Below are positions 1 to 50,459 of a DNA stretch of 50,459 nt, one piece after another. The position numbers and the translations under genes were made by a program. The notes below the pieces were generated by a model. The model did not search any database, was not told where the DNA came from, and worked only from the letters and a program-made list of their open reading frames with translations. Where the stretch lies: the NCBI GenBank assembly GCA_026986375.1, contig JALSOQ010000007.1, positions 1-50,459 on the forward strand, in the 5' to 3' direction. The stretch is from Archaeoglobaceae archaeon. Its GTDB lineage: Archaea; Halobacteriota; Archaeoglobi; Archaeoglobales; Archaeoglobaceae. Numbering within the stretch: the stretch's first letter is position 1; every line of letters begins with the position of its first letter.

Positions 1-150
1 TCCTAAATTGATTCCAGCCTTTTCAATCGCATTTAAAGCGCCAACCGCCGGTCTTTTAGGTGTCGTGAGGACCTTGACGACTCCGAAATTCGAACCGTCG
101 AAGTAAACCAAATCGGTAAATGTTCCACCTATGTCTATTCCTACGATCAT
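1..150 (-). CDS. Hydantoinase/oxoprolinase family protein, N-terminal fragment
   Basis: Reading the minus strand from an ATG at 150 gives 50 codons with no stop before the window edge. The product opens MIVGIDIGGTFTDLVYF, the classic start of the hydantoinase A/5-oxoprolinase superfamily, whose ASKHA fold binds ATP phosphates through the DIGGT(F)TD loop. Family members hydrolyse cyclic amides (hydantoins, 5-oxoproline) or form acetone/acetophenone carboxylase subunits; the substrate cannot be told from this fragment. It lies 14 bases downstream of the adenylate kinase on the same strand and may be co-transcribed with it. The gene continues past the left edge, so length and partner subunit (HyuB) are unknown. 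Confidence 0.8.
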   Translation of the reverse strand, partial: MIVGIDIGGTFTDLVYFDGSNFGVVKVLTTPKRPAVGALNAIEKAGINLG

Positions 151-164
151 GGAAATCGCATCGA

Positions 165-725
165 TCAGTGTCTTATAAGCTCATCGATGTAATCCTCCAC
201 AATAGCTATCCAGTCTATCTTTCCGGGTCTGAACTTCTCTACATTTTCTCCGCTGACTATCCCCTCTATAGCGTTCGCGACTTCCTCAGGGCTCAGCGAA
301 GTCGTATCTATTTCGTAAACTTCGTCGCAAAGCTCAAGAGCTTCCACTAAAATCGAATCTATTAGCTCAGCTTCGACGTTCTCCAAAACCTTCTCCTCAC
401 TCCACCCCTTCGATTCAAGCCTTCTCTTTAGCTCCAAAGGGTTGCACCTGAGAACTATTACCTTTTTGGGATTCAGCAGGTGGGAAAGATGACCCTCGAG
501 AAAAACTATTCCGTTGGGAAGGACGGAATTAATCTTCTCCCTCAACCTTTCAACGTCCACTATCTTGCACCCTTCATCCTCACCCACTATGCAATCGAGT
601 TTTTCCGCGAGCTCGTTCACGGAAAGGACGGTGTAACCTCTCTCCCGTAAAATCTTAGCTACGGTAGTTTTTCCGGTCCCTGGTGTCCCGGTTATCGCTA
701 CAACCTCAGAAACGGGTGGATTCAT
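165..725 (-). CDS. Putative adenylate kinase, AK6/Fap7 family
   Basis: A 186-aa P-loop kinase with GTPGTGKTT near residues 13-21 (AITGTPGTGKTT). The short length, the absence of a zinc or LID insertion and the N-terminal layout match the archaeal AK6 (Fap7/hCINAP) group rather than bacterial Adk. Family members phosphorylate AMP with ATP, and eukaryotic Fap7 acts in 18S rRNA processing; a ribosome-assembly role here is inference. The ATG at 725 is chosen; a GTG immediately upstream at 728 is in frame and would add only one residue. No strong Shine-Dalgarno is visible. It is divergent from purA across a 113-base gap. Confidence 0.83.
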   Translation of the reverse strand: MNPPVSEVVAITGTPGTGKTTVAKILRERGYTVLSVNELAEKLDCIVGEDEGCKIVDVERLREKINSVLPNGIVFLEGHLSHLLNPKKVIVLRCNPLELKRRLESKGWSEEKVLENVEAELIDSILVEALELCDEVYEIDTTSLSPEEVANAIEGIVSGENVEKFRPGKIDWIAIVEDYIDELIRH

Positions 726-838
726 CACGCATCAGCTCGCCCTCGTATCTTCATCGGCTCGATTAGTTGTAGTGGGCGGTATATATATGCGTTGTCCAAA
801 TGCGAAAGTTCAATAACCTTTGAGAGAACTTCACAAGG

Positions 839-1852
839 ATGCCGGCGACGATAGTCGTAGGAGGTTTTTGGGGAGACGAGGGGAAGGGAAAAATAATCGC
901 GCACCTCGCCTATTCGGACAAGCCCGTAATAATAGCGAGGGGAGGAGTCGGGCCGAATGCAGGGCACACCGTGGAGGTAGAGGGTAAGAAGTTCGGAGTT
1001 AGGATGATACCCTCCGGGTTCGTTTACAAGGACGCGAAGCTTCTCATAGGGGCTGGCGTTCTCGTCGATCCGAGGGTGTTTTTGAAGGAAGTCGAGCTTT
1101 TGGGAGTTGCCGACAGGGCGAGGGTGGATTACAGGTGTGCGATAATTGAGGAGAAGCACATTCAGGCGGACAGGGGTGACGAGCACCTAAGCAAGAAGAT
1201 AGGAACTACAGGAACCGGCTGTGGGCCCGCGAACGTGGATAGGGTCAAAAGGATTGCAAAGCAGGCTAAGGACATTCCGGAACTCGAACCGTTTTTAACC
1301 GACGTCCCACTCGAAATAAACACCGCCTTGGACAACGACCAGTTCGTTCTCGTCGAAGGAACGCAGGGTTTCGGCCTGAGCCTTTACTACGGCACGTATC
1401 CTTACGTTACTTCCAAGGACACCACCGCATCATCCATAGCGGCGGACGTCGGAATAGGCCCGACGAGGGTCGATGAGGTGGTGGTGGTTTACAAGGCCTT
1501 CCCGACGAGGGTTGGAGAGGGGCCATTCCCCACGGAAATGCCTCAGGAGGAGGCAGAAAAGCTGGGAATAGTGGAATACGGAACCGTTACAGGCAGAAGG
1601 AGGAGGATAGGTTACTGGGACGGAAAGATGGCGAGATACGCCGCCATGGTCAACGGGGCTACTCAGGCGGCTATAACGGGAATAGACAAGCTCGACAAGG
1701 AGTGCTACGGAGTGACGGAATGGGAGAAGCTCACGCCGAAGGCTAAGGAGTTCATAGAGAGGGTGGAAGACGACATAAAGGTTCCGGTAACTTTGATCTC
1801 CACCGGCCCTGAGCTCCACCAGATAATCGATCTGAGGAAGGAGAAGCTTTAA
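839..1852 (+). CDS. purA: Adenylosuccinate synthetase
   Basis: This enzyme joins aspartate to IMP using GTP to make adenylosuccinate, the committed step to AMP. The 337-aa product begins with the GTP-binding loop [11 protein letters not shown] (residues 8-18). It carries the catalytic-region [21 protein letters not shown] (starting near residue 40, given here in family terms), [31 protein letters not shown] and the C-terminal [11 protein letters not shown] segment. About 337 residues is normal for the short archaeal form; bacterial PurA is about 430. The upstream sequence has a TATA-like GGTATATATATGCG at 777-790 and only a weak AAGG next to the ATG. It is followed after 10 bases by carB, so purine and pyrimidine synthesis genes share a transcript. 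Confidence 0.95.
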
Positions 1853-1862
1853 AGGTGGTGAT

Positions 1863-4800
1863 ATGCCCAAAAGGGAGGACATAAAGAAGATCATGGTCAT
1901 AGGTTCCGGCCCGATAGTTATAGGGCAGGCCGCGGAGTTCGATTACTCCGGTAGTCAGGCTTGCAAGGCTTTGAAGGAGGAAGGATACGAGGTAGTTTTG
2001 GTGAACTCGAATCCCGCAACTATAATGACAGATCCGGAGATGGCGGATCGAATCTACATAGAGCCCCTCACCGCGGAGGTGGTCGCGAAGATAGTAGAGA
2101 GGGAAACTCCAGACGCTTTACTTCCAACTTTGGGCGGTCAGACCGCTCTTAACATAGCTGTGCAGTTGGGTGAGATGGGCGTTCTCGACGAATACGGAGT
2201 CGAGTTGATAGGGGCGAATCTGGATGCTATAAAGAAGGCCGAGGATAGGGAGCTTTTCAAGAAGACGATGCAGGAGATAGGTTTGGACGTTCCCAAGAGC
2301 GACGTTGCGAGCGACGTTGAGGAGGCGCTGGCGATAGCCGACGAAATAGGTTATCCGGTCGTCGTCAGGCCTGCTTTCACTTTGGGCGGGACTGGAGGAG
2401 GAATAGCATACAACAGGAGAGAGCTTAGAGAGATAGCGGAGAAGGGGCTTGAGATGTCGATGATTCATCAAGTTCTCATAGAGGAGGGTGTCATAGGGTG
2501 GAAGGAGTTCGAGTTAGAAGTGATGAGGGATCTCGCAGACAACGTCGTGATAATCTGTTCGATAGAGAACTTCGACCCGATGGGAGTCCATACGGGAGAC
2601 AGCATAACCGTCGCTCCCGCTCAAACCCTTACCGACTGGGAGTATCAGAGGTTGAGGGACGCTGCCATTAAGATAATTCGAGCCATCGGAGTCGAAACCG
2701 GAGGGAGCAACATACAGTTTGCCGTCCATCCGGAATCCGAGAGGTTCGTGGCGATAGAGATGAATCCCAGAGTCAGCAGATCTTCAGCGTTAGCGTCGAA
2801 GGCGACGGGATTCCCGATAGCGAAAATAGCGGCGAAGCTTGCCGTCGGCTATACTCTCGATGAGATTCCGAACGACATAACGAAGGAGACTCCGGCGAGC
2901 TTCGAGCCTACGATAGACTACGTAGTTGTGAAGATTCCTCGATTCGCGTTCGACAAGTTCCCGACGGCGGATCAAACTCTGGGCAGTCAGATGAAGAGCG
3001 TCGGAGAGGTCATGGCGATAGGAAGGACTTTCGAGGAAGCTTTACAGAAAGCCCTGAGGAGCTTGGAGATAGGGAGATACGGACTGGGTTGCGACGGCAA
3101 GGATAGGAATCCGACGAGGGAGGAGATCATTCAGAAACTCAGAACTCCGAATGCCGATAGGGTTTTCTACATAAGATACGCTTTGAAGGCCGGTTTCAGC
3201 GTGGATGAGATCTACGAGCTCACGAAGATCGACAGGTGGTTCATAAGGAAGATAAAGAACATCGTCGATATGGAGGAACAGCTTAAGACTTGGGCTGAAA
3301 AGACGAAATACGACATATGGAAGGTTCCGGATGAGGTCATAAGGAAGGCCAAGAGGCTCGGATTTTCGGATTACCAGCTCGCCTACATATTCAGAACAAA
3401 CGAGAGGGAAGTTAGGAAGAGGAGGAAGTCCGGCATAATAGCTGTTTACAAGATGGTCGATACGTGTGCGGCGGAGTTCGAAGCTAAGACGCCCTACTAC
3501 TACTCAACCTACGAGCAGGAGAACGATGCCATTCCCACGAAGAGGAAGAAGGTGATGATATTGGGTAGCGGGCCCAACAGAATCGGGCAGGGAATAGAGT
3601 TCGATTACTGTTGCTGTCATGCCGTTTTCAGCCTGAAGGAGGAGGGATACGAAACTATCATGGTCAACTGCAATCCCGAGACTGTTTCGACGGATTACGA
3701 CACTTCTGACAGGCTGTTCTTCGAGCCGATAACGCATGAGGATGTTATGAACGTTTACGAGAACGAAAAGCCGGAAGGGGTCATAGTCCAGTTCGGCGGG
3801 CAAACTCCTCTGAACATAGCCAAGGATCTTGAGGAATCCGGAGCGAAGATACTGGGAACTTCCGTCGAATCGATAGATTTCGCGGAAGACAGGGAAAGGT
3901 TTTCGGAACTTCTGAGGAAGTTGGGAATTCCGCAGCCCGAGCACGGAATAGCGCACAGCGTCGAGGAGGCGAAGGAAGTTGCTAAGAGGATAGGGTATCC
4001 CGTTTTGGTTAGACCGAGCTACGTTTTGGGCGGGAGGGCGATGGAGATAGTTTACGACGAGGAGGAGCTCGAAAGATACGTTAGAGAGGCGGTGGAGGTA
4101 AGTCCGGACAAACCGATTCTCATAGACAAGTTCTTGGAGGATGCCATAGAGGCGGAAGTAGATGCCCTATGCGATGGAGAGGAGGTGGTTATAGGAGGAA
4201 TTCTCGAACACATAGAGGAGGCTGGAGTCCACAGCGGCGATTCAGCATGCGTTCTACCGCCCATATCCCTGTCCAAAGAGGTTATAGAGAAGATAATAGA
4301 ATATACGAGGAAGATAGCCCTCGCTTTGAAAGTTGTAGGGCTCATAAACATCCAGTTCGCGATAAAGGACGGAGTTGTTTACGTGCTCGAAGCGAATCCG
4401 AGAGCGTCGAGAACGGTTCCTTTCATAAGCAAGGCTACGGGCATTCCTCTCGCAAAGATAGCCGCTAAGCTGATGATGGGTAAGAAGCTGAGAGAGTTGG
4501 GCATAAAAGAGAGGCTCAATCTGAAGCACGTTGCAGTTAAGGAGGCCGTGTTCCCGTTCGTCAAACTGCCAGGGGTAGATCCCGTTCTCGGCCCGGAGAT
4601 GAAGTCCACTGGCGAAGTGATGGGTATAGACTACGACTTCGGTTTGGCTTACTACAAAGCCCAACTGGCGGCGGGGATGAGGTTGCCGACGGAAGGAACG
4701 GTCTTCATAAGCGTTAAGGATAGGGACAAGAACGAGAAACTCGTTGAGATAGCCAGAAAGTTGAAGGAGCTTGGGTTCAGGATAGTCGCCACATCCGGAA

Positions 4801-5102
4801 CGGCGAGGTTCCTCAGGGAGAACGGGATAGATGTGGAGGTGATTCCGAAGGTGAGCGAGGGTAGGCCGAACGTGATAGACGAGATAATAAACAAGAGGAT
4901 AAACCTAATAATAAACACACCGAAGGGAAGGAGGGCGAGGGATGAAGGATACGCGATAAGGAGGGCCGCTGTGGACTTCGGAGTTCCCTACATAACGACT
5001 CTGGCAGGAGCTATGGCGGCGGTTAAAGCGATAGAGGCGATAAAGAAGAGGGAAATAAGCGTCAAGTCCATTCAGGAGTATCACAAGGAGGTGGAGGGAT
5101 GA
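1863..5102 (+). CDS. carB: Carbamoyl-phosphate synthase large subunit
   Basis: The subunit makes carbamoyl phosphate from bicarbonate, ammonia and two ATP for pyrimidine and arginine synthesis. The 1079-aa protein is a full-length fused form. Its first synthetase half starts with [17 protein letters not shown], followed by an ATP-grasp domain to about residue 400 and the oligomerisation region. The second half starts with [15 protein letters not shown] near residue 566 and has its own ATP-grasp. The C-terminal MGS allosteric domain (about 935-1060) includes [19 protein letters not shown] strong GGTGGTGAT Shine-Dalgarno at 1854-1862 abuts the ATG. The glutaminase subunit carA is not in this window, so it is encoded elsewhere or lies on other DNA. 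The gene overlaps the next by 4 bases. Confidence 0.96.
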
Positions 5103-5383
5103 TAGTCGAGATATCGGTCGTTCCGATAGGAGTTGGGGAATCTCTCGGTAAGTTCGTCAAGGAAGCTTTGGAGGTCATTAAGGAGAAGGGTATAAGGCAC
5201 GAACTGAACGCCATGGGAACTGTTTTGGAGATTGACTCTTTCGGAGAGCTCTGCGACATTCTTGAGGAGATACGCAAAAGGCTTGAGGATATGGGTTGCG
5301 GTAGGATTTACTTCGTCGTGAAGGTCGATTGGAGCGAGAAGAAGAGGACGATCGATTCTAAAATTAAGTCCGTTCTCTCCTGA
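5099..5383 (+). CDS. MTH1187-family thiamine-binding protein (DUF77)
   Basis: A 94-aa protein matching the small ferredoxin-like MTH1187/YkoF family by its start [20 protein letters not shown], its length and the closing [12 protein letters not shown] segment. Characterised relatives bind thiamine or related pyrimidines and form tetramers. No enzyme activity is known for most members. Its ATG overlaps the carB TGA (ATGA), so translation is coupled to carB. Its 3' end overlaps the convergent TRIC-type gene by 20 bases. The functional link to carB is not clear; co-transcription is what the sequence shows. Confidence 0.85.
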
Positions 5384-5981
5384 CTCTCGGCAGGTTTATG
5401 CCGAACCTTATGGCGACCATCCTAAGCGAAGTAGTCACAACAGCCGAAACGAACAAGGCCAACTCGATCGAAACCCTGCTGAGGAAGTAGAAGGCGATCC
5501 CACCTACTATGGCTGCGGTCGCGTAGAGTTCCCTCCTTAAAACGAGCGGGATCTCTCCGGCCAGCACGTCCCTTATCATCCCTCCCCCACATCCGGTAAT
5601 CATAGAGGCGAATACTATTCCTACGGGCCCCAATCCCGATTTTACCGCCACTTCTCCGCCCAAAGCGGCAAAAGCCCCTAAGCCGATTGCATCGAAGTAG
5701 GGTAAGGCCTTCACAAAGTTCCTGAATCTATACATGCACAGAGCAGAGACTATTGCGAATATGGCCACGGAAAAATCCACTTCACTCCTGAAAGCTAAGG
5801 GGGGAACCTCTCCCGCTACGAGATCCCTAACGACTCCACCTCCGAAGGCCGTGACGAGTCCCAAAAATGCGCATCCGAAAACGTCCATGTCCTTGTCTAT
5901 CCCCTTTAGAACTCCGCTTACCGCGAAAGCGAAAACTCCGACGTAATTCATAGCGAGCACTATCTCCTCAAGAACGCCCAT
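5364..5981 (-). CDS. TRIC-type cation channel / UPF0126 membrane protein
   Basis: A 205-aa integral membrane protein with about seven hydrophobic segments in two internally similar halves. Each half carries a glycine-rich motif: FGGGVVRDLVAGEVP near residues 46-60 and GCGGGMIRDVLAGEIP near residues 130-145. This duplicated GGG-(M/V)-(I/V)-RD-LAGE-P pattern is the signature of the YadS/UPF0126 family, prokaryotic homologues of trimeric intracellular cation channels. It probably conducts monovalent cations across the cell membrane. The gene is divergent from ilvE and tail-to-tail with the thiamine-binding protein. The ion preference is not visible in the sequence. Confidence 0.88.
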   Translation of the reverse strand: MGVLEEIVLAMNYVGVFAFAVSGVLKGIDKDMDVFGCAFLGLVTAFGGGVVRDLVAGEVPPLAFRSEVDFSVAIFAIVSALCMYRFRNFVKALPYFDAIGLGAFAALGGEVAVKSGLGPVGIVFASMITGCGGGMIRDVLAGEIPLVLRRELYATAAIVGGIAFYFLSRVSIELALFVSAVVTTSLRMVAIRFGINLPRVRRERT

Positions 5982-6003
5982 CGAATACGGGATCGCCGAC
6001 GAA

Positions 6004-6031
6004 CTAAAAAGTTCACTTTGACACTTTTTAG
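6004..6031. repeat. Perfect 9-bp inverted repeat in divergent promoter
   Basis: CTAAAAAGT at 6004-6012 and its exact reverse complement ACTTTTTAG at 6023-6031 are separated by 10 bases. The element lies between the divergent TRIC-type gene (start 5981) and ilvE (start 6082), just upstream of the ilvE BRE/TATA at 6044-6061. It looks like a dimeric regulator's operator. No regulator gene is adjacent, so the factor is unknown. Confidence 0.5.
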
Positions 6032-6043
6032 CACGATGATTAA

Positions 6044-6061
6044 CGAAAGCTTATTATATTT
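6044..6061 (+). promoter_or_regulatory. BRE/TATA promoter for ilvE operon
   Basis: CGAAAGC followed by TTATTATATT forms an archaeal BRE-TATA pair. Its centre is about 27 bases upstream of the ilvE ATG at 6082, and no Shine-Dalgarno precedes that ATG. The mRNA is therefore probably leaderless or nearly so. Confidence 0.5.
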
Positions 6062-6081
6062 GTCGATTGGGTTAAACTCCG

Positions 6082-6981
6082 ATGTTTGAGGAAGATTTGC
6101 TCGTATATATTGACGGAAAGTTCGTTCCGGCCAAGGATGCCAAGATAAGCGTTTTTGACCACGGTTTCCTCTACGGTGACGGAGTTTTCGAAGGGATTAG
6201 GGCCTATAACGGTAGGGTTTTTAAGCTCAAGGAGCACGTGGACAGGTTATACGACTCCGCGAAAGCCATAGATCTGAAGATTCCCGTTTCTAAGGAGGAG
6301 TTCATGGAGATAATTTTGGAAACCCTTAGAAGGAACAAGCTTAGGGACGCATACATAAGGCCCATAGTTACGAGGGGTATAGGTGATTTGGGGCTGGATC
6401 CCAACAAGTGCGGAAAGCCGTGCATAATAGTCATAGCCCAGCCGTGGGGTAGGCTTTACGGTGATCTCTACGAAAGGGGACTCAGAGCAGTTACCGTCAC
6501 CATAAGGAGGAACGCCATAGATTCCCTTCCACCGAACATAAAATCGCTGAACTACCTGAACAATGTCCTCGCAAAGATAGAAGCGAACGCTAAAGGGGGG
6601 GATGAGGCTATATTTTTGGATCACAACGGTTACGTGAGTGAGGGTAGTGGAGACAACGTTTTCATAGTTAAGAACGGTGAGGTGCTGACTCCTCCGACTA
6701 TAAACAACCTGAAGGGGATTACGAGAGAGGTGGTTATAGACATCATTAGGAAACTTGGCATTCCTTTTAAAGAGGTGAACATAAGCCTTTACGACCTCTA
6801 CACCGCTGACGAGATATTCGTTACCGGGACGGCCGCCGAAATTTGTCCAATAACTTGGATAGACGGTAGAGTGGTTGGGGACGGAAAGCCGGGGGAAATA
6901 ACGAAGAAGCTTATGGAGGAGTTCAGAAAGCTTACCGAGAGGGAGGGAGTTCCGATATATGCTGATGACGATAGTGGTTGA
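6082..6981 (+). CDS. ilvE: Branched-chain amino acid aminotransferase
   Basis: A fold-type IV PLP aminotransferase for the last step of leucine, isoleucine and valine synthesis, using glutamate. The 299-aa product has the usual start, with [20 protein letters not shown] and [12 protein letters not shown]. The Schiff-base lysine is Lys154 in [12 protein letters not shown], followed by a GSGDNVF motif and the phosphate-binding TGTAAEI near residues 243-249. Its length is typical for the family. The ATG at 6082 sits at leaderless distance from the TATA box. Its end overlaps the next gene by 23 bases, making it the first gene of an ilvE-ACT-hom-prepilin peptidase operon. Confidence 0.95.
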
Positions 6982-7459
6982 ATTGAAGGACCAGCCCGGG
7001 CAACTCTTAAAGGCCCTCGAACCCATATCGAAGTTGGGGGGAAACATAGTAAGCGTATATCACCAGAGGGACAAGATAACGCCTCTCAACAGGATTCCTG
7101 TCGAAATAACGATTAAGATAGACGAGAAAAAGGCCAAGAACTTAATAGAAGCGATAAAGAAGAGTGGAGTTATAGTGAGAAGCTATAACGAAGTTAGACT
7201 TACCGCAACCACATCCCTCCTTCTCATAGGACACATAATACACACCGATTTGGGCGATACGATAAACAGAATAGATTCCACGGGATTCGCGGAAGTCGTC
7301 GAGATGCACATAAGCATGCCCCGGCTCAACGAACCTTCCACCGCTATGGTCACGATTTCGGCCACGAACGAGGATATGCTAAAGAAGGCCATAAACATTC
7401 TGAGGAAAACGTGCATGGAAAAGGATATAACGGTAATAGAGCCTCTGGAGTTGCAATGA
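6959..7459 (+). CDS. ACT-domain amino-acid-sensing protein
   Basis: A 166-aa stand-alone regulatory protein. Its N-terminal part ([19 protein letters not shown], then [11 protein letters not shown]) is a textbook ACT domain, the fold that binds amino acids at dimer interfaces. A second, more diverged ACT-like half covers about residues 85-160. The archaeal homoserine dehydrogenase encoded next has no ACT domain of its own. This protein overlaps that gene by 4 bases (ATGA), so it may provide threonine feedback control in trans; that is inference from context. The ATG at 6959 is chosen because GGGAGGGAG at 6941-6949 is correctly spaced for it; a second ATG lies two codons downstream. Confidence 0.85.
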
Positions 7460-8457
7460 TAAGGATCGCGATCTTCGGGTTCGGGGCAGTGGGGAGGGGT
7501 GTAGCAGAAGTTTTGATCGAAAAGAGGGATCTGCTGAATGGGCTCATAGGGGACTATAGGGTCGTGGCCGTAACGGATTCCAAAGGGGGGATAATCGACG
7601 AGAACGGCGTCGATTTAAGAAGGGCGATCGAAATTAAGAAAGGAAATGGAAGACTCCCCGAAGGTGTTACGACGTTGGACGTAATAGAGTCCGTAGATTT
7701 CGACGTATGCGTGGAAGCTACCGTTACAAATATAGAAACCGGCGAACCGGGGCTGACTCATATAAGGGAGTGTCTTAGGAGGGGGATAGATGTGGTTACC
7801 TCGAACAAAGGTCCTTTGGTCGTCGCATACAAGGAGCTTGTGAGATTGGCGGAAAAGAACGACGCGAAGTTGATGTTCGAAGCTACGGTTGGGGGGGCCA
7901 TGCCCATAATAAAGCTCGTTAGAAACGATCTCGCGGGAAACGAGATCTACTCGATAAAGGGTATACTGAACGGGACATGCAACTACATACTTTCTAGGAT
8001 GGAGAAGGAAAGGCTAACATACGAGCAGATTCTCGCGGAGGCGAAGGAGTTGGGAATAGCTGAAGCTGATCCGACTTACGATGTTGAGGGGATAGATGCC
8101 GCAGCTAAGCTCGTAATCCTCGCGAACTCCTTGATGGGGATGGATGTCAAGTTCGACGATGTTGAAAGAGTCGGTATAACGAACATAACCCCCAACGCGT
8201 TCGAAATAGCGATGGAGAAGGGATACACAATAAGACTGATAGCCGAAGTGGATAGGGTTGAGGAGATTTTAAGGGTGTCTCCGAGGCTTATTCCCATTCA
8301 GCATCCACTCGCGATAGGTGGAACGCTGAACGCCGCTTTAATAAAGACGGACACCGCCGGGGATATCGTAGTTGTTGGCAGGGGTGCGGGAAGTAAGGAA
8401 ACGGCCAGTGCCATAATATCCGACCTTGTGGAGCTGTTCAGATGTCGGGGTTTGTAG
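7456..8457 (+). CDS. hom: Homoserine dehydrogenase
   Basis: The enzyme reduces aspartate semialdehyde to homoserine, the branch point to threonine and methionine. The 333-aa protein starts [20 protein letters not shown], a Rossmann NAD(P)-binding loop. It contains TSNKGPLV, the substrate-region GILNGTCNYILSRM and AEADPTYDVEGIDAAAK, the homoserine dehydrogenase signature. It lacks the C-terminal ACT domain of bacterial Hom, matching the short archaeal type. The ATG at 7456 overlaps the stop of the ACT gene and is preferred to a GTG/ATG further upstream that would add 15 residues without family support. It overlaps the prepilin peptidase by 16 bases. Confidence 0.94.
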   Translation: MIRIAIFGFGAVGRGVAEVLIEKRDLLNGLIGDYRVVAVTDSKGGIIDENGVDLRRAIEIKKGNGRLPEGVTTLDVIESVDFDVCVEATVTNIETGEPGLTHIRECLRRGIDVVTSNKGPLVVAYKELVRLAEKNDAKLMFEATVGGAMPIIKLVRNDLAGNEIYSIKGILNGTCNYILSRMEKERLTYEQILAEAKELGIAEADPTYDVEGIDAAAKLVILANSLMGMDVKFDDVERVGITNITPNAFEIAMEKGYTIRLIAEVDRVEEILRVSPRLIPIQHPLAIGGTLNAALIKTDTAGDIVVVGRGAGSKETASAIISDLVELFRCRGL

Positions 8458-9161
8458 ATCTGTTGAAAGTCATAATATCCTCGGGACTGTTTCTGAAGGC
8501 GAGCTATCACGATCTTAAGGAGAGGGAGGTGCCGGACAGTATTTGGATTTTAATGATTGCGTTAGGCTTGATACTCGATACAGTTCAATACCTATTGTAT
8601 AGATACGATCTCATCTTTGCGTTAATTCAGTTCGTCGTCGTATTCGGCTTGGCCAGCTTTATGTTCTATGTGGCGGGATTCGGAGGAGCGGATTCGAAAG
8701 CTTTGATATCGTTGGCTGTGATGTTTCCCGTATATCCGAGGTTCTACAACTTCCCCCTTCTGAATACGGGAATAGGAATCTTCGCGTTTTCCGTCCTTTC
8801 GAATTCAGTCATAGTAGCTCCATTCATCGCCATGCTCTTCTTCATAAGAAATCTGAAGGAAAGAGACGGAAAACTGCTTTACAGGTTCATAGGGTTCAGG
8901 GTAGATGCGGACAGAATCCCCAAGTTCTACAACCTCCTCGAATACGTGGACGAGAACTGGAATGTCGTGAGAGTTACGAGGGGAGTTGAGCCCGACGAAA
9001 ACATGATTGAAAGGTTGAGAGATGCGAAGAGAAGGGGTATATTGGATAGGGTTTGGGTGACTCCTGCCCTACCGTTTCTGGTCTTCATGACTGCGGGGTT
9101 TTTGGTTGCGGTCTTCTTGGGGGATGTTCTCGTTTGGCTGATCTGGAATATGCTCAGATGA
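8442..9161 (+). CDS. Prepilin/preflagellin peptidase, A24 family
   Basis: A 239-aa membrane aspartic protease of the type IV prepilin peptidase/PibD-FlaK family, which removes the class III signal peptide from archaeal pilins and archaellins at the cytoplasmic face. The two catalytic aspartates are in YHDLKEREVPD (Asp24) and FGGADSKAL (Asp84, the GxGD-like motif). Hydrophobic helices cover most of residues 5-145. A soluble charged stretch (about 150-205) precedes a final C-terminal helix pair. It overlaps hom by 16 bases, so it is co-transcribed with amino-acid genes. No pilin or archaellum genes are in this window. Confidence 0.87.
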   Translation: MSGFVDLLKVIISSGLFLKASYHDLKEREVPDSIWILMIALGLILDTVQYLLYRYDLIFALIQFVVVFGLASFMFYVAGFGGADSKALISLAVMFPVYPRFYNFPLLNTGIGIFAFSVLSNSVIVAPFIAMLFFIRNLKERDGKLLYRFIGFRVDADRIPKFYNLLEYVDENWNVVRVTRGVEPDENMIERLRDAKRRGILDRVWVTPALPFLVFMTAGFLVAVFLGDVLVWLIWNMLR

Positions 9162-9187
9162 AGGCGAGCAAATCGTTTAAAAAATAG

Positions 9188-10519
9188 TCAAAGTTTTACA
9201 ATTCCTCCCAAGTATAGGAAGTATACTATGAACACTCCAGCCAAGATCCACAGCAGAGGGTGAACTTCCTTGGGCTTTCCTGCGACGAGCTTCAGAATGC
9301 AGTAGCTTATGAATCCAACTCCGATTCCGTCCGCTATGCTGAACGTGAACGGGATCGTTGCGAGCACGAAGAATGCCGGTAGTGCCTCAGTAGGATCGTC
9401 GAAAGTTATGTTCCTGACGACGTTCATCATCAGAAAACCTACGATGATCAAAGCGGGAGCCGTAGCGCACGCCGGAATAACCTTAGCTATCGGCGAAATG
9501 AACAGTCCGATGAGTATGAACAGAGCTCCGACAACCAGCGCGACCGTTCCTGTCCTTCCGCCCTCCTCTATTCCAGCGGCGGATTCGATGTAAGTCGTTA
9601 CCGTCGAGGTTCCCAAAATCGCTCCAACCGTTGTTCCTATTGCATCCGTAAGCAGTATCTTCTCCGAATCTGGAATCGTTCCATCTTCTCTCAGAAATCC
9701 CGCTTTAGCACTTAATCCGGTGACGGTTCCTACGGTATCGAAGAAGTCCACCATGAAGAATGCGAAGACGACTCCGAACGCTCCGACGTTGAGCAATCCT
9801 TTGAAGTCGAGTTTCATGAACGTGTAGCTGAGAGTAGGAAGGGAGAAGAGGCTTTCTGGTTTGGGCGTAACTCCCAGTGCTATCGCCAGAACGGTGGTCG
9901 TTAGAATCGAGATCAACAGAGCTCCGGGAACTCTTCTGACCATCAGAGCGCATGCGAAGAATATTCCGAAGATGGCGAGCCAGAACTCCGGCTTTACGAA
10001 ATTCTGAGTTCCCAACGTTACGAGCGTTGCCTTGCTTCCCACAATGATCCCCGCCTCCTTTAGACCTATCAGTGTTAGGAAAAGTCCTATTCCCGCTCCT
10101 ATGGCGTATTTCTGACTCATCGGGATCGCGTTGATTACTGCGGTTCTGAACTTCGTGATCGACAGAATTATGAAGATTACACCCTCAACGAAAACAGCGG
10201 CCAGAGCGACCTGCCAAGGATAGCCCATGTTCAAGCAGACGCTGTATGCGAAGTATGCGTTCAGACCCATTCCCGGAGCTAATGCGAACGACTTTTTCGC
10301 GTATAGCCCCATTATTATCGTCGCTATTCCCGCTGAAAGGGCCGTAGCCGTCACTAAAGAGGGAATAGCCTCTTTGCCCATCGCGTTGCTGAGAATCGCC
10401 GGGTTCACGAAGAGTATGTATGCCATAGTCATGAAAGTGGTAATTCCTGCCACAACTTCTGTTCGCATGTTCGTTCCGAACTTGTCGAACTCGAAATACC
10501 TCTCGAACCAGTTGGGCAT
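9188..10519 (-). CDS. NCS2 family purine (hypoxanthine/guanine/adenine) permease
   Basis: A 443-aa polytopic membrane protein with about 12-14 hydrophobic segments. The opening motif FDKFGTNMRTEVVAGITTFMTMAYI and the MGLNAYFAYSV, DFFDTVGTVTGLSAKAGFL and GTSTVTTYIESAAGIEEGGRTG segments (paraphrased as family blocks) are characteristic of the AzgA/PbuG subgroup of NCS2 proton symporters for purine bases. It probably salvages hypoxanthine, guanine or adenine. The gene ends 26 bases from the prepilin peptidase, tail-to-tail. Upstream is a 99-base gap shared with tRNA-Gln that contains a 7-bp direct repeat. Confidence 0.92.
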   Translation of the reverse strand: MPNWFERYFEFDKFGTNMRTEVVAGITTFMTMAYILFVNPAILSNAMGKEAIPSLVTATALSAGIATIIMGLYAKKSFALAPGMGLNAYFAYSVCLNMGYPWQVALAAVFVEGVIFIILSITKFRTAVINAIPMSQKYAIGAGIGLFLTLIGLKEAGIIVGSKATLVTLGTQNFVKPEFWLAIFGIFFACALMVRRVPGALLISILTTTVLAIALGVTPKPESLFSLPTLSYTFMKLDFKGLLNVGAFGVVFAFFMVDFFDTVGTVTGLSAKAGFLREDGTIPDSEKILLTDAIGTTVGAILGTSTVTTYIESAAGIEEGGRTGTVALVVGALFILIGLFISPIAKVIPACATAPALIIVGFLMMNVVRNITFDDPTEALPAFFVLATIPFTFSIADGIGVGFISYCILKLVAGKPKEVHPLLWILAGVFIVYFLYLGGIVKL

Positions 10520-10580
10520 GCTCGGGAGATAAATTTCTGCGTAATTAAAATTGCGTTTTGATTATCACGATAGATCACGA

Positions 10581-10597
10581 CGAAAAAGTTATTACTT
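10581..10597 (+). promoter_or_regulatory. Likely promoter of tRNA-Gln
   Basis: CGAAAA followed by AGTTATTACTTG resembles a BRE-TATA pair and is centred about 27 bases before the tRNA 5' end at 10619. It directly follows two copies of ATCACGA (10564-10570 and 10574-10580). Confidence 0.4.
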
Positions 10598-10618
10598 GAG
10601 ATCGCTCACTCCTACTGA

Positions 10619-10690
10619 AGCCCCGTAGGGTAGCGGTCAATCCTGCGGGCCTTTGGAGCCCGCGACCGGGGTTCGAATCCCCGCGGGGCT
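10619..10690 (+). tRNA. tRNA-Gln (anticodon TTG)
   Basis: The 72-base cloverleaf has acceptor AGCCCCG pairing with CGGGGCT. The anticodon stem is CGGGC/GCCCG around the loop CTTTGGA, giving anticodon TTG, and the T-arm contains GGGTTCGAATCC. No intron is seen and no 3' CCA is encoded, which is usual in archaea. In archaea this tRNA is normally charged with glutamate and amidated by GatDE. The 149 bases after it, up to the thermosome stop, show no gene. Confidence 0.93.
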
Positions 10691-10839
10691 ATCGTAAAAT
10701 CGGGGCATAATCCTCGTTCAACCAAAACAATAGCCTTAGTGAGCTCGGATTCAAAAAAGGCGGGAAGATTGAACCTCAAAGCCCTAGGCGATTGACCCAA
10801 TAGGTAGTCTCGTCCTTAGTGGTTAAAATTAAAAAATGT

Positions 10840-12480
10840 TTAGAATTCGCTATTTCCGAACTCTTCTCCTCCTTCGCCGCCCTTCTCCTTCTCCTTCTCC
10901 AAGCCCTTCGCCGCGATGACGTCGTCGATTCTGAGTATCATCACCGCTACTTCCGTTGCTGATTCGATCGCGTGCTTCTTAACCCTGAGAGGCTCGAGGA
11001 CACCCTTCTCCTTCATGTCCTCGACCTTTCCGGTCTCGACGTTTACTCCGGCATACTTGTTGCCCTTCTCATGTGCTGCTCTAAGCTCTACGAGGACGTC
11101 GATCGGATCCAGTCCAGCGTTCTCAGCGAGCGTTCTCGGAATTATCTCCAGCGCTGACGCGAAAGCTTCGGCTGCCAACTGCTCTCTCCCACCCAACGTC
11201 GGAGCCCACTCCTTGATTCTCAGGCTCATCTCGATCTCTGGAGCACCGGCTCCGGCGACGACCTTACCGTCCTCTATCGCGCACGCGACGACCCTTATTG
11301 CATCTTCGATGCCCCTCGCAATCTCTTCAACCACGTGCTCCGTTCCACCTCTGACGAGTATCGTTACTGCCTTCGGGTTCTTGCAACCGGTTACGAACAC
11401 CATCTTCTCGTCTCCGACCTTCTTCTCCTCTACGAGCTTAGCTTCTCCGAGATCTTCTGGCTTGATGTCCCTAAGGTCGGTGAGTATCTTAGCTCCGGTG
11501 GCCTTGGCCAATTTCTCGATGTCGCTCTTCTTGACCCTCCTTACCGCCAGTATTCCGGCCTTAGCCAAGTAATACTGGGCCAAGTCGTCGATACCCTTCT
11601 GGCAGAACACCACGTTCGCTCCAGCTTCGACTATCTTGTCGACCATCTCCTTGATCATCCTCTCCTCCTGCTCGATGAACTTCTGCATCATGTCTGGATC
11701 GGTGATCCTTATCTTGGCATCGATCTCGGTCTCCTTAACCTCCAACGCCGAGTTGAGTAGCAGTATCTTGGCGTTCTCCACCCTCTTCGGCATCGCCGGG
11801 TGAACGACCTCCTTGTCGAGGACTATTCCGTCCACGAGTTCGGTGTCCTCAACGGCACCACCCTGCCTCTTCTCTATCTTTATGTTGTCCGTGTCCGCCC
11901 TTATCTTTCCGTCCACTTCCTCCGCTATCGTCTTAACCGCCTTAACAGCGATTTCCGCCAGCTTCTCTATCGCTACTTCCGCACCCTTTCCGGTCATGGC
12001 GGTCATCGCTATTTTCTTGAGTATCTCGTCGTCATCCCTGCTAACCGGAATCGCCATCTCGTCAAGAACCTCTATGGCCTTCCTCGCGGCCATCCTGTAA
12101 CCGTTCGCTATTATCGTCGGGTGGATGTCCTGATCGAGCAACTCCTCAGCTTTCTTGAGCAATTCACCGGCCAAAACGACTGCCGTAGTTGTTCCGTCTC
12201 CTACCTCGTTGTCCTGAGCTTTGGCAACCTCTATTATCATCTTCGCAGCAGGATGTTCTACGTCTATCTCCTTGAGAATCGTAACTCCGTCGTTCGTGAT
12301 TATTATGTCACCCAAGCTATCCACGAGCATCTTATCCATTCCTCTCGGGCCTAAGGTCGTTCTTACCGCCTCAGCTATGACCCTCGCGGCCATTATGTTC
12401 ATCCTCTGCGCGTCCCTACCTACTGTCCTCTGCGTCCCCTCCTTCAGTATCAATATCGGAGTCCCCTGCAACGTCGCCAT
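10840..12480 (-). CDS. thsA: Thermosome subunit (group II chaperonin)
   Basis: A 546-aa subunit of the ATP-driven double-ring protein-folding chamber of archaea. It opens with a conserved chaperonin start and shows [13 protein letters not shown] (residues 41-53) and [11 protein letters not shown]. The nucleotide loop [15 protein letters not shown] begins at residue 94, and [13 protein letters not shown] lies in the C-terminal equatorial half. The C-terminus is GGEGG followed by EFGNSEF; it is glycine-rich but lacks the long GGM tail seen in some thermosomes. Upstream there is a clear TATA box and a GGAGGTGAT Shine-Dalgarno. Only one thermosome gene is in the window; whether it is the alpha or beta subunit cannot be told. 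Confidence 0.95.
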
Positions 12481-12484
12481 TCAC

Positions 12485-12536
12485 ATCACCTCCACTGCTA
12501 TTTTTTATGGATCAGTATGTCTATATAAAACTTTCG
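12485..12536 (-). promoter_or_regulatory. Thermosome promoter and ribosome binding site
   Basis: On the minus strand CGAAAG + TTTTATATAG (12521-12536) forms a strong BRE/TATA, followed by a short leader and GGAGGTGAT at 12485-12493, just before the ATG at 12480. The CTAAC-N5-GTTAG site reported for an Archaeoglobus heat-shock regulator was looked for here and not seen. Confidence 0.6.
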
Positions 12537-12541
12537 CTCGG

Positions 12542-13072
12542 TTAAAGATGTTTCAAGACGAATTCTAAAACTATATCAGTCAGAACATCGAATTTCCCCG
12601 TGTAAAGGTGATCCGTATCCAGTATTACCATCTCTTTCGGTTCCGAAAGCGATCTCGCCAATTCGAGGGATTCCCTGACGCTTACGAACTGATCTCTCTT
12701 GGCAATTACGATCAGCTTGGGCTTCTCGCAGTCTCTCAAAACGTATCCGTCCGAACTTCCTAGAGGTGATATTAGGACGAGGCAATCTCCGCAGATGTTC
12801 GATGCTATGATGCTTCCGAAGGAGTATCCTATGACACCCACATTCTCGTGCACATTCTTCAACCATTCGAAACATATCTCAGCGTCTCTCAACGCGGATT
12901 CAACGCTTCTATAATCGAATCTCAGCGTCGTGACGCCTTTACTGACGAGCCTCCTGCTTATTCTCATCAACCTTACGTCGTGCATGCTTCCGCCGAACTT
13001 TGGATGGGGCGGGCATATTAGAACGGCATTCTTTCCCGCCCTTTCGTATGAAATGCTGATACCATCGATCAT
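12542..13072 (-). CDS. Small alpha/beta hydrolase (dienelactone-hydrolase-like)
   Basis: A 176-aa minimal alpha/beta hydrolase. The oxyanion-region [10 protein letters not shown] (residues 21-30) is followed by the nucleophile elbow GYSFGS (Ser84). The acid is likely Asp127 in KRDQF and the base His155 in DTDHLY, giving a complete triad. PPHPxxGG is typical of the archaeal/bacterial group often labelled CocE-like or dienelactone hydrolase-like; the natural ester or amide substrate is unknown. Its start overlaps the dph2 stop by 4 bases (ATGA), so it is the last gene of the taw1-dph2 run. The closeness to translation-modification genes may be chance. Confidence 0.8.
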
Positions 13073-14016
13073 GCTATCTCATCCATCTCGTATTCCTCCC
13101 AACTCCTAACGCCCATAAGTATCTCGAACTCCTGAGGGGTGAGAATGGGAACCCTAAACAGCTCGAAGTCGTCGTAGCTTATGCGGGGGCATGCAGTGTT
13201 TACGTAGTAACCGTATAGAAAGTTCGCCAGCTTTTCTGGAGTTATCTCGTCCAAGTAAATGACATCCACTCTCCTCCCAACCTCATCCGCCATCTTCTTG
13301 AGCTTCATGGCCAGACCCATCCTCTTCTGCCCTATCTTCTTGCTGACCAGAATAGCCCCCCTTTCGGCGTCCATCGCCTTCGAAACGCTCAGCATCCTTC
13401 TCCTTAAGAAGTCCTCCACCTCCACCTCCTCGAACTCCCTGTCGAGAGGGCTGTATCTGTAAACCTTTTTGCCAGTGTAGATCTTCGCCCCTATCGGATG
13501 AAAAAGCCCGTCTCCGACGAACAGCACCGCCTCGGCTTTCGAGTTTCTGAGCACGGTATAGTTACATCCGAGCACCTGTCCGGGCATTTTCACCCTCGAA
13601 CTTCCCTTCTTTAGCTCGACTTCGTGCCCGATTTCCTCCAAAACCCTCTTAACTTCCTCAAGCTTCCAAGCGTATTGGGCCGAAGCTATCAGTGCTATTT
13701 TCTTCTCCTCGATCTTCAAACGTCTGAAGTCGTTTACGTCGTAATCTATTCTGTAGGGAACGTAGATCACGTTCTCGAACTCGAAGATGGGTGTGTGGGC
13801 AAAGTGGAGTAGGGCATCGACTTCTTTCAACAAATCCAAATCGATGTCGCACGCACCGTAGCAACCTGAGCCGGAAATTATCACTTTAAATCCCCGTGAT
13901 TCCAAGCACTTCGCGATTTCATCGCTCTTGTATTTCAACCCGTCGGGAAGCTGAACGCCCACTAACTTCGCGTTCTTTTCCCTCAACCTTTCGACTATCC
14001 AGTCGATATCGAGCAT
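13069..14016 (-). CDS. dph2: Diphthamide synthase Dph2 (3-amino-3-carboxypropyl transferase)
   Basis: The archaeal Dph2 homodimer transfers the aminocarboxypropyl group of SAM to a histidine of EF2 by non-canonical radical chemistry with a 4Fe-4S cluster. The three cluster cysteines are visible, one per domain: SGCYGACD (Cys52 or Cys56), QVLGCNY and NTACPRISYDDF near the C-terminus. The family start is ATG at 14016 (MLDIDWIVERL..., 315 aa). A TTG at 14046 would add 10 residues but lacks support from the usual family N-terminus. It lies 31 bases downstream of taw1 and overlaps the hydrolase. Confidence 0.93.
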   Translation of the reverse strand: MLDIDWIVERLREKNAKLVGVQLPDGLKYKSDEIAKCLESRGFKVIISGSGCYGACDIDLDLLKEVDALLHFAHTPIFEFENVIYVPYRIDYDVNDFRRLKIEEKKIALIASAQYAWKLEEVKRVLEEIGHEVELKKGSSRVKMPGQVLGCNYTVLRNSKAEAVLFVGDGLFHPIGAKIYTGKKVYRYSPLDREFEEVEVEDFLRRRMLSVSKAMDAERGAILVSKKIGQKRMGLAMKLKKMADEVGRRVDVIYLDEITPEKLANFLYGYYVNTACPRISYDDFELFRVPILTPQEFEILMGVRSWEEYEMDEIA

Positions 14017-14047
14017 CGATCGTTTTACGGAATCGGAATATTTCAAT

Positions 14048-14932
14048 TTACCTTTTCAGCAGAACCACTCTGCTTTCGACGGATTCATCCGCGATCTCGT
14101 AGCCTATCAGCTTCGCGAGCTCTTCCGCGAACGTCTTCACGTCCTCATGCTCGGGCATGGCATCTGGCGGAAGTCTCAGCCTCGAATATCCCAAATACAT
14201 GTAAGCCTTCGCCTCGACGAACGTGGGCTGGGCTTTTTCTATGAGCGGGGCGAACTTCTCAGGAAACATGTTGTATCCCCTTATCAGCGTCAGTCTTATG
14301 ACCGTCCTGCAATCCTTCCCGCTCAAAACCCTTAAGGAGCGGTTGATGTTCTCCCAGAAATTCTTCACCGGCCTGTTGAGCCTCAGATGACTGTTCTCGT
14401 CGTATGCGGTCAGGCTTACGTATAACTGCGTCGGCTCGATATCTTCGAGCATCTCCGGATTAGTTCCGTTCGAAACTACGAAGGTCGTGAAACCCCTCTT
14501 CTTGAACTCCTCCACGAGCTCCGGCAGATAAGGGTAGAGGGTGGGCTCCCCTATGAGGCTTATCGCCGCCTGATTCGGTTCGTATGCCTCCTCCAGCTTT
14601 TTCCTGTTAACGTCCGGATTGCCCCAGAACCCGCTCAAAAGCTTTCTCTGAGCCTTTATAGCCTCCTCAACTATGAAATCTGGAGAATCCCATCCCTCTA
14701 CTTTCGTCAGCAGTTCCAAGGGTCTCCAGCAGTAAACGCAGTGCTGGTTGCACATCAAAGCCGGAGTCATCTGAAGGCATCTGTGGGATTTGATGCCGTA
14801 GAACTTCTGCTTGTAGCAGAATCCCTCGTCCTTCAGAGATTTCTTAAGCCAGTGGCAGGTCTTTACGGCCGAATGCCTACCTACGATCGCGTATCCCTTC
14901 AGGTCTTTGAGAAGCTTTTTGGGAATCGCCAT
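14048..14932 (-). CDS. taw1: tRNA 4-demethylwyosine synthase (radical SAM)
   Basis: Taw1/TYW1 condenses N1-methylguanosine-37 of tRNA-Phe with pyruvate to build the tricyclic 4-demethylwyosine base. The 294-aa protein carries the radical-SAM triad Cys61-Cys65-Cys68 (CNQHCVYCW). It also has the second cluster cysteines Cys26, Cys39 and Cys52 that distinguish TYW1 from ordinary radical-SAM enzymes. ISLIGEPTLYP is the SAM-binding GEP region. The flavodoxin domain of the eukaryotic enzyme is absent, as expected in archaea. The gene sits between hisC (33-base gap) and dph2, a context linking two modifications that protect translational accuracy. Confidence 0.95.
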   Translation of the reverse strand: MAIPKKLLKDLKGYAIVGRHSAVKTCHWLKKSLKDEGFCYKQKFYGIKSHRCLQMTPALMCNQHCVYCWRPLELLTKVEGWDSPDFIVEEAIKAQRKLLSGFWGNPDVNRKKLEEAYEPNQAAISLIGEPTLYPYLPELVEEFKKRGFTTFVVSNGTNPEMLEDIEPTQLYVSLTAYDENSHLRLNRPVKNFWENINRSLRVLSGKDCRTVIRLTLIRGYNMFPEKFAPLIEKAQPTFVEAKAYMYLGYSRLRLPPDAMPEHEDVKTFAEELAKLIGYEIADESVESRVVLLKR

Positions 14933-14965
14933 ATCACGACGACTTGAACGGGCGGATATTTAACC

Positions 14966-16069
14966 TTAGCCCAGCACGTCCCTCAAAGCCTCCAAGAATA
15001 ACGAATTCTCCTCCTCCCTCCCGACGCTCACTCTTACGCTGAAGGGAGAGCAACCTATGAACTTCGAGCAATCTCTGACGATCACTCCTCTCCTCATCAA
15101 CTCCTCCACGAGCACATCAGCCTTTAAGGGTGCTTCGAAGAACAGGAAGTTAGCCTGAGAGGGATAGACCCTAACCGTTCCTTCGAGTTCTGAGTAAATT
15201 CTTTTCCTCTCCGCCTTTATCCTTTCCACGCACGATTTAACGTAATCCAAATCTTCGAACGACGCGATCGCAGCGCTTATCGCGATCGAAGAGACGGGAA
15301 ACGGCGTCGAAACCTTCATGTATGCCTTCCTTAGCTCGGGATGCATTACGGCATAGCCTATTCTGAGGTTGGCGAGTCCGAAAGCCTTGGAAAAAGTCCT
15401 CGCAATCACCACGTTCTCGTATTCCAACAACTCCATCAGGTTCTCGTCGGAAAACTCCGCGTAAGCTTCGTCCACGAAAACCAAGGCGTCACAGCTTTCT
15501 ACTATCGCCCTAACCGCGTTAACGTCCTCAACGTTTCCCGTGGGGTTGTTGGGGGAGCAGATCAGTATTATCTTAGTCTTATCCGTAATCGATTCTATCA
15601 CTTTATCCTCGTCAATCCTGAAATCCTTCTTTCTCCTAACTACTACCTCCCTACCACCCATAACGGCCGTTAACGTGTGGTAGTATGGGAAGGAGGGGAT
15701 GGGTATCACAACCTCATCTCGCGGATCCACGAACATCTTGAATACGGTCTCCAAGATCCCGTCTATTCCCGCTCCTACGACTATTCTGTCCCTCTCAACC
15801 CCCAAGTATTCCGATATTCTTTCCGTAAGCTCCTCTATCTCCTTCGGACTCGGATAGATGTGAAATCTGTCGAAGTTTTTGAGAACCTCGCGAACCTTAG
15901 GGCTCGGACCGTATGGGTTCTCGTTCGACGCGAGCTTCACCACCTTCTCAAGTCCGTATTTCCTCTTGACTTCCTCTATACTCTTCCCCGGAACGTATTC
16001 AGGAATTTTTCTGACGTTCTCTCTCAGCTTCTCCGTTACCTTTCCAATTCCACTTCCACCGACTTCCAA
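14966..16069 (-). CDS. hisC: Histidinol-phosphate aminotransferase
   Basis: A PLP fold-type I aminotransferase of histidine synthesis that makes L-histidinol phosphate from imidazole-acetol phosphate. The 367-aa product has KLASNENPYGPSPK (residues 45-58), SPNNPTGN and VDEAYAEFS. The Schiff-base lysine is Lys228 in RTFSKAFGLANLRIGYA. The start appears to be TTG at 16069, because no ATG or GTG is in frame before the conserved segment VPGKSIEEVKRKYG. This TTG lies inside the end of a 49-aa gene with 34 bases of overlap, suggesting translational coupling. hisF is in this window at 39382, but far away. Confidence 0.93.
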   Translation of the reverse strand: MEVGGSGIGKVTEKLRENVRKIPEYVPGKSIEEVKRKYGLEKVVKLASNENPYGPSPKVREVLKNFDRFHIYPSPKEIEELTERISEYLGVERDRIVVGAGIDGILETVFKMFVDPRDEVVIPIPSFPYYHTLTAVMGGREVVVRRKKDFRIDEDKVIESITDKTKIILICSPNNPTGNVEDVNAVRAIVESCDALVFVDEAYAEFSDENLMELLEYENVVIARTFSKAFGLANLRIGYAVMHPELRKAYMKVSTPFPVSSIAISAAIASFEDLDYVKSCVERIKAERKRIYSELEGTVRVYPSQANFLFFEAPLKADVLVEELMRRGVIVRDCSKFIGCSPFSVRVSVGREEENSLFLEALRDVLG

Positions 16070-16185
16070 CTTTCATCGACCCCTTTCAGCGTTGAAATCA
16101 AGGCGGATATTACGTTTGCGAACACCTTCTGGACATAACCGTTTAACGGAATCTCTCTTCCATCAACGATCAACCTCACCCGCAT
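16036..16185 (-). CDS. Small conserved-looking protein upstream of hisC (49 aa)
   Basis: Minus-strand ATG at 16185 to TAA at 16036 encodes 49 residues beginning MRVRLIVDGREIPLN and ending with an acidic EVELER. It reads as a real protein: a beta-hairpin-like start (VRLIVDGREIPL), an amphipathic helix (YVQKVFANVISALISTLKG) and an acidic final strand. From memory, similar small archaeal proteins of unknown function share this layout, but I could not search. It overlaps the hisC TTG start by 34 bases and would be the first gene of the hisC-taw1-dph2 transcript. Confidence 0.65.
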   Translation of the reverse strand: MRVRLIVDGREIPLNGYVQKVFANVISALISTLKGVDESWKSVEVELER

Positions 16186-16242
16186 GATTAGAAGTTAGTT
16201 TCGAGCATTTAAAATCTCCGTTACGTAAATAATAGAGAATAT

Positions 16243-16356
16243 TTGATCGAAGATGTTCACGATTTATGGTGTAATTTATTTGTTAAGTTTTTTAAATAAA
16301 AATAACTCACCAAAAATCTTAAGTAGCACTGCTGTTCTATCACGAACTTCGATCAA
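16243..16356. repeat. Separated 10-bp inverted repeat in divergent intergenic region
   Basis: TTGATCGAAG at 16243-16252 recurs as its exact reverse complement CTTCGATCAA at 16347-16356. The centres are 104 bases apart, close to ten helical turns. The arms flank an AT-rich stretch (TTTAAATAAAAATAA near 16290-16305) between the hisC-side operon and the KaiC-type gene. This arrangement would suit looping by a DNA-bound regulator; that is inference. Confidence 0.4.
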
Positions 16357-16383
16357 TGATAGGAATAATAATTAGGAGAGGTG

Positions 16384-17826
16384 ATGATCGTGGGGAGTGG
16401 AGTTGAGAAGATACCTACAGGTATCCCGGGGTTCGATGAAGTTCTTAGAGGTGGTTTGAGGAAGGGCTGGACATACCTAATTAAAGGAACTCCGGGAAGT
16501 GGAAAAACGATTTTCGGAGTTCAGTTTTTGATGGAAGGAGTAAGGAGGGGGGAAAAGTGCGTATACATTTCCTTCGACGAAACGGCCGAAGAAATAGCTC
16601 TACAGGCAGAAGGGTTTGGATGGAACCTCGATGGGATACAAGTGGTCGATAGAGTTAGGGATATGGACATCTCGGAAGGTAACATAATATTCTACGATTT
16701 TGACAACACAGCTGAAATAATAAGCTTCGTTGATTCTATAACTAAAATTAAGGAGCTTAAAAAAGTAGATAGGGTTTTCGTTGATGGTATTGGTGCTTTG
16801 AGGGATCTGGCCAAGGATCCTACTATTTCGAGAAGAATCCTGCTTTCTATAACGTGCTTCCTAAACTCCATAAAGGCCACAACGTTGATGTCGTGCGACA
16901 TGACTGCAGAAGTCGGAAGGGACATAGTAAGCTACGTAACGAGCGGAGAGTTCGTTCTGGAGAGAATCGAGAGGAAAGACGGTATCGTTAGAAGGATTCT
17001 TCACGTTCTGAAGTATAGGGGAGGAGACGCCTACTTAGGAAGACACTACTTCGAAATCACACCTAAAGGAATAGTCGTCTATCCCATAATTCCGGTGATA
17101 GGTGAGATTAAGACCAAAAGCAGAAGGTTGCTGTCGACGGGGAACAGGGAGCTCGATATGCTCCTCGGCGGTGGAATTTATGAGGGTTCGAGCGTCGTGA
17201 TAGCCGGAAAAAGTGGAGTGGGTAAGACCAGCATCTGCCTTCAAATCCTGAAGGGATGCGATCTTAGGGGAGAGACCGGTATCCTCTACACGTTCGACGA
17301 AACCGAGGATCAAATCTTGCACAGGCTTAAGGTTCTGTTCAACCACGAACCGAAGAACATCTTAATAAAGGAGATAACGACCGATGTCAGCTTAGGGGAG
17401 TTCTACAACATGGTGATGAACGACGTTAGAACGATTAGGCCGAAGGTCGTAGTTATAGATCCGGTAAACTACCTATCCCACGTCGCTTTGACTTCCGAAG
17501 AGTTGATAAGAACGCTCAAATTGATTAGATCTCAACTCAGTAGTTTAGGAATCGTTTTCATATGCGTGGACGAGGTCGTAGAGGCGATGAACGTCTTCAG
17601 ACTTACCGGTTTGGGTATAAGTCCTTATGCGGATTATCTGATATCTGGAAGATTCGTCGAGTTGGAAGGGGAGCTCGTCAAAACGATAGCGGTAATAAAG
17701 AATAGATTCGGAGACCACGAGAGATCTTTGAGAATTTTGGACATAGAAGAGGGGATAGGCCTGAAGATAAGCGAACCCCTCAAGGAATACACAGGCATAA
17801 TGAAGGGCGTGATGATGAAGAGATAG
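16384..17826 (+). CDS. Double KaiC-domain RecA-like ATPase
   Basis: A 480-aa protein made of two tandem RecA/KaiC domains. The first has Walker A GTPGSGKT near residues 35-42, with YISFDETAEE as the KaiC-type catalytic acid region. The second has GKSGVGKT near residues 275-282, with YTFDETEDQI. Both domains begin with the IPTGIPGFDEVLRGG / STGNRELDMLLGGG type lid. Archaeal two-domain KaiC-like proteins are common in euryarchaea, where some act in signalling or motility control; no clock is implied. AGGAGAGGTG at 16374-16383 is the Shine-Dalgarno for the ATG at 16384. A GTG one codon earlier overlaps that site and is less likely. The C-terminus lacks an evident KaiC autophosphorylation segment. 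Confidence 0.88.
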   Translation: MIVGSGVEKIPTGIPGFDEVLRGGLRKGWTYLIKGTPGSGKTIFGVQFLMEGVRRGEKCVYISFDETAEEIALQAEGFGWNLDGIQVVDRVRDMDISEGNIIFYDFDNTAEIISFVDSITKIKELKKVDRVFVDGIGALRDLAKDPTISRRILLSITCFLNSIKATTLMSCDMTAEVGRDIVSYVTSGEFVLERIERKDGIVRRILHVLKYRGGDAYLGRHYFEITPKGIVVYPIIPVIGEIKTKSRRLLSTGNRELDMLLGGGIYEGSSVVIAGKSGVGKTSICLQILKGCDLRGETGILYTFDETEDQILHRLKVLFNHEPKNILIKEITTDVSLGEFYNMVMNDVRTIRPKVVVIDPVNYLSHVALTSEELIRTLKLIRSQLSSLGIVFICVDEVVEAMNVFRLTGLGISPYADYLISGRFVELEGELVKTIAVIKNRFGDHERSLRILDIEEGIGLKISEPLKEYTGIMKGVMMKR

Positions 17827-17857
17827 TTTAATTAACATTCATGTCGAAATCGTTTGG

Positions 17858-17917
17858 GCGATGAAGATTGGCGCGGGTGCTGAAGGGTGATGACCGACTG
17901 ACGGTCCGAGCCGTCGT
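17858..17917 (+). ncRNA. Probable C/D box sRNA 1 (atypical 3' half)
   Basis: C-like box GCGATGA (17858-17864), a 15-base candidate guide, D' box CTGA (17880-17883), AGG spacer and C' box GTGATGA (17887-17893). The D box is unclear. A CTGA lies only 4 bases after C', and a variant CCGA lies at 17906-17909 after a 12-base gap. A GACGG/CCGTC hairpin spans 17900-17915. The D'-spacer-C' core CTGAAGGGTGATGA is identical to that of the next RNA, which supports a real guide RNA. The methylation target was not assigned. Confidence 0.55.
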
Positions 17918-17954
17918 AAACCTTTTCATCAGGGTGAGAATTAGTAGTGAAAGG

Positions 17955-18008
17955 AGATGATGAGTTCAGCCTTGACTGAAGGGTGATGAACTCTGGCAGT
18001 CTGATCCT
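17955..18008 (+). ncRNA. C/D box sRNA 2 (complete box set)
   Basis: All four boxes are in order and correctly spaced: C ATGATGA (17957-17963), 12-base guide GTTCAGCCTTGA, D' CTGA (17976-17979), AGG, C' GTGATGA (17983-17989), 11-base guide ACTCTGGCAGT, D CTGA (18001-18004), then a TCCTTTTTT tail. Such RNAs direct fibrillarin, with L7Ae and Nop5, to 2'-O-methylate rRNA or tRNA at the base paired five positions upstream of each D box. For the second guide the target would read ACTGCCAGAGT with the methyl on the fifth base. The rRNA is not in this window, so targets are unassigned. Confidence 0.8.
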
Positions 18009-18014
18009 TTTTTA
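18005..18014 (+). terminator. T-rich terminator of the C/D RNA pair
   Basis: TCCTTTTTTA directly after the D box is a typical archaeal oligo-T termination signal. It lies 25 bases before the citG-like ATG. Confidence 0.45.
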
Positions 18015-18038
18015 ATCCGACAACCTACCTCCATAACG

Positions 18039-18893
18039 ATGTTCGAGACTCCCGAAGATGTGGCAACGGCCGGAGTCCTATCTCTGCTTTTGGAGGTTTC
18101 CGGAAACCCCAAAGCCGGAAACGTCGATAGAACGCACGATTTCTCCGATATGAGGTTCGAGCACTTCTTGGCTTCCGCCTCCGCGGTGTATCCCGTATTT
18201 CTTGAGTGCGCGAAGGGAAGGCTTTCGATCGGAGAGGGAATTCTTAAGGCGGTCGAGAGGTCTAAGAGGTGGCAGAAAGGGGGGAACGTTCACTTCGGAA
18301 GCTTCATGCTTCTCGTTCCTCTCGTCAAGTGCTGGAGGGAAGATTTGAACGGAACAGTCGAAGCTCTGAGGAGGACGGATGTTAAAGATTCGTTGGCGGT
18401 GCTGAAAGCCTTCAGAATCAGCGGGGCGAGGGTTATGGACGTAAGGGATCTCAGCTTGAAGGATGATGAGACCGAGAGGTTGCTCGTCGAGAAAAACGTA
18501 AACCTATACGAGTGGCTGAAGCTTTCTCCGAAGGAGAACGTCGTGGCGAGGGAGCCAATAGAAGGATATCCGAGGAGCAAGGAGGGAATGAAAGTTTTAA
18601 TAAAGAGTTTTTCCGAACACGGGGACGTCAACATGGCTATAGTCCACGCGTTCCATTACCTCCTCTCGAAGCACTTGGATCCCCTCGTAATAGCCAAGCA
18701 TGGAATGGAAGTGGCGGAGTTCGTTAGAAGTAAGGCTGAGGAAGTTTTGAGGGTTTTTGAATCCAGATTCGACTTAGAGGTCTTGAGGAGGTTCGATGAA
18801 GAGTTGGTATCGAAGGGAATAAATCCCGGAAGCATAGCGGATTTGACCGCCTCATCTATCTTCTTGGCTTTAAAGGAGGGGTGGAGGTTTTGA
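18039..18893 (+). CDS. CitG-like (triphosphoribosyl-dephospho-CoA synthase family) protein
   Basis: A 284-aa helical protein of the CitG/MdcB family. It has the hallmark GNPKAGNVDRTHDF near residues 23-36 and a GGNVHFGSFMLLVPL segment with the conserved N-x-x-x-G-x-x-L-L. The bacterial enzymes join dephospho-CoA and ATP to make the citrate/malonate lyase prosthetic group precursor, but no such lyase is visible here. The archaeal homologues sit beside a DUF447 protein, as in this window. From memory, the same pair occurs in the tetrahydromethanopterin-type C1 gene clusters of methylotrophic bacteria, so a ribosyl-transfer step in pterin cofactor synthesis is a reasonable but unproven idea. Confidence 0.8.
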   Translation: MFETPEDVATAGVLSLLLEVSGNPKAGNVDRTHDFSDMRFEHFLASASAVYPVFLECAKGRLSIGEGILKAVERSKRWQKGGNVHFGSFMLLVPLVKCWREDLNGTVEALRRTDVKDSLAVLKAFRISGARVMDVRDLSLKDDETERLLVEKNVNLYEWLKLSPKENVVAREPIEGYPRSKEGMKVLIKSFSEHGDVNMAIVHAFHYLLSKHLDPLVIAKHGMEVAEFVRSKAEEVLRVFESRFDLEVLRRFDEELVSKGINPGSIADLTASSIFLALKEGWRF

Positions 18894-19453
18894 AGCTCTC
18901 ATATTTCGGATTCACGGACGGAATCAACGAGGTCATAGCCGTAACGTTCGGTGAATGCGTGAACACGGCGCCGGTCGGAATAATAGTCGAAGATGCCGAA
19001 TCGCGTGAGGCGGTTGCCAGACTCTATCCCTCCCACACGAAGAGAAACGTGGAAAGGAACGGAAAGCTATGGGCTAATGTTGTTTACGATCCGATCGTTT
19101 GGGCACTATCTTCTTTCGAAGATCTGGACGAAAGCTGGTTTGAAACTCTCGACCCACCGGTGATAAGGAACGCTTTAGCCTGGTGCGAGTTCGAATGTGC
19201 GAAGATCGATGAGGGAAATCCGGCGGTATTCGAACTTAAGCTTGTGAAGGGAGAAGTGCTGAGGAGTTACCCTAAGACCGTTAACAGGGGTTTCAACGCC
19301 CTCATAGAGGCTTTGGTTCACGCCACCCGCTACTTGGCGACGGGGGATCAAAAGCTTTTGGAGAAGATAGAGGAGTGCGGAGTTTTGATCAGGAAATGCG
19401 GCGGGAGAATGGAGAGGAAGGCCTTCGAAATCGTGTTAAGGAGAATCAGATAA
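18890..19453 (+). CDS. DUF447 family protein (FMN-binding split-barrel-like)
   Basis: A 187-aa protein. YFGFTDGINEVIAVTFGECVNTAPVGIIVE forms the beta-barrel start typical of DUF447, and the C-terminal half is helical (FNALIEALVHATRYL). Members have a flavin-reductase-like split barrel and unknown activity. A TTG at 18890 is preferred because AGGAGG at 18874-18879 is 10 bases away and the TTGA overlap couples it to the CitG-like gene. The GTG at 18881 is in frame but almost touches that Shine-Dalgarno. Co-occurrence with the CitG-like protein suggests one pathway, possibly methanopterin synthesis. Confidence 0.8.
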   Translation: MKLSYFGFTDGINEVIAVTFGECVNTAPVGIIVEDAESREAVARLYPSHTKRNVERNGKLWANVVYDPIVWALSSFEDLDESWFETLDPPVIRNALAWCEFECAKIDEGNPAVFELKLVKGEVLRSYPKTVNRGFNALIEALVHATRYLATGDQKLLEKIEECGVLIRKCGGRMERKAFEIVLRRIR

Positions 19454-19483
19454 GCTTATCTATCCAGCTGAAAACCTCCCTCC

Positions 19484-19966
19484 ATGAGATTCGCGATAAT
19501 ATCCGACACACACGACAACGTTCCAGCGATAAGAGAGCTTATCAAAAGGCTTAAGGAGGAGAGGGTCGAATTCGTCGTTCATGCGGGAGACATAGTAGCT
19601 CCATTCGCCATGAAGGAGTTCAGGGAGTTGGGCGTAAAGGTGTTCTTCGCGTTTGGAAACAACGACGGCGAGAGAAAATTGCTTACTAAGATAGCGGAGG
19701 AGAACGGTTGGGAGATTGGCGATGTGATAACTTTCCCGCTCGATGAGGGAAAGGGAGTGGTTTACCACGGAACCGATACGAGGATGGTGGATGTCCTCAG
19801 AAATTCGAAATACAAGCTCTTAGTTCTTGGCCACACGCACGAACCGCTCATAGAGAAGCTGGAGGACAAGTTCGTAGTCAATCCGGGGGAAGTGTGTGGA
19901 TACCTGACGGGAAACAGGACATACTCTATATTCGACGATTGGGACATAAGCATAGTGGAGTTTTGA
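19484..19966 (+). CDS. YfcE/MJ0936-type metallophosphoesterase
   Basis: A 160-aa calcineurin-like phosphodiesterase. The metal-binding motifs are all present: DTHDN at residues 8-12, HAGDIV, GNND in AFGNNDGE, YHGTD and GHTHEP. Archaeal MJ0936 is a Mn/Ni-dependent phosphodiesterase on model substrates; the natural substrate is unknown. The length is typical and the protein is cytosolic. It lies 30 bases downstream of the DUF447 gene and 34 bases before sufC, so it may be co-transcribed with either. Confidence 0.92.
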   Translation: MRFAIISDTHDNVPAIRELIKRLKEERVEFVVHAGDIVAPFAMKEFRELGVKVFFAFGNNDGERKLLTKIAEENGWEIGDVITFPLDEGKGVVYHGTDTRMVDVLRNSKYKLLVLGHTHEPLIEKLEDKFVVNPGEVCGYLTGNRTYSIFDDWDISIVEF

Positions 19967-20000
19967 TAAATTTTAAAAAACTTATGAAAGAGTGATCCAG

Positions 20001-20750
20001 ATGGACATGCTCAGGCTCGTCAATTTGGGAGTTGAGGTCGAGGGCAGGAGGATTTTAGAAAACGTAAACCTCTACATCCAAGAAGGACAGACATACGTCC
20101 TATTCGGCCCGAACGGAAGCGGTAAGTCTTCCTTACTCATGGCGGTAATGGGAAACCCAAAGTATAAAATATTTGATGGAAGAATTATATTTAAAGGTAA
20201 AGATATAACGAATCTGCCGACGGATGAGAGGGCGAGGATGGGGATGGGGTTGGCCTTCCAGAATCCTCCGAAGATTAGCGGGGTCAAGCTCAGAGACGTC
20301 CTAAAGCACTGCGCCAAGCTGGGCGGGACTTCGGATAGGATGGAGGAATACGTGAAAATGCTTAAGATGGAAGAGTTCTTGGATAGAGACTTAAACGTCG
20401 GGTTCAGCGGTGGTGAGGTTAAGAGGTCGGAGTTGCTCCAGCTGATGCTTCTAAATCCCGATTTCGTCATGCTCGACGAGCCGGACAGCGGTGTGGACTT
20501 GGAGAACGTTTCGATAATAGGTGAGGCTATAAGGGTTCTGCTCGAAAGGGATAAGCCGAAGGATGAGAGGAGGAAGGCGGGGATAATTATAACCCATACC
20601 GGCCACATACTCGATTACGTCGATGCGGATTACGGCGTTCTGCTTTACAAGGGGAGAATCGTGTGTATGGGTAATCCGTTCGATTTGCTTAAGGATATCA
20701 GCGAATTCGGTTACGAGGGGTGTGTTAGGAGATGTCTGAGGAGATTCTGA
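20001..20750 (+). CDS. sufC: Fe-S cluster assembly ATPase SufC
   Basis: A soluble ABC ATPase that drives the SufB scaffold during Fe-S cluster assembly. In the 249-aa product Walker A is GPNGSGKS (residues 36-43). The Q-loop is AFQNPPKISGV, the signature is FSGGEVKRSE, and Walker B runs VMLDEPDSGVD with the SufC-typical DSGVD. HTGHILDYV carries the switch histidine. ATG 20001 is chosen with GTGATCC just upstream; a GTG at 19992 lies inside this Shine-Dalgarno. It overlaps sufB by 19 bases, giving the minimal archaeal SufBC pair; no sufS or sufU is nearby. Confidence 0.94.
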   Translation: MDMLRLVNLGVEVEGRRILENVNLYIQEGQTYVLFGPNGSGKSSLLMAVMGNPKYKIFDGRIIFKGKDITNLPTDERARMGMGLAFQNPPKISGVKLRDVLKHCAKLGGTSDRMEEYVKMLKMEEFLDRDLNVGFSGGEVKRSELLQLMLLNPDFVMLDEPDSGVDLENVSIIGEAIRVLLERDKPKDERRKAGIIITHTGHILDYVDADYGVLLYKGRIVCMGNPFDLLKDISEFGYEGCVRRCLRRF

Positions 20751-21802
20751 AGGAGAGGCTTGAGAAAGTAGGAATAGAGATGGATCCCAAGAAGAGATCC
20801 GGAAGCTTTCTGATGCTCGATCAGGAGGTAAAAACCGTATCGAAATTCATGGAAGGAATCGAGATAATGCCGATAAGGAAGGCTTTGGAGAAATACGACT
20901 GGTTGAGAGATTACATGGGTGAGGCCGTAAGGAAAGATGAGTTCGTCGAGGAGGTCGAGAAGGATTTTAACGGATACTTCATACGGGCTTTGCCGAACGC
21001 GAAGGTGGAGATTCCGGTGGAAGCTTGCCTTTATCTGGCCAAAATAGGAAAGCAGAGGGTTTACAACATCATAATGGCCGAAGAGGGTTCGGAGCTCAAC
21101 GTGATATCCGGATGCGTTTCCCATCCTAAGGCGGTGGGAATGCACATAGGCGTTACGGAGTTCTTCGTGAAGAGAAATGCCAAGCTGACTTTCACGATGA
21201 TCCACAACTGGAGCGAGGAGATAGAAGTGAGACCGAGGAGCGGTGCGATCGTTGAGGAGAACGGCGTATTCATAAGCAACTACGTTCTTCTTTCCCCGGC
21301 GAAATTAGTCCAGATGTATCCCACCGCCTACCTCAAGAAGAACGCCACCGCTATCTTCAACAGCATAGTCGTGGCCTTCAAGAACGCGGAAATAGACATG
21401 GGGAATCGGGCGGTTCTGATGGAAAAGGGTAGCAGTGCTGAGATAGTTTCGAGGACGATCAGTAAGGGCGGAAAGGTTGTTGCGAGGGGGCACATAGTGG
21501 CAGAATCGCCCGAAGTTAAGGGTCATTTGGAGTGCAGGGGTCTTATTTTGAACGAAGGAGAGATTCTGGCGATTCCGGAGCTTGAGGCGAAGTGTCCCAA
21601 CGTGGATCTGAGTCACGAGGCCGCGATAGGTAAGATTGCCGAGGAGGAGATATTCTATCTCATGGCGAGGGGGATGAGCAGGGATGAAGCTACGGCCACA
21701 ATAATAAGGGGGTTCATGGAGATCGACGTTAAGGGAATTCCCCCGGCTTTGAAAAGAGAGATAGATAAAGCCATAGAGCTCGCGGAAAAGGAACTACTTT
21801 AG
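20732..21802 (+). CDS. sufB: SufB/SufD family Fe-S assembly scaffold
   Basis: A 356-aa SufB/D-type protein with a helical N-terminal part and a long right-handed beta-helix core containing RPRSGAIVEENGVFIS, a DMGNRAVLMEKGSSAEIVSR stretch, and the conserved SHEAAIGKIAEEEIFYLMARGMSRDEA (family block written in parts; GKI and ARG elements visible). It forms the Suf complex with SufC and receives sulfur and iron. It is shorter than bacterial SufB (about 480 aa), which is normal for archaea that keep one B/D paralog. GAGGGGTG at about 20717 serves as Shine-Dalgarno. Confidence 0.92.
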   Translation: MSEEILKERLEKVGIEMDPKKRSGSFLMLDQEVKTVSKFMEGIEIMPIRKALEKYDWLRDYMGEAVRKDEFVEEVEKDFNGYFIRALPNAKVEIPVEACLYLAKIGKQRVYNIIMAEEGSELNVISGCVSHPKAVGMHIGVTEFFVKRNAKLTFTMIHNWSEEIEVRPRSGAIVEENGVFISNYVLLSPAKLVQMYPTAYLKKNATAIFNSIVVAFKNAEIDMGNRAVLMEKGSSAEIVSRTISKGGKVVARGHIVAESPEVKGHLECRGLILNEGEILAIPELEAKCPNVDLSHEAAIGKIAEEEIFYLMARGMSRDEATATIIRGFMEIDVKGIPPALKREIDKAIELAEKELL

Positions 21803-21804
21803 GG

Positions 21805-24408
21805 ATGATAGAGAGGGGAAAGCCCTACAGCGACGAGGAGATCGCGAAATTTTTACATCCCTTAGTTAGGGAGTGGTTCTTTAAAAAGTTCGAAACTTTC
21901 ACGCCTCCGCAGAGGTATTCGATAGTCCCGGCTTTGAAAGGGAAAAACGTCCTCGTAACTTCTCCAACCGGAAGTGGGAAGACTTTGGCCGGATTTCTAC
22001 CGGTTATAAGTATGCTTGTCGATTTGGCTGAAAAGGAAAAGCTTGAAGATAAAGTTTATGCCGTTTACGTTTCTCCCCTCAGAGCTTTGAACAACGACAT
22101 AAAGAGAAATCTTGAAGAGCCTCTTAGGGAGATCTACGAGCTCGCGAAAGAGAAGGGGATCGAATTGCAGGAGATAAGGATTGCGGTAAGGACTGGAGAC
22201 ACTCCGCAGGAGGAGAGGCAGAGACAGCTTAAAAAACCTCCTCACATCCTCATAACGACCCCGGAAACCCTCGCAATAGTTTTGGCAAGTCCCAAGTTTT
22301 CCCGATACCTCACAAACGTCAGATATCTCATAGTCGACGAGATCCATGCCATGGCCGAGAACAAGCGTGGGAGCCATCTAACGCTTTCGATGGAGAGGTT
22401 GGAGGGGTTGCAGAAGGGTAGAATGGTTAGAATAGGTTTGTCCGCAACGATTCACCCGCTCGATGAGGTTGCGAGGTTCTTGGTCGGCTATAACGATGAC
22501 GGAAAGGAGAGAGACTGTATAGTTGCGGACGTAACGTTCGAAAAGAAGATGGATATCAAGGTTATCACCCCGATAGAAGATTTCTTTTCCGCATCGGCTG
22601 AAGAGATCTCGCAAAAGCTCTACAATCTGCTTGCAGAGCTGGTTAAATCTTCAAGAACTTGCCTTATATTTACGAATACGAGGAGCGCTACCGAAAGGGT
22701 CGTTTACCATTTAAAGAAGCTCTTGCCGGATTATCCGATAAAGGCTCATCATTCATCGCTTTCGAGAGAGGTTAGGCTTGAGGTTGAGGAGGAGTTGAAG
22801 AGGGGAAGGTTAAAATGTGTCGTATCCTCAACATCGCTTGAGTTGGGGATAGACATCGGATACATCGACTTAGTAATCCTTCTGGGCTCTCCTAAGAGCA
22901 TAAACAGAGCTCTGCAGAGGATAGGCAGAAGTGGGCACAGGCTGGAGGAGGTGAGCGTTGGGAGGATAGTCGTGGTCGATCAGGACGATTTGGTCGAGTG
23001 CACGGTCTTAGCTAAGGAAGCGATGGAGCGAAGGTTGGATAGAATACACATTCCGAAGAAGCCCTTGGACGTTCTGTGCCAGCACATAGTCGGAATGGCT
23101 ATAGAGAAGAGGTGGAAGGTTGATGAGGCACTCAAGCTCATAAGGAGGGCTTATCCATATAAGGATCTGACGAAGGAGGAGTTAGTGGACGTTTTGAGGT
23201 ATTTGGCCGGCAAATATTCCGAGCTTGAGAAAGAGAAGGTTTACGGGAAGATCTGGTTCGATGAGGAGAAGGAGGAATTCGGGAGGAGAACTAAGTTGCT
23301 TAGGCCTATCTACTACTTAAACGTCGGAACAATTCCGGATGAAGTCGCTATAAACGTGGTAACGAAGGACGGAAAGTTTATTGGCAAGGTTGAGGAGGAA
23401 TTCGCTGAAAAGCTTGTTAAGGGTGATATATTCGTCTTGGCCGGCAGAACGTTCAGGTTTTTGGGCTCAAGAGGAATGAGCATAATCGTGGAGGAGGTTG
23501 AAGGGGAGAAACCGACAGTTCCGAGCTGGTTCTCCGAACAACTACCTTTGAGCTACGATTTAGCGTTAAGAATCCAGAAATTCAGAGCCATGATGAATGA
23601 TATGATCGAAAAGTTGCTGAGAGAGGAGATTGGAGAGGAAGATATCGTTGGCTATCTCATGCAAAAGTATAGGATAGAGAGGAATACGGCTAAGGCAATC
23701 TTCCGATACTTCTTGGAGCAGAAGCTCTTCAGCGAGATTCCGACGGACAGAAAGCTGATCGTGGAGGAGTTCGAAGAGGACGGAACGTTTTGCTATGTAT
23801 TCCACACTCTGATCGGGAGGAAGGCGAACGAGGCAATTTCGAGGGTATTTGCATATCGAATCGGGAAGATGAAGTATTGCAACGTTCAGATTGCTGTAAC
23901 GGATAACGGATTTCTGTTGAAGCTACCTAAGAAGCTTGAAAGACATGAGATCGTCGATCTTTTTGATGTTAAAGACTTCAGAGAGCATCTTAAGCGAGCT
24001 TTGGATAAGACGGAGCTTTTGAGAAGGAGATTCAGGCATGTTGCCGTTAGATCTTTCATGATTCTGAGGAACTACCTCGGTAGGGAGAAGAGCGTCTGGA
24101 AGCAGCAGGTTAGCGCCGACGCTCTGCTAAAACTTCTGAAGAAGCACTTTCCGGATTTTCCGGTTCTCAGAGAGACTTATAGGGAGATCATGGAGGACTA
24201 CATGGACATAAAGAACGCTTTGGATTATCTGGGCAGAGTGGGAAGGGAAATTGAGGTCAAAATCCTAAGACTTCCGCATCCCAGCCCGTTCGCTTTAAAT
24301 ATGTATCTGGCAGGAGCGGAGGATGTCGTTCTCATGGAGGATAGGAGGAGAGTCCTAAGAATGTTGCACGAGATGATTTTGAGGAACATAGGGGGCCATA
24401 GTGATTAG
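21805..24408 (+). CDS. Lhr-type ATP-dependent DEAD/H helicase
   Basis: An 867-aa superfamily 2 helicase of the large-helicase-related (Lhr) group. Motif I is SPTGSGKT (residues 53-60), motif Ia SPLRALNNDI, Ib TTPETLA, II DEIH (178-181), III GLSATI, and the C-terminal RecA domain has SLELGIDIG and QRIGRSGHR. After the helicase core comes a winged helix and the Lhr-specific beta-barrel domain. Archaeal Lhr proteins unwind DNA/RNA hybrids and forks in repair or replication-stress responses. The ATG lies two bases after the sufB stop, so it is in the suf transcript. Which aLhr class it belongs to was not resolved. Confidence 0.92.
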   Translation: MIERGKPYSDEEIAKFLHPLVREWFFKKFETFTPPQRYSIVPALKGKNVLVTSPTGSGKTLAGFLPVISMLVDLAEKEKLEDKVYAVYVSPLRALNNDIKRNLEEPLREIYELAKEKGIELQEIRIAVRTGDTPQEERQRQLKKPPHILITTPETLAIVLASPKFSRYLTNVRYLIVDEIHAMAENKRGSHLTLSMERLEGLQKGRMVRIGLSATIHPLDEVARFLVGYNDDGKERDCIVADVTFEKKMDIKVITPIEDFFSASAEEISQKLYNLLAELVKSSRTCLIFTNTRSATERVVYHLKKLLPDYPIKAHHSSLSREVRLEVEEELKRGRLKCVVSSTSLELGIDIGYIDLVILLGSPKSINRALQRIGRSGHRLEEVSVGRIVVVDQDDLVECTVLAKEAMERRLDRIHIPKKPLDVLCQHIVGMAIEKRWKVDEALKLIRRAYPYKDLTKEELVDVLRYLAGKYSELEKEKVYGKIWFDEEKEEFGRRTKLLRPIYYLNVGTIPDEVAINVVTKDGKFIGKVEEEFAEKLVKGDIFVLAGRTFRFLGSRGMSIIVEEVEGEKPTVPSWFSEQLPLSYDLALRIQKFRAMMNDMIEKLLREEIGEEDIVGYLMQKYRIERNTAKAIFRYFLEQKLFSEIPTDRKLIVEEFEEDGTFCYVFHTLIGRKANEAISRVFAYRIGKMKYCNVQIAVTDNGFLLKLPKKLERHEIVDLFDVKDFREHLKRALDKTELLRRRFRHVAVRSFMILRNYLGREKSVWKQQVSADALLKLLKKHFPDFPVLRETYREIMEDYMDIKNALDYLGRVGREIEVKILRLPHPSPFALNMYLAGAEDVVLMEDRRRVLRMLHEMILRNIGGHSD

Positions 24409-24418
24409 GTTTTTTTTC
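24409..24418 (+). terminator. Oligo-T terminator after the helicase gene
   Basis: Eight consecutive T (24410-24417) immediately after the helicase stop codon fit an archaeal terminator for the suf-lhr transcript. Confidence 0.5.
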
Positions 24419-24486
24419 AAGTCTTCCAAAATTAATTTAACCTGAGGTTTGCCTATAGAATTAATTACTGAGGAGGTGAAGTTGTA

Positions 24487-24735
24487 ATGGGATGATACAG
24501 GATTAACATTGCAAGGCTCATATCGCTCATTATAGGTTTGATAATTGTCTTCATCGGCTTCATGTTTTTAGGTGCAGGATTTTATGGTATCAGTCAAAAG
24601 GCACAGTCACCAGCGGCAGGATTTGCCTTTCTTTTGAGCATATTTTTAGCAGTAGTATTTTGGGGTATTGGTGCTATTTTTATTGCTATCGGTAGAAAAG
24701 CATTTATATACGAATCTGAAGATAAAGAGGATTGA
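24487..24735 (+). CDS. Small two-helix membrane protein with in-frame UGA at codon 3
   Basis: An excellent Shine-Dalgarno AGGAGGTGA (24471-24479) is 7 bases before ATG 24487. The frame then reads ATG-GGA-TGA and continues open as YRINIARLISLIIGLIIVF... to the stop at 24735. Read through, it is an 82-codon protein with two strong hydrophobic helices (about residues 8-33 and 43-66) and a charged ESEDKED tail. The only in-frame standard start after the UGA is TTG 24538, which cuts into the first helix and has no Shine-Dalgarno. It may be a recent nonsense mutation (TGG to TGA), a sequencing error or a recoding event. Base composition is more AT-rich than its neighbours. The family was not recognised. 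Confidence 0.5.
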
Positions 24736-24748
24736 ATTTTTTTAGTAT

Positions 24749-27700
24749 CTATCTTGCCCAAAACGGATTTTGCCTCCTCTTAATTTCCAAGAACTCCTTA
24801 AAAGCTTCCCTCGCCTTTTCGCTCAGCATGTCCATCAGTTCCCTTTCTATTATCCTCGCATGGTTCTCTGGAACATCAACATACAGGATTTCATCCCCAT
24901 CAAGATGTCTGCCAATCATGACACCGTCTATCGCTATCGCAAGCTCCTCTCCCTCTTTAGCGACGCTGACGTTCTTACCCTCCTTCTGCATGCTCCTGAT
25001 GGTTCCAGCCGGAGTTCCGTCCGGCTTTATAAGATCAACGTCCTTCTTTATTTCGCCAGCCAAAACCCTAACGCCTATTATCGCCGGCTTGCTTCTCCTG
25101 AATATGAACTCCTTAAGCAGTTTGATCTTCGCCGGCTTTATCAGAGCTTCAATTCTCTGCTTCTCCCTTAGCTTCTTCGTCTCATCCCTCCACTTGACGT
25201 AGTTTTCAACCAACGAGTAGATGACGTTATCTTGGAATATTTTGACGTCGAACTTCTTCGCCTCCTCTTCAACTCCGGGCAGTAATTTCACGTTGAACGC
25301 TAAAACAACCTTATTTACCTCATCCTTGTTTGCTGAAGCCTCCACAACATCCCTCTTATCGACATCTCCAACCTCAGCCTTCTTTATCGGAATTCCTGCA
25401 CTCTTAAGCTCGTTTATCAGAGCTTCGAGAGAGCCCAATGTATCGGTCTTCAGAACTATTCCCTCCTCATCAGTTCTGATCGCTATGCTCTCGTATTCCT
25501 TCCTCACCCTCTCCCTAAACCTCTTAATGTCCTCCTCGCTCTCGACAGCTTCGAACTCACTCCCGGCAAGAACGTTTTCGAGGTTCGGAGCGACTATCTT
25601 TATCCCCGCAGCTGCCGTAACCTCCTTAACGCCTTTGAATTTACTCTCAACCCTCATCTCGTGTGCCGGTCTCGGCCTTAAAATTCCCTTCACTCTCGTA
25701 ACTATGACGTCGTCTATTCCGGCTATAGCGATTCTATCTCCCACCCTGAGAGTTCCGTCGTATAGAATCGCGTCGCACGTAACTCCCAATCCCTTCTCCT
25801 CTTTAACCTCCAAAATCGTTCCCTTAGCCTTCCCTTCGACGTGCAACCTCAGCTGATCCTCAAGATACTTCTGGGCTAAGCCAACGAGAACCATCAGAAG
25901 CTCCGGAATTCCTTCTCCGGTTAAAGCCGAGATTGGAACTATGGCGACGGTCCTTGTGAAATCCCTTATTCGATCGAACCTATCGGCGTTGAACCCGTGC
26001 TCGTAAAGCTGACCTATAAGCTCGTAAATCTTATTCTCCAAATTCCTCTTAGCGTATTCATCCTGCTGAGCCCAGCTTTTTAAGAATGGAGCGTCCTCTA
26101 TACTCCTCCATCCCGGAATTCTGTCTATCTTGTTCGCGGCGACAACGAAAGGTGTTTTGAAGGTTTTAAGGATCGAAATCGCTTCGACCGTCTGAGGCTT
26201 GAAACCCTCGTTTACGTCAACAACCAAAACCGCCAGATCCGCTAAAGCTCCTCCCCTCCTTCTCAGATTGGTGAAAGCCCTATGCCCGGGCGTGTCTATG
26301 AAGAGCAGACCGGGAATCGTAACCTTAAATTTTTTAAGATAATCTTTACAAATCTTTTTTATAATATCTATCGGTATTTCCGTAGCACCTATGTGCTGAG
26401 TAATACCGCCAGCTTCTTTCGCCACTACCCGAGTTCTCCTTATTCTATCGAGTAATGTTGTGTTGTGAACGATTATTCCATTCGCTATGAAGTTGTGCGT
26501 CGGCGTCGTCAGATCGTAAACGTATCCGTCGTAATCCACTTCATCTACACTCTCCACTTCCACGAAAGCCAGATTTTCGATCAAATTTTCGACGTATTTC
26601 AGATCTCTCTTGTAGAACCTCCTCTCCTTCCAGATTTCGAGAGCCTCTCTACCCAGTTCTGTCAGGTTGCCGTTTTCGTCGAGCAAGCCGTCGCTCTTAA
26701 AAGTCTTCACGTAATTCTCGTCCTTCACTCTCCCCTCAAGAACCGCAACCTTCCTCTTCAGATTTCCACAACCCTTACTCAGAACTTCCAAAAATCTCTT
26801 TATGATTTCGTAGCTCGGATTCTGGGAAGTTTCGTATTTGGTGTAAAAAGGTATAAACCTGTTAAGCTCGTTTTTCGTAAATCCGAAGAGAATCCTTAAT
26901 CTTTTAAGTTCGTGCTGTAGAGGATAGCTTTCGCTCTTCTTGCTCCTATCCAACGCTACCTTCAGAGATTCCGCCTTACTCCTAACTGAAAAACCTACAA
27001 ACTCGGCGAACTTTCTGAGGTTTTCCTTTCCGGAGATGATGAGCAACGAATACCTCTTCCGCTCACCTTTGTAACCATTTCTAACTTCGTATATCTTCGA
27101 GAGTATTCCGAATCTTAGCAAAACGAGCGAAAGCTTCTTGATAAATTCGTGAGATGCACTCGAAACTTCGATTCTGCATGAGCGCACGTTTACGGTAGCA
27201 TCCGAATCGAAGTAACCCCTCAGGAATTCTGCAACCAGTTCCTTAGGAGCTATGAACAAAATCTGCGGAACCCTGATCGAATGCGACTTTCTCCTGTCTG
27301 GATAATCGAACAAAATCCTTATGAACCTGAAAAGAGCGTTTTTCCCCTTTTTGAACTCTATTTCGTAGGAACTCTTGCCTCTAATTCTTACAACTTCAAC
27401 GCCCAAAGCCTCGATTCTCTTAACGTTTTCGAAAACTTCATCGTCGTTGTTGGCAATCTTAGAAAGGCTTCCATCTCCAAACATGACTCCCGCAAGATAG
27501 AATACCGCCTTCCACTCCTCGATGTTTTTCGGAAATTTGATGTAATATCGCGGTTTTCCGCAACGCTGTTTCTTCGAACAGAATGCCAGTTTATCTATTT
27601 TGCTGAAGAGTCGTAGCTCCTTTATATCCTCCAGCCTAAGAATGTTCTTCTTAATTCTGTATTCTCTGTAGGGTAACTTTACATTCCTTAACGCATCTTC

Positions 27701-28198
27701 ATCAACCTTAAATATGCACTCATCATCGAATTTGGAGTAAACGAAACTCAAGAACCTTTCAAACCTTTCGTTTCCGATGATCTTCTTGGGGATGGCTACG
27801 AAATCACCCCGCTTCAATTCGCAAGCCTTCTTCCAACCCAAGTTCGTCAAAAATGGATGTTCTGGCGTAACCACAACTTCATGCCAGTTCTTGAGCTTGA
27901 CCCTTAGGAGCTTTCCTCTGTGCCTCAGCCTCCAGACGAATTTGGCCTTAAGCAGACCGCTTTTGGCATCTCCTCTCAAACCCTGAACGTTCAAATCCAA
28001 CGCTCTTATCTCGCATCCGTTCTCTTTATAAACTACGCATCTCGCAGAATCGAACAGATCCTTCAGCGCTATTTCGCCCAATTCTGGATGGACGATAGTC
28101 CCATCTGGCGCTAAACACTTACCGTGATCCACATGACCTAAAACTGCAACGATGGGGGTTCTCAGTGGTTTTTGCTCTTCTGACTTCTTTTTTGCCAT
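24749..28198 (-). CDS. infB: Translation initiation factor aIF5B/IF-2 interrupted by an intein
   Basis: This GTPase promotes ribosomal subunit joining and initiator tRNA placement. The full precursor is 1149 aa. Removing a 552-aa intein leaves about 597 aa, the normal archaeal size. The intein splits the G1 P-loop: GHVDHGK on the N-extein side and TTLLDRI on the C-extein side. After it come FIDTPGHRAFTNLR (G3), NKIDRIPGW (G4), domain II and the C-terminal IF2 domains. ATG 28198 is chosen with GGTGGT upstream; a GTG at 28207 would add three residues. It is the last gene of the rpl7ae-rps28e-rpl24e-ndk-infB cluster, an arrangement known from other euryarchaea. Confidence 0.95.
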   Translation of the reverse strand: MAKKKSEEQKPLRTPIVAVLGHVDHGKCLAPDGTIVHPELGEIALKDLFDSARCVVYKENGCEIRALDLNVQGLRGDAKSGLLKAKFVWRLRHRGKLLRVKLKNWHEVVVTPEHPFLTNLGWKKACELKRGDFVAIPKKIIGNERFERFLSFVYSKFDDECIFKVDEDALRNVKLPYREYRIKKNILRLEDIKELRLFSKIDKLAFCSKKQRCGKPRYYIKFPKNIEEWKAVFYLAGVMFGDGSLSKIANNDDEVFENVKRIEALGVEVVRIRGKSSYEIEFKKGKNALFRFIRILFDYPDRRKSHSIRVPQILFIAPKELVAEFLRGYFDSDATVNVRSCRIEVSSASHEFIKKLSLVLLRFGILSKIYEVRNGYKGERKRYSLLIISGKENLRKFAEFVGFSVRSKAESLKVALDRSKKSESYPLQHELKRLRILFGFTKNELNRFIPFYTKYETSQNPSYEIIKRFLEVLSKGCGNLKRKVAVLEGRVKDENYVKTFKSDGLLDENGNLTELGREALEIWKERRFYKRDLKYVENLIENLAFVEVESVDEVDYDGYVYDLTTPTHNFIANGIIVHNTTLLDRIRRTRVVAKEAGGITQHIGATEIPIDIIKKICKDYLKKFKVTIPGLLFIDTPGHRAFTNLRRRGGALADLAVLVVDVNEGFKPQTVEAISILKTFKTPFVVAANKIDRIPGWRSIEDAPFLKSWAQQDEYAKRNLENKIYELIGQLYEHGFNADRFDRIRDFTRTVAIVPISALTGEGIPELLMVLVGLAQKYLEDQLRLHVEGKAKGTILEVKEEKGLGVTCDAILYDGTLRVGDRIAIAGIDDVIVTRVKGILRPRPAHEMRVESKFKGVKEVTAAAGIKIVAPNLENVLAGSEFEAVESEEDIKRFRERVRKEYESIAIRTDEEGIVLKTDTLGSLEALINELKSAGIPIKKAEVGDVDKRDVVEASANKDEVNKVVLAFNVKLLPGVEEEAKKFDVKIFQDNVIYSLVENYVKWRDETKKLREKQRIEALIKPAKIKLLKEFIFRRSKPAIIGVRVLAGEIKKDVDLIKPDGTPAGTIRSMQKEGKNVSVAKEGEELAIAIDGVMIGRHLDGDEILYVDVPENHARIIERELMDMLSEKAREAFKEFLEIKRRQNPFWAR
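26462..28117 (-). other. Intein with LAGLIDADG homing endonuclease in infB
   Basis: The 552-residue insertion starts at Cys (codon 28117-28115; CLAPDGTIVHPELG) and ends in IIVHN (Asn codon 26464-26462) before a +1 Thr. These are the nucleophile, penultimate His and terminal Asn needed for splicing. Block B is VVVTPEHPFLT and the C-terminal block is YVYDLTTPTHNFIANG. Between them are two DOD endonuclease motifs, LAGVMFGDG and LRGYFDSDA, both with their acidic residue, so the endonuclease looks intact. The site is the GHVDHGK^T P-loop, the known archaeal IF2 intein position. Confidence 0.93.
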
Positions 28199-28243
28199 TG
28201 CTACCACCGAAAAAGTTGGATGTAGCGTTTGATTTAAAAAACT

Positions 28244-28693
28244 TTATTCGTACAGCCAGTCTTCGTCTATCCTCTTGTATTCTACTATCTCTTCGGGTTT
28301 GAAGAACAGCGAAATCTCCCTCTCGGCGGATTCGAGCGAATCTGAAGCGTGAATGACGTTTCTGCCTATGTCCATTCCGAAATCTCCCCTAATCGTTCCG
28401 GGCAGAGCTTCCTGAGGATTCGTAGCCCCTACGAGAGTCCTTACGACTTTAACCGCATTCTTCCCTTCCACGACCATCGCAACAACGGGCCCGGAGGTTA
28501 TGTAATCCACAAGGCTCTGGAAGAACGGCTTTTCTCTGTGCTCCGCGTAATGCCTTTCCGCAAGATCCTTGCTTACGTTTAGCATCTTCATCGCAACTAT
28601 CTTCAGCCCCTTCCTTTCGAGCCTCGATATTATCTCCCCTATGAGCCCCCTCTGAACTCCGTCGGGCTTTATCATTACGAAAGTCCTTTCCAT
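28244..28693 (-). CDS. ndk: Nucleoside diphosphate kinase
   Basis: The enzyme transfers the gamma phosphate from ATP to any (d)NDP through a phosphohistidine. In the 149-aa product the catalytic His115 is in RNVIHASDS, and [18 protein letters not shown] opens the ferredoxin-like fold. Lys9, the GTIRGDFG nucleotide loop and a C-terminal region of normal length are present. It lies between rpl24e and infB, all on the minus strand with short gaps (12 and 45 bases), a gene order repeatedly seen in euryarchaea. Confidence 0.97.
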
Positions 28694-28705
28694 GAGTTGG
28701 CCTCC

Positions 28706-28894
28706 TTACCTCGCTCCTCCTTTAACGTAGAACTTCGTCCACTTAAGCTTCCTCGGATTCCTCTTCAGTTCGAGCATGTTCTTCTCGCACTTCCTCGAGC
28801 AGAAGTAGAGGATCTTTCCGTCCTTTCTCACGACCATCTTGCCTGTTCCCGGCTCTATCTCGTATCCGCAGAACGAGCAGAACCTCTTCTCCAT
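28706..28894 (-). CDS. rpl24e: Ribosomal protein L24e
   Basis: A 62-aa zinc-ribbon ribosomal protein of the large subunit. The four zinc ligands are two Cys-x2-Cys/Cys-x3-Cys pairs: FCSFCG at residues 5-10 and FCSRKCEK near residues 31-38. The basic C-terminal part ([14 protein letters not shown]) contacts rRNA. Its length and motifs match archaeal L24e. It follows rps28e with only one base between them, and ndk comes next. Confidence 0.96.
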
Positions 28895-28895
28895 A

Positions 28896-29105
28896 CTACC
28901 TCACCACCAGTTTCCTCGCCTCTCTCGCAGTCTCCTTAATCATGAGTATGTCCCCAACCCTTACCGGCCCCAAAACGTTTCTCGTGATAATCCTGCCCTT
29001 GTTCGGGCCGTCCAGAATCTTAACCTTAACCTGAGTAGCCTCACCGTGCATCCCCGTCCTTCCGATTATCTCGATTACCTGAGCGGGGGCGATGTCCTCC
29101 TCCAT
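28896..29105 (-). CDS. rps28e: Ribosomal protein S28e
   Basis: A 69-aa OB-fold protein of the small subunit. [19 protein letters not shown] is the archaeal/eukaryotic S28e core, followed by [14 protein letters not shown] and the [12 protein letters not shown]-terminus. A Shine-Dalgarno GGAGGTGAT lies just upstream. It is in the rpl7ae operon, 26 bases downstream of that gene. Confidence 0.96.
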
Positions 29106-29131
29106 ACGATCACCTCCAAATAAATTTTAAA

Positions 29132-29494
29132 TTACTTCCTCAAACCGCTCAACTTCTCCACTATCGCCTTGAGCTCCTTCTTGGCCTCCCCTTCATCTAT
29201 TATACACGCCGAAGCCGCCGCGACTTCAATTCCCGCCGCCTTACCGAGTTCCTCCTTGCTCTTAACGTAGATATACGGTATGTTCTTCTCCTCGCAGAGC
29301 AACGGCAGATGCGCAACTATCTCCGGCGGATCGACGTCCATGGCAATGTAAACGAGCTTCGCCAAACCCCTCTCAACCGCTTTCGTCGTTTCGTTCGTTC
29401 CTTTCTTTATTTTGCCCGTCTCCCTCGCCTTTTCGAGCAACGCCAGAGCCTCCTGCTGCAACTCCTCAGGAACCTCGAACCTCACATACACCAT
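29132..29494 (-). CDS. rpl7ae: Ribosomal protein L7Ae
   Basis: A 120-aa kink-turn binding protein that serves the ribosome, C/D and H/ACA guide RNPs and RNase P in archaea. [18 protein letters not shown] and [19 protein letters not shown] are the RNA-binding family blocks, and AAASACII is the conserved C-terminal loop. It is the first gene of the translation cluster, with a strong promoter (29554-29570) and GGAGGTGAT Shine-Dalgarno (29499-29507). It would bind the C/D box RNAs found at 17858-18008. Confidence 0.97.
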
Positions 29495-29553
29495 TCACAT
29501 CACCTCCTTCCGTTCGTCATCATTCATCGGACTTTGGCAAAATGGGAGGTTGT

Positions 29554-29570
29554 GTATTTATACCTTTTCG
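29554..29570 (-). promoter_or_regulatory. rpl7ae promoter with near-palindromic TATA shared with methyltransferase gene
   Basis: Minus-strand CGAAAAGGTATAAATAC is a consensus BRE/TATA about 60 bases before the rpl7ae ATG. The plus strand of the same box reads GTATTTATACC and lies about 27 bases before the methyltransferase ATG at 29585, leaderless spacing. One TATA may therefore serve both directions. Confidence 0.5.
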
Positions 29571-29584
29571 ACCCACTATTAGGG

Positions 29585-30514
29585 ATGGTCGTAGTGGATC
29601 TCTTCGCAGGAGCCGGCGGATTCAGCAGGGGATTCGAGTTGGAGGGTTTCGAGGTAGCCGTCGCTGTGGAGAACTTCAAGCCGGTTGCCGAAACTTACAA
29701 GACGAACTTTCCCGAGACGGAGGTTATAGTTAGGGACGTGAAGCTCGTTTCCGGAGAGGAGATAGAGAGGATCTGCGGGGACGTGGACGTTTTGATAGGC
29801 TCTCCGCCGTGCGAACCCTTCACATCCGCGAACGCTAAAAGGTTTCCCAAGCCGGAGGACAGGCTTTACGTTGATAAAAGGGGTCAGCTTACGCTGCACT
29901 TCGTAAGGCTCGTCAAAGAGCTTAAGCCGAAGGTGTTCGTAATGGAGAACGTTCCCAAGATTCTTGAACTCAAAGACGCTCTAATTAGGGAGTTCAGAAA
30001 GGCGGGTTATGAGGTTCACTTCAACATTTTGAGGGCCGAAAATTACGGAAATCCGTCCAGAAGGGCGAGGGTCTTCGTTTCGAACGTTAAAATCGAACCG
30101 GAGCCGAAGGGGAAGAGAAGGAAGGTCATAGATGCGATAGGCGACCTGCCTGAGCCGGACGGAAGTATTCCGAACCACGAAGTCCTGCTCAAAATTCCGA
30201 AGGGTAAACTCGACAGGATCAGAAGGCTGAGGTGGGGTGAAAGCCTGATAAGGTTCGAGGGGGCGGGAAAAATTTGCACGAACGTTACGAGGTTGCATCC
30301 ATACAGGCTCGCCCCAACCGTAATGGGAAATTCGAGGTTCGTCCATCCATTCCAAGACAGATTCCTCACAGTTAGGGAGCACGCGAGACTCATGGGTTTC
30401 CCGGATTACCACGTGTTTTTGGGAGGAAAGAACGTCCAATACGATATGGTGGGGGAAGCGGTTCCCGTTCCCCTTTCGAGAGCGATAGCCAGGGAGATCA
30501 AGAAATGTATATAG
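29585..30514 (+). CDS. DNA (cytosine-5) methyltransferase
   Basis: A 309-aa m5C methyltransferase with the motifs in standard order. Motif I is DLFAGAGGFSRGF (from residue 5), motif IV is GSPPCEPF with the catalytic Cys76, and motif VI is ENV at 121-123. Motif VIII is NPSRRARVF, the target-recognition region is short (about 180-250), and motif X is MVGEAVPVPLSRAIA. No restriction endonuclease gene is adjacent, so it is orphan here; it may be part of epigenetic regulation or a decayed system. ATG 29585 is chosen; the frame is open upstream but lies in the L7Ae gene. Its 3' end overlaps leuS by 17 bases. Confidence 0.92.
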   Translation: MVVVDLFAGAGGFSRGFELEGFEVAVAVENFKPVAETYKTNFPETEVIVRDVKLVSGEEIERICGDVDVLIGSPPCEPFTSANAKRFPKPEDRLYVDKRGQLTLHFVRLVKELKPKVFVMENVPKILELKDALIREFRKAGYEVHFNILRAENYGNPSRRARVFVSNVKIEPEPKGKRRKVIDAIGDLPEPDGSIPNHEVLLKIPKGKLDRIRRLRWGESLIRFEGAGKICTNVTRLHPYRLAPTVMGNSRFVHPFQDRFLTVREHARLMGFPDYHVFLGGKNVQYDMVGEAVPVPLSRAIAREIKKCI

Positions 30515-33473
30515 CAGGTTTTCCGGGTAATGCCGTTTTCCTCTTCTCCTCCGGAACCTCGCTTTCGTCCAGCACTACCCTCACACCCAGCTCCCTCTCG
30601 AGGAAATCCAAATTTTCCTCTATAACCTTCCTTTCGTCGAGCTCGCAGAATGCCAAGAGATCCCGTTCCTTCATAATCCTCTTGACGAGCGAAGAAACCT
30701 CCTTCGCCTTAGTCCTAAACTTCTCATCCTTCATTATCTCCGCCATCGCCCTCTTCCCCAATTCCTTGACCTTCCTCGCAACCTCCACCTTCCAGTCTTC
30801 GGCGAACGCGACGTAAACGACCTTAGGACTTTCGACGAACTTCATCACCTCCTTGACATCCTCCATGAACCTCTTTATGTATTCCTCGACGAGCTCCGCT
30901 CTCTCATCCACCTTGCTCTCATCGAATTCAGGATAGCTCTCCAAGCTTACAAAGCTGTCGTGTTTGAGGTGCCAGAGTTCCTCGCAGATGTGGGGGATGA
31001 AAGGGGCGAGGAGTTTGAGCCAGTCGTCGAGTATCACCGCCAGATTGTCCCCTCCCCTCCTCAGATACCATCTAACATCGTTCATGACCTCGAAGAAAGC
31101 GGAATTCACAGCCCTCCTCGTCTGTAGCTTCTCCATAGCGTCCCTCGTTTCCCTTATCGCTTTCTGGAACCTGCTGATCAGCCACCTGTCGAGATGATCT
31201 ATTTCCTTAACCTCCTTGGTGTAGTGCTCCTTCACCAAGTTGTAGAACCTCCTGAGATGTCCGGCCAAAGCCTCAACGTCCTTCCTCCTCCAGTCCGCAT
31301 CGCTGTCGTATTCCGCAGCATGGAGAATGTATAGTCTCGTTACATCTGCCGAGTTCTCCGCTACGGCCCTCTTCATCGTTAAGAGAGGGCCTTTGCTCTT
31401 GCTCATCTTCTTTCCTTCCAAGCTGACGTATCCGTTCACCGCTATCGCCTTGGGCCAGTGCTCCTTCGGGAATATAGCAACGTGGTGGAAGAGGAAGAAC
31501 AGGAGGTGGTTCGCGACCAAATCCTTCCCGCTACTCCTCAGATCTACGGGATACCAGTATACGAAGTCTCTCCTTATTTCCTCAACCGTCTCAACCTCCA
31601 ACCCGGAAGATCGGGCGACCTTTTCCGCATTACCCTTTCCGAGCAGAACGTAGTCCAAGAATTCGGGAGTAACGTTTTCCGCCCTAAGCTTCCCTTCGTT
31701 TATGAACTTGGCTAAGATGTAGTAGGCCATGTATATCGTCGAATCCGAAAGGCTCTCTATCAACCACTCCTTGTCCCACGGAATCCTCGTTCCCAAGCCC
31801 TTCCTTCTTGCACATGCCTTGTCCTTAAGCCACTCTATCTTGTTCCTGAACTCCTCCTTGTAGTAGTCGGGGATTATCGTCATCTCTTCGAGCCAGCTAA
31901 GAACCTTGGCCTTCCAATTCTCGTCTGAATACTTCAGGAACCACTGATCCCTCACAACCTTAACGACGCACTTCGTTCCGCACCTGCATACGACGGGCTT
32001 TTCGCTGAACTCGTAAAAGACGTCTCCAACTCCCAAATCTATCAGATCCTTTTGAAGAACTTCCTTTATTTTAGAAACCGGCATTCCGGCGTATTTTCCA
32101 GTGTTCTCCAGAAGAACTCCTTTGTGGAACTCCTTCTTGTAAACGATCTTCGTCGCCTTCTCAAGAAGTTCGACGTCGCTCTGACTCTTTATTCCTAACT
32201 CCTTCGCAACTTCCACCGCGGGAACCTCGTATTTTTCCCCCTCTATCCTTATGAGAACTATCGGCTCTACTTCTATCAACTCCTTCGGAATTCCGTGCTC
32301 GCTCTTCTTTAAGTCCTCCAACGCTACGTAATCGTATGGGGCGTGGGCGGGAACGCTCATTACGACTCCGGTTGCGTTGTCCGTATCCACGAAATCCGCA
32401 GGCAGAATAGGAACGACTATCCTCCTCAGAATTTCAAAATCGTCCGATTTTTCCTCAAAAGCCTTTTCGAATAGCTCTATCAGCTTCTTAGCAAGATCAC
32501 CTTCGAGTATTTTCTTAACCACCCTCCTAATTCTCTCTTCTTCATCGAGCTCGGAGTATTCGGGAATTATTTTGTCTATCAGCATTCCCGCGAGAATCGG
32601 GTTTACGACCAACTTCCCGAAGAATTCTTCCGCGTCAACCTTTTCGACCACTTCCACCTCCTTCTCCTGAAACTTCAGCTTTTCCGCCGCCTCCTCGCTC
32701 AAGAACCAGAGTTCCCCGTTTACCCTTGCCAGAACGTATTTCGTGGGCTTTATCCAGATGTTCGTAACTCCGAAGATCGTTTCCGGCCTAAGAGTCGCAC
32801 ACGGGAATATTATTTTGCCGAACTTCTCATGCCATGAAACGAGCTTTACAACGGTAAAATCTACAATCGTCGCCTCCTCCCCCATCAGAAGGTCGTGATC
32901 TTCGACGGGATTCTCGTCGTTCGGGCAATATCTGACGGGGTGAGAACCCTTCACGACGAGCCCCATCTCCTTCAGCTTCCAGAACTGCCACTCTATGAAC
33001 CTCTGGTAAGGCTCGTCGGTCGTCGTGAACTTCCTCCTCCAGTCTATCGAGTATCCTATATCTTTCAGAGCCTTCTCAGCCTCCTTCGAGAAGTATTCGA
33101 CTATCCTTTCGGGTGTGGTGAGAGTCAGAAGGACTTCTTCGGGCACATCGTGGAACTTCGTGTAAACCTCTATAGTTCTCGGATCCCTCTTCGCTATGAG
33201 CTCCGCAAGACCTATTATCGGCGTTCCGGTAACGTGGAATCCCATTGGGAATAGGACGTTGAACCCGCACATCCTCTTGAACCTCGCGACCGCATCCCCT
33301 ATCGTGAAAGTCCTGCAGTGTCCGACGTGGAGGTTTCCGTTGAGATAGGGATAGGGAATAGTTATGAAAAACTTCGGCTTATCGTTCGGTTCCGCCTCGA
33401 ATATCTTCGCCTTTTCCCACTCTTCCTGCCACTTCTTCTCGATTATCCTGAGTTCCTGAACGAAATCTTGCAT
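30498..33473 (-). CDS. leuS: Leucyl-tRNA synthetase (archaeal type)
   Basis: A 991-aa class I synthetase. The ATP site HVGH is at residues 49-52 in YPYLNGNLHVGH, and KMSKS is near residue 688. The CP1 editing domain lies between them, with TLRPETIFG and DNATGVVMSVPAHAPYDY. The archaeal C-terminal domain ends in a short extension. About 55 extra charged residues (roughly 295-350, rich in Glu, Lys and Arg) sit inside the editing domain before VPILPADFVD. I do not recall this stretch in Pyrococcus LeuRS. A palindromic TATA-like GTTTTAAAAC lies 20-29 bases upstream, suggesting a leaderless mRNA. Confidence 0.95.
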   Translation of the reverse strand: MQDFVQELRIIEKKWQEEWEKAKIFEAEPNDKPKFFITIPYPYLNGNLHVGHCRTFTIGDAVARFKRMCGFNVLFPMGFHVTGTPIIGLAELIAKRDPRTIEVYTKFHDVPEEVLLTLTTPERIVEYFSKEAEKALKDIGYSIDWRRKFTTTDEPYQRFIEWQFWKLKEMGLVVKGSHPVRYCPNDENPVEDHDLLMGEEATIVDFTVVKLVSWHEKFGKIIFPCATLRPETIFGVTNIWIKPTKYVLARVNGELWFLSEEAAEKLKFQEKEVEVVEKVDAEEFFGKLVVNPILAGMLIDKIIPEYSELDEEERIRRVVKKILEGDLAKKLIELFEKAFEEKSDDFEILRRIVVPILPADFVDTDNATGVVMSVPAHAPYDYVALEDLKKSEHGIPKELIEVEPIVLIRIEGEKYEVPAVEVAKELGIKSQSDVELLEKATKIVYKKEFHKGVLLENTGKYAGMPVSKIKEVLQKDLIDLGVGDVFYEFSEKPVVCRCGTKCVVKVVRDQWFLKYSDENWKAKVLSWLEEMTIIPDYYKEEFRNKIEWLKDKACARRKGLGTRIPWDKEWLIESLSDSTIYMAYYILAKFINEGKLRAENVTPEFLDYVLLGKGNAEKVARSSGLEVETVEEIRRDFVYWYPVDLRSSGKDLVANHLLFFLFHHVAIFPKEHWPKAIAVNGYVSLEGKKMSKSKGPLLTMKRAVAENSADVTRLYILHAAEYDSDADWRRKDVEALAGHLRRFYNLVKEHYTKEVKEIDHLDRWLISRFQKAIRETRDAMEKLQTRRAVNSAFFEVMNDVRWYLRRGGDNLAVILDDWLKLLAPFIPHICEELWHLKHDSFVSLESYPEFDESKVDERAELVEEYIKRFMEDVKEVMKFVESPKVVYVAFAEDWKVEVARKVKELGKRAMAEIMKDEKFRTKAKEVSSLVKRIMKERDLLAFCELDERKVIEENLDFLERELGVRVVLDESEVPEEKRKTALPGKPAIYIS

Positions 33474-33492
33474 AATCTCCGCTTTAACCCGA

Positions 33493-33502
33493 GTTTTAAA
33501 AC
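33493..33502. promoter_or_regulatory. Palindromic TATA-like element between leuS and ubiD
   Basis: GTTTTAAAAC is a perfect 10-bp palindrome in the 65-base gap. Its distance to the leuS ATG (33473, minus) is right for a leaderless transcript. A second AT-rich box (GATTAAAAG, 33509-33517) is similarly placed for ubiD (33539, plus). Confidence 0.35.
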
Positions 33503-33538
33503 GTTAACGATTAAAAGCAACGCCTCCCAAATCGGGCC

Positions 33539-34993
33539 ATGCCATACGAGGATCTTAGGGAATTCATCGAAAGACTTGAGGAAGAAAACGAGTTGGCGAG
33601 GATAAGGCACGAAGTCAGTCCGATTTTGGAGATGACCGAGATAGCGGACAGAGCGGTTAAGGGGGGAGGGAAAGCACTTCTCTTCGAGAATCCTAAGGGT
33701 TACGACATTCCCGTTCTTATGAACGCTTTCGGAACGGAAAGGAGAATGAAGATGGCTCTGGAAGTCGAGAGATTCGAGGAGATAGGGGAGAGGCTCGTGG
33801 AGATTGCGAAAACTAAGGTGGAATCGATAATGGACGGACTAAGGGGTTTGGGGAAGGTGAAGGATTTAGTGAGCTTCGTTCCGAAGAAGGTGAGGAGTGG
33901 GGCATGTAAGGAGGTGGTGATGGACGAGCCGGATTTGAACAAGTTCCCAATTCTGAAATGCTGGCCGAAGGATGGGGGAAGGTTCATAACCCTACCGGTC
34001 GTCATAACGAAGGATCCGGAAACCGGGGAGCTCAACGCCGGGATGTACAGGATGCAGGTTTTCGATTCGAAAACTACGGGAATGCACTGGCAGATTCACA
34101 AGCACGGAGCTCTGCACGTGAGAAAACTCAAGGAGATGGGCAAGGACAGGCTGGAGGTTGCCGTTGCCATAGGAGTCGATCCCGCAGTTCTTTACGCCTC
34201 CACCGCCCCTCTTCCGGAAAACGTCAGTGAGTTCGCCTTCGCGGGTTTCATAAGGAGGGAGAGGGTCAAGATGGTCGAATGTGAAACGGTCGATCTGCTC
34301 GTTCCGGCGAACGCCGAAATAGTCTTGGAGGGATACGTTAAGGTTGACGAACTGAGAACGGAAGGCCCCTTCGGAGATCACACCGGCTACTACACTCCCC
34401 CCGAGCCCTACCCCGTCTTCCACATTACGTGCATAACCCACCGCGAGAATCCTATTTACCACGCCACGGTAGTGGGAAAACCTCCGATGGAGGATGCTTG
34501 GCTCGGAAAAGCTACTGAGAGGATATTCCTACCGCTCATAAGGATGATACATCCCGAAATCGTGGACATGAACTTGCCCGTGGAAGGTTGTTTCCACAAT
34601 TTGGCGATAGTATCGATAAAGAAACGCTACCCCGGACACGCGAAGAAGGTGATGTTCTCCCTCTGGGGCACGGGAATGCTCTCGCTTACGAAGATCGTCA
34701 TAGTAGTGGACGACGACGTGAACGTTCACGACATGAGGGAGGTGATTTGGGCGGTAACTACGAGGTTCGATCCGGCTAGGGATGTCGTCATAATTCCCGA
34801 CTCACCCATAGACGCTTTGGATCACTCCACTTACAGGCCGAACTTAGGCGGGAAGCTTGGAATCGACGCGACGAAGAAGTGGAAGGAGGAGGGATACGAG
34901 AGGGAGTGGCCCGAAGTCGTTGAGATGAGCGAGGACGTTAAGGCGAAGGTCGATTCGATCTGGGAAGAATTGAGGCGCTCGATATTTCTATAA
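33539..34993 (+). CDS. ubiD: UbiD family decarboxylase
   Basis: A 484-aa prenyl-FMN-dependent (de)carboxylase. Family blocks are visible: GMHWQIHKHGALH in the prFMN/Mn site region, EGPFGDHTGYYTP (with the catalytic Glu-Arg-Glu area) and the C-terminal dimer segment ending in an IWEELRR helix. Possible roles in archaea include menaquinone precursor decarboxylation or aromatic acid metabolism. No UbiX prenyltransferase or other quinone gene is nearby, so the substrate cannot be named. It is divergent from leuS and followed after 23 bases by the maturation protease. Confidence 0.92.
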   Translation: MPYEDLREFIERLEEENELARIRHEVSPILEMTEIADRAVKGGGKALLFENPKGYDIPVLMNAFGTERRMKMALEVERFEEIGERLVEIAKTKVESIMDGLRGLGKVKDLVSFVPKKVRSGACKEVVMDEPDLNKFPILKCWPKDGGRFITLPVVITKDPETGELNAGMYRMQVFDSKTTGMHWQIHKHGALHVRKLKEMGKDRLEVAVAIGVDPAVLYASTAPLPENVSEFAFAGFIRRERVKMVECETVDLLVPANAEIVLEGYVKVDELRTEGPFGDHTGYYTPPEPYPVFHITCITHRENPIYHATVVGKPPMEDAWLGKATERIFLPLIRMIHPEIVDMNLPVEGCFHNLAIVSIKKRYPGHAKKVMFSLWGTGMLSLTKIVIVVDDDVNVHDMREVIWAVTTRFDPARDVVIIPDSPIDALDHSTYRPNLGGKLGIDATKKWKEEGYEREWPEVVEMSEDVKAKVDSIWEELRRSIFL

Positions 34994-35016
34994 ACAATCG
35001 TGCGATAATTGGTGAT

Positions 35017-35502
35017 GTGAAGGCGATAGTCGTCGGCATAGGCAACCCGATTTTAAGGGACGATTCCGTCGGGATTAGGGTCGTCGAAAGGCTTGAGGGT
35101 GTGGATACAGCCATTCTCACTACGACGAACTTCGAAGTTTTGGATGTTATAGCGGGATACGACTTGGCGATAATAGTGGATGCTATAAAAACCGGTGGCG
35201 AGCCGGGGAGGATATATGTGCTATCATTGGAAGACATCCTAATATCCAATACCTACACGAACTCCCACAACCTAACGCTCGCGACAACTCTGAAGCTCGG
35301 ATACGAGATATTTCCAGAGAGAATGCCTAAAGATATAAGGATAGTGGCCATAGAGGTCGAGGACGCGGAGAGCTTTGGGGAGGAATGCACGCCAAAGGTG
35401 AGGGATGCCATACCAAAAGCAGTCGAAACTGTAAGGATGTTGCTGAACGATAGTTCTAAAAGCAAAGACTTCAAAATCGAACCATGCTCAACGAGGTCTT
35501 AA
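35017..35502 (+). CDS. Hydrogenase maturation protease family (M52)
   Basis: A 161-aa HycI/HyaD-type endopeptidase that trims the C-terminus of Ni-Fe hydrogenase large subunits after nickel insertion. VGIGNPILRDDSVGIRVVERL carries the first metal ligand Asp in the family motif, DLAIIVDAIKTGG the second, and SHNLTLATTL the conserved His. The start is GTG at 35017, directly after GGTGAT; the overlapping ATG at 35015 is followed at once by TGA. No hydrogenase structural gene is in the window. Its end overlaps pepQ by 19 bases. Confidence 0.88.
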   Translation: MKAIVVGIGNPILRDDSVGIRVVERLEGVDTAILTTTNFEVLDVIAGYDLAIIVDAIKTGGEPGRIYVLSLEDILISNTYTNSHNLTLATTLKLGYEIFPERMPKDIRIVAIEVEDAESFGEECTPKVRDAIPKAVETVRMLLNDSSKSKDFKIEPCSTRS

Positions 35503-36590
35503 AGGAACACGATGCCCAATTCTACATCCAGCATTCTGGAGATAACAACTTCTATTACGCTACGAAGTTCAGAATTCCGAATTCGGCCTTTTACTTCGTA
35601 GGATCTGACGGAACGGACTTGCTGGTAGTTCCGGACATGGAGGGAGACAGAGCAAAGCGGGAGAGTGTTGTTGGAGAAGTATCTACTCTATCGGATTTGG
35701 GATACTTCGACAGGTTGAAGGAATTAAAGAATACCAAGAAGGCTTTGGCTTTAACCCTCGTCGAATTTTTAAAAACTCGCGGGGCTAAGAAGGTTCTTGT
35801 CCCTCCGAACTTCCCTGCGTTTTTAATAGTCGAATTCCTGAAACATTTCGAAGTTGAGGTTATTGAGAATCCATTCTCCGAAATGAGAGCAGTTAAAAGT
35901 GAAGAGGAGATAGAAAAGATTAAGGATACTAGTTTTGCCATAATCAGAGCATTCGAACACGCTTTAAAGTTGCTTAAAAGGGTTAGAGATTGCGACATGC
36001 TAAGAAACGAGATAGAGCTGTTCCTATTCTCAGATGGTTACCTCGCCCAGGATACCATAGTATCCTCGGGAAAGCTTTCGGCCGATCCGCACTACATAGG
36101 GCACGGGAAAATAGAGGAGCACGTGGTCATAGACATATTTCCCAAGAGCAGGAGACACCACTACTATTCCGACTTCACGAGAACTGTCATACTTGAAGAC
36201 TGTCCCGAAATAGAGGAAATGCTCGATGCGGTGATAGAAGCTCAGAAAAAGGCGATTTCGATTATAAGAGAAGGAGTCACGGCGAAAGAAGTTCATCATA
36301 CCGTTTGCGACGTTTTGGAGGAGATGGGTTACCAGACGATCAGGAGAAAATACAGGGAGGGTTTCATCCATTCTACGGGGCACGGAGTGGGGCTTGACGT
36401 TCACGAAAAACCCAAGATCTTCGAGAACGACGACGTGCTTAAAGCGGGGATGGTGTTCACGGTTGAGCCGGGGCTGTACTATAGAAAATGGGGTGGTGTT
36501 AGGGTGGAGGATGTCGTCGTAGTTAGGAAGAACGGATGCGAAGTTCTGACGGAGTATCCGAAAAAGATCGATCTGAGGAGTAAGCGTTAA
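35484..36590 (+). CDS. pepQ: M24 family Xaa-Pro peptidase
   Basis: A 368-aa creatinase-fold metallopeptidase. The N-terminal lobe covers about residues 1-140, and the C-terminal pita-bread domain carries the dinuclear metal ligands: an Asp in VVIDIFPK, an Asp in YSDFTRTV, His in HSTGHGVGLDVHE, Glu in VEPGLYY and Glu in VRVEDVV. It probably removes N-terminal residues before proline or splits Xaa-Pro dipeptides. ATG 35484 overlaps the protease gene. A long antisense frame at 36030-37040 spans the end of this gene and the start of the next and is a shadow. Confidence 0.9.
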   Translation: MLNEVLKEHDAQFYIQHSGDNNFYYATKFRIPNSAFYFVGSDGTDLLVVPDMEGDRAKRESVVGEVSTLSDLGYFDRLKELKNTKKALALTLVEFLKTRGAKKVLVPPNFPAFLIVEFLKHFEVEVIENPFSEMRAVKSEEEIEKIKDTSFAIIRAFEHALKLLKRVRDCDMLRNEIELFLFSDGYLAQDTIVSSGKLSADPHYIGHGKIEEHVVIDIFPKSRRHHYYSDFTRTVILEDCPEIEEMLDAVIEAQKKAISIIREGVTAKEVHHTVCDVLEEMGYQTIRRKYREGFIHSTGHGVGLDVHEKPKIFENDDVLKAGMVFTVEPGLYYRKWGGVRVEDVVVVRKNGCEVLTEYPKKIDLRSKR

Positions 36591-36614
36591 ATCCACGCGG
36601 ACGGATTTCTTGGT

Positions 36615-37529
36615 ATGGTCAATGTCGAGGAGTTCGTGAAGAAGGCGATAGAGGAGATAAGGGAAAGGGTTAAGGATGGAAAGGCGATAATAGCCCTTTC
36701 CGGAGGTGTAGATAGCTCCGTCTGTGCGGTTTTGGCCCATAAGGCGATAGGGGATAGGCTGATTCCGGTTTTCGTGGATACCGGATTGATGAGGGAGGGG
36801 GAGCCGGAGAGGATAAAGGAGATATTCGGCCCAATGGGACTCGTTTTCGTTGACGCCAGGGAGGAGTTCTTCAAAGCTCTGAAGGGAGTTACGGATCCGG
36901 AGCAGAAGAGGAAGGTGATAGGCGAACTCTTCGTCAGAATATTCGAGAGAGTTGCTGAGGAGCACGGGGCGGAGTATCTCATTCAGGGGACGATATATCC
37001 AGATATAATCGAAAGTCAGGGGGGAATAAAGAGCCACCACAACGTTGGTGGATTTCCGACGAAGTATAAGTTCAAGGACGTGATAGAGCCTCTGAGGGAG
37101 CTTTATAAGGATGAGGTGAGGGAGGTCGCGAGGTATCTCGGGTTGCCGGAGGAGATATGCGAGAGAATGCCGTTTCCCGGGCCGGGACTGGCGGTTAGAA
37201 TAGTAGGGGAGGTTACGCCGGAGAAGGTGGAGGTAGTAAGGAAGGCTACGAAGATAGTTGAGGAGGAGCTTAAGGATTACAAGAAGTGGCAGGCTTTCGC
37301 GGCTTTGATAGGAAAGGCGACGGGAGTTAAGGGAGACGTGAGGGTTTACGGTTACATAATAGCCGTTAGGGCGGTCGATTCGAGGGACGGGATGACTGCG
37401 GACGTCCTCGAAATAGACTACGAAAAGCTCAGGAAGATAGCTCTGAGGATTACGTCCGAAATTCCGGAAGTTACGAGGGTCGTTTACGATTTGACACCAA
37501 AACCTCCGGCGACGATAGAATTCGAATGA
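36615..37529 (+). CDS. guaAB: GMP synthase subunit B (ATP pyrophosphatase)
   Basis: A 304-aa subunit that adenylates XMP and aminates it to GMP with ammonia from a separate glutaminase subunit, as usual in archaea. The PP-loop SGGVDSS begins at residue 29. [31 protein letters not shown] and the C-terminal PATIEFE (typical dimer tail) confirm it. The glutaminase partner is not in this window. It starts 24 bases after pepQ. Confidence 0.96.
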
Positions 37530-37558
37530 TTTTTTAACAATCCATTCGAAGTTCCGAT

Positions 37559-38194
37559 GTGAAGATCGTCGTTTCGGCGTCGAGTTTTGCGGACGTCGTG
37601 GCTGCCAAGAACGTCGCGGACGTCATAGAACTTAGACTGGATTTGTTTCCAACTTTTCCGGATGAGAACAAGCTTAAGGGGATAGGAAAGCCCGTAATCG
37701 TCACGATTCGAAGGGAGAAGGAGGGGGGAAGGTATTCGGGAGATGAGGAGAGGAGGTTAAGGAATATCGTCAGATATTCGTTGTATGCAGACTACGTCGA
37801 TTTGGAGAACGACGTGGAGGACGAATGGTTCAAAGTGGTTAGATGTAAGGTGATAGAATCTTACCACAACTTCAAGGAAACCCCTAATTACGAATACCTT
37901 AGGGATTTGGTGGAGAGCAGGAGAGGGGACGTTTTCAAGATAGCCACGATGGGGAGGGATAGGAGGGACGTTCTGACGATAGTCAGGTTGCTGTGCGAAT
38001 ACGACGACTTGGTGGCGTTTCTGATGGGTGAGAAATTCGCTTGGACGAGGGTGATGGCTCTGTTTTTGGGCTCTCCTTTCATCTACTGCACCGTAAGTAA
38101 GTCCGTCGCTCCGGGACAGCTTGAGGCGGGCAAAGTTAGAAGGATACTGACGACCTTAGGAGTTGAAGGATTATCGAGTATATCTCGTTCATGA
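37559..38194 (+). CDS. aroD: 3-dehydroquinate dehydratase, type I
   Basis: The enzyme makes 3-dehydroshikimate in the shikimate pathway by Schiff-base chemistry. In the 211-aa product the catalytic pair is His103 (ESYHNF) and Lys127 (VFKIAT). VIELRLDLF, with its substrate-binding Glu and Arg, and the C-terminal APGQLEAGKVRRIL complete the barrel. The start is GTG 37559; an overlapping ATG is followed by TGA. The 3' end overlaps the convergent small membrane protein gene by 59 bases, the largest such overlap in the window. Confidence 0.93.
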   Translation: MKIVVSASSFADVVAAKNVADVIELRLDLFPTFPDENKLKGIGKPVIVTIRREKEGGRYSGDEERRLRNIVRYSLYADYVDLENDVEDEWFKVVRCKVIESYHNFKETPNYEYLRDLVESRRGDVFKIATMGRDRRDVLTIVRLLCEYDDLVAFLMGEKFAWTRVMALFLGSPFIYCTVSKSVAPGQLEAGKVRRILTTLGVEGLSSISRS

Positions 38195-38459
38195 TGTGGA
38201 TTCCGTTCATCTCCAGAATCGTGTTTAGGACCGCTCCTATAACCGCACCTATTATGAGGGAGGAGAGAACCCTCACCTTTATTATGATCCCCACGACGAT
38301 CAGAAACAGCACGAGCGTGGAAACGGCTCCTATCTGAGCGAGTTGCGCCTGAGCTTCGGTTAGGGTGTGGGTCATCAGGTTGAACAGCGTTGCTATTCCG
38401 TTGAACCCGAAGACGAATCCGACGATCATTCCGATGGCCATCAGCAACCTATCGCTCAT
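38136..38459 (-). CDS. Small membrane protein of unknown function
   Basis: A 107-aa protein with three hydrophobic segments (about residues 5-29, 45-62 and 66-85) and a short polar linker with TLTEAQAQLAQIG. The family was not recognised. It looks like a real gene, because on the minus strand a TATA (AGTTTTATATTT) and GGAGTGG lie just upstream of the ATG, and the codon use is normal. Its last 59 bases run antisense over the aroD 3' end. It is downstream of the nucleoside-recognition-domain transporter and may be co-transcribed with it. Confidence 0.68.
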   Translation of the reverse strand: MSDRLLMAIGMIVGFVFGFNGIATLFNLMTHTLTEAQAQLAQIGAVSTLVLFLIVVGIIIKVRVLSSLIIGAVIGAVLNTILEMNGIHIMNEIYSIILQLLRSSVSF

Positions 38460-38489
38460 GAAACCACTCCGACTTCCCGAAATATAAAA

Positions 38490-39287
38490 CTATGGAAGAA
38501 TCAAGAGCAGAGCTATGATCATAACGTCCAAAATCAGAGTCGCGATAGCGTTGAGCACGACTATCTTCACCCCAAGCTTTCCGAATAGAGAGAGGTGGAT
38601 CGGAAGGGAGTGCTTCACGAACCTCGTGGATAATGTAACTACGTTCCCCAGTATCAGTCCAACGACTACCAACTTCCAGCTCAAAATTCCCTTTTCGAGC
38701 ATTCCGGACGCCAAAACTATAGCAGCCCTCAAGTTAACGAATTCCACTGCAGAAATAGTCAAAACGTTCGGATCGAAGGGTAGGAATTCCAAAACTTCCT
38801 TAAACCTCTCGAAGAATCCGTAGGTGGAGAGAAGGCTGACGGCCAGATAAGTTATGGCCATCGTGGGAATTATCCTCTTCAAGTTCTCGAGCGTTGATTT
38901 CAGGGGATCCACCTTCTTCCTTTCGATTCCTCCTATCTCGTGGCTACCGTCCTTCTTCCACCTCAAAGCCAGAAGGAATCCTACGCCAGACTTTACAAGA
39001 GCGACGAGCAGTCTGAGTGCTGTATATAACACTCCGGCCCATCCTAAGAGCGGGATTACGAAGGGGAGGAAGAATGTGTAGATGTGGCTGAGGGTGGCGG
39101 GAAAGGAGCTTAGAAATGATGCCGCGATAACTTCTCTTTCATCTATTCTACCTTCTTTGAGGGCTTGGGAGAGCATAGAATATGCAACGACCGGACTGAC
39201 GAAGCAGACGGCAACAGCGGTAACAGTAACCTCGTCCAAGTTCAGCTTCGACAAAATCGGCTTTATTTCCGAAGAAATCTTGTCCAT
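38490..39287 (-). CDS. Membrane protein with nucleoside-recognition (Gate) domain
   Basis: A 265-aa polytopic membrane protein. CFVSPVVAYSMLSQALKEGRIDEREVIAASFLSSFPATLSHI (seen in parts) is typical of the nucleoside-recognition/Gate family found in CNT and spore-maturation proteins. There are about seven hydrophobic helices. The called ATG (39287) leaves it without the first helix expected for the family. The frame stays open for 31 further codons up to the hisF stop, encoding a good transmembrane helix but with no ATG, GTG or TTG. The true start may be ATT 39380. Substrate is unknown. It is downstream of hisF. Confidence 0.75.
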   Translation of the reverse strand: MDKISSEIKPILSKLNLDEVTVTAVAVCFVSPVVAYSMLSQALKEGRIDEREVIAASFLSSFPATLSHIYTFFLPFVIPLLGWAGVLYTALRLLVALVKSGVGFLLALRWKKDGSHEIGGIERKKVDPLKSTLENLKRIIPTMAITYLAVSLLSTYGFFERFKEVLEFLPFDPNVLTISAVEFVNLRAAIVLASGMLEKGILSWKLVVVGLILGNVVTLSTRFVKHSLPIHLSLFGKLGVKIVVLNAIATLILDVMIIALLLILP

Positions 39288-39381
39288 TACTCCCTTATTT
39301 ATCGAATACGAAATTAGGTAGCTCGCCAGCGCTATTACCGGAACTGTGGTGGCTAGAAATCTGATAGTGTCGTATATAATT

Positions 39382-40197
39382 TCAAAGCCTAACGGGGATC
39401 CCCCTCTCCTTAAGGTATTCCTTAATCTTGGCGATCTCTAACTCCCTATAATGGAAGATAGAGGCGGCCAAGCAGGCGTCCGCCTTACCTTCGACAAAGC
39501 CCTCATAAAAGTGCTCGGGCTTTCCAGCCCCACCGGATGCTATTACCGGAATGTTCACGGCCTCGCTTATCGCCCTCGTTATCGGTATATCGTAACCCAA
39601 CTTAGTTCCATCCCTATCCATCGAAGTCAAAAGAATTTCTCCCGCTCCGAGCTTCTCAACCTTCTTCGCCCAGCTTATGGCATCTATTCCTGTGGGTTGC
39701 CTTCCCCCATATATCACGACCTCATACCAAGCCTTCCTTCCGTCCTCCAACGTCACTACGTTCTCACCCTTGCTCAGGTCGAAGTTCCTTCTGCAGTCTA
39801 TCGCGACAACTATACACTGTCTTCCGAATATGTCGGAAGCTTCTCTTATGAACTCGGGATTTTTCACGGCTGCGGTGTTTATAGAAACCTTATCCGCTCC
39901 CGCAGAAAGTAGTCTGTTTATCTGTTCTATCGTCTTAATTCCTCCTCCTACGGTGAGGGGAATGAAGACTTGCTCAGCAGTTCTTTCTATGACGTCCACC
40001 ATTATTTCCCTCCCGTGAGGAGAAGCGGTTATGTCCAAGAATACGAGCTCATCTGCACCTTCTTCATCGTATCTTTTTGCCAATTCTACCGGATCTCCGG
40101 CCTTTCTCAAATTTACGAAGTGAACTCCCTTAACAACCACTGCTCCATCCTTGTCGAGCGTCACGTCGAGACAGGGAATTATCCTCTTCGCAAGCAT
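39382..40197 (-). CDS. hisF: Imidazole glycerol phosphate synthase cyclase subunit
   Basis: HisF closes the imidazole ring of IGP using ammonia from HisH. The 271-aa beta-alpha barrel has Asp11 ([15 protein letters not shown]) and the second catalytic aspartate in [10 protein letters not shown]. It also has [14 protein letters not shown] and the phosphate-binding [13 protein letters not shown]. Its stop codon is followed after one base by the possible ATT start of the membrane protein. hisH is not in the window, and hisC is 23 kb away. Confidence 0.96.
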
Positions 40198-40234
40198 GCT
40201 TCAAAATGGCACGAAGTTAAGATAAAGATTATTG

Positions 40235-40510
40235 CTAATAAACTATTTCGAAACTTTCGAACTCACCAGTTGCCGGCAACTTCTTAACGTGGACGTTTTT
40301 GACTACCGCGAGCCTTGGCCCCTCTCTAATTCGTGCCAGAAACTTTTCTATCATATCCTCGTTGCCCTCGGCGACTATGAGAACCCTTCCATCGGATAAG
40401 TTCCTGACGAATCCCTTTATTCCTAACTCTTTGGCCGTCTTTTTCGTAAAGTATCTAAACCCAACCCCCTGCACGATCCCTTCAACTATTACCTCCACTC
40501 TCTTTAACAC
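40235..40510 (-). CDS. acyP: Acylphosphatase
   Basis: A 91-aa enzyme that hydrolyses carboxyl-phosphate bonds. The catalytic Arg19 is in VQGVGFRYF, and Asn37 is in GFVRNLSDGRV. The length and ferredoxin-like fold blocks are standard. It is 37 bases upstream of hisF on the same strand. Its promoter faces away from the CARF-HTH regulator across a 350-base AT-rich gap. Confidence 0.95.
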   Translation of the reverse strand: MLKRVEVIVEGIVQGVGFRYFTKKTAKELGIKGFVRNLSDGRVLIVAEGNEDMIEKFLARIREGPRLAVVKNVHVKKLPATGEFESFEIVY

Positions 40511-40860
40511 ATTATTATATTCATCATCAGATCTATATATCGCTTGCGGACATCTAAGTTGAAAAATTTGACTTATCGGTCGATTGATTTTATCCGTTTT
40601 GCGAGTTCGTGTAATTTTTCGATAACGATGAAAAATTTAATATACTCTGATGATGTAAGTCCAGTTTAGGGTTGACAAATAATAGGTCTACATGTGAGTG
40701 AAAGCTGGCTAAAACCGGTGTATATTTGTAGGAGTGTATACCGATAAAAATTTTGAATTGGAAAATTTAGGAATTTTATAGAGTTACTTAATATTTTATG
40801 ACTGTTCTCGATTAATTGGTCGAGATAAAATTTATTAATTGCAACAGTATCGATAAGTAT
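40511..40860. other. AT-rich 350-base intergenic region between acyP and CARF regulator
   Basis: No gene is seen here. It holds GAAAAATTT twice (40561-40569 and 40630-40638) and a GTGTATA direct repeat (40718-40724 and 40734-40740, 16 bases apart). It also holds a near-palindrome CTCGATTAATTGGTCGAG (40807-40824) next to the probable promoter of the regulator. GC content drops sharply compared with neighbours. It could hide a small RNA, but no C/D or H/ACA box set was convincing. Confidence 0.5.
40807..40845 (+). promoter_or_regulatory. Promoter and candidate operator of the CARF-HTH gene
   Basis: GATAAAATTTATTAATTG lies about 25-35 bases before ATG 40861, and there is no Shine-Dalgarno, suggesting a leaderless mRNA. 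CTCGATTAATTGGTCGAG just upstream is a near-perfect palindrome centred on AATT and may be an autoregulatory site. Confidence 0.45.
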
Positions 40861-41535
40861 ATGAAGGTCGTGCATGTATTACCGGTCGGCACAAATAAGG
40901 ATGTCTTATTGGAGAGCACGAAACTTTACGGCAAGCCGATTCAGAAGGCTTACTTGGTGCTGGGAAAAGATGACAGCGAGGAAGTGCAGAAGAACGCCGA
41001 GGAAATAGAGAAGACGCTGAGCGTGCTCGTCGAAGTTAAGAGGATAGTGGTGGACAAGTCGGACATATACGCGACCGCTCTGGAAATGCTGAAGGCCATA
41101 AAGGACGAAATAAAGGAGGGGAACGAGGTTCTCATAAACGCTTCCGACACGACGAGGGAGCTCTGCATAGCGTGCTACATAGTCGCCCAGCTTTCTGGAA
41201 GCAAGCTCTACTTGGCGAAAACGAAAAACGGTAGGGTCGAGGAGATAGTTAACGTTCTCATACCGCCCCTCAAGAGGATAAGCGACGACAAGCTCGTCAT
41301 CATAAAGACCATCGCGGAGCAGGGCGGAGAAGTAGAGTCGATAAACAAGCTGATAGAGTTGCTCGAAGGCAAGACGGAGGATCAGAAGAAATACATGGCT
41401 CAGAGAGCGAGGATGAGCTATCATCTGAAGGGACTTGAGGACGACGGACTCGTGGAGATGAGGAGGGAAGGAAAGAACGTGAGAATAAGACTGACCGAAT
41501 TGGGCAAGGCTTACGCTTTAATGGCCGACCTATAA
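40861..41535 (+). CDS. CARF-like domain / winged-helix transcriptional regulator (DUF6293 type)
   Basis: A 224-aa two-part protein. Residues 1-135 form a Rossmann-like CARF-type domain starting MKVVHVLPVGTNKD. Its ligand-site motif is NASDTTRELC, equivalent to the CARF threonine-rich nucleotide loop. Residues 145-224 form a winged helix (ARMSYHLKGLEDDGLVEM, then the RREGKNVRIRLTELG wing). It resembles Csa3 and HFX_2341-type regulators, which may sense cyclic oligoadenylate or related ligands, but no cas gene or CRISPR array is in the window. ATG 40861 is chosen; the in-frame TTG 40816 would put the promoter inside the gene. Confidence 0.78.
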   Translation: MKVVHVLPVGTNKDVLLESTKLYGKPIQKAYLVLGKDDSEEVQKNAEEIEKTLSVLVEVKRIVVDKSDIYATALEMLKAIKDEIKEGNEVLINASDTTRELCIACYIVAQLSGSKLYLAKTKNGRVEEIVNVLIPPLKRISDDKLVIIKTIAEQGGEVESINKLIELLEGKTEDQKKYMAQRARMSYHLKGLEDDGLVEMRREGKNVRIRLTELGKAYALMADL

Positions 41536-41571
41536 TTTAATTTTTTTAAACGTTCGTTCCGAATTTTCCGC

Positions 41572-42417
41572 ATGCACTTGATAGTCTGTAGCACCGAGGA
41601 TTTGGCCTCCCAAAACATAAAGGAGAACTTAATCGATATTCTCGATCCCGACAGGAGGAAGGTGGGAGAATACGACTTCTACGATGCGGGAGACATCGGG
41701 ATAATCGAAATAAAGGAGAGGCTGATATACGCCGACTACTTGGACGAGAGGCTTAGAAAGTTGGGTTTGAGCTTCGAAGAAATTCTGTTCGCGTCCAGAC
41801 ACAGCAGTAAGGACGGGAGGAAGATATTTACCGTCCACGTTTCCGGAAACGTCGCGACTGCGGATTACGGGGGAAAGCCCTATTCTTTGGCCAAACCTTC
41901 CCCGATAAGGATCAAGAACTACGTCTTGGCTTTGAAGGATAAACTCGAAAGAAAGCCGGAGTTCGAGTTCACGCTCGAAGTGACGCACCACGGCCCTTCC
42001 GAGATTTCCACCCCCTCCGCCTTCTACGAAATAGGATCCACGGAAGAGGAGTGGAAGGATGAGGTGGCGGGGAGGTTAGTGGCGGAAAGCTTGGTTGAGG
42101 CTATAAGGGATCCCAGATCGAACTGGCAAATTGCCGTAGGCGTTGGAGGAACTCACTACGCACCACGCCAGACCGAAATTATCCTAACGACCACGTTCAC
42201 GTTCGGCCACAACTTCGCGAAGTATACGTTCGAGGGTTTGAATAGGGAAATACTCGTGAAGGCAGTTGAGCTTAGTGGGGCGGAGTTCATAGTCATCGAC
42301 GAGAAATCCACGACTTCGGCGATTAAATCTCTCATCAGAGAGGTATGCGAAAAGCTCGGAATCGAGATGCTCAAATCGAAAGATGTCAAAAGAAAATATA
42401 AGTTGGTTGAAGGTTGA
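41572..42417 (+). CDS. dtdA: D-aminoacyl-tRNA deacylase (DTD2/GEK1 type)
   Basis: The enzyme removes D-amino acids wrongly attached to tRNA. The 281-aa protein has the archaeal/plant DTD2 blocks FASRHSSKDGRKIFTVHVSGN, LEVTHHGPSEISTPSAFYEIGST and GVGGTHYAPRQTEI (each given as family blocks). The paired His residues in THHGP and GGTHYAPR are likely zinc ligands. It is unrelated to bacterial Dtd. It lies 36 bases after the regulator and is followed by the AMP phosphorylase gene, 41 bases away. Confidence 0.95.
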   Translation: MHLIVCSTEDLASQNIKENLIDILDPDRRKVGEYDFYDAGDIGIIEIKERLIYADYLDERLRKLGLSFEEILFASRHSSKDGRKIFTVHVSGNVATADYGGKPYSLAKPSPIRIKNYVLALKDKLERKPEFEFTLEVTHHGPSEISTPSAFYEIGSTEEEWKDEVAGRLVAESLVEAIRDPRSNWQIAVGVGGTHYAPRQTEIILTTTFTFGHNFAKYTFEGLNREILVKAVELSGAEFIVIDEKSTTSAIKSLIREVCEKLGIEMLKSKDVKRKYKLVEG

Positions 42418-42458
42418 TCAAAGAAAACGTTAAAAATCTACAAAAATTTTCAAATTTC

Positions 42459-43970
42459 ATGATACTCAAAGCGAAGATCATTCCGATCAGGATAGGTAAA
42501 GATGCGGTCATAATGAATCAGGCTGATGCTGACGAGCTCGGTCTTCTTGAGGGTGATAGGGTAAGGGTCATCGCTAAGAAATCCACGATAGCGACGGTTC
42601 AGATAGCGATGGGGTTGATCGAGAAAGGGGAACTGGGAGTCTGCCATGAGGTTGCGGAAGAGTGCGAGATAGAGGAGGGGAGCGAAGTCAAGATAGTTCC
42701 GGTTCCGAAGCCTCGTTCGGTCGAATACATAAGGAAGAAGCTGGACGGGGGAAAGCTGACGAAGGACGAGATATACACGATTGTCAAGGATATAGTCAGC
42801 AACGCTTTGACGGAGGTAGAGCTTACCGCCTTCGTTCTCTCAAGCTACATCCACGGATTGGACTTCGACGAAATAGAGTGGTTGACGAGGGCGATGATAG
42901 AGACCGGAGAAACTTTGACGTTCGAGGAAGGAATTGTAGTGGACAAGCACAGCATAGGAGGGGTTCCCGGAAACAAGATTTCGCTCATAATAGTTCCCAC
43001 GGTCGCCGCTGCGGGTTTGCTCATTCCTAAGACAGCGAGCAGGGCTATAACTTCCGCGAGCGGAACGGCGGACACGATGGAGGTCCTCGCGAACGTCAAC
43101 TTGAGCGTTGAGGAGATAAAGGAGATAACCGAAAGAGTGGGAGGAGTGATAGCTTGGGGTGGGGCGACGAACATAGCCCCGGCTGACGATAGAATAATAA
43201 GGGTTGAGTATCCCCTCGCCATAGATCCCCGTCCCCAGCTTCTCGCGAGCGTTATGGCGAAGAAAGGAGCGATCGGAGCTAAGAACATCGTGATAGACAT
43301 CCCAGTTGGGAGTCCGAAGGTTCCCAACATCGAAACCGGGAGAAAGCTCGCCAACGATTTCGTCGAGTTGGGCAGGAGGCTCGGCTTAAACGTTACGTGC
43401 GCCCTTACTTACGGAGGACAGCCCGTCGGAAGGGCGATAGGTCCGGCTTTGGAGGCATGGGAGGCTTTGAAGACGATGGAGGAAAAAAGAGGGGCAAGAA
43501 GCTTGATAGAGAAAGCTTTGGGGATTGCCGGAATTCTGTTCGAGATGACGGGTATGACTACGAACGGATACGCTTACGCGGAGGAGATATTTAAGTCTGG
43601 AAAGACTCTCGAAAAGTTCAGGCAGATCGTAGAGGCACAGGGGGGAGATCCGAACGTAAAGTCCGACGAAATTCCGATTGGAGATAAGACTTACGATATC
43701 TTAGCACCCATCGACGGTGCGGTTGCGGTCGTGAACAACCAGAGGATAGTTAAGGTCGCGAGAGCCGCCGGAGCTCCTAAGGATAAGGGTGCCGGAGTTC
43801 TGCTTCACAAGAAGGGAGGACAACACGTTAAAGCCGGAGAAAAGCTGTTCACGATATACGCGGAGAAGGAATGGAAGTTGGACAAGGCGATAGAGATAGC
43901 GATGAGAGAGCCGCCGGTGATAGTTTCCGGTATGATTTTGGAGAAGTATCCCTCTTACAGACTGGTGTGA
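42459..43970 (+). CDS. deoA: AMP phosphorylase
   Basis: Archaeal AMP phosphorylase converts AMP (and CMP, UMP) and phosphate to ribose-1,5-bisphosphate, which passes through an isomerase to type III RuBisCO. The 503-aa product has the thymidine-phosphorylase-like motif SRAITSASGTADTMEVL, VDKHSIGGVPGNKISLI, and a C-terminal barrel-sandwich domain. The N-terminal 80-residue domain (KAKIIPIRIGKDAVIMNQ) separates it from bacterial DeoA. ATG 42459 is used; the TTG at 42414 would add 15 residues overlapping dtdA. The RuBisCO and isomerase genes are not in the window. Confidence 0.93.
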   Translation: MILKAKIIPIRIGKDAVIMNQADADELGLLEGDRVRVIAKKSTIATVQIAMGLIEKGELGVCHEVAEECEIEEGSEVKIVPVPKPRSVEYIRKKLDGGKLTKDEIYTIVKDIVSNALTEVELTAFVLSSYIHGLDFDEIEWLTRAMIETGETLTFEEGIVVDKHSIGGVPGNKISLIIVPTVAAAGLLIPKTASRAITSASGTADTMEVLANVNLSVEEIKEITERVGGVIAWGGATNIAPADDRIIRVEYPLAIDPRPQLLASVMAKKGAIGAKNIVIDIPVGSPKVPNIETGRKLANDFVELGRRLGLNVTCALTYGGQPVGRAIGPALEAWEALKTMEEKRGARSLIEKALGIAGILFEMTGMTTNGYAYAEEIFKSGKTLEKFRQIVEAQGGDPNVKSDEIPIGDKTYDILAPIDGAVAVVNNQRIVKVARAAGAPKDKGAGVLLHKKGGQHVKAGEKLFTIYAEKEWKLDKAIEIAMREPPVIVSGMILEKYPSYRLV

Positions 43971-43980
43971 GGTGGCGGTT

Positions 43981-45138
43981 ATGACGTTTAAGGAGGGTTT
44001 GGAGGACGTTATAGCTTGCAGGAGCAGCATAAGTAGGGTGGATGTGGAGAACGGCAAGGCTATTTTGGAGTATAGGGGTTACAGCATTCACGATCTCGCG
44101 AAGAATTCCTGCTACGAGGAGGTAGCTTACCTCTTACTTTTCGGTGAGCTTCCGAGCAGGAGTGAGTTGGAGGCTTTTAAGGAGGAACTCAAGGATTTGA
44201 GGGAGCTTCCGCCTCAAATAATAGGACTGCTTACCCATCTTCCTCCTTTCACGCATCCCATGGTAGTTCTGAGGACTGCGGTGTCATACTTGGGTTCGAT
44301 GGACAGATACATACACTACAAGAGCTATGAGCACAGCATAGAGAAGGCCAAGAGTTTGATAGCGAAGTTCCCGACGATAATCGCGTATTATCACAGAATT
44401 AGGCAGGGATTGGATCTCGTCCATCCCAACGACGATCTGGATCACGCGGCGAACTTCCTTTACATGCTATACGGCGAAGAGCCGACGGAACTCGAAGCGA
44501 GGTGCATAGATGTCGATTTCATACTTCACGCGGATCACGAGCTAAACGCGTCCACATTCGCCGCGAGGGTGGCCGCATCAACTCTTGCGGACATGTATGC
44601 TTGCATAGTCGCCGCGACCGGAACTCTTATGGGACCTTTACACGGTGGAGCGGCTCAGAAAGTGATAGAGATGTTCAGGGAGATTGCAGTCCCTTGGAGG
44701 GCCGAGGAATACGTCAAGGAGAAGCTGAGGAGGAAGGAGAGGATAATGGGGTTCGGACACAGAATATACAAGAACGTGATGGATCCGAGGACGATCGAAC
44801 TTAAAGCTCTCGCGAAGATGCTCGCGGAGCAGAAGGATTCGAAATGGTTCGAGATCGCCGAGGCTGTCGAGCAGGCGGCATACAAATACAAGAAGCTCCT
44901 GCCAAACGTGGACTTCTACTCCGCCTGCGTTTATGCGACTCTCGGAATTCCCGACGATCTGTTCATTCCCATGTTCGCCATGGGGAGGATAGCTGGCTGG
45001 ACCGCACACATAATAGAGCAATACGAGAACAACAGACTCCTCAGGCCGAGGGCTCTTTACGTCGGGCCGAAGGGCAGGAAATACATACCGATAGACCAGA
45101 GGGCAGACAAAACGGCAAGCGATATATACGAGGAGTAA
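43981..45138 (+). CDS. gltA: Citrate synthase
   Basis: The enzyme makes citrate from oxaloacetate and acetyl-CoA. In the 385-aa product the active-site residues lie in LHADHELNAST (His), GPLHGGAAQK with FGHRIYKNVMDPR (His), and NVDFYSACVYATLGIP (Asp). YRGYSIHDLA is the archaeal/Gram-positive type II-like start. GAGGTGG at 43969-43975 fits ATG 43981 better than the in-frame GTG 43972. It lies just after the AMP phosphorylase and 11 bases before the aminotransferase. Confidence 0.95.
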   Translation: MTFKEGLEDVIACRSSISRVDVENGKAILEYRGYSIHDLAKNSCYEEVAYLLLFGELPSRSELEAFKEELKDLRELPPQIIGLLTHLPPFTHPMVVLRTAVSYLGSMDRYIHYKSYEHSIEKAKSLIAKFPTIIAYYHRIRQGLDLVHPNDDLDHAANFLYMLYGEEPTELEARCIDVDFILHADHELNASTFAARVAASTLADMYACIVAATGTLMGPLHGGAAQKVIEMFREIAVPWRAEEYVKEKLRRKERIMGFGHRIYKNVMDPRTIELKALAKMLAEQKDSKWFEIAEAVEQAAYKYKKLLPNVDFYSACVYATLGIPDDLFIPMFAMGRIAGWTAHIIEQYENNRLLRPRALYVGPKGRKYIPIDQRADKTASDIYEE

Positions 45139-45149
45139 AACCTCGCTCT

Positions 45150-46313
45150 ATGTTCGAAATATCGGAGAGGTTGAGGAGACTTCCGCCTTACCTCTTCGCA
45201 GAGATAGACGAGATGAAGAAGAGGAAGGAGGAGGAAGGAGTAAAGGTCATAGATTTCGGCGTGGGAGATCCGGACATTCCCACTCCGAAGCACATAGTCG
45301 ATGCGATGAAGAAGGCAGTGGAAAAGCCTGAGAATCACAGGTATCCGAGTTACGAGGGTCTTTTGGAGTTCAGAAGGGCTGTTGCAGAGTTTTACGAGAG
45401 GAGGAAGGGTGTAAAGCTCGATCCGGAGAGGGAGGTTATATCGCTTATAGGTTCGAAGGAGGGAATAGCCCACCTCCCGCTGGCCTTCGTAAACGACGGG
45501 GATTACGTCCTCGTTCCGGATCCGGGGTATCCCGTTTATTATTCCTCGACGCTTTTGGCGGACGGGATTCCTTACAAGGTTCCGCTGAAAAAGGAAAACG
45601 GCTTTTTGCCCGATTTCGAATCGATTCCGGATGAAGTGGCAAAGAAGGCGAAGATAATGTTTCTGAACTATCCGAACAACCCCACATCGGCCGTGGCAGA
45701 GAAGGATTTCATAAAGGAGGCGATAGACTTCTGCAAAGATAGAGGAATAATTCTGGCCCACGATTTCGCATACGGCGAAATTACGTTCGACGGATACAGG
45801 GCTAAGAGCTTTTTGGAAGTGGACGGAGCTTTCGAAGTCTGCATAGAGTTCAACAGCCTTTCGAAGACGTTCAACATGACCGGGTGGAGGATCGGGTTTG
45901 CCGTTGGAAACGAGGAGATTCTGAAGGGTCTGCTGAAGGTCAAGACGAACGTGGATAGCGGAGTCTTTCAGGCGGTTCAGGAGGCGGCTATAGTTGCTTT
46001 GACCGGGAGTTACGAATGCATAGAGGAGAACTGCAGGATATATCAGGAGAGAAGGGACGTTCTTGTTAGAGGGCTGAGGGAGTTGGGATTGGAGGTGGAA
46101 AAGCCGAAGGCAACATTTTACGTCTGGTGCGAGGTGCCCGAAGGATACGACAGCATGGGATTCGCGAAGAAACTGCTCGAAGAAGCGGGAATTCTCGTAA
46201 CACCCGGTCTGGGGTTTGGGGAATACGGAGAAGGATTCGTGAGATTCGCTCTGACGAGGGACGTTAAAACTATAGAGGAGGCGATAGAAAGGCTAAAAAA
46301 TATAGAGTTATAA
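45150..46313 (+). CDS. dapL: LL-diaminopimelate aminotransferase-like PLP enzyme
   Basis: A 387-aa fold-type I aminotransferase. IDFGVGDPDIPTP (from residue 34), SKEGIAHLPLAFVNDGDYVLVPDPGYPVY, YPNNPT, the Schiff-base Lys239 in NSLSKTFNMTGWRIGF and FVRFALT are visible. This pattern fits archaeal LL-DAP aminotransferase (lysine synthesis), though a general aspartate/aromatic aminotransferase is possible. The frame is open for 102 codons upstream inside the citrate synthase gene, but ATG 45150 matches the family start (MFEISERLRRLPPYLFAEI). Confidence 0.88.
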   Translation: MFEISERLRRLPPYLFAEIDEMKKRKEEEGVKVIDFGVGDPDIPTPKHIVDAMKKAVEKPENHRYPSYEGLLEFRRAVAEFYERRKGVKLDPEREVISLIGSKEGIAHLPLAFVNDGDYVLVPDPGYPVYYSSTLLADGIPYKVPLKKENGFLPDFESIPDEVAKKAKIMFLNYPNNPTSAVAEKDFIKEAIDFCKDRGIILAHDFAYGEITFDGYRAKSFLEVDGAFEVCIEFNSLSKTFNMTGWRIGFAVGNEEILKGLLKVKTNVDSGVFQAVQEAAIVALTGSYECIEENCRIYQERRDVLVRGLRELGLEVEKPKATFYVWCEVPEGYDSMGFAKKLLEEAGILVTPGLGFGEYGEGFVRFALTRDVKTIEEAIERLKNIEL

Positions 46314-46365
46314 TATAATTTTGGAAAATCAAAAATTAATTAAAGCGTCCTTTCTAAATATCTCC

Positions 46366-46683
46366 ATGTTCGTGTTCGTTTACGTGACTTGCGAGAGTTT
46401 GGATGAGGCGAGAAAGATTGCGAGACATTTGCTCGAAAAAAGGCTCATAGCGTGTGCAAACATATTTCCCGTTCGATCCCTCTTTTGGTGGGAGGGGAAG
46501 ATAGAGGAGTGCAACGAGTTCGCGATAATAATGAAGACGAAGGCTGAGAAGTTCAAAGAGCTTAGAGAGGAGGCCAAAAAAGTTCACAGCTACTCCGTTC
46601 CTTGCATATGCGCCTTCGTAGTTGAAGAGGGGAACAGGGAGTTTTTGGATTGGATAGAAAAGACGGTTGAGCATGAGGGGTAA
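46366..46683 (+). CDS. cutA: CutA1 divalent-ion tolerance protein
   Basis: A 105-aa trimeric ferredoxin-like protein that binds copper and other divalent ions; its physiological role is still debated. It has FVYVTCESLDEARKIARHLLEKRLIACANIFPVRSLFWWEGKIEE (seen in pieces) and PCICAFVVEEGN. The ATG at 46366 gives the family start; an in-frame upstream TTG would add 15 residues with no support. The gene overlaps the nucleotidyltransferase gene by 11 bases. Confidence 0.94.
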   Translation: MFVFVYVTCESLDEARKIARHLLEKRLIACANIFPVRSLFWWEGKIEECNEFAIIMKTKAEKFKELREEAKKVHSYSVPCICAFVVEEGNREFLDWIEKTVEHEG

Positions 46684-47377
46684 AACAGCAACATACGGGG
46701 ATAGGAGGGAGGTGATCTACAGCAGAGAACACTGGGAAATCCTGAGGGAGAAGAGGGAGAGAGCGAGGGAGGTAATGGAGAGGTTGCGGGAGTTCGGGAT
46801 AGATTCCATTCTATACGGCTCGGTTGCGAGGGGGGATGTGAGCAAGGACAGCGACATCGACGTGTTCATTCCCTACCAAATTCCCTCATACAAAATAGAG
46901 CTCGCGCTCGAATGCTTCGAAATTTTGGAGAAGAGAATAGTTCAGGCAACTCCCAATTACGCGATAAAAGGAGAGTTCGTTCTGACGGACAACACGACCG
47001 TCAGCTTTCCGTTGGTTAAGATGAAGGAGAGGGAGCTCGACTTTTACAAGTTTGGAGGGGCTCTGAGCTACGAGGAACTCTTACACGATAAGAGGGTTGC
47101 GGGGGTTGATAAGAGGTTGGTGCTGATATACCCCACGGGCAGGGGGCACATAGAGATTCCGATAGACGAGATCCAGTCCGCAGAGGTCGCGAAGATTTTG
47201 GGTGTCTGCATCGAAATAGTTGAAGAGAGGAGGAGGGTTTTGGAGAGGAGAAGGGAAAAGGGTAGGACGGGTGTGTTTTTGTGCGAGAAGATACCGCTCG
47301 AATCGAACTTCGAAACCGTGCTGAAAATAATAGCGGAGAGGAATCCGGCCGTTAGGAAGAGGCTTTTGGATTTTTGA
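46673..47377 (+). CDS. Nucleotidyltransferase-fold protein
   Basis: A 235-aa protein with the pol-beta-type nucleotidyltransferase motif YGSVARGDVSKDSDIDVFIP near residues 46-65, where the GS, the DxD and the later acidic strand are all present. The rest (a YPTGRGHIEIPIDEI region, then an arginine-rich helix EERRRVLERRREKGR) does not match MNT, CCA-adding or kanamycin types I know. It may be an archaeal conserved protein adding a nucleotide to RNA or protein. It overlaps cutA and is tail-to-tail with the transporter (26-base overlap). Confidence 0.83.
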   Translation: MRGKTATYGDRREVIYSREHWEILREKRERAREVMERLREFGIDSILYGSVARGDVSKDSDIDVFIPYQIPSYKIELALECFEILEKRIVQATPNYAIKGEFVLTDNTTVSFPLVKMKERELDFYKFGGALSYEELLHDKRVAGVDKRLVLIYPTGRGHIEIPIDEIQSAEVAKILGVCIEIVEERRRVLERRREKGRTGVFLCEKIPLESNFETVLKIIAERNPAVRKRLLDF

Positions 47378-48050
47378 TAGCCTTCCAAGTGAACGTCGCT
47401 ATATACATGAAAGGAGTGTCGAGGAGGGCTATCGCCACCTTTATTACGTATTGGCCGAAGATCATGCTGAGCAGAACTTCGTTCGGAACGACTCCATAGA
47501 AGGCAAGAGTTATGAAGGTGCATGTGTCTATGAACTGGCTGACTATGGTGGAAGCGTTGTTTCTCAGCCACAGGTGCCTACCTTTCGTTTTCTCCTTCCA
47601 GAAGTGGAATGCATAGACGTCGTGGGTCTGGGAAAGGAGATACGCTACCATCGATGCGAACACGATCCTCTGAGTCAATCCGAATACCTTATCGAAAGCT
47701 TTGGCCGTATCTATTCCTACGGGAGCGGGTTTCCATAGCAGAGCGGTAACTATCGCGAGGACTGCCAAGACGTTCGCGAAGAATCCCGTTATTACGGCCT
47801 TCTTCCCGTATTCCTTACCGTATATTTCTCCCAAAACGTCGGTGATTAGGAATGTTGCGGAATAGACGATTACTCCAGCCGGAACCACTATGTTGCCGAC
47901 GGTGACGAGCTTCGAAGCGATTACGTTCGCGACAACCGTCAGTGAAGCGAATATGCCGATGGCTATCTCAACACCGTATTTTTCGGCCAGAGCCACCACG
48001 AGCGTTACCGCGCTCAGTGTTAAAATAACCCATGTAAAGAATTCTATCAC
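47352..48050 (-). CDS. Queuosine-precursor transporter family protein (VUT/YhhQ)
   Basis: A 232-aa membrane protein with about six hydrophobic helices. VIASKLVTVGNIVVPAGVIVYSATFLITDVLGEIYG is the YhhQ signature, and RNNASTIVSQFIDTCTFITLAF is the second signature with NxxS and QxxD. In bacteria it imports preQ0/preQ1. Archaea make archaeosine from preQ0, so it may scavenge that base. It is on the minus strand, with tRNA-Leu upstream and divergent. Confidence 0.88.
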   Translation of the reverse strand: MIEFFTWVILTLSAVTLVVALAEKYGVEIAIGIFASLTVVANVIASKLVTVGNIVVPAGVIVYSATFLITDVLGEIYGKEYGKKAVITGFFANVLAVLAIVTALLWKPAPVGIDTAKAFDKVFGLTQRIVFASMVAYLLSQTHDVYAFHFWKEKTKGRHLWLRNNASTIVSQFIDTCTFITLAFYGVVPNEVLLSMIFGQYVIKVAIALLDTPFMYIATFTWKAIKNPKASS

Positions 48051-48085
48051 GATCCATTTGCAGACCCTCGGGGAATTTAATGTTT

Positions 48086-48104
48086 CGGAAAAGTATAAAA
48101 TACC
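48086..48104 (+). promoter_or_regulatory. Promoter of tRNA-Leu
   Basis: CGGAAAAGTATAAAATACC is a clear BRE/TATA centred about 30 bases before the tRNA 5' end at 48127. Confidence 0.6.
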
Positions 48105-48126
48105 CTGACTGTGTTAATTAAATCGA

Positions 48127-48211
48127 GCGGGGGTTGCCGAGTCAGGACAAAGGCGCGGGATTTAGGGTCCCGTCCCGTAGGGGTTCGTGGGTTCAAATCC
48201 CACCCCCCGCA
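48127..48211 (+). tRNA. tRNA-Leu (anticodon TAG)
   Basis: An 85-base class II tRNA with acceptor GCGGGGG/CCCCCGC and discriminator A. The anticodon stem is CGGGA/TCCCG around loop TTTAGGG, giving anticodon TAG. A long variable arm (GTCCCGTAGGGGTT region) and T-arm GGGTTCAAATCC follow. No intron and no encoded CCA are seen. The last 19 bases lie antisense to the end of the VWA gene. Confidence 0.95.
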
Positions 48212-49452
48212 CTCCTCTTCATGTAGCTTCGAACGAAGAACCTCTTCAAATCGAGAGGATCCGCGAAGAAAAGTATGTGGGACTTTCCGCTTGCCTTCGC
48301 CATTCTGTTGCATAGCTCCAGGAACTTCCTGTCCTTCCCGAGCATTATTATGGTAAGGTGAGCATCGACGCTCCTCAAACCTTCGGCCTCCTTTATCGCG
48401 CATCTCCAAGGGGTCAGGTAGGGGTTGTAGCTCGACGTGGGTTCCCCGTCGGTGATTAGAAACACTATCTTGCTCCCTCTACTCTCTCTAAGTATCTCCC
48501 TCGCCTTCCTCAAAGCGAGGCCGATGTCCGTCCTTCCTCTCGCATCCAAGTTCAGTATCTCGTTGTCCTTTATCCTCCTGACGTTGTGGTTGAACGCCAC
48601 GACGTGCAACTCGTCGAAGCTGTTCCTCTTAATAGCGTTCTTCAAAGCCAAAGCGGCTTCTATCGCGCCTATTATCTTCTTGCCCCTCATCGAATCGCTG
48701 ACATCTATCAGCATCACGTAAACGCACTTCTCCGCGTGCTTTGGTCTTCTCGCAACGAAATCCTTCTCGTCTATGTTCAACTCCCTATCTCTCAAAGCGG
48801 ACTTCACGAGGGTCTCCTGAATATCCACCATGTCGAAAGTGTGAACGAACGGATCGAACTCGACCATCTCGTATCCTAAAAATACCGACATTCCCTCCTT
48901 CTCCGTCTCGTGCTCTCCGAAATCCTCGTTACCCAAATCTCGAAGCGAAAGCTGGAGGATCTTTTCACCCAAAAGCTTCTCCGCCTGACGGCTGAATAGT
49001 AAAACTCTCCTGTTAATTCTCTCTATTACCCCTTCTATGTATCCTTCCTCCATCAAATCTTTAACTATCTCCTCGTAGAAGTAGTTCACAAGATCGCTCG
49101 CGCTCAAATCCTCCCTCCTCAACTCTCCCCTCTTAAGCATGTCCTTTATCTCTTCCCACGCCTTCTGCCTCGCCCTCCTGTAATCCTCGATCTTGTCCAT
49201 CCAGAACGTGTTCACATAGCTGAAGTTCTTCAGTATCTCGTTGAAAAGGCTCGAAAACATGTCGAAGGACTGCTTGAGCTCCTCGTTGCTCAAATGCTTC
49301 TTTATGAATTCCGAAAGATCTATTTTCCCCTTCTCCCGATAATATGGGTTGAACATGGAATACAGTAGGTCCTTCGCCAAGTTCTGGTCTATGCCGCCTT
49401 CTTCCCTACACAACCCGCATTCAGGCTTCCCAATCGTAGCCGACATGGACAT
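48193..49452 (-). CDS. VWA-domain protein, partner of MoxR-type ATPase
   Basis: A 419-aa protein with a C-terminal von Willebrand A domain. The MIDAS is complete: DVSDSMRGKK, the Thr in GRTDIGLA and the Asp in ITDGEPTS. The N-terminal 200 residues are helical and charged, with ECGLC near residue 11. Such proteins act with MoxR/RavA-like AAA ATPases in metal insertion or complex assembly. The start overlaps the ATPase end by 32 bases. An ATG two codons later (49446) is better spaced from GGAAGG. The stop codon and last residues (AGGGI) come from sequence antisense to the tRNA-Leu T-arm and acceptor. Confidence 0.9.
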   Translation of the reverse strand: MSMSATIGKPECGLCREEGGIDQNLAKDLLYSMFNPYYREKGKIDLSEFIKKHLSNEELKQSFDMFSSLFNEILKNFSYVNTFWMDKIEDYRRARQKAWEEIKDMLKRGELRREDLSASDLVNYFYEEIVKDLMEEGYIEGVIERINRRVLLFSRQAEKLLGEKILQLSLRDLGNEDFGEHETEKEGMSVFLGYEMVEFDPFVHTFDMVDIQETLVKSALRDRELNIDEKDFVARRPKHAEKCVYVMLIDVSDSMRGKKIIGAIEAALALKNAIKRNSFDELHVVAFNHNVRRIKDNEILNLDARGRTDIGLALRKAREILRESRGSKIVFLITDGEPTSSYNPYLTPWRCAIKEAEGLRSVDAHLTIIMLGKDRKFLELCNRMAKASGKSHILFFADPLDLKRFFVRSYMKRSAGGGI

Positions 49453-50459
49453 ACCTTCCGAAATCCACCCTATCTATAAGGCCCGTGCAACGCTTTATGG
49501 ATTCGAGCAAAATCTCGAATGCGGAGTTCAACTCCTCTGGCCTCTTTGCGATGAGGACGAGGACTCTGTATAGGTTCTCGTATCTCCTGAAGTCTATTTC
49601 ATCCTCGACGCTCACCGGCTCTCCGCAGAGATCCGAAAGATCCTCCATAAGCTTTCCGAACAGATCTCTCGGTATCATTCCGTATATCTCGGTGCAAGTC
49701 CTGTTTATCGCCTCCTCCGTCAGCTTCACTATCACGTCGTCTTTCGAGACCTCATCCTCGTAGTCGAGTTCCATCCTGCTCCTCAAACCGAGCTTGACGA
49801 TCTCGTAATTTCTACCGTAATCTATCAGCATCGCCGCCTTTCTTCCCTTCCTCGTGGCGGAAGCTCTGAGGTGGTCGAAGAGCTTTATCGTAGCTCTGCA
49901 GGAAGGTTCGAGCTCAATTCTGCTCGCGATTCTGCATCCGTTCTTATCCCTCGCAAGCCTCACTATCCTCGCAAGAATCTTCAGATGCCACTCCGGCAGA
50001 ATCGCTCCGCTCTTGAGACTCATGTTCCTCAGTCCGATCTCGATCTCCTCCTCTAAAGTTTCCGGAGGACCTATGGGTATCTCCTCAACCCTATCCATTA
50101 AGGGCTCCTTTATGTCCGCCACTCCCTTGTAGTTTGCCGGATTCGTTGAGGCTATGAATATCGCGTCGATCTTCATCGGAACTATGTCCCCTTCCGGAGT
50201 GGTTATCTGCTTCTCCTCCAAAAGCTCGTGTAAAAGGGTCTGTAGTGCCGAAGGAATTGCTCCCAACTCGTCGAAATAGGCTATACCCCTGTGAGCCTTC
50301 AGAACCCTCCCCGGAGTGAAAACCTCTGGATGATCGAGATCGTAACCCTCTCTAATCTTCTGAATGCTTATTCCACCTATAAGCTGTCTCGTCGTCATCA
50401 TCGGATCTCCGGGGATCCTTATCCACTTCCTCAGAACCCATGTGAGCTCCACCACATCT
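49421..50459 (-). CDS. MoxR/ChlI-type AAA+ ATPase, C-terminal part (cut by window edge)
   Basis: At least 344 residues of an AAA+ protein are present. The open frame runs off the window edge; the GTG at 50455 is an internal Val, not a start. Walker B is GIAYFDELGAIP, followed by sensor-1 STNPANYKG, the arginine-finger region MDRVEEIPIGPP and an alpha-helical lid. Walker A lies beyond the window. The layout (DELGAIPSALQTLLHELLEEKQI, presensor insertions) resembles Mg-chelatase subunit I and MoxR. It is the first of a MoxR-VWA pair and probably remodels or loads a metalloprotein; the target is unknown. Confidence 0.88.
   Translation of the reverse strand, partial: DVVELTWVLRKWIRIPGDPMMTTRQLIGGISIQKIREGYDLDHPEVFTPGRVLKAHRGIAYFDELGAIPSALQTLLHELLEEKQITTPEGDIVPMKIDAIFIASTNPANYKGVADIKEPLMDRVEEIPIGPPETLEEEIEIGLRNMSLKSGAILPEWHLKILARIVRLARDKNGCRIASRIELEPSCRATIKLFDHLRASATRKGRKAAMLIDYGRNYEIVKLGLRSRMELDYEDEVSKDDVIVKLTEEAINRTCTEIYGMIPRDLFGKLMEDLSDLCGEPVSVEDEIDFRRYENLYRVLVLIAKRPEELNSAFEILLESIKRCTGLIDRVDFGRYVHVGYDWEA

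Follow-up and report, generated by a model that had tools for sequence, protein, structure and literature searches.

Two predicted C/D box guide RNAs in tandem in an Archaeoglobaceae genome, and covariation at the 3b.3n position of the C/D k-turn

Introduction

The window analyzed here, a stretch of 50,459 nucleotides of contig JALSOQ010000007.1 from an Archaeoglobaceae archaeon (1.46 Mb, 30-contig assembly), has a gap between a KaiC-family gene (16381-17826, PF06745) and a CitG gene (18039-18893, PF01874). An earlier note, made from the letters alone, placed two RNAs between a KaiC-type and a CitG-like gene, and the gene and domain coordinates bear this out: two C/D box RNAs occupy the gap, both on the + strand, and are called sRNA1 and sRNA2 below. 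Their resemblance, and the imperfect boxes of the first, raise the question of whether they are a duplicated guide RNA with one copy drifting away, or two genes that happen to be neighbors. We conclude that they are very probably two double-guide C/D box sRNA genes, independent of each other and arranged in tandem, which would guide 16S rRNA methylation and are not copies of each other, and that sRNA1 is probably functional in spite of its boxes.

Two C/D box RNAs in one intergenic gap

The second RNA, sRNA2 (17953-18007, + strand), matches the Rfam family RF00095 with 50.2 bits (E 1.3e-7), above the gathering cut-off of 45. Its closing stem AAGGA/TCCTT (17951-17955/18005-18009) encloses a C box ATGATGA (17957-17963), a 12-nt D' guide GTTCAGCCTTGA (17964-17975), a D' box CTGA followed by the spacer AGG and the C' box GTGATGA (17976-17989), an 11-nt D guide ACTCTGGCAGT (17990-18000), and a D box CTGA (18001-18004). 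All boxes were read directly, and the C and D boxes also from the orthologue alignment. The four (ATGATGA/CTGA/GTGATGA/CTGA) stand at the expected spacing. The four boxes, the guides of 12 and 11 nt, and the terminal oligo-T that had been described for this RNA are all present, the last as a run of T6 at 18008-18013 (+ strand).

The first RNA, sRNA1 (17857-17912, + strand), has a closing stem GGC/GCC (17857-17859/17910-17912), a C box ATGAAGA (17861-17867), a 12-nt D' guide TTGGCGCGGGTG (17868-17879), a directly readable core of D' box CTGA, spacer AGG, and C' box GTGATGA (17880-17893), a 12-nt D guide CCGACTGACGGT (17894-17905), and a D box CCGA (17906-17909). The consensus of the outer boxes is RTGATGA and CTGA; they were placed as given here because every orthologue reads ATGATGA and CTGA at these positions. 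The weak C box of the earlier note is thus a box with one base off, and the D box that had seemed unclear is identified by the alignment as CCGA. The spacing is again that of a four-box RNA, with perfect D' and C' boxes, and the single deviations of the C and D boxes both fall on the 3b.3n pair of the k-turn, which keeps its tandem G.A pairs and its 4b:4n G-C pair. In Rfam, sRNA1 stays below every cut-off, with sub-threshold matches to several archaeal C/D families, the best being sR51 (27.6 bits).

Sequence models of each RNA were searched over 55 genomes of the archaeal family. Each RNA was found in its own genome, in three others of the same genus (G001, G002, and G003), and in four genomes of two other genera (G014, G015, G024, and G025), i.e., in seven other genomes. 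G004, of the same genus but with an assembly that is 81% complete, gave no match.

A TATA-like element TTTAATTAA (17827-17835, + strand) precedes the inferred 5' end of sRNA1 by about 25 nt, and the congeners carry other TATA-like elements at a similar place. It is likely to be the promoter of sRNA1, and perhaps of both RNAs. Before sRNA2, G001 and G002 have a TATA-like CCTTTAAATTC where the window has CCTTTTCATCA (17921-17931, + strand), which we infer, by comparison with the flanks of L004 and L005, to be a degenerate counterpart. The T6 run is a probable transcription terminator for sRNA2. Since it occurs only after sRNA2, and the second TATA-like element is degenerate, co-transcription of the two RNAs from the first promoter is plausible.

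The genome encodes a fibrillarin (C10:135364-135996, E 1.2e-70). Each RNA would be expected to bind L7Ae, forming a terminal k-turn from C and D and an internal k-loop from C' and D', and each sRNP would recruit Nop5 and fibrillarin and so direct 2'-O-methylation to the 16S nucleotide paired five bases upstream of the D' or D box. The two are C/D box guide sRNAs of the ordinary kind, unannotated before. The earlier note had assigned them to this class, and Rfam, conservation, and complementarity to the 16S rRNA under the N+5 rule support the assignment. Box anatomy, orthology, pairing, conservation, and the fibrillarin gene are direct observations; transcription, RNP assembly, and methylation are inferred.

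Predicted targets in the 16S rRNA

The guides were matched to the 16S and 23S rRNA of their own genome with the N+5 rule; positions are in its own numbering, with E. coli numbers taken from an alignment. The D' guide of sRNA1 forms 9 contiguous Watson-Crick pairs in 16S 1080-1091, which points to C1084 (E. coli ~C1114), and its D guide forms 10 contiguous pairs, including 2 G-U, in 1031-1042, which points to U1035 (E. coli ~U1065). For sRNA2, the D' guide forms 10 contiguous Watson-Crick pairs in 874-885, with G878 as the predicted target (E. coli ~G902, helix 27), and the D guide 9 in 13-23, with C17 (E. coli ~22 at the 5' end, a number that is approximate because of an alignment gap there). 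The earlier note had proposed a comparison of the guides with 16S, 23S, and tRNA; the complementarity found is to the 16S, with 9-10 bp and a Watson-Crick pair at N+5. The best rRNA match of all four guides is in the 16S. Targets in the 23S were rejected, as each guide scores lower there, and those in tRNAs were not adopted, as a few scores of 8-9.5 are inconsistent, some lying on the wrong strand and some arising only with G-U pairs.

Shuffled guides reach the 16S score in a fraction of 0.28 (D') and 0.083 (D) of cases for sRNA1 and 0.016 (D') and 0.051 (D) for sRNA2, so that single matches are modest evidence. The match of the GC-rich D' guide of sRNA1, equaled by 28% of its shuffles, is non-significant alone. 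Conservation of the pairing across genomes adds weight to the targets, since it is kept across three genera for three of the four guides. For the D guide of sRNA1 and the D' guide of sRNA2, the same 16S site ranks first in all six genomes with a full 16S. The D' guide of sRNA1 also pairs at the same site in 6/6, tied for first in three, with a G-U replacement in one genus. The orthologues in three genera keep 9-11 pairs of the sRNA1 D guide, and the core TTCAGCCTTG of the sRNA2 D' guide is identical in 8 genomes. The D guide of sRNA2 is conserved in its own genus only.

We therefore predict 2'-O-methylation at 16S C1084, U1035, G878, and C17. sRNA1 would act on the first two, 49 nt apart, and sRNA2 on G878 in helix 27 and on C17 at the 5' end. 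We take positions ~17 and 878 to be both near the central pseudoknot. In other archaea, helix 27 is a hotspot of methylation (PMC4644070). A search of the literature for archaeal sRNAs directed at G902 returned nothing specific.

Paired changes at the 3b.3n position

C-box position 5 (3b) and D-box position 2 (3n) lie opposite each other in the C/D k-turn, where the usual combination is U.U (PMC5689011). In sRNA1 the combination is A.C, and its boxes are otherwise unchanged. Our survey covered seven genomes and 165 sRNAs whose D'-C' cores are perfect (loci L106-L284), with the boxes picked without use of the 3b and 3n positions. The pair is U.U in 134 of them and departs from it in 31. In the genome of the window, both bases are changed in 6 sRNAs, the C box only in 3, the D box only in 1, and neither in 20 (Fisher p 9e-4); in the other six genomes, the corresponding numbers are 7, 12, 2, and 114 (p 1.1e-5). 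These counts are not fully independent, owing to shared ancestry, which is partly corrected by counting each state once per family in the 58 guide families: 10, 10, 2, and 52, in the same order (p 1.2e-5). U.U is replaced by G.C, A.C, A.A, or C.C. The commonest double change, G.C, is a true pair, and another sRNA family retains A.C in three species. G.U and A.U are likely intermediates: they are common without a change of the D box, while the reverse is rare, which suggests that the C box changes first. We think it fairly likely that the C/D consensus of this archaeal family is loose at 3b.3n, where U.U would repeatedly have given way to paired changes, apparently in the C box first, with the D box following.

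This bears on how such genes are detected. A k-turn filter demanding U in the U.U pair has been described (PMC7994747), and sRNA1, with its A.C, would not pass a filter that asks for a 3b.3n pair with two U, or with one at the least. Since 31 of the 165 sRNAs have a pair other than U.U, with correlated changes, the criterion belongs to the predictors and does not define archaeal C/D sRNAs. If the paired changes are as we describe them, standard predictors requiring RTGATGA and CTGA would miss or mis-score many guides, as was the case for sRNA1, and allowing for 3b.3n covariation would be a simple fix for annotation filters. The covarying letters of 165 sRNAs in seven genomes also lend the 3b.3n pair of real C/D RNAs support from evolution.

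Could sRNA1 instead be a decaying pseudogene in its own species, with C/D boxes that have drifted and no longer allow assembly, leaving sRNA2 as the sole active gene? Two consensus positions are indeed changed in this species only, being canonical in all orthologues, and no Rfam family reaches its cut-off. However, the changes affect a single k-turn pair, in both its bases, the guides and internal boxes being intact, and many sRNA families show paired changes of this kind, with A.C conserved in three species in another family. Moreover, k-turns with other 3b.3n pairs, where tested, still fold with L7Ae (PMC4382518, PMC5689011); Kt-7 with G-C at 3b.3n, for example, cannot be folded by metal ions alone, whereas with L7Ae it folds (PMC4382518). 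We regard decay as very unlikely. The covariation, the retention of A.C elsewhere, and the folding of other pairs with L7Ae together suggest that sRNA1 is most likely still functional, an apparently broken C/D sRNA that would have undergone matched changes in two facing letters of its k-turn.

Two neighboring genes rather than recent copies

The identical 14-base stretch CTGAAGGGTGATGA reported for both RNAs is there, exactly, at 17880-17893 and 17976-17989. Of its bases, 11 are box consensus and 3 the spacer AGG, and the genome has a third copy (C13:109887-109900), in an sRNA with unrelated guides. D'-spacer-C' cores CTGANNNRTGATGA number 33 in this 1.46-Mb genome, against 0 for a reversed control, and 30 of them are flanked by correctly spaced C and D boxes.

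The earlier note saw in the two RNAs a duplicated, diverging pair, and hence recent duplication of a guide RNA; the guides would since have diverged. The common orientation of the pair, its 96-nt register, and 70% identity over 37 nt, including the 14-mer, would fit such an origin, but the identity is that of the box consensus and the guides are unrelated (3/12 matches between the D' guides). In the congeners the cores differ, and the spacer is not common to sRNA1 and sRNA2. Recent duplicates should resemble each other beyond consensus motifs and be closer to each other than to their orthologues, and neither is the case. The orthologues are, moreover, unlinked and already distinct in the two other genera. 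They lie on different contigs in G015 and G024, at 2,181,995 and 710,815 of one contig in G014 (about 1.47 Mb apart), and at 4,627 and 631,728 of C1 in G025 (about 0.63 Mb apart; all in record coordinates). A duplication would thus have to predate three genera, and a recent one is extremely improbable. In the four genomes of the window's genus, sRNA1 and sRNA2 are adjacent, with gaps of ~35-45 nt, and the pair precedes the CitG gene in the window's genome, G001, and G002, but not in G003. As the two are unlinked in the other genera, the pair is, on these comparisons, a genus-level neighborhood of two separate genes, neighbors in their own genus only.

The first copy was also thought to be acquiring a new structure, a GACGG/CCGTC hairpin at its 3' end. 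This hairpin does exist, with 5 bp, and overlaps both the D guide and the D box, but a role as an on/off switch of the D guide or as a transcription terminator is scarcely credible, since it is absent from the sRNA1 orthologues, the folding of its region is not better than that of shuffled sequences (z +0.3 and +0.8), and no long T-run follows. The box changes of sRNA1 are instead best read as paired changes at one k-turn position, recurring in many sRNAs of the archaeal family.

Other C/D box sRNAs and cores

A third C/D box sRNA lies at 703-758 of the window (minus strand), with C box ATGAAGA, D box CTGA, and the guides TACGAGGGCGAG and ATCCACCCGTTT. It has orthologues in all six other surveyed genomes; at position 5 of its C box, three genomes have U and the other four A or G. 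At G000 C10:53007-53045 (L116, L117), one guide is common to two D'-C' cores (53007-53020 and 53032-53045), as it would be in an sRNA with three consecutive guide units; similar close core pairs are found at G001 C41:7645/7674, G002 C21:192839/192868, and G003 C22:42263/42289. Within the CitG gene, TTGAAGGATGATGA (window 18456-18469) resembles a D'-C' core with two mismatches.

Comparison with known systems

Both RNAs are like known archaeal C/D box sRNAs (RF00095 snoPyro_CD and the sR families) in length, in their four boxes and two guides of ~12 nt, in the N+5 target rule and the 16S targets, in the short closing stem, and in their tandem arrangement, clusters of such genes having been described (PMC7994747). 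They enlarge an under-annotated class by two members whose targets are predicted; their guide pairs were not matched here to a named sRNA family. Pyrococcus sR51 (RF01305) shares the stretch CTGAAGGGTGATG with sRNA1, and was rejected as its orthologue: the guides are unrelated, so the similarity is one of boxes.

Most double guides target sites within 100 nt of each other (PMC7994747), and the two predicted sites of sRNA1 are also less than 100 nt apart. Those of sRNA2 (~17 and 878) are distant in sequence, and may resemble the sites of the double guides proposed to act as rRNA folding chaperones (PMC4644070), from which sRNA2 differs in that its 5'-end guide is unconserved outside the genus.

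Unlike the usual archaeal C/D sRNA, sRNA1 has a terminal k-turn with a pair other than U.U at 3b.3n. The closest parallel is the k-turn of U4 snRNA, which has mostly G-C or G-U at this position (PMC4382518). Although U4 is another RNA with another function, and sRNA1 itself has A.C, the U4 k-turn belongs to the L7Ae/15.5K class and departs from U.U as do the G.C and G.U states of the archaeal family.
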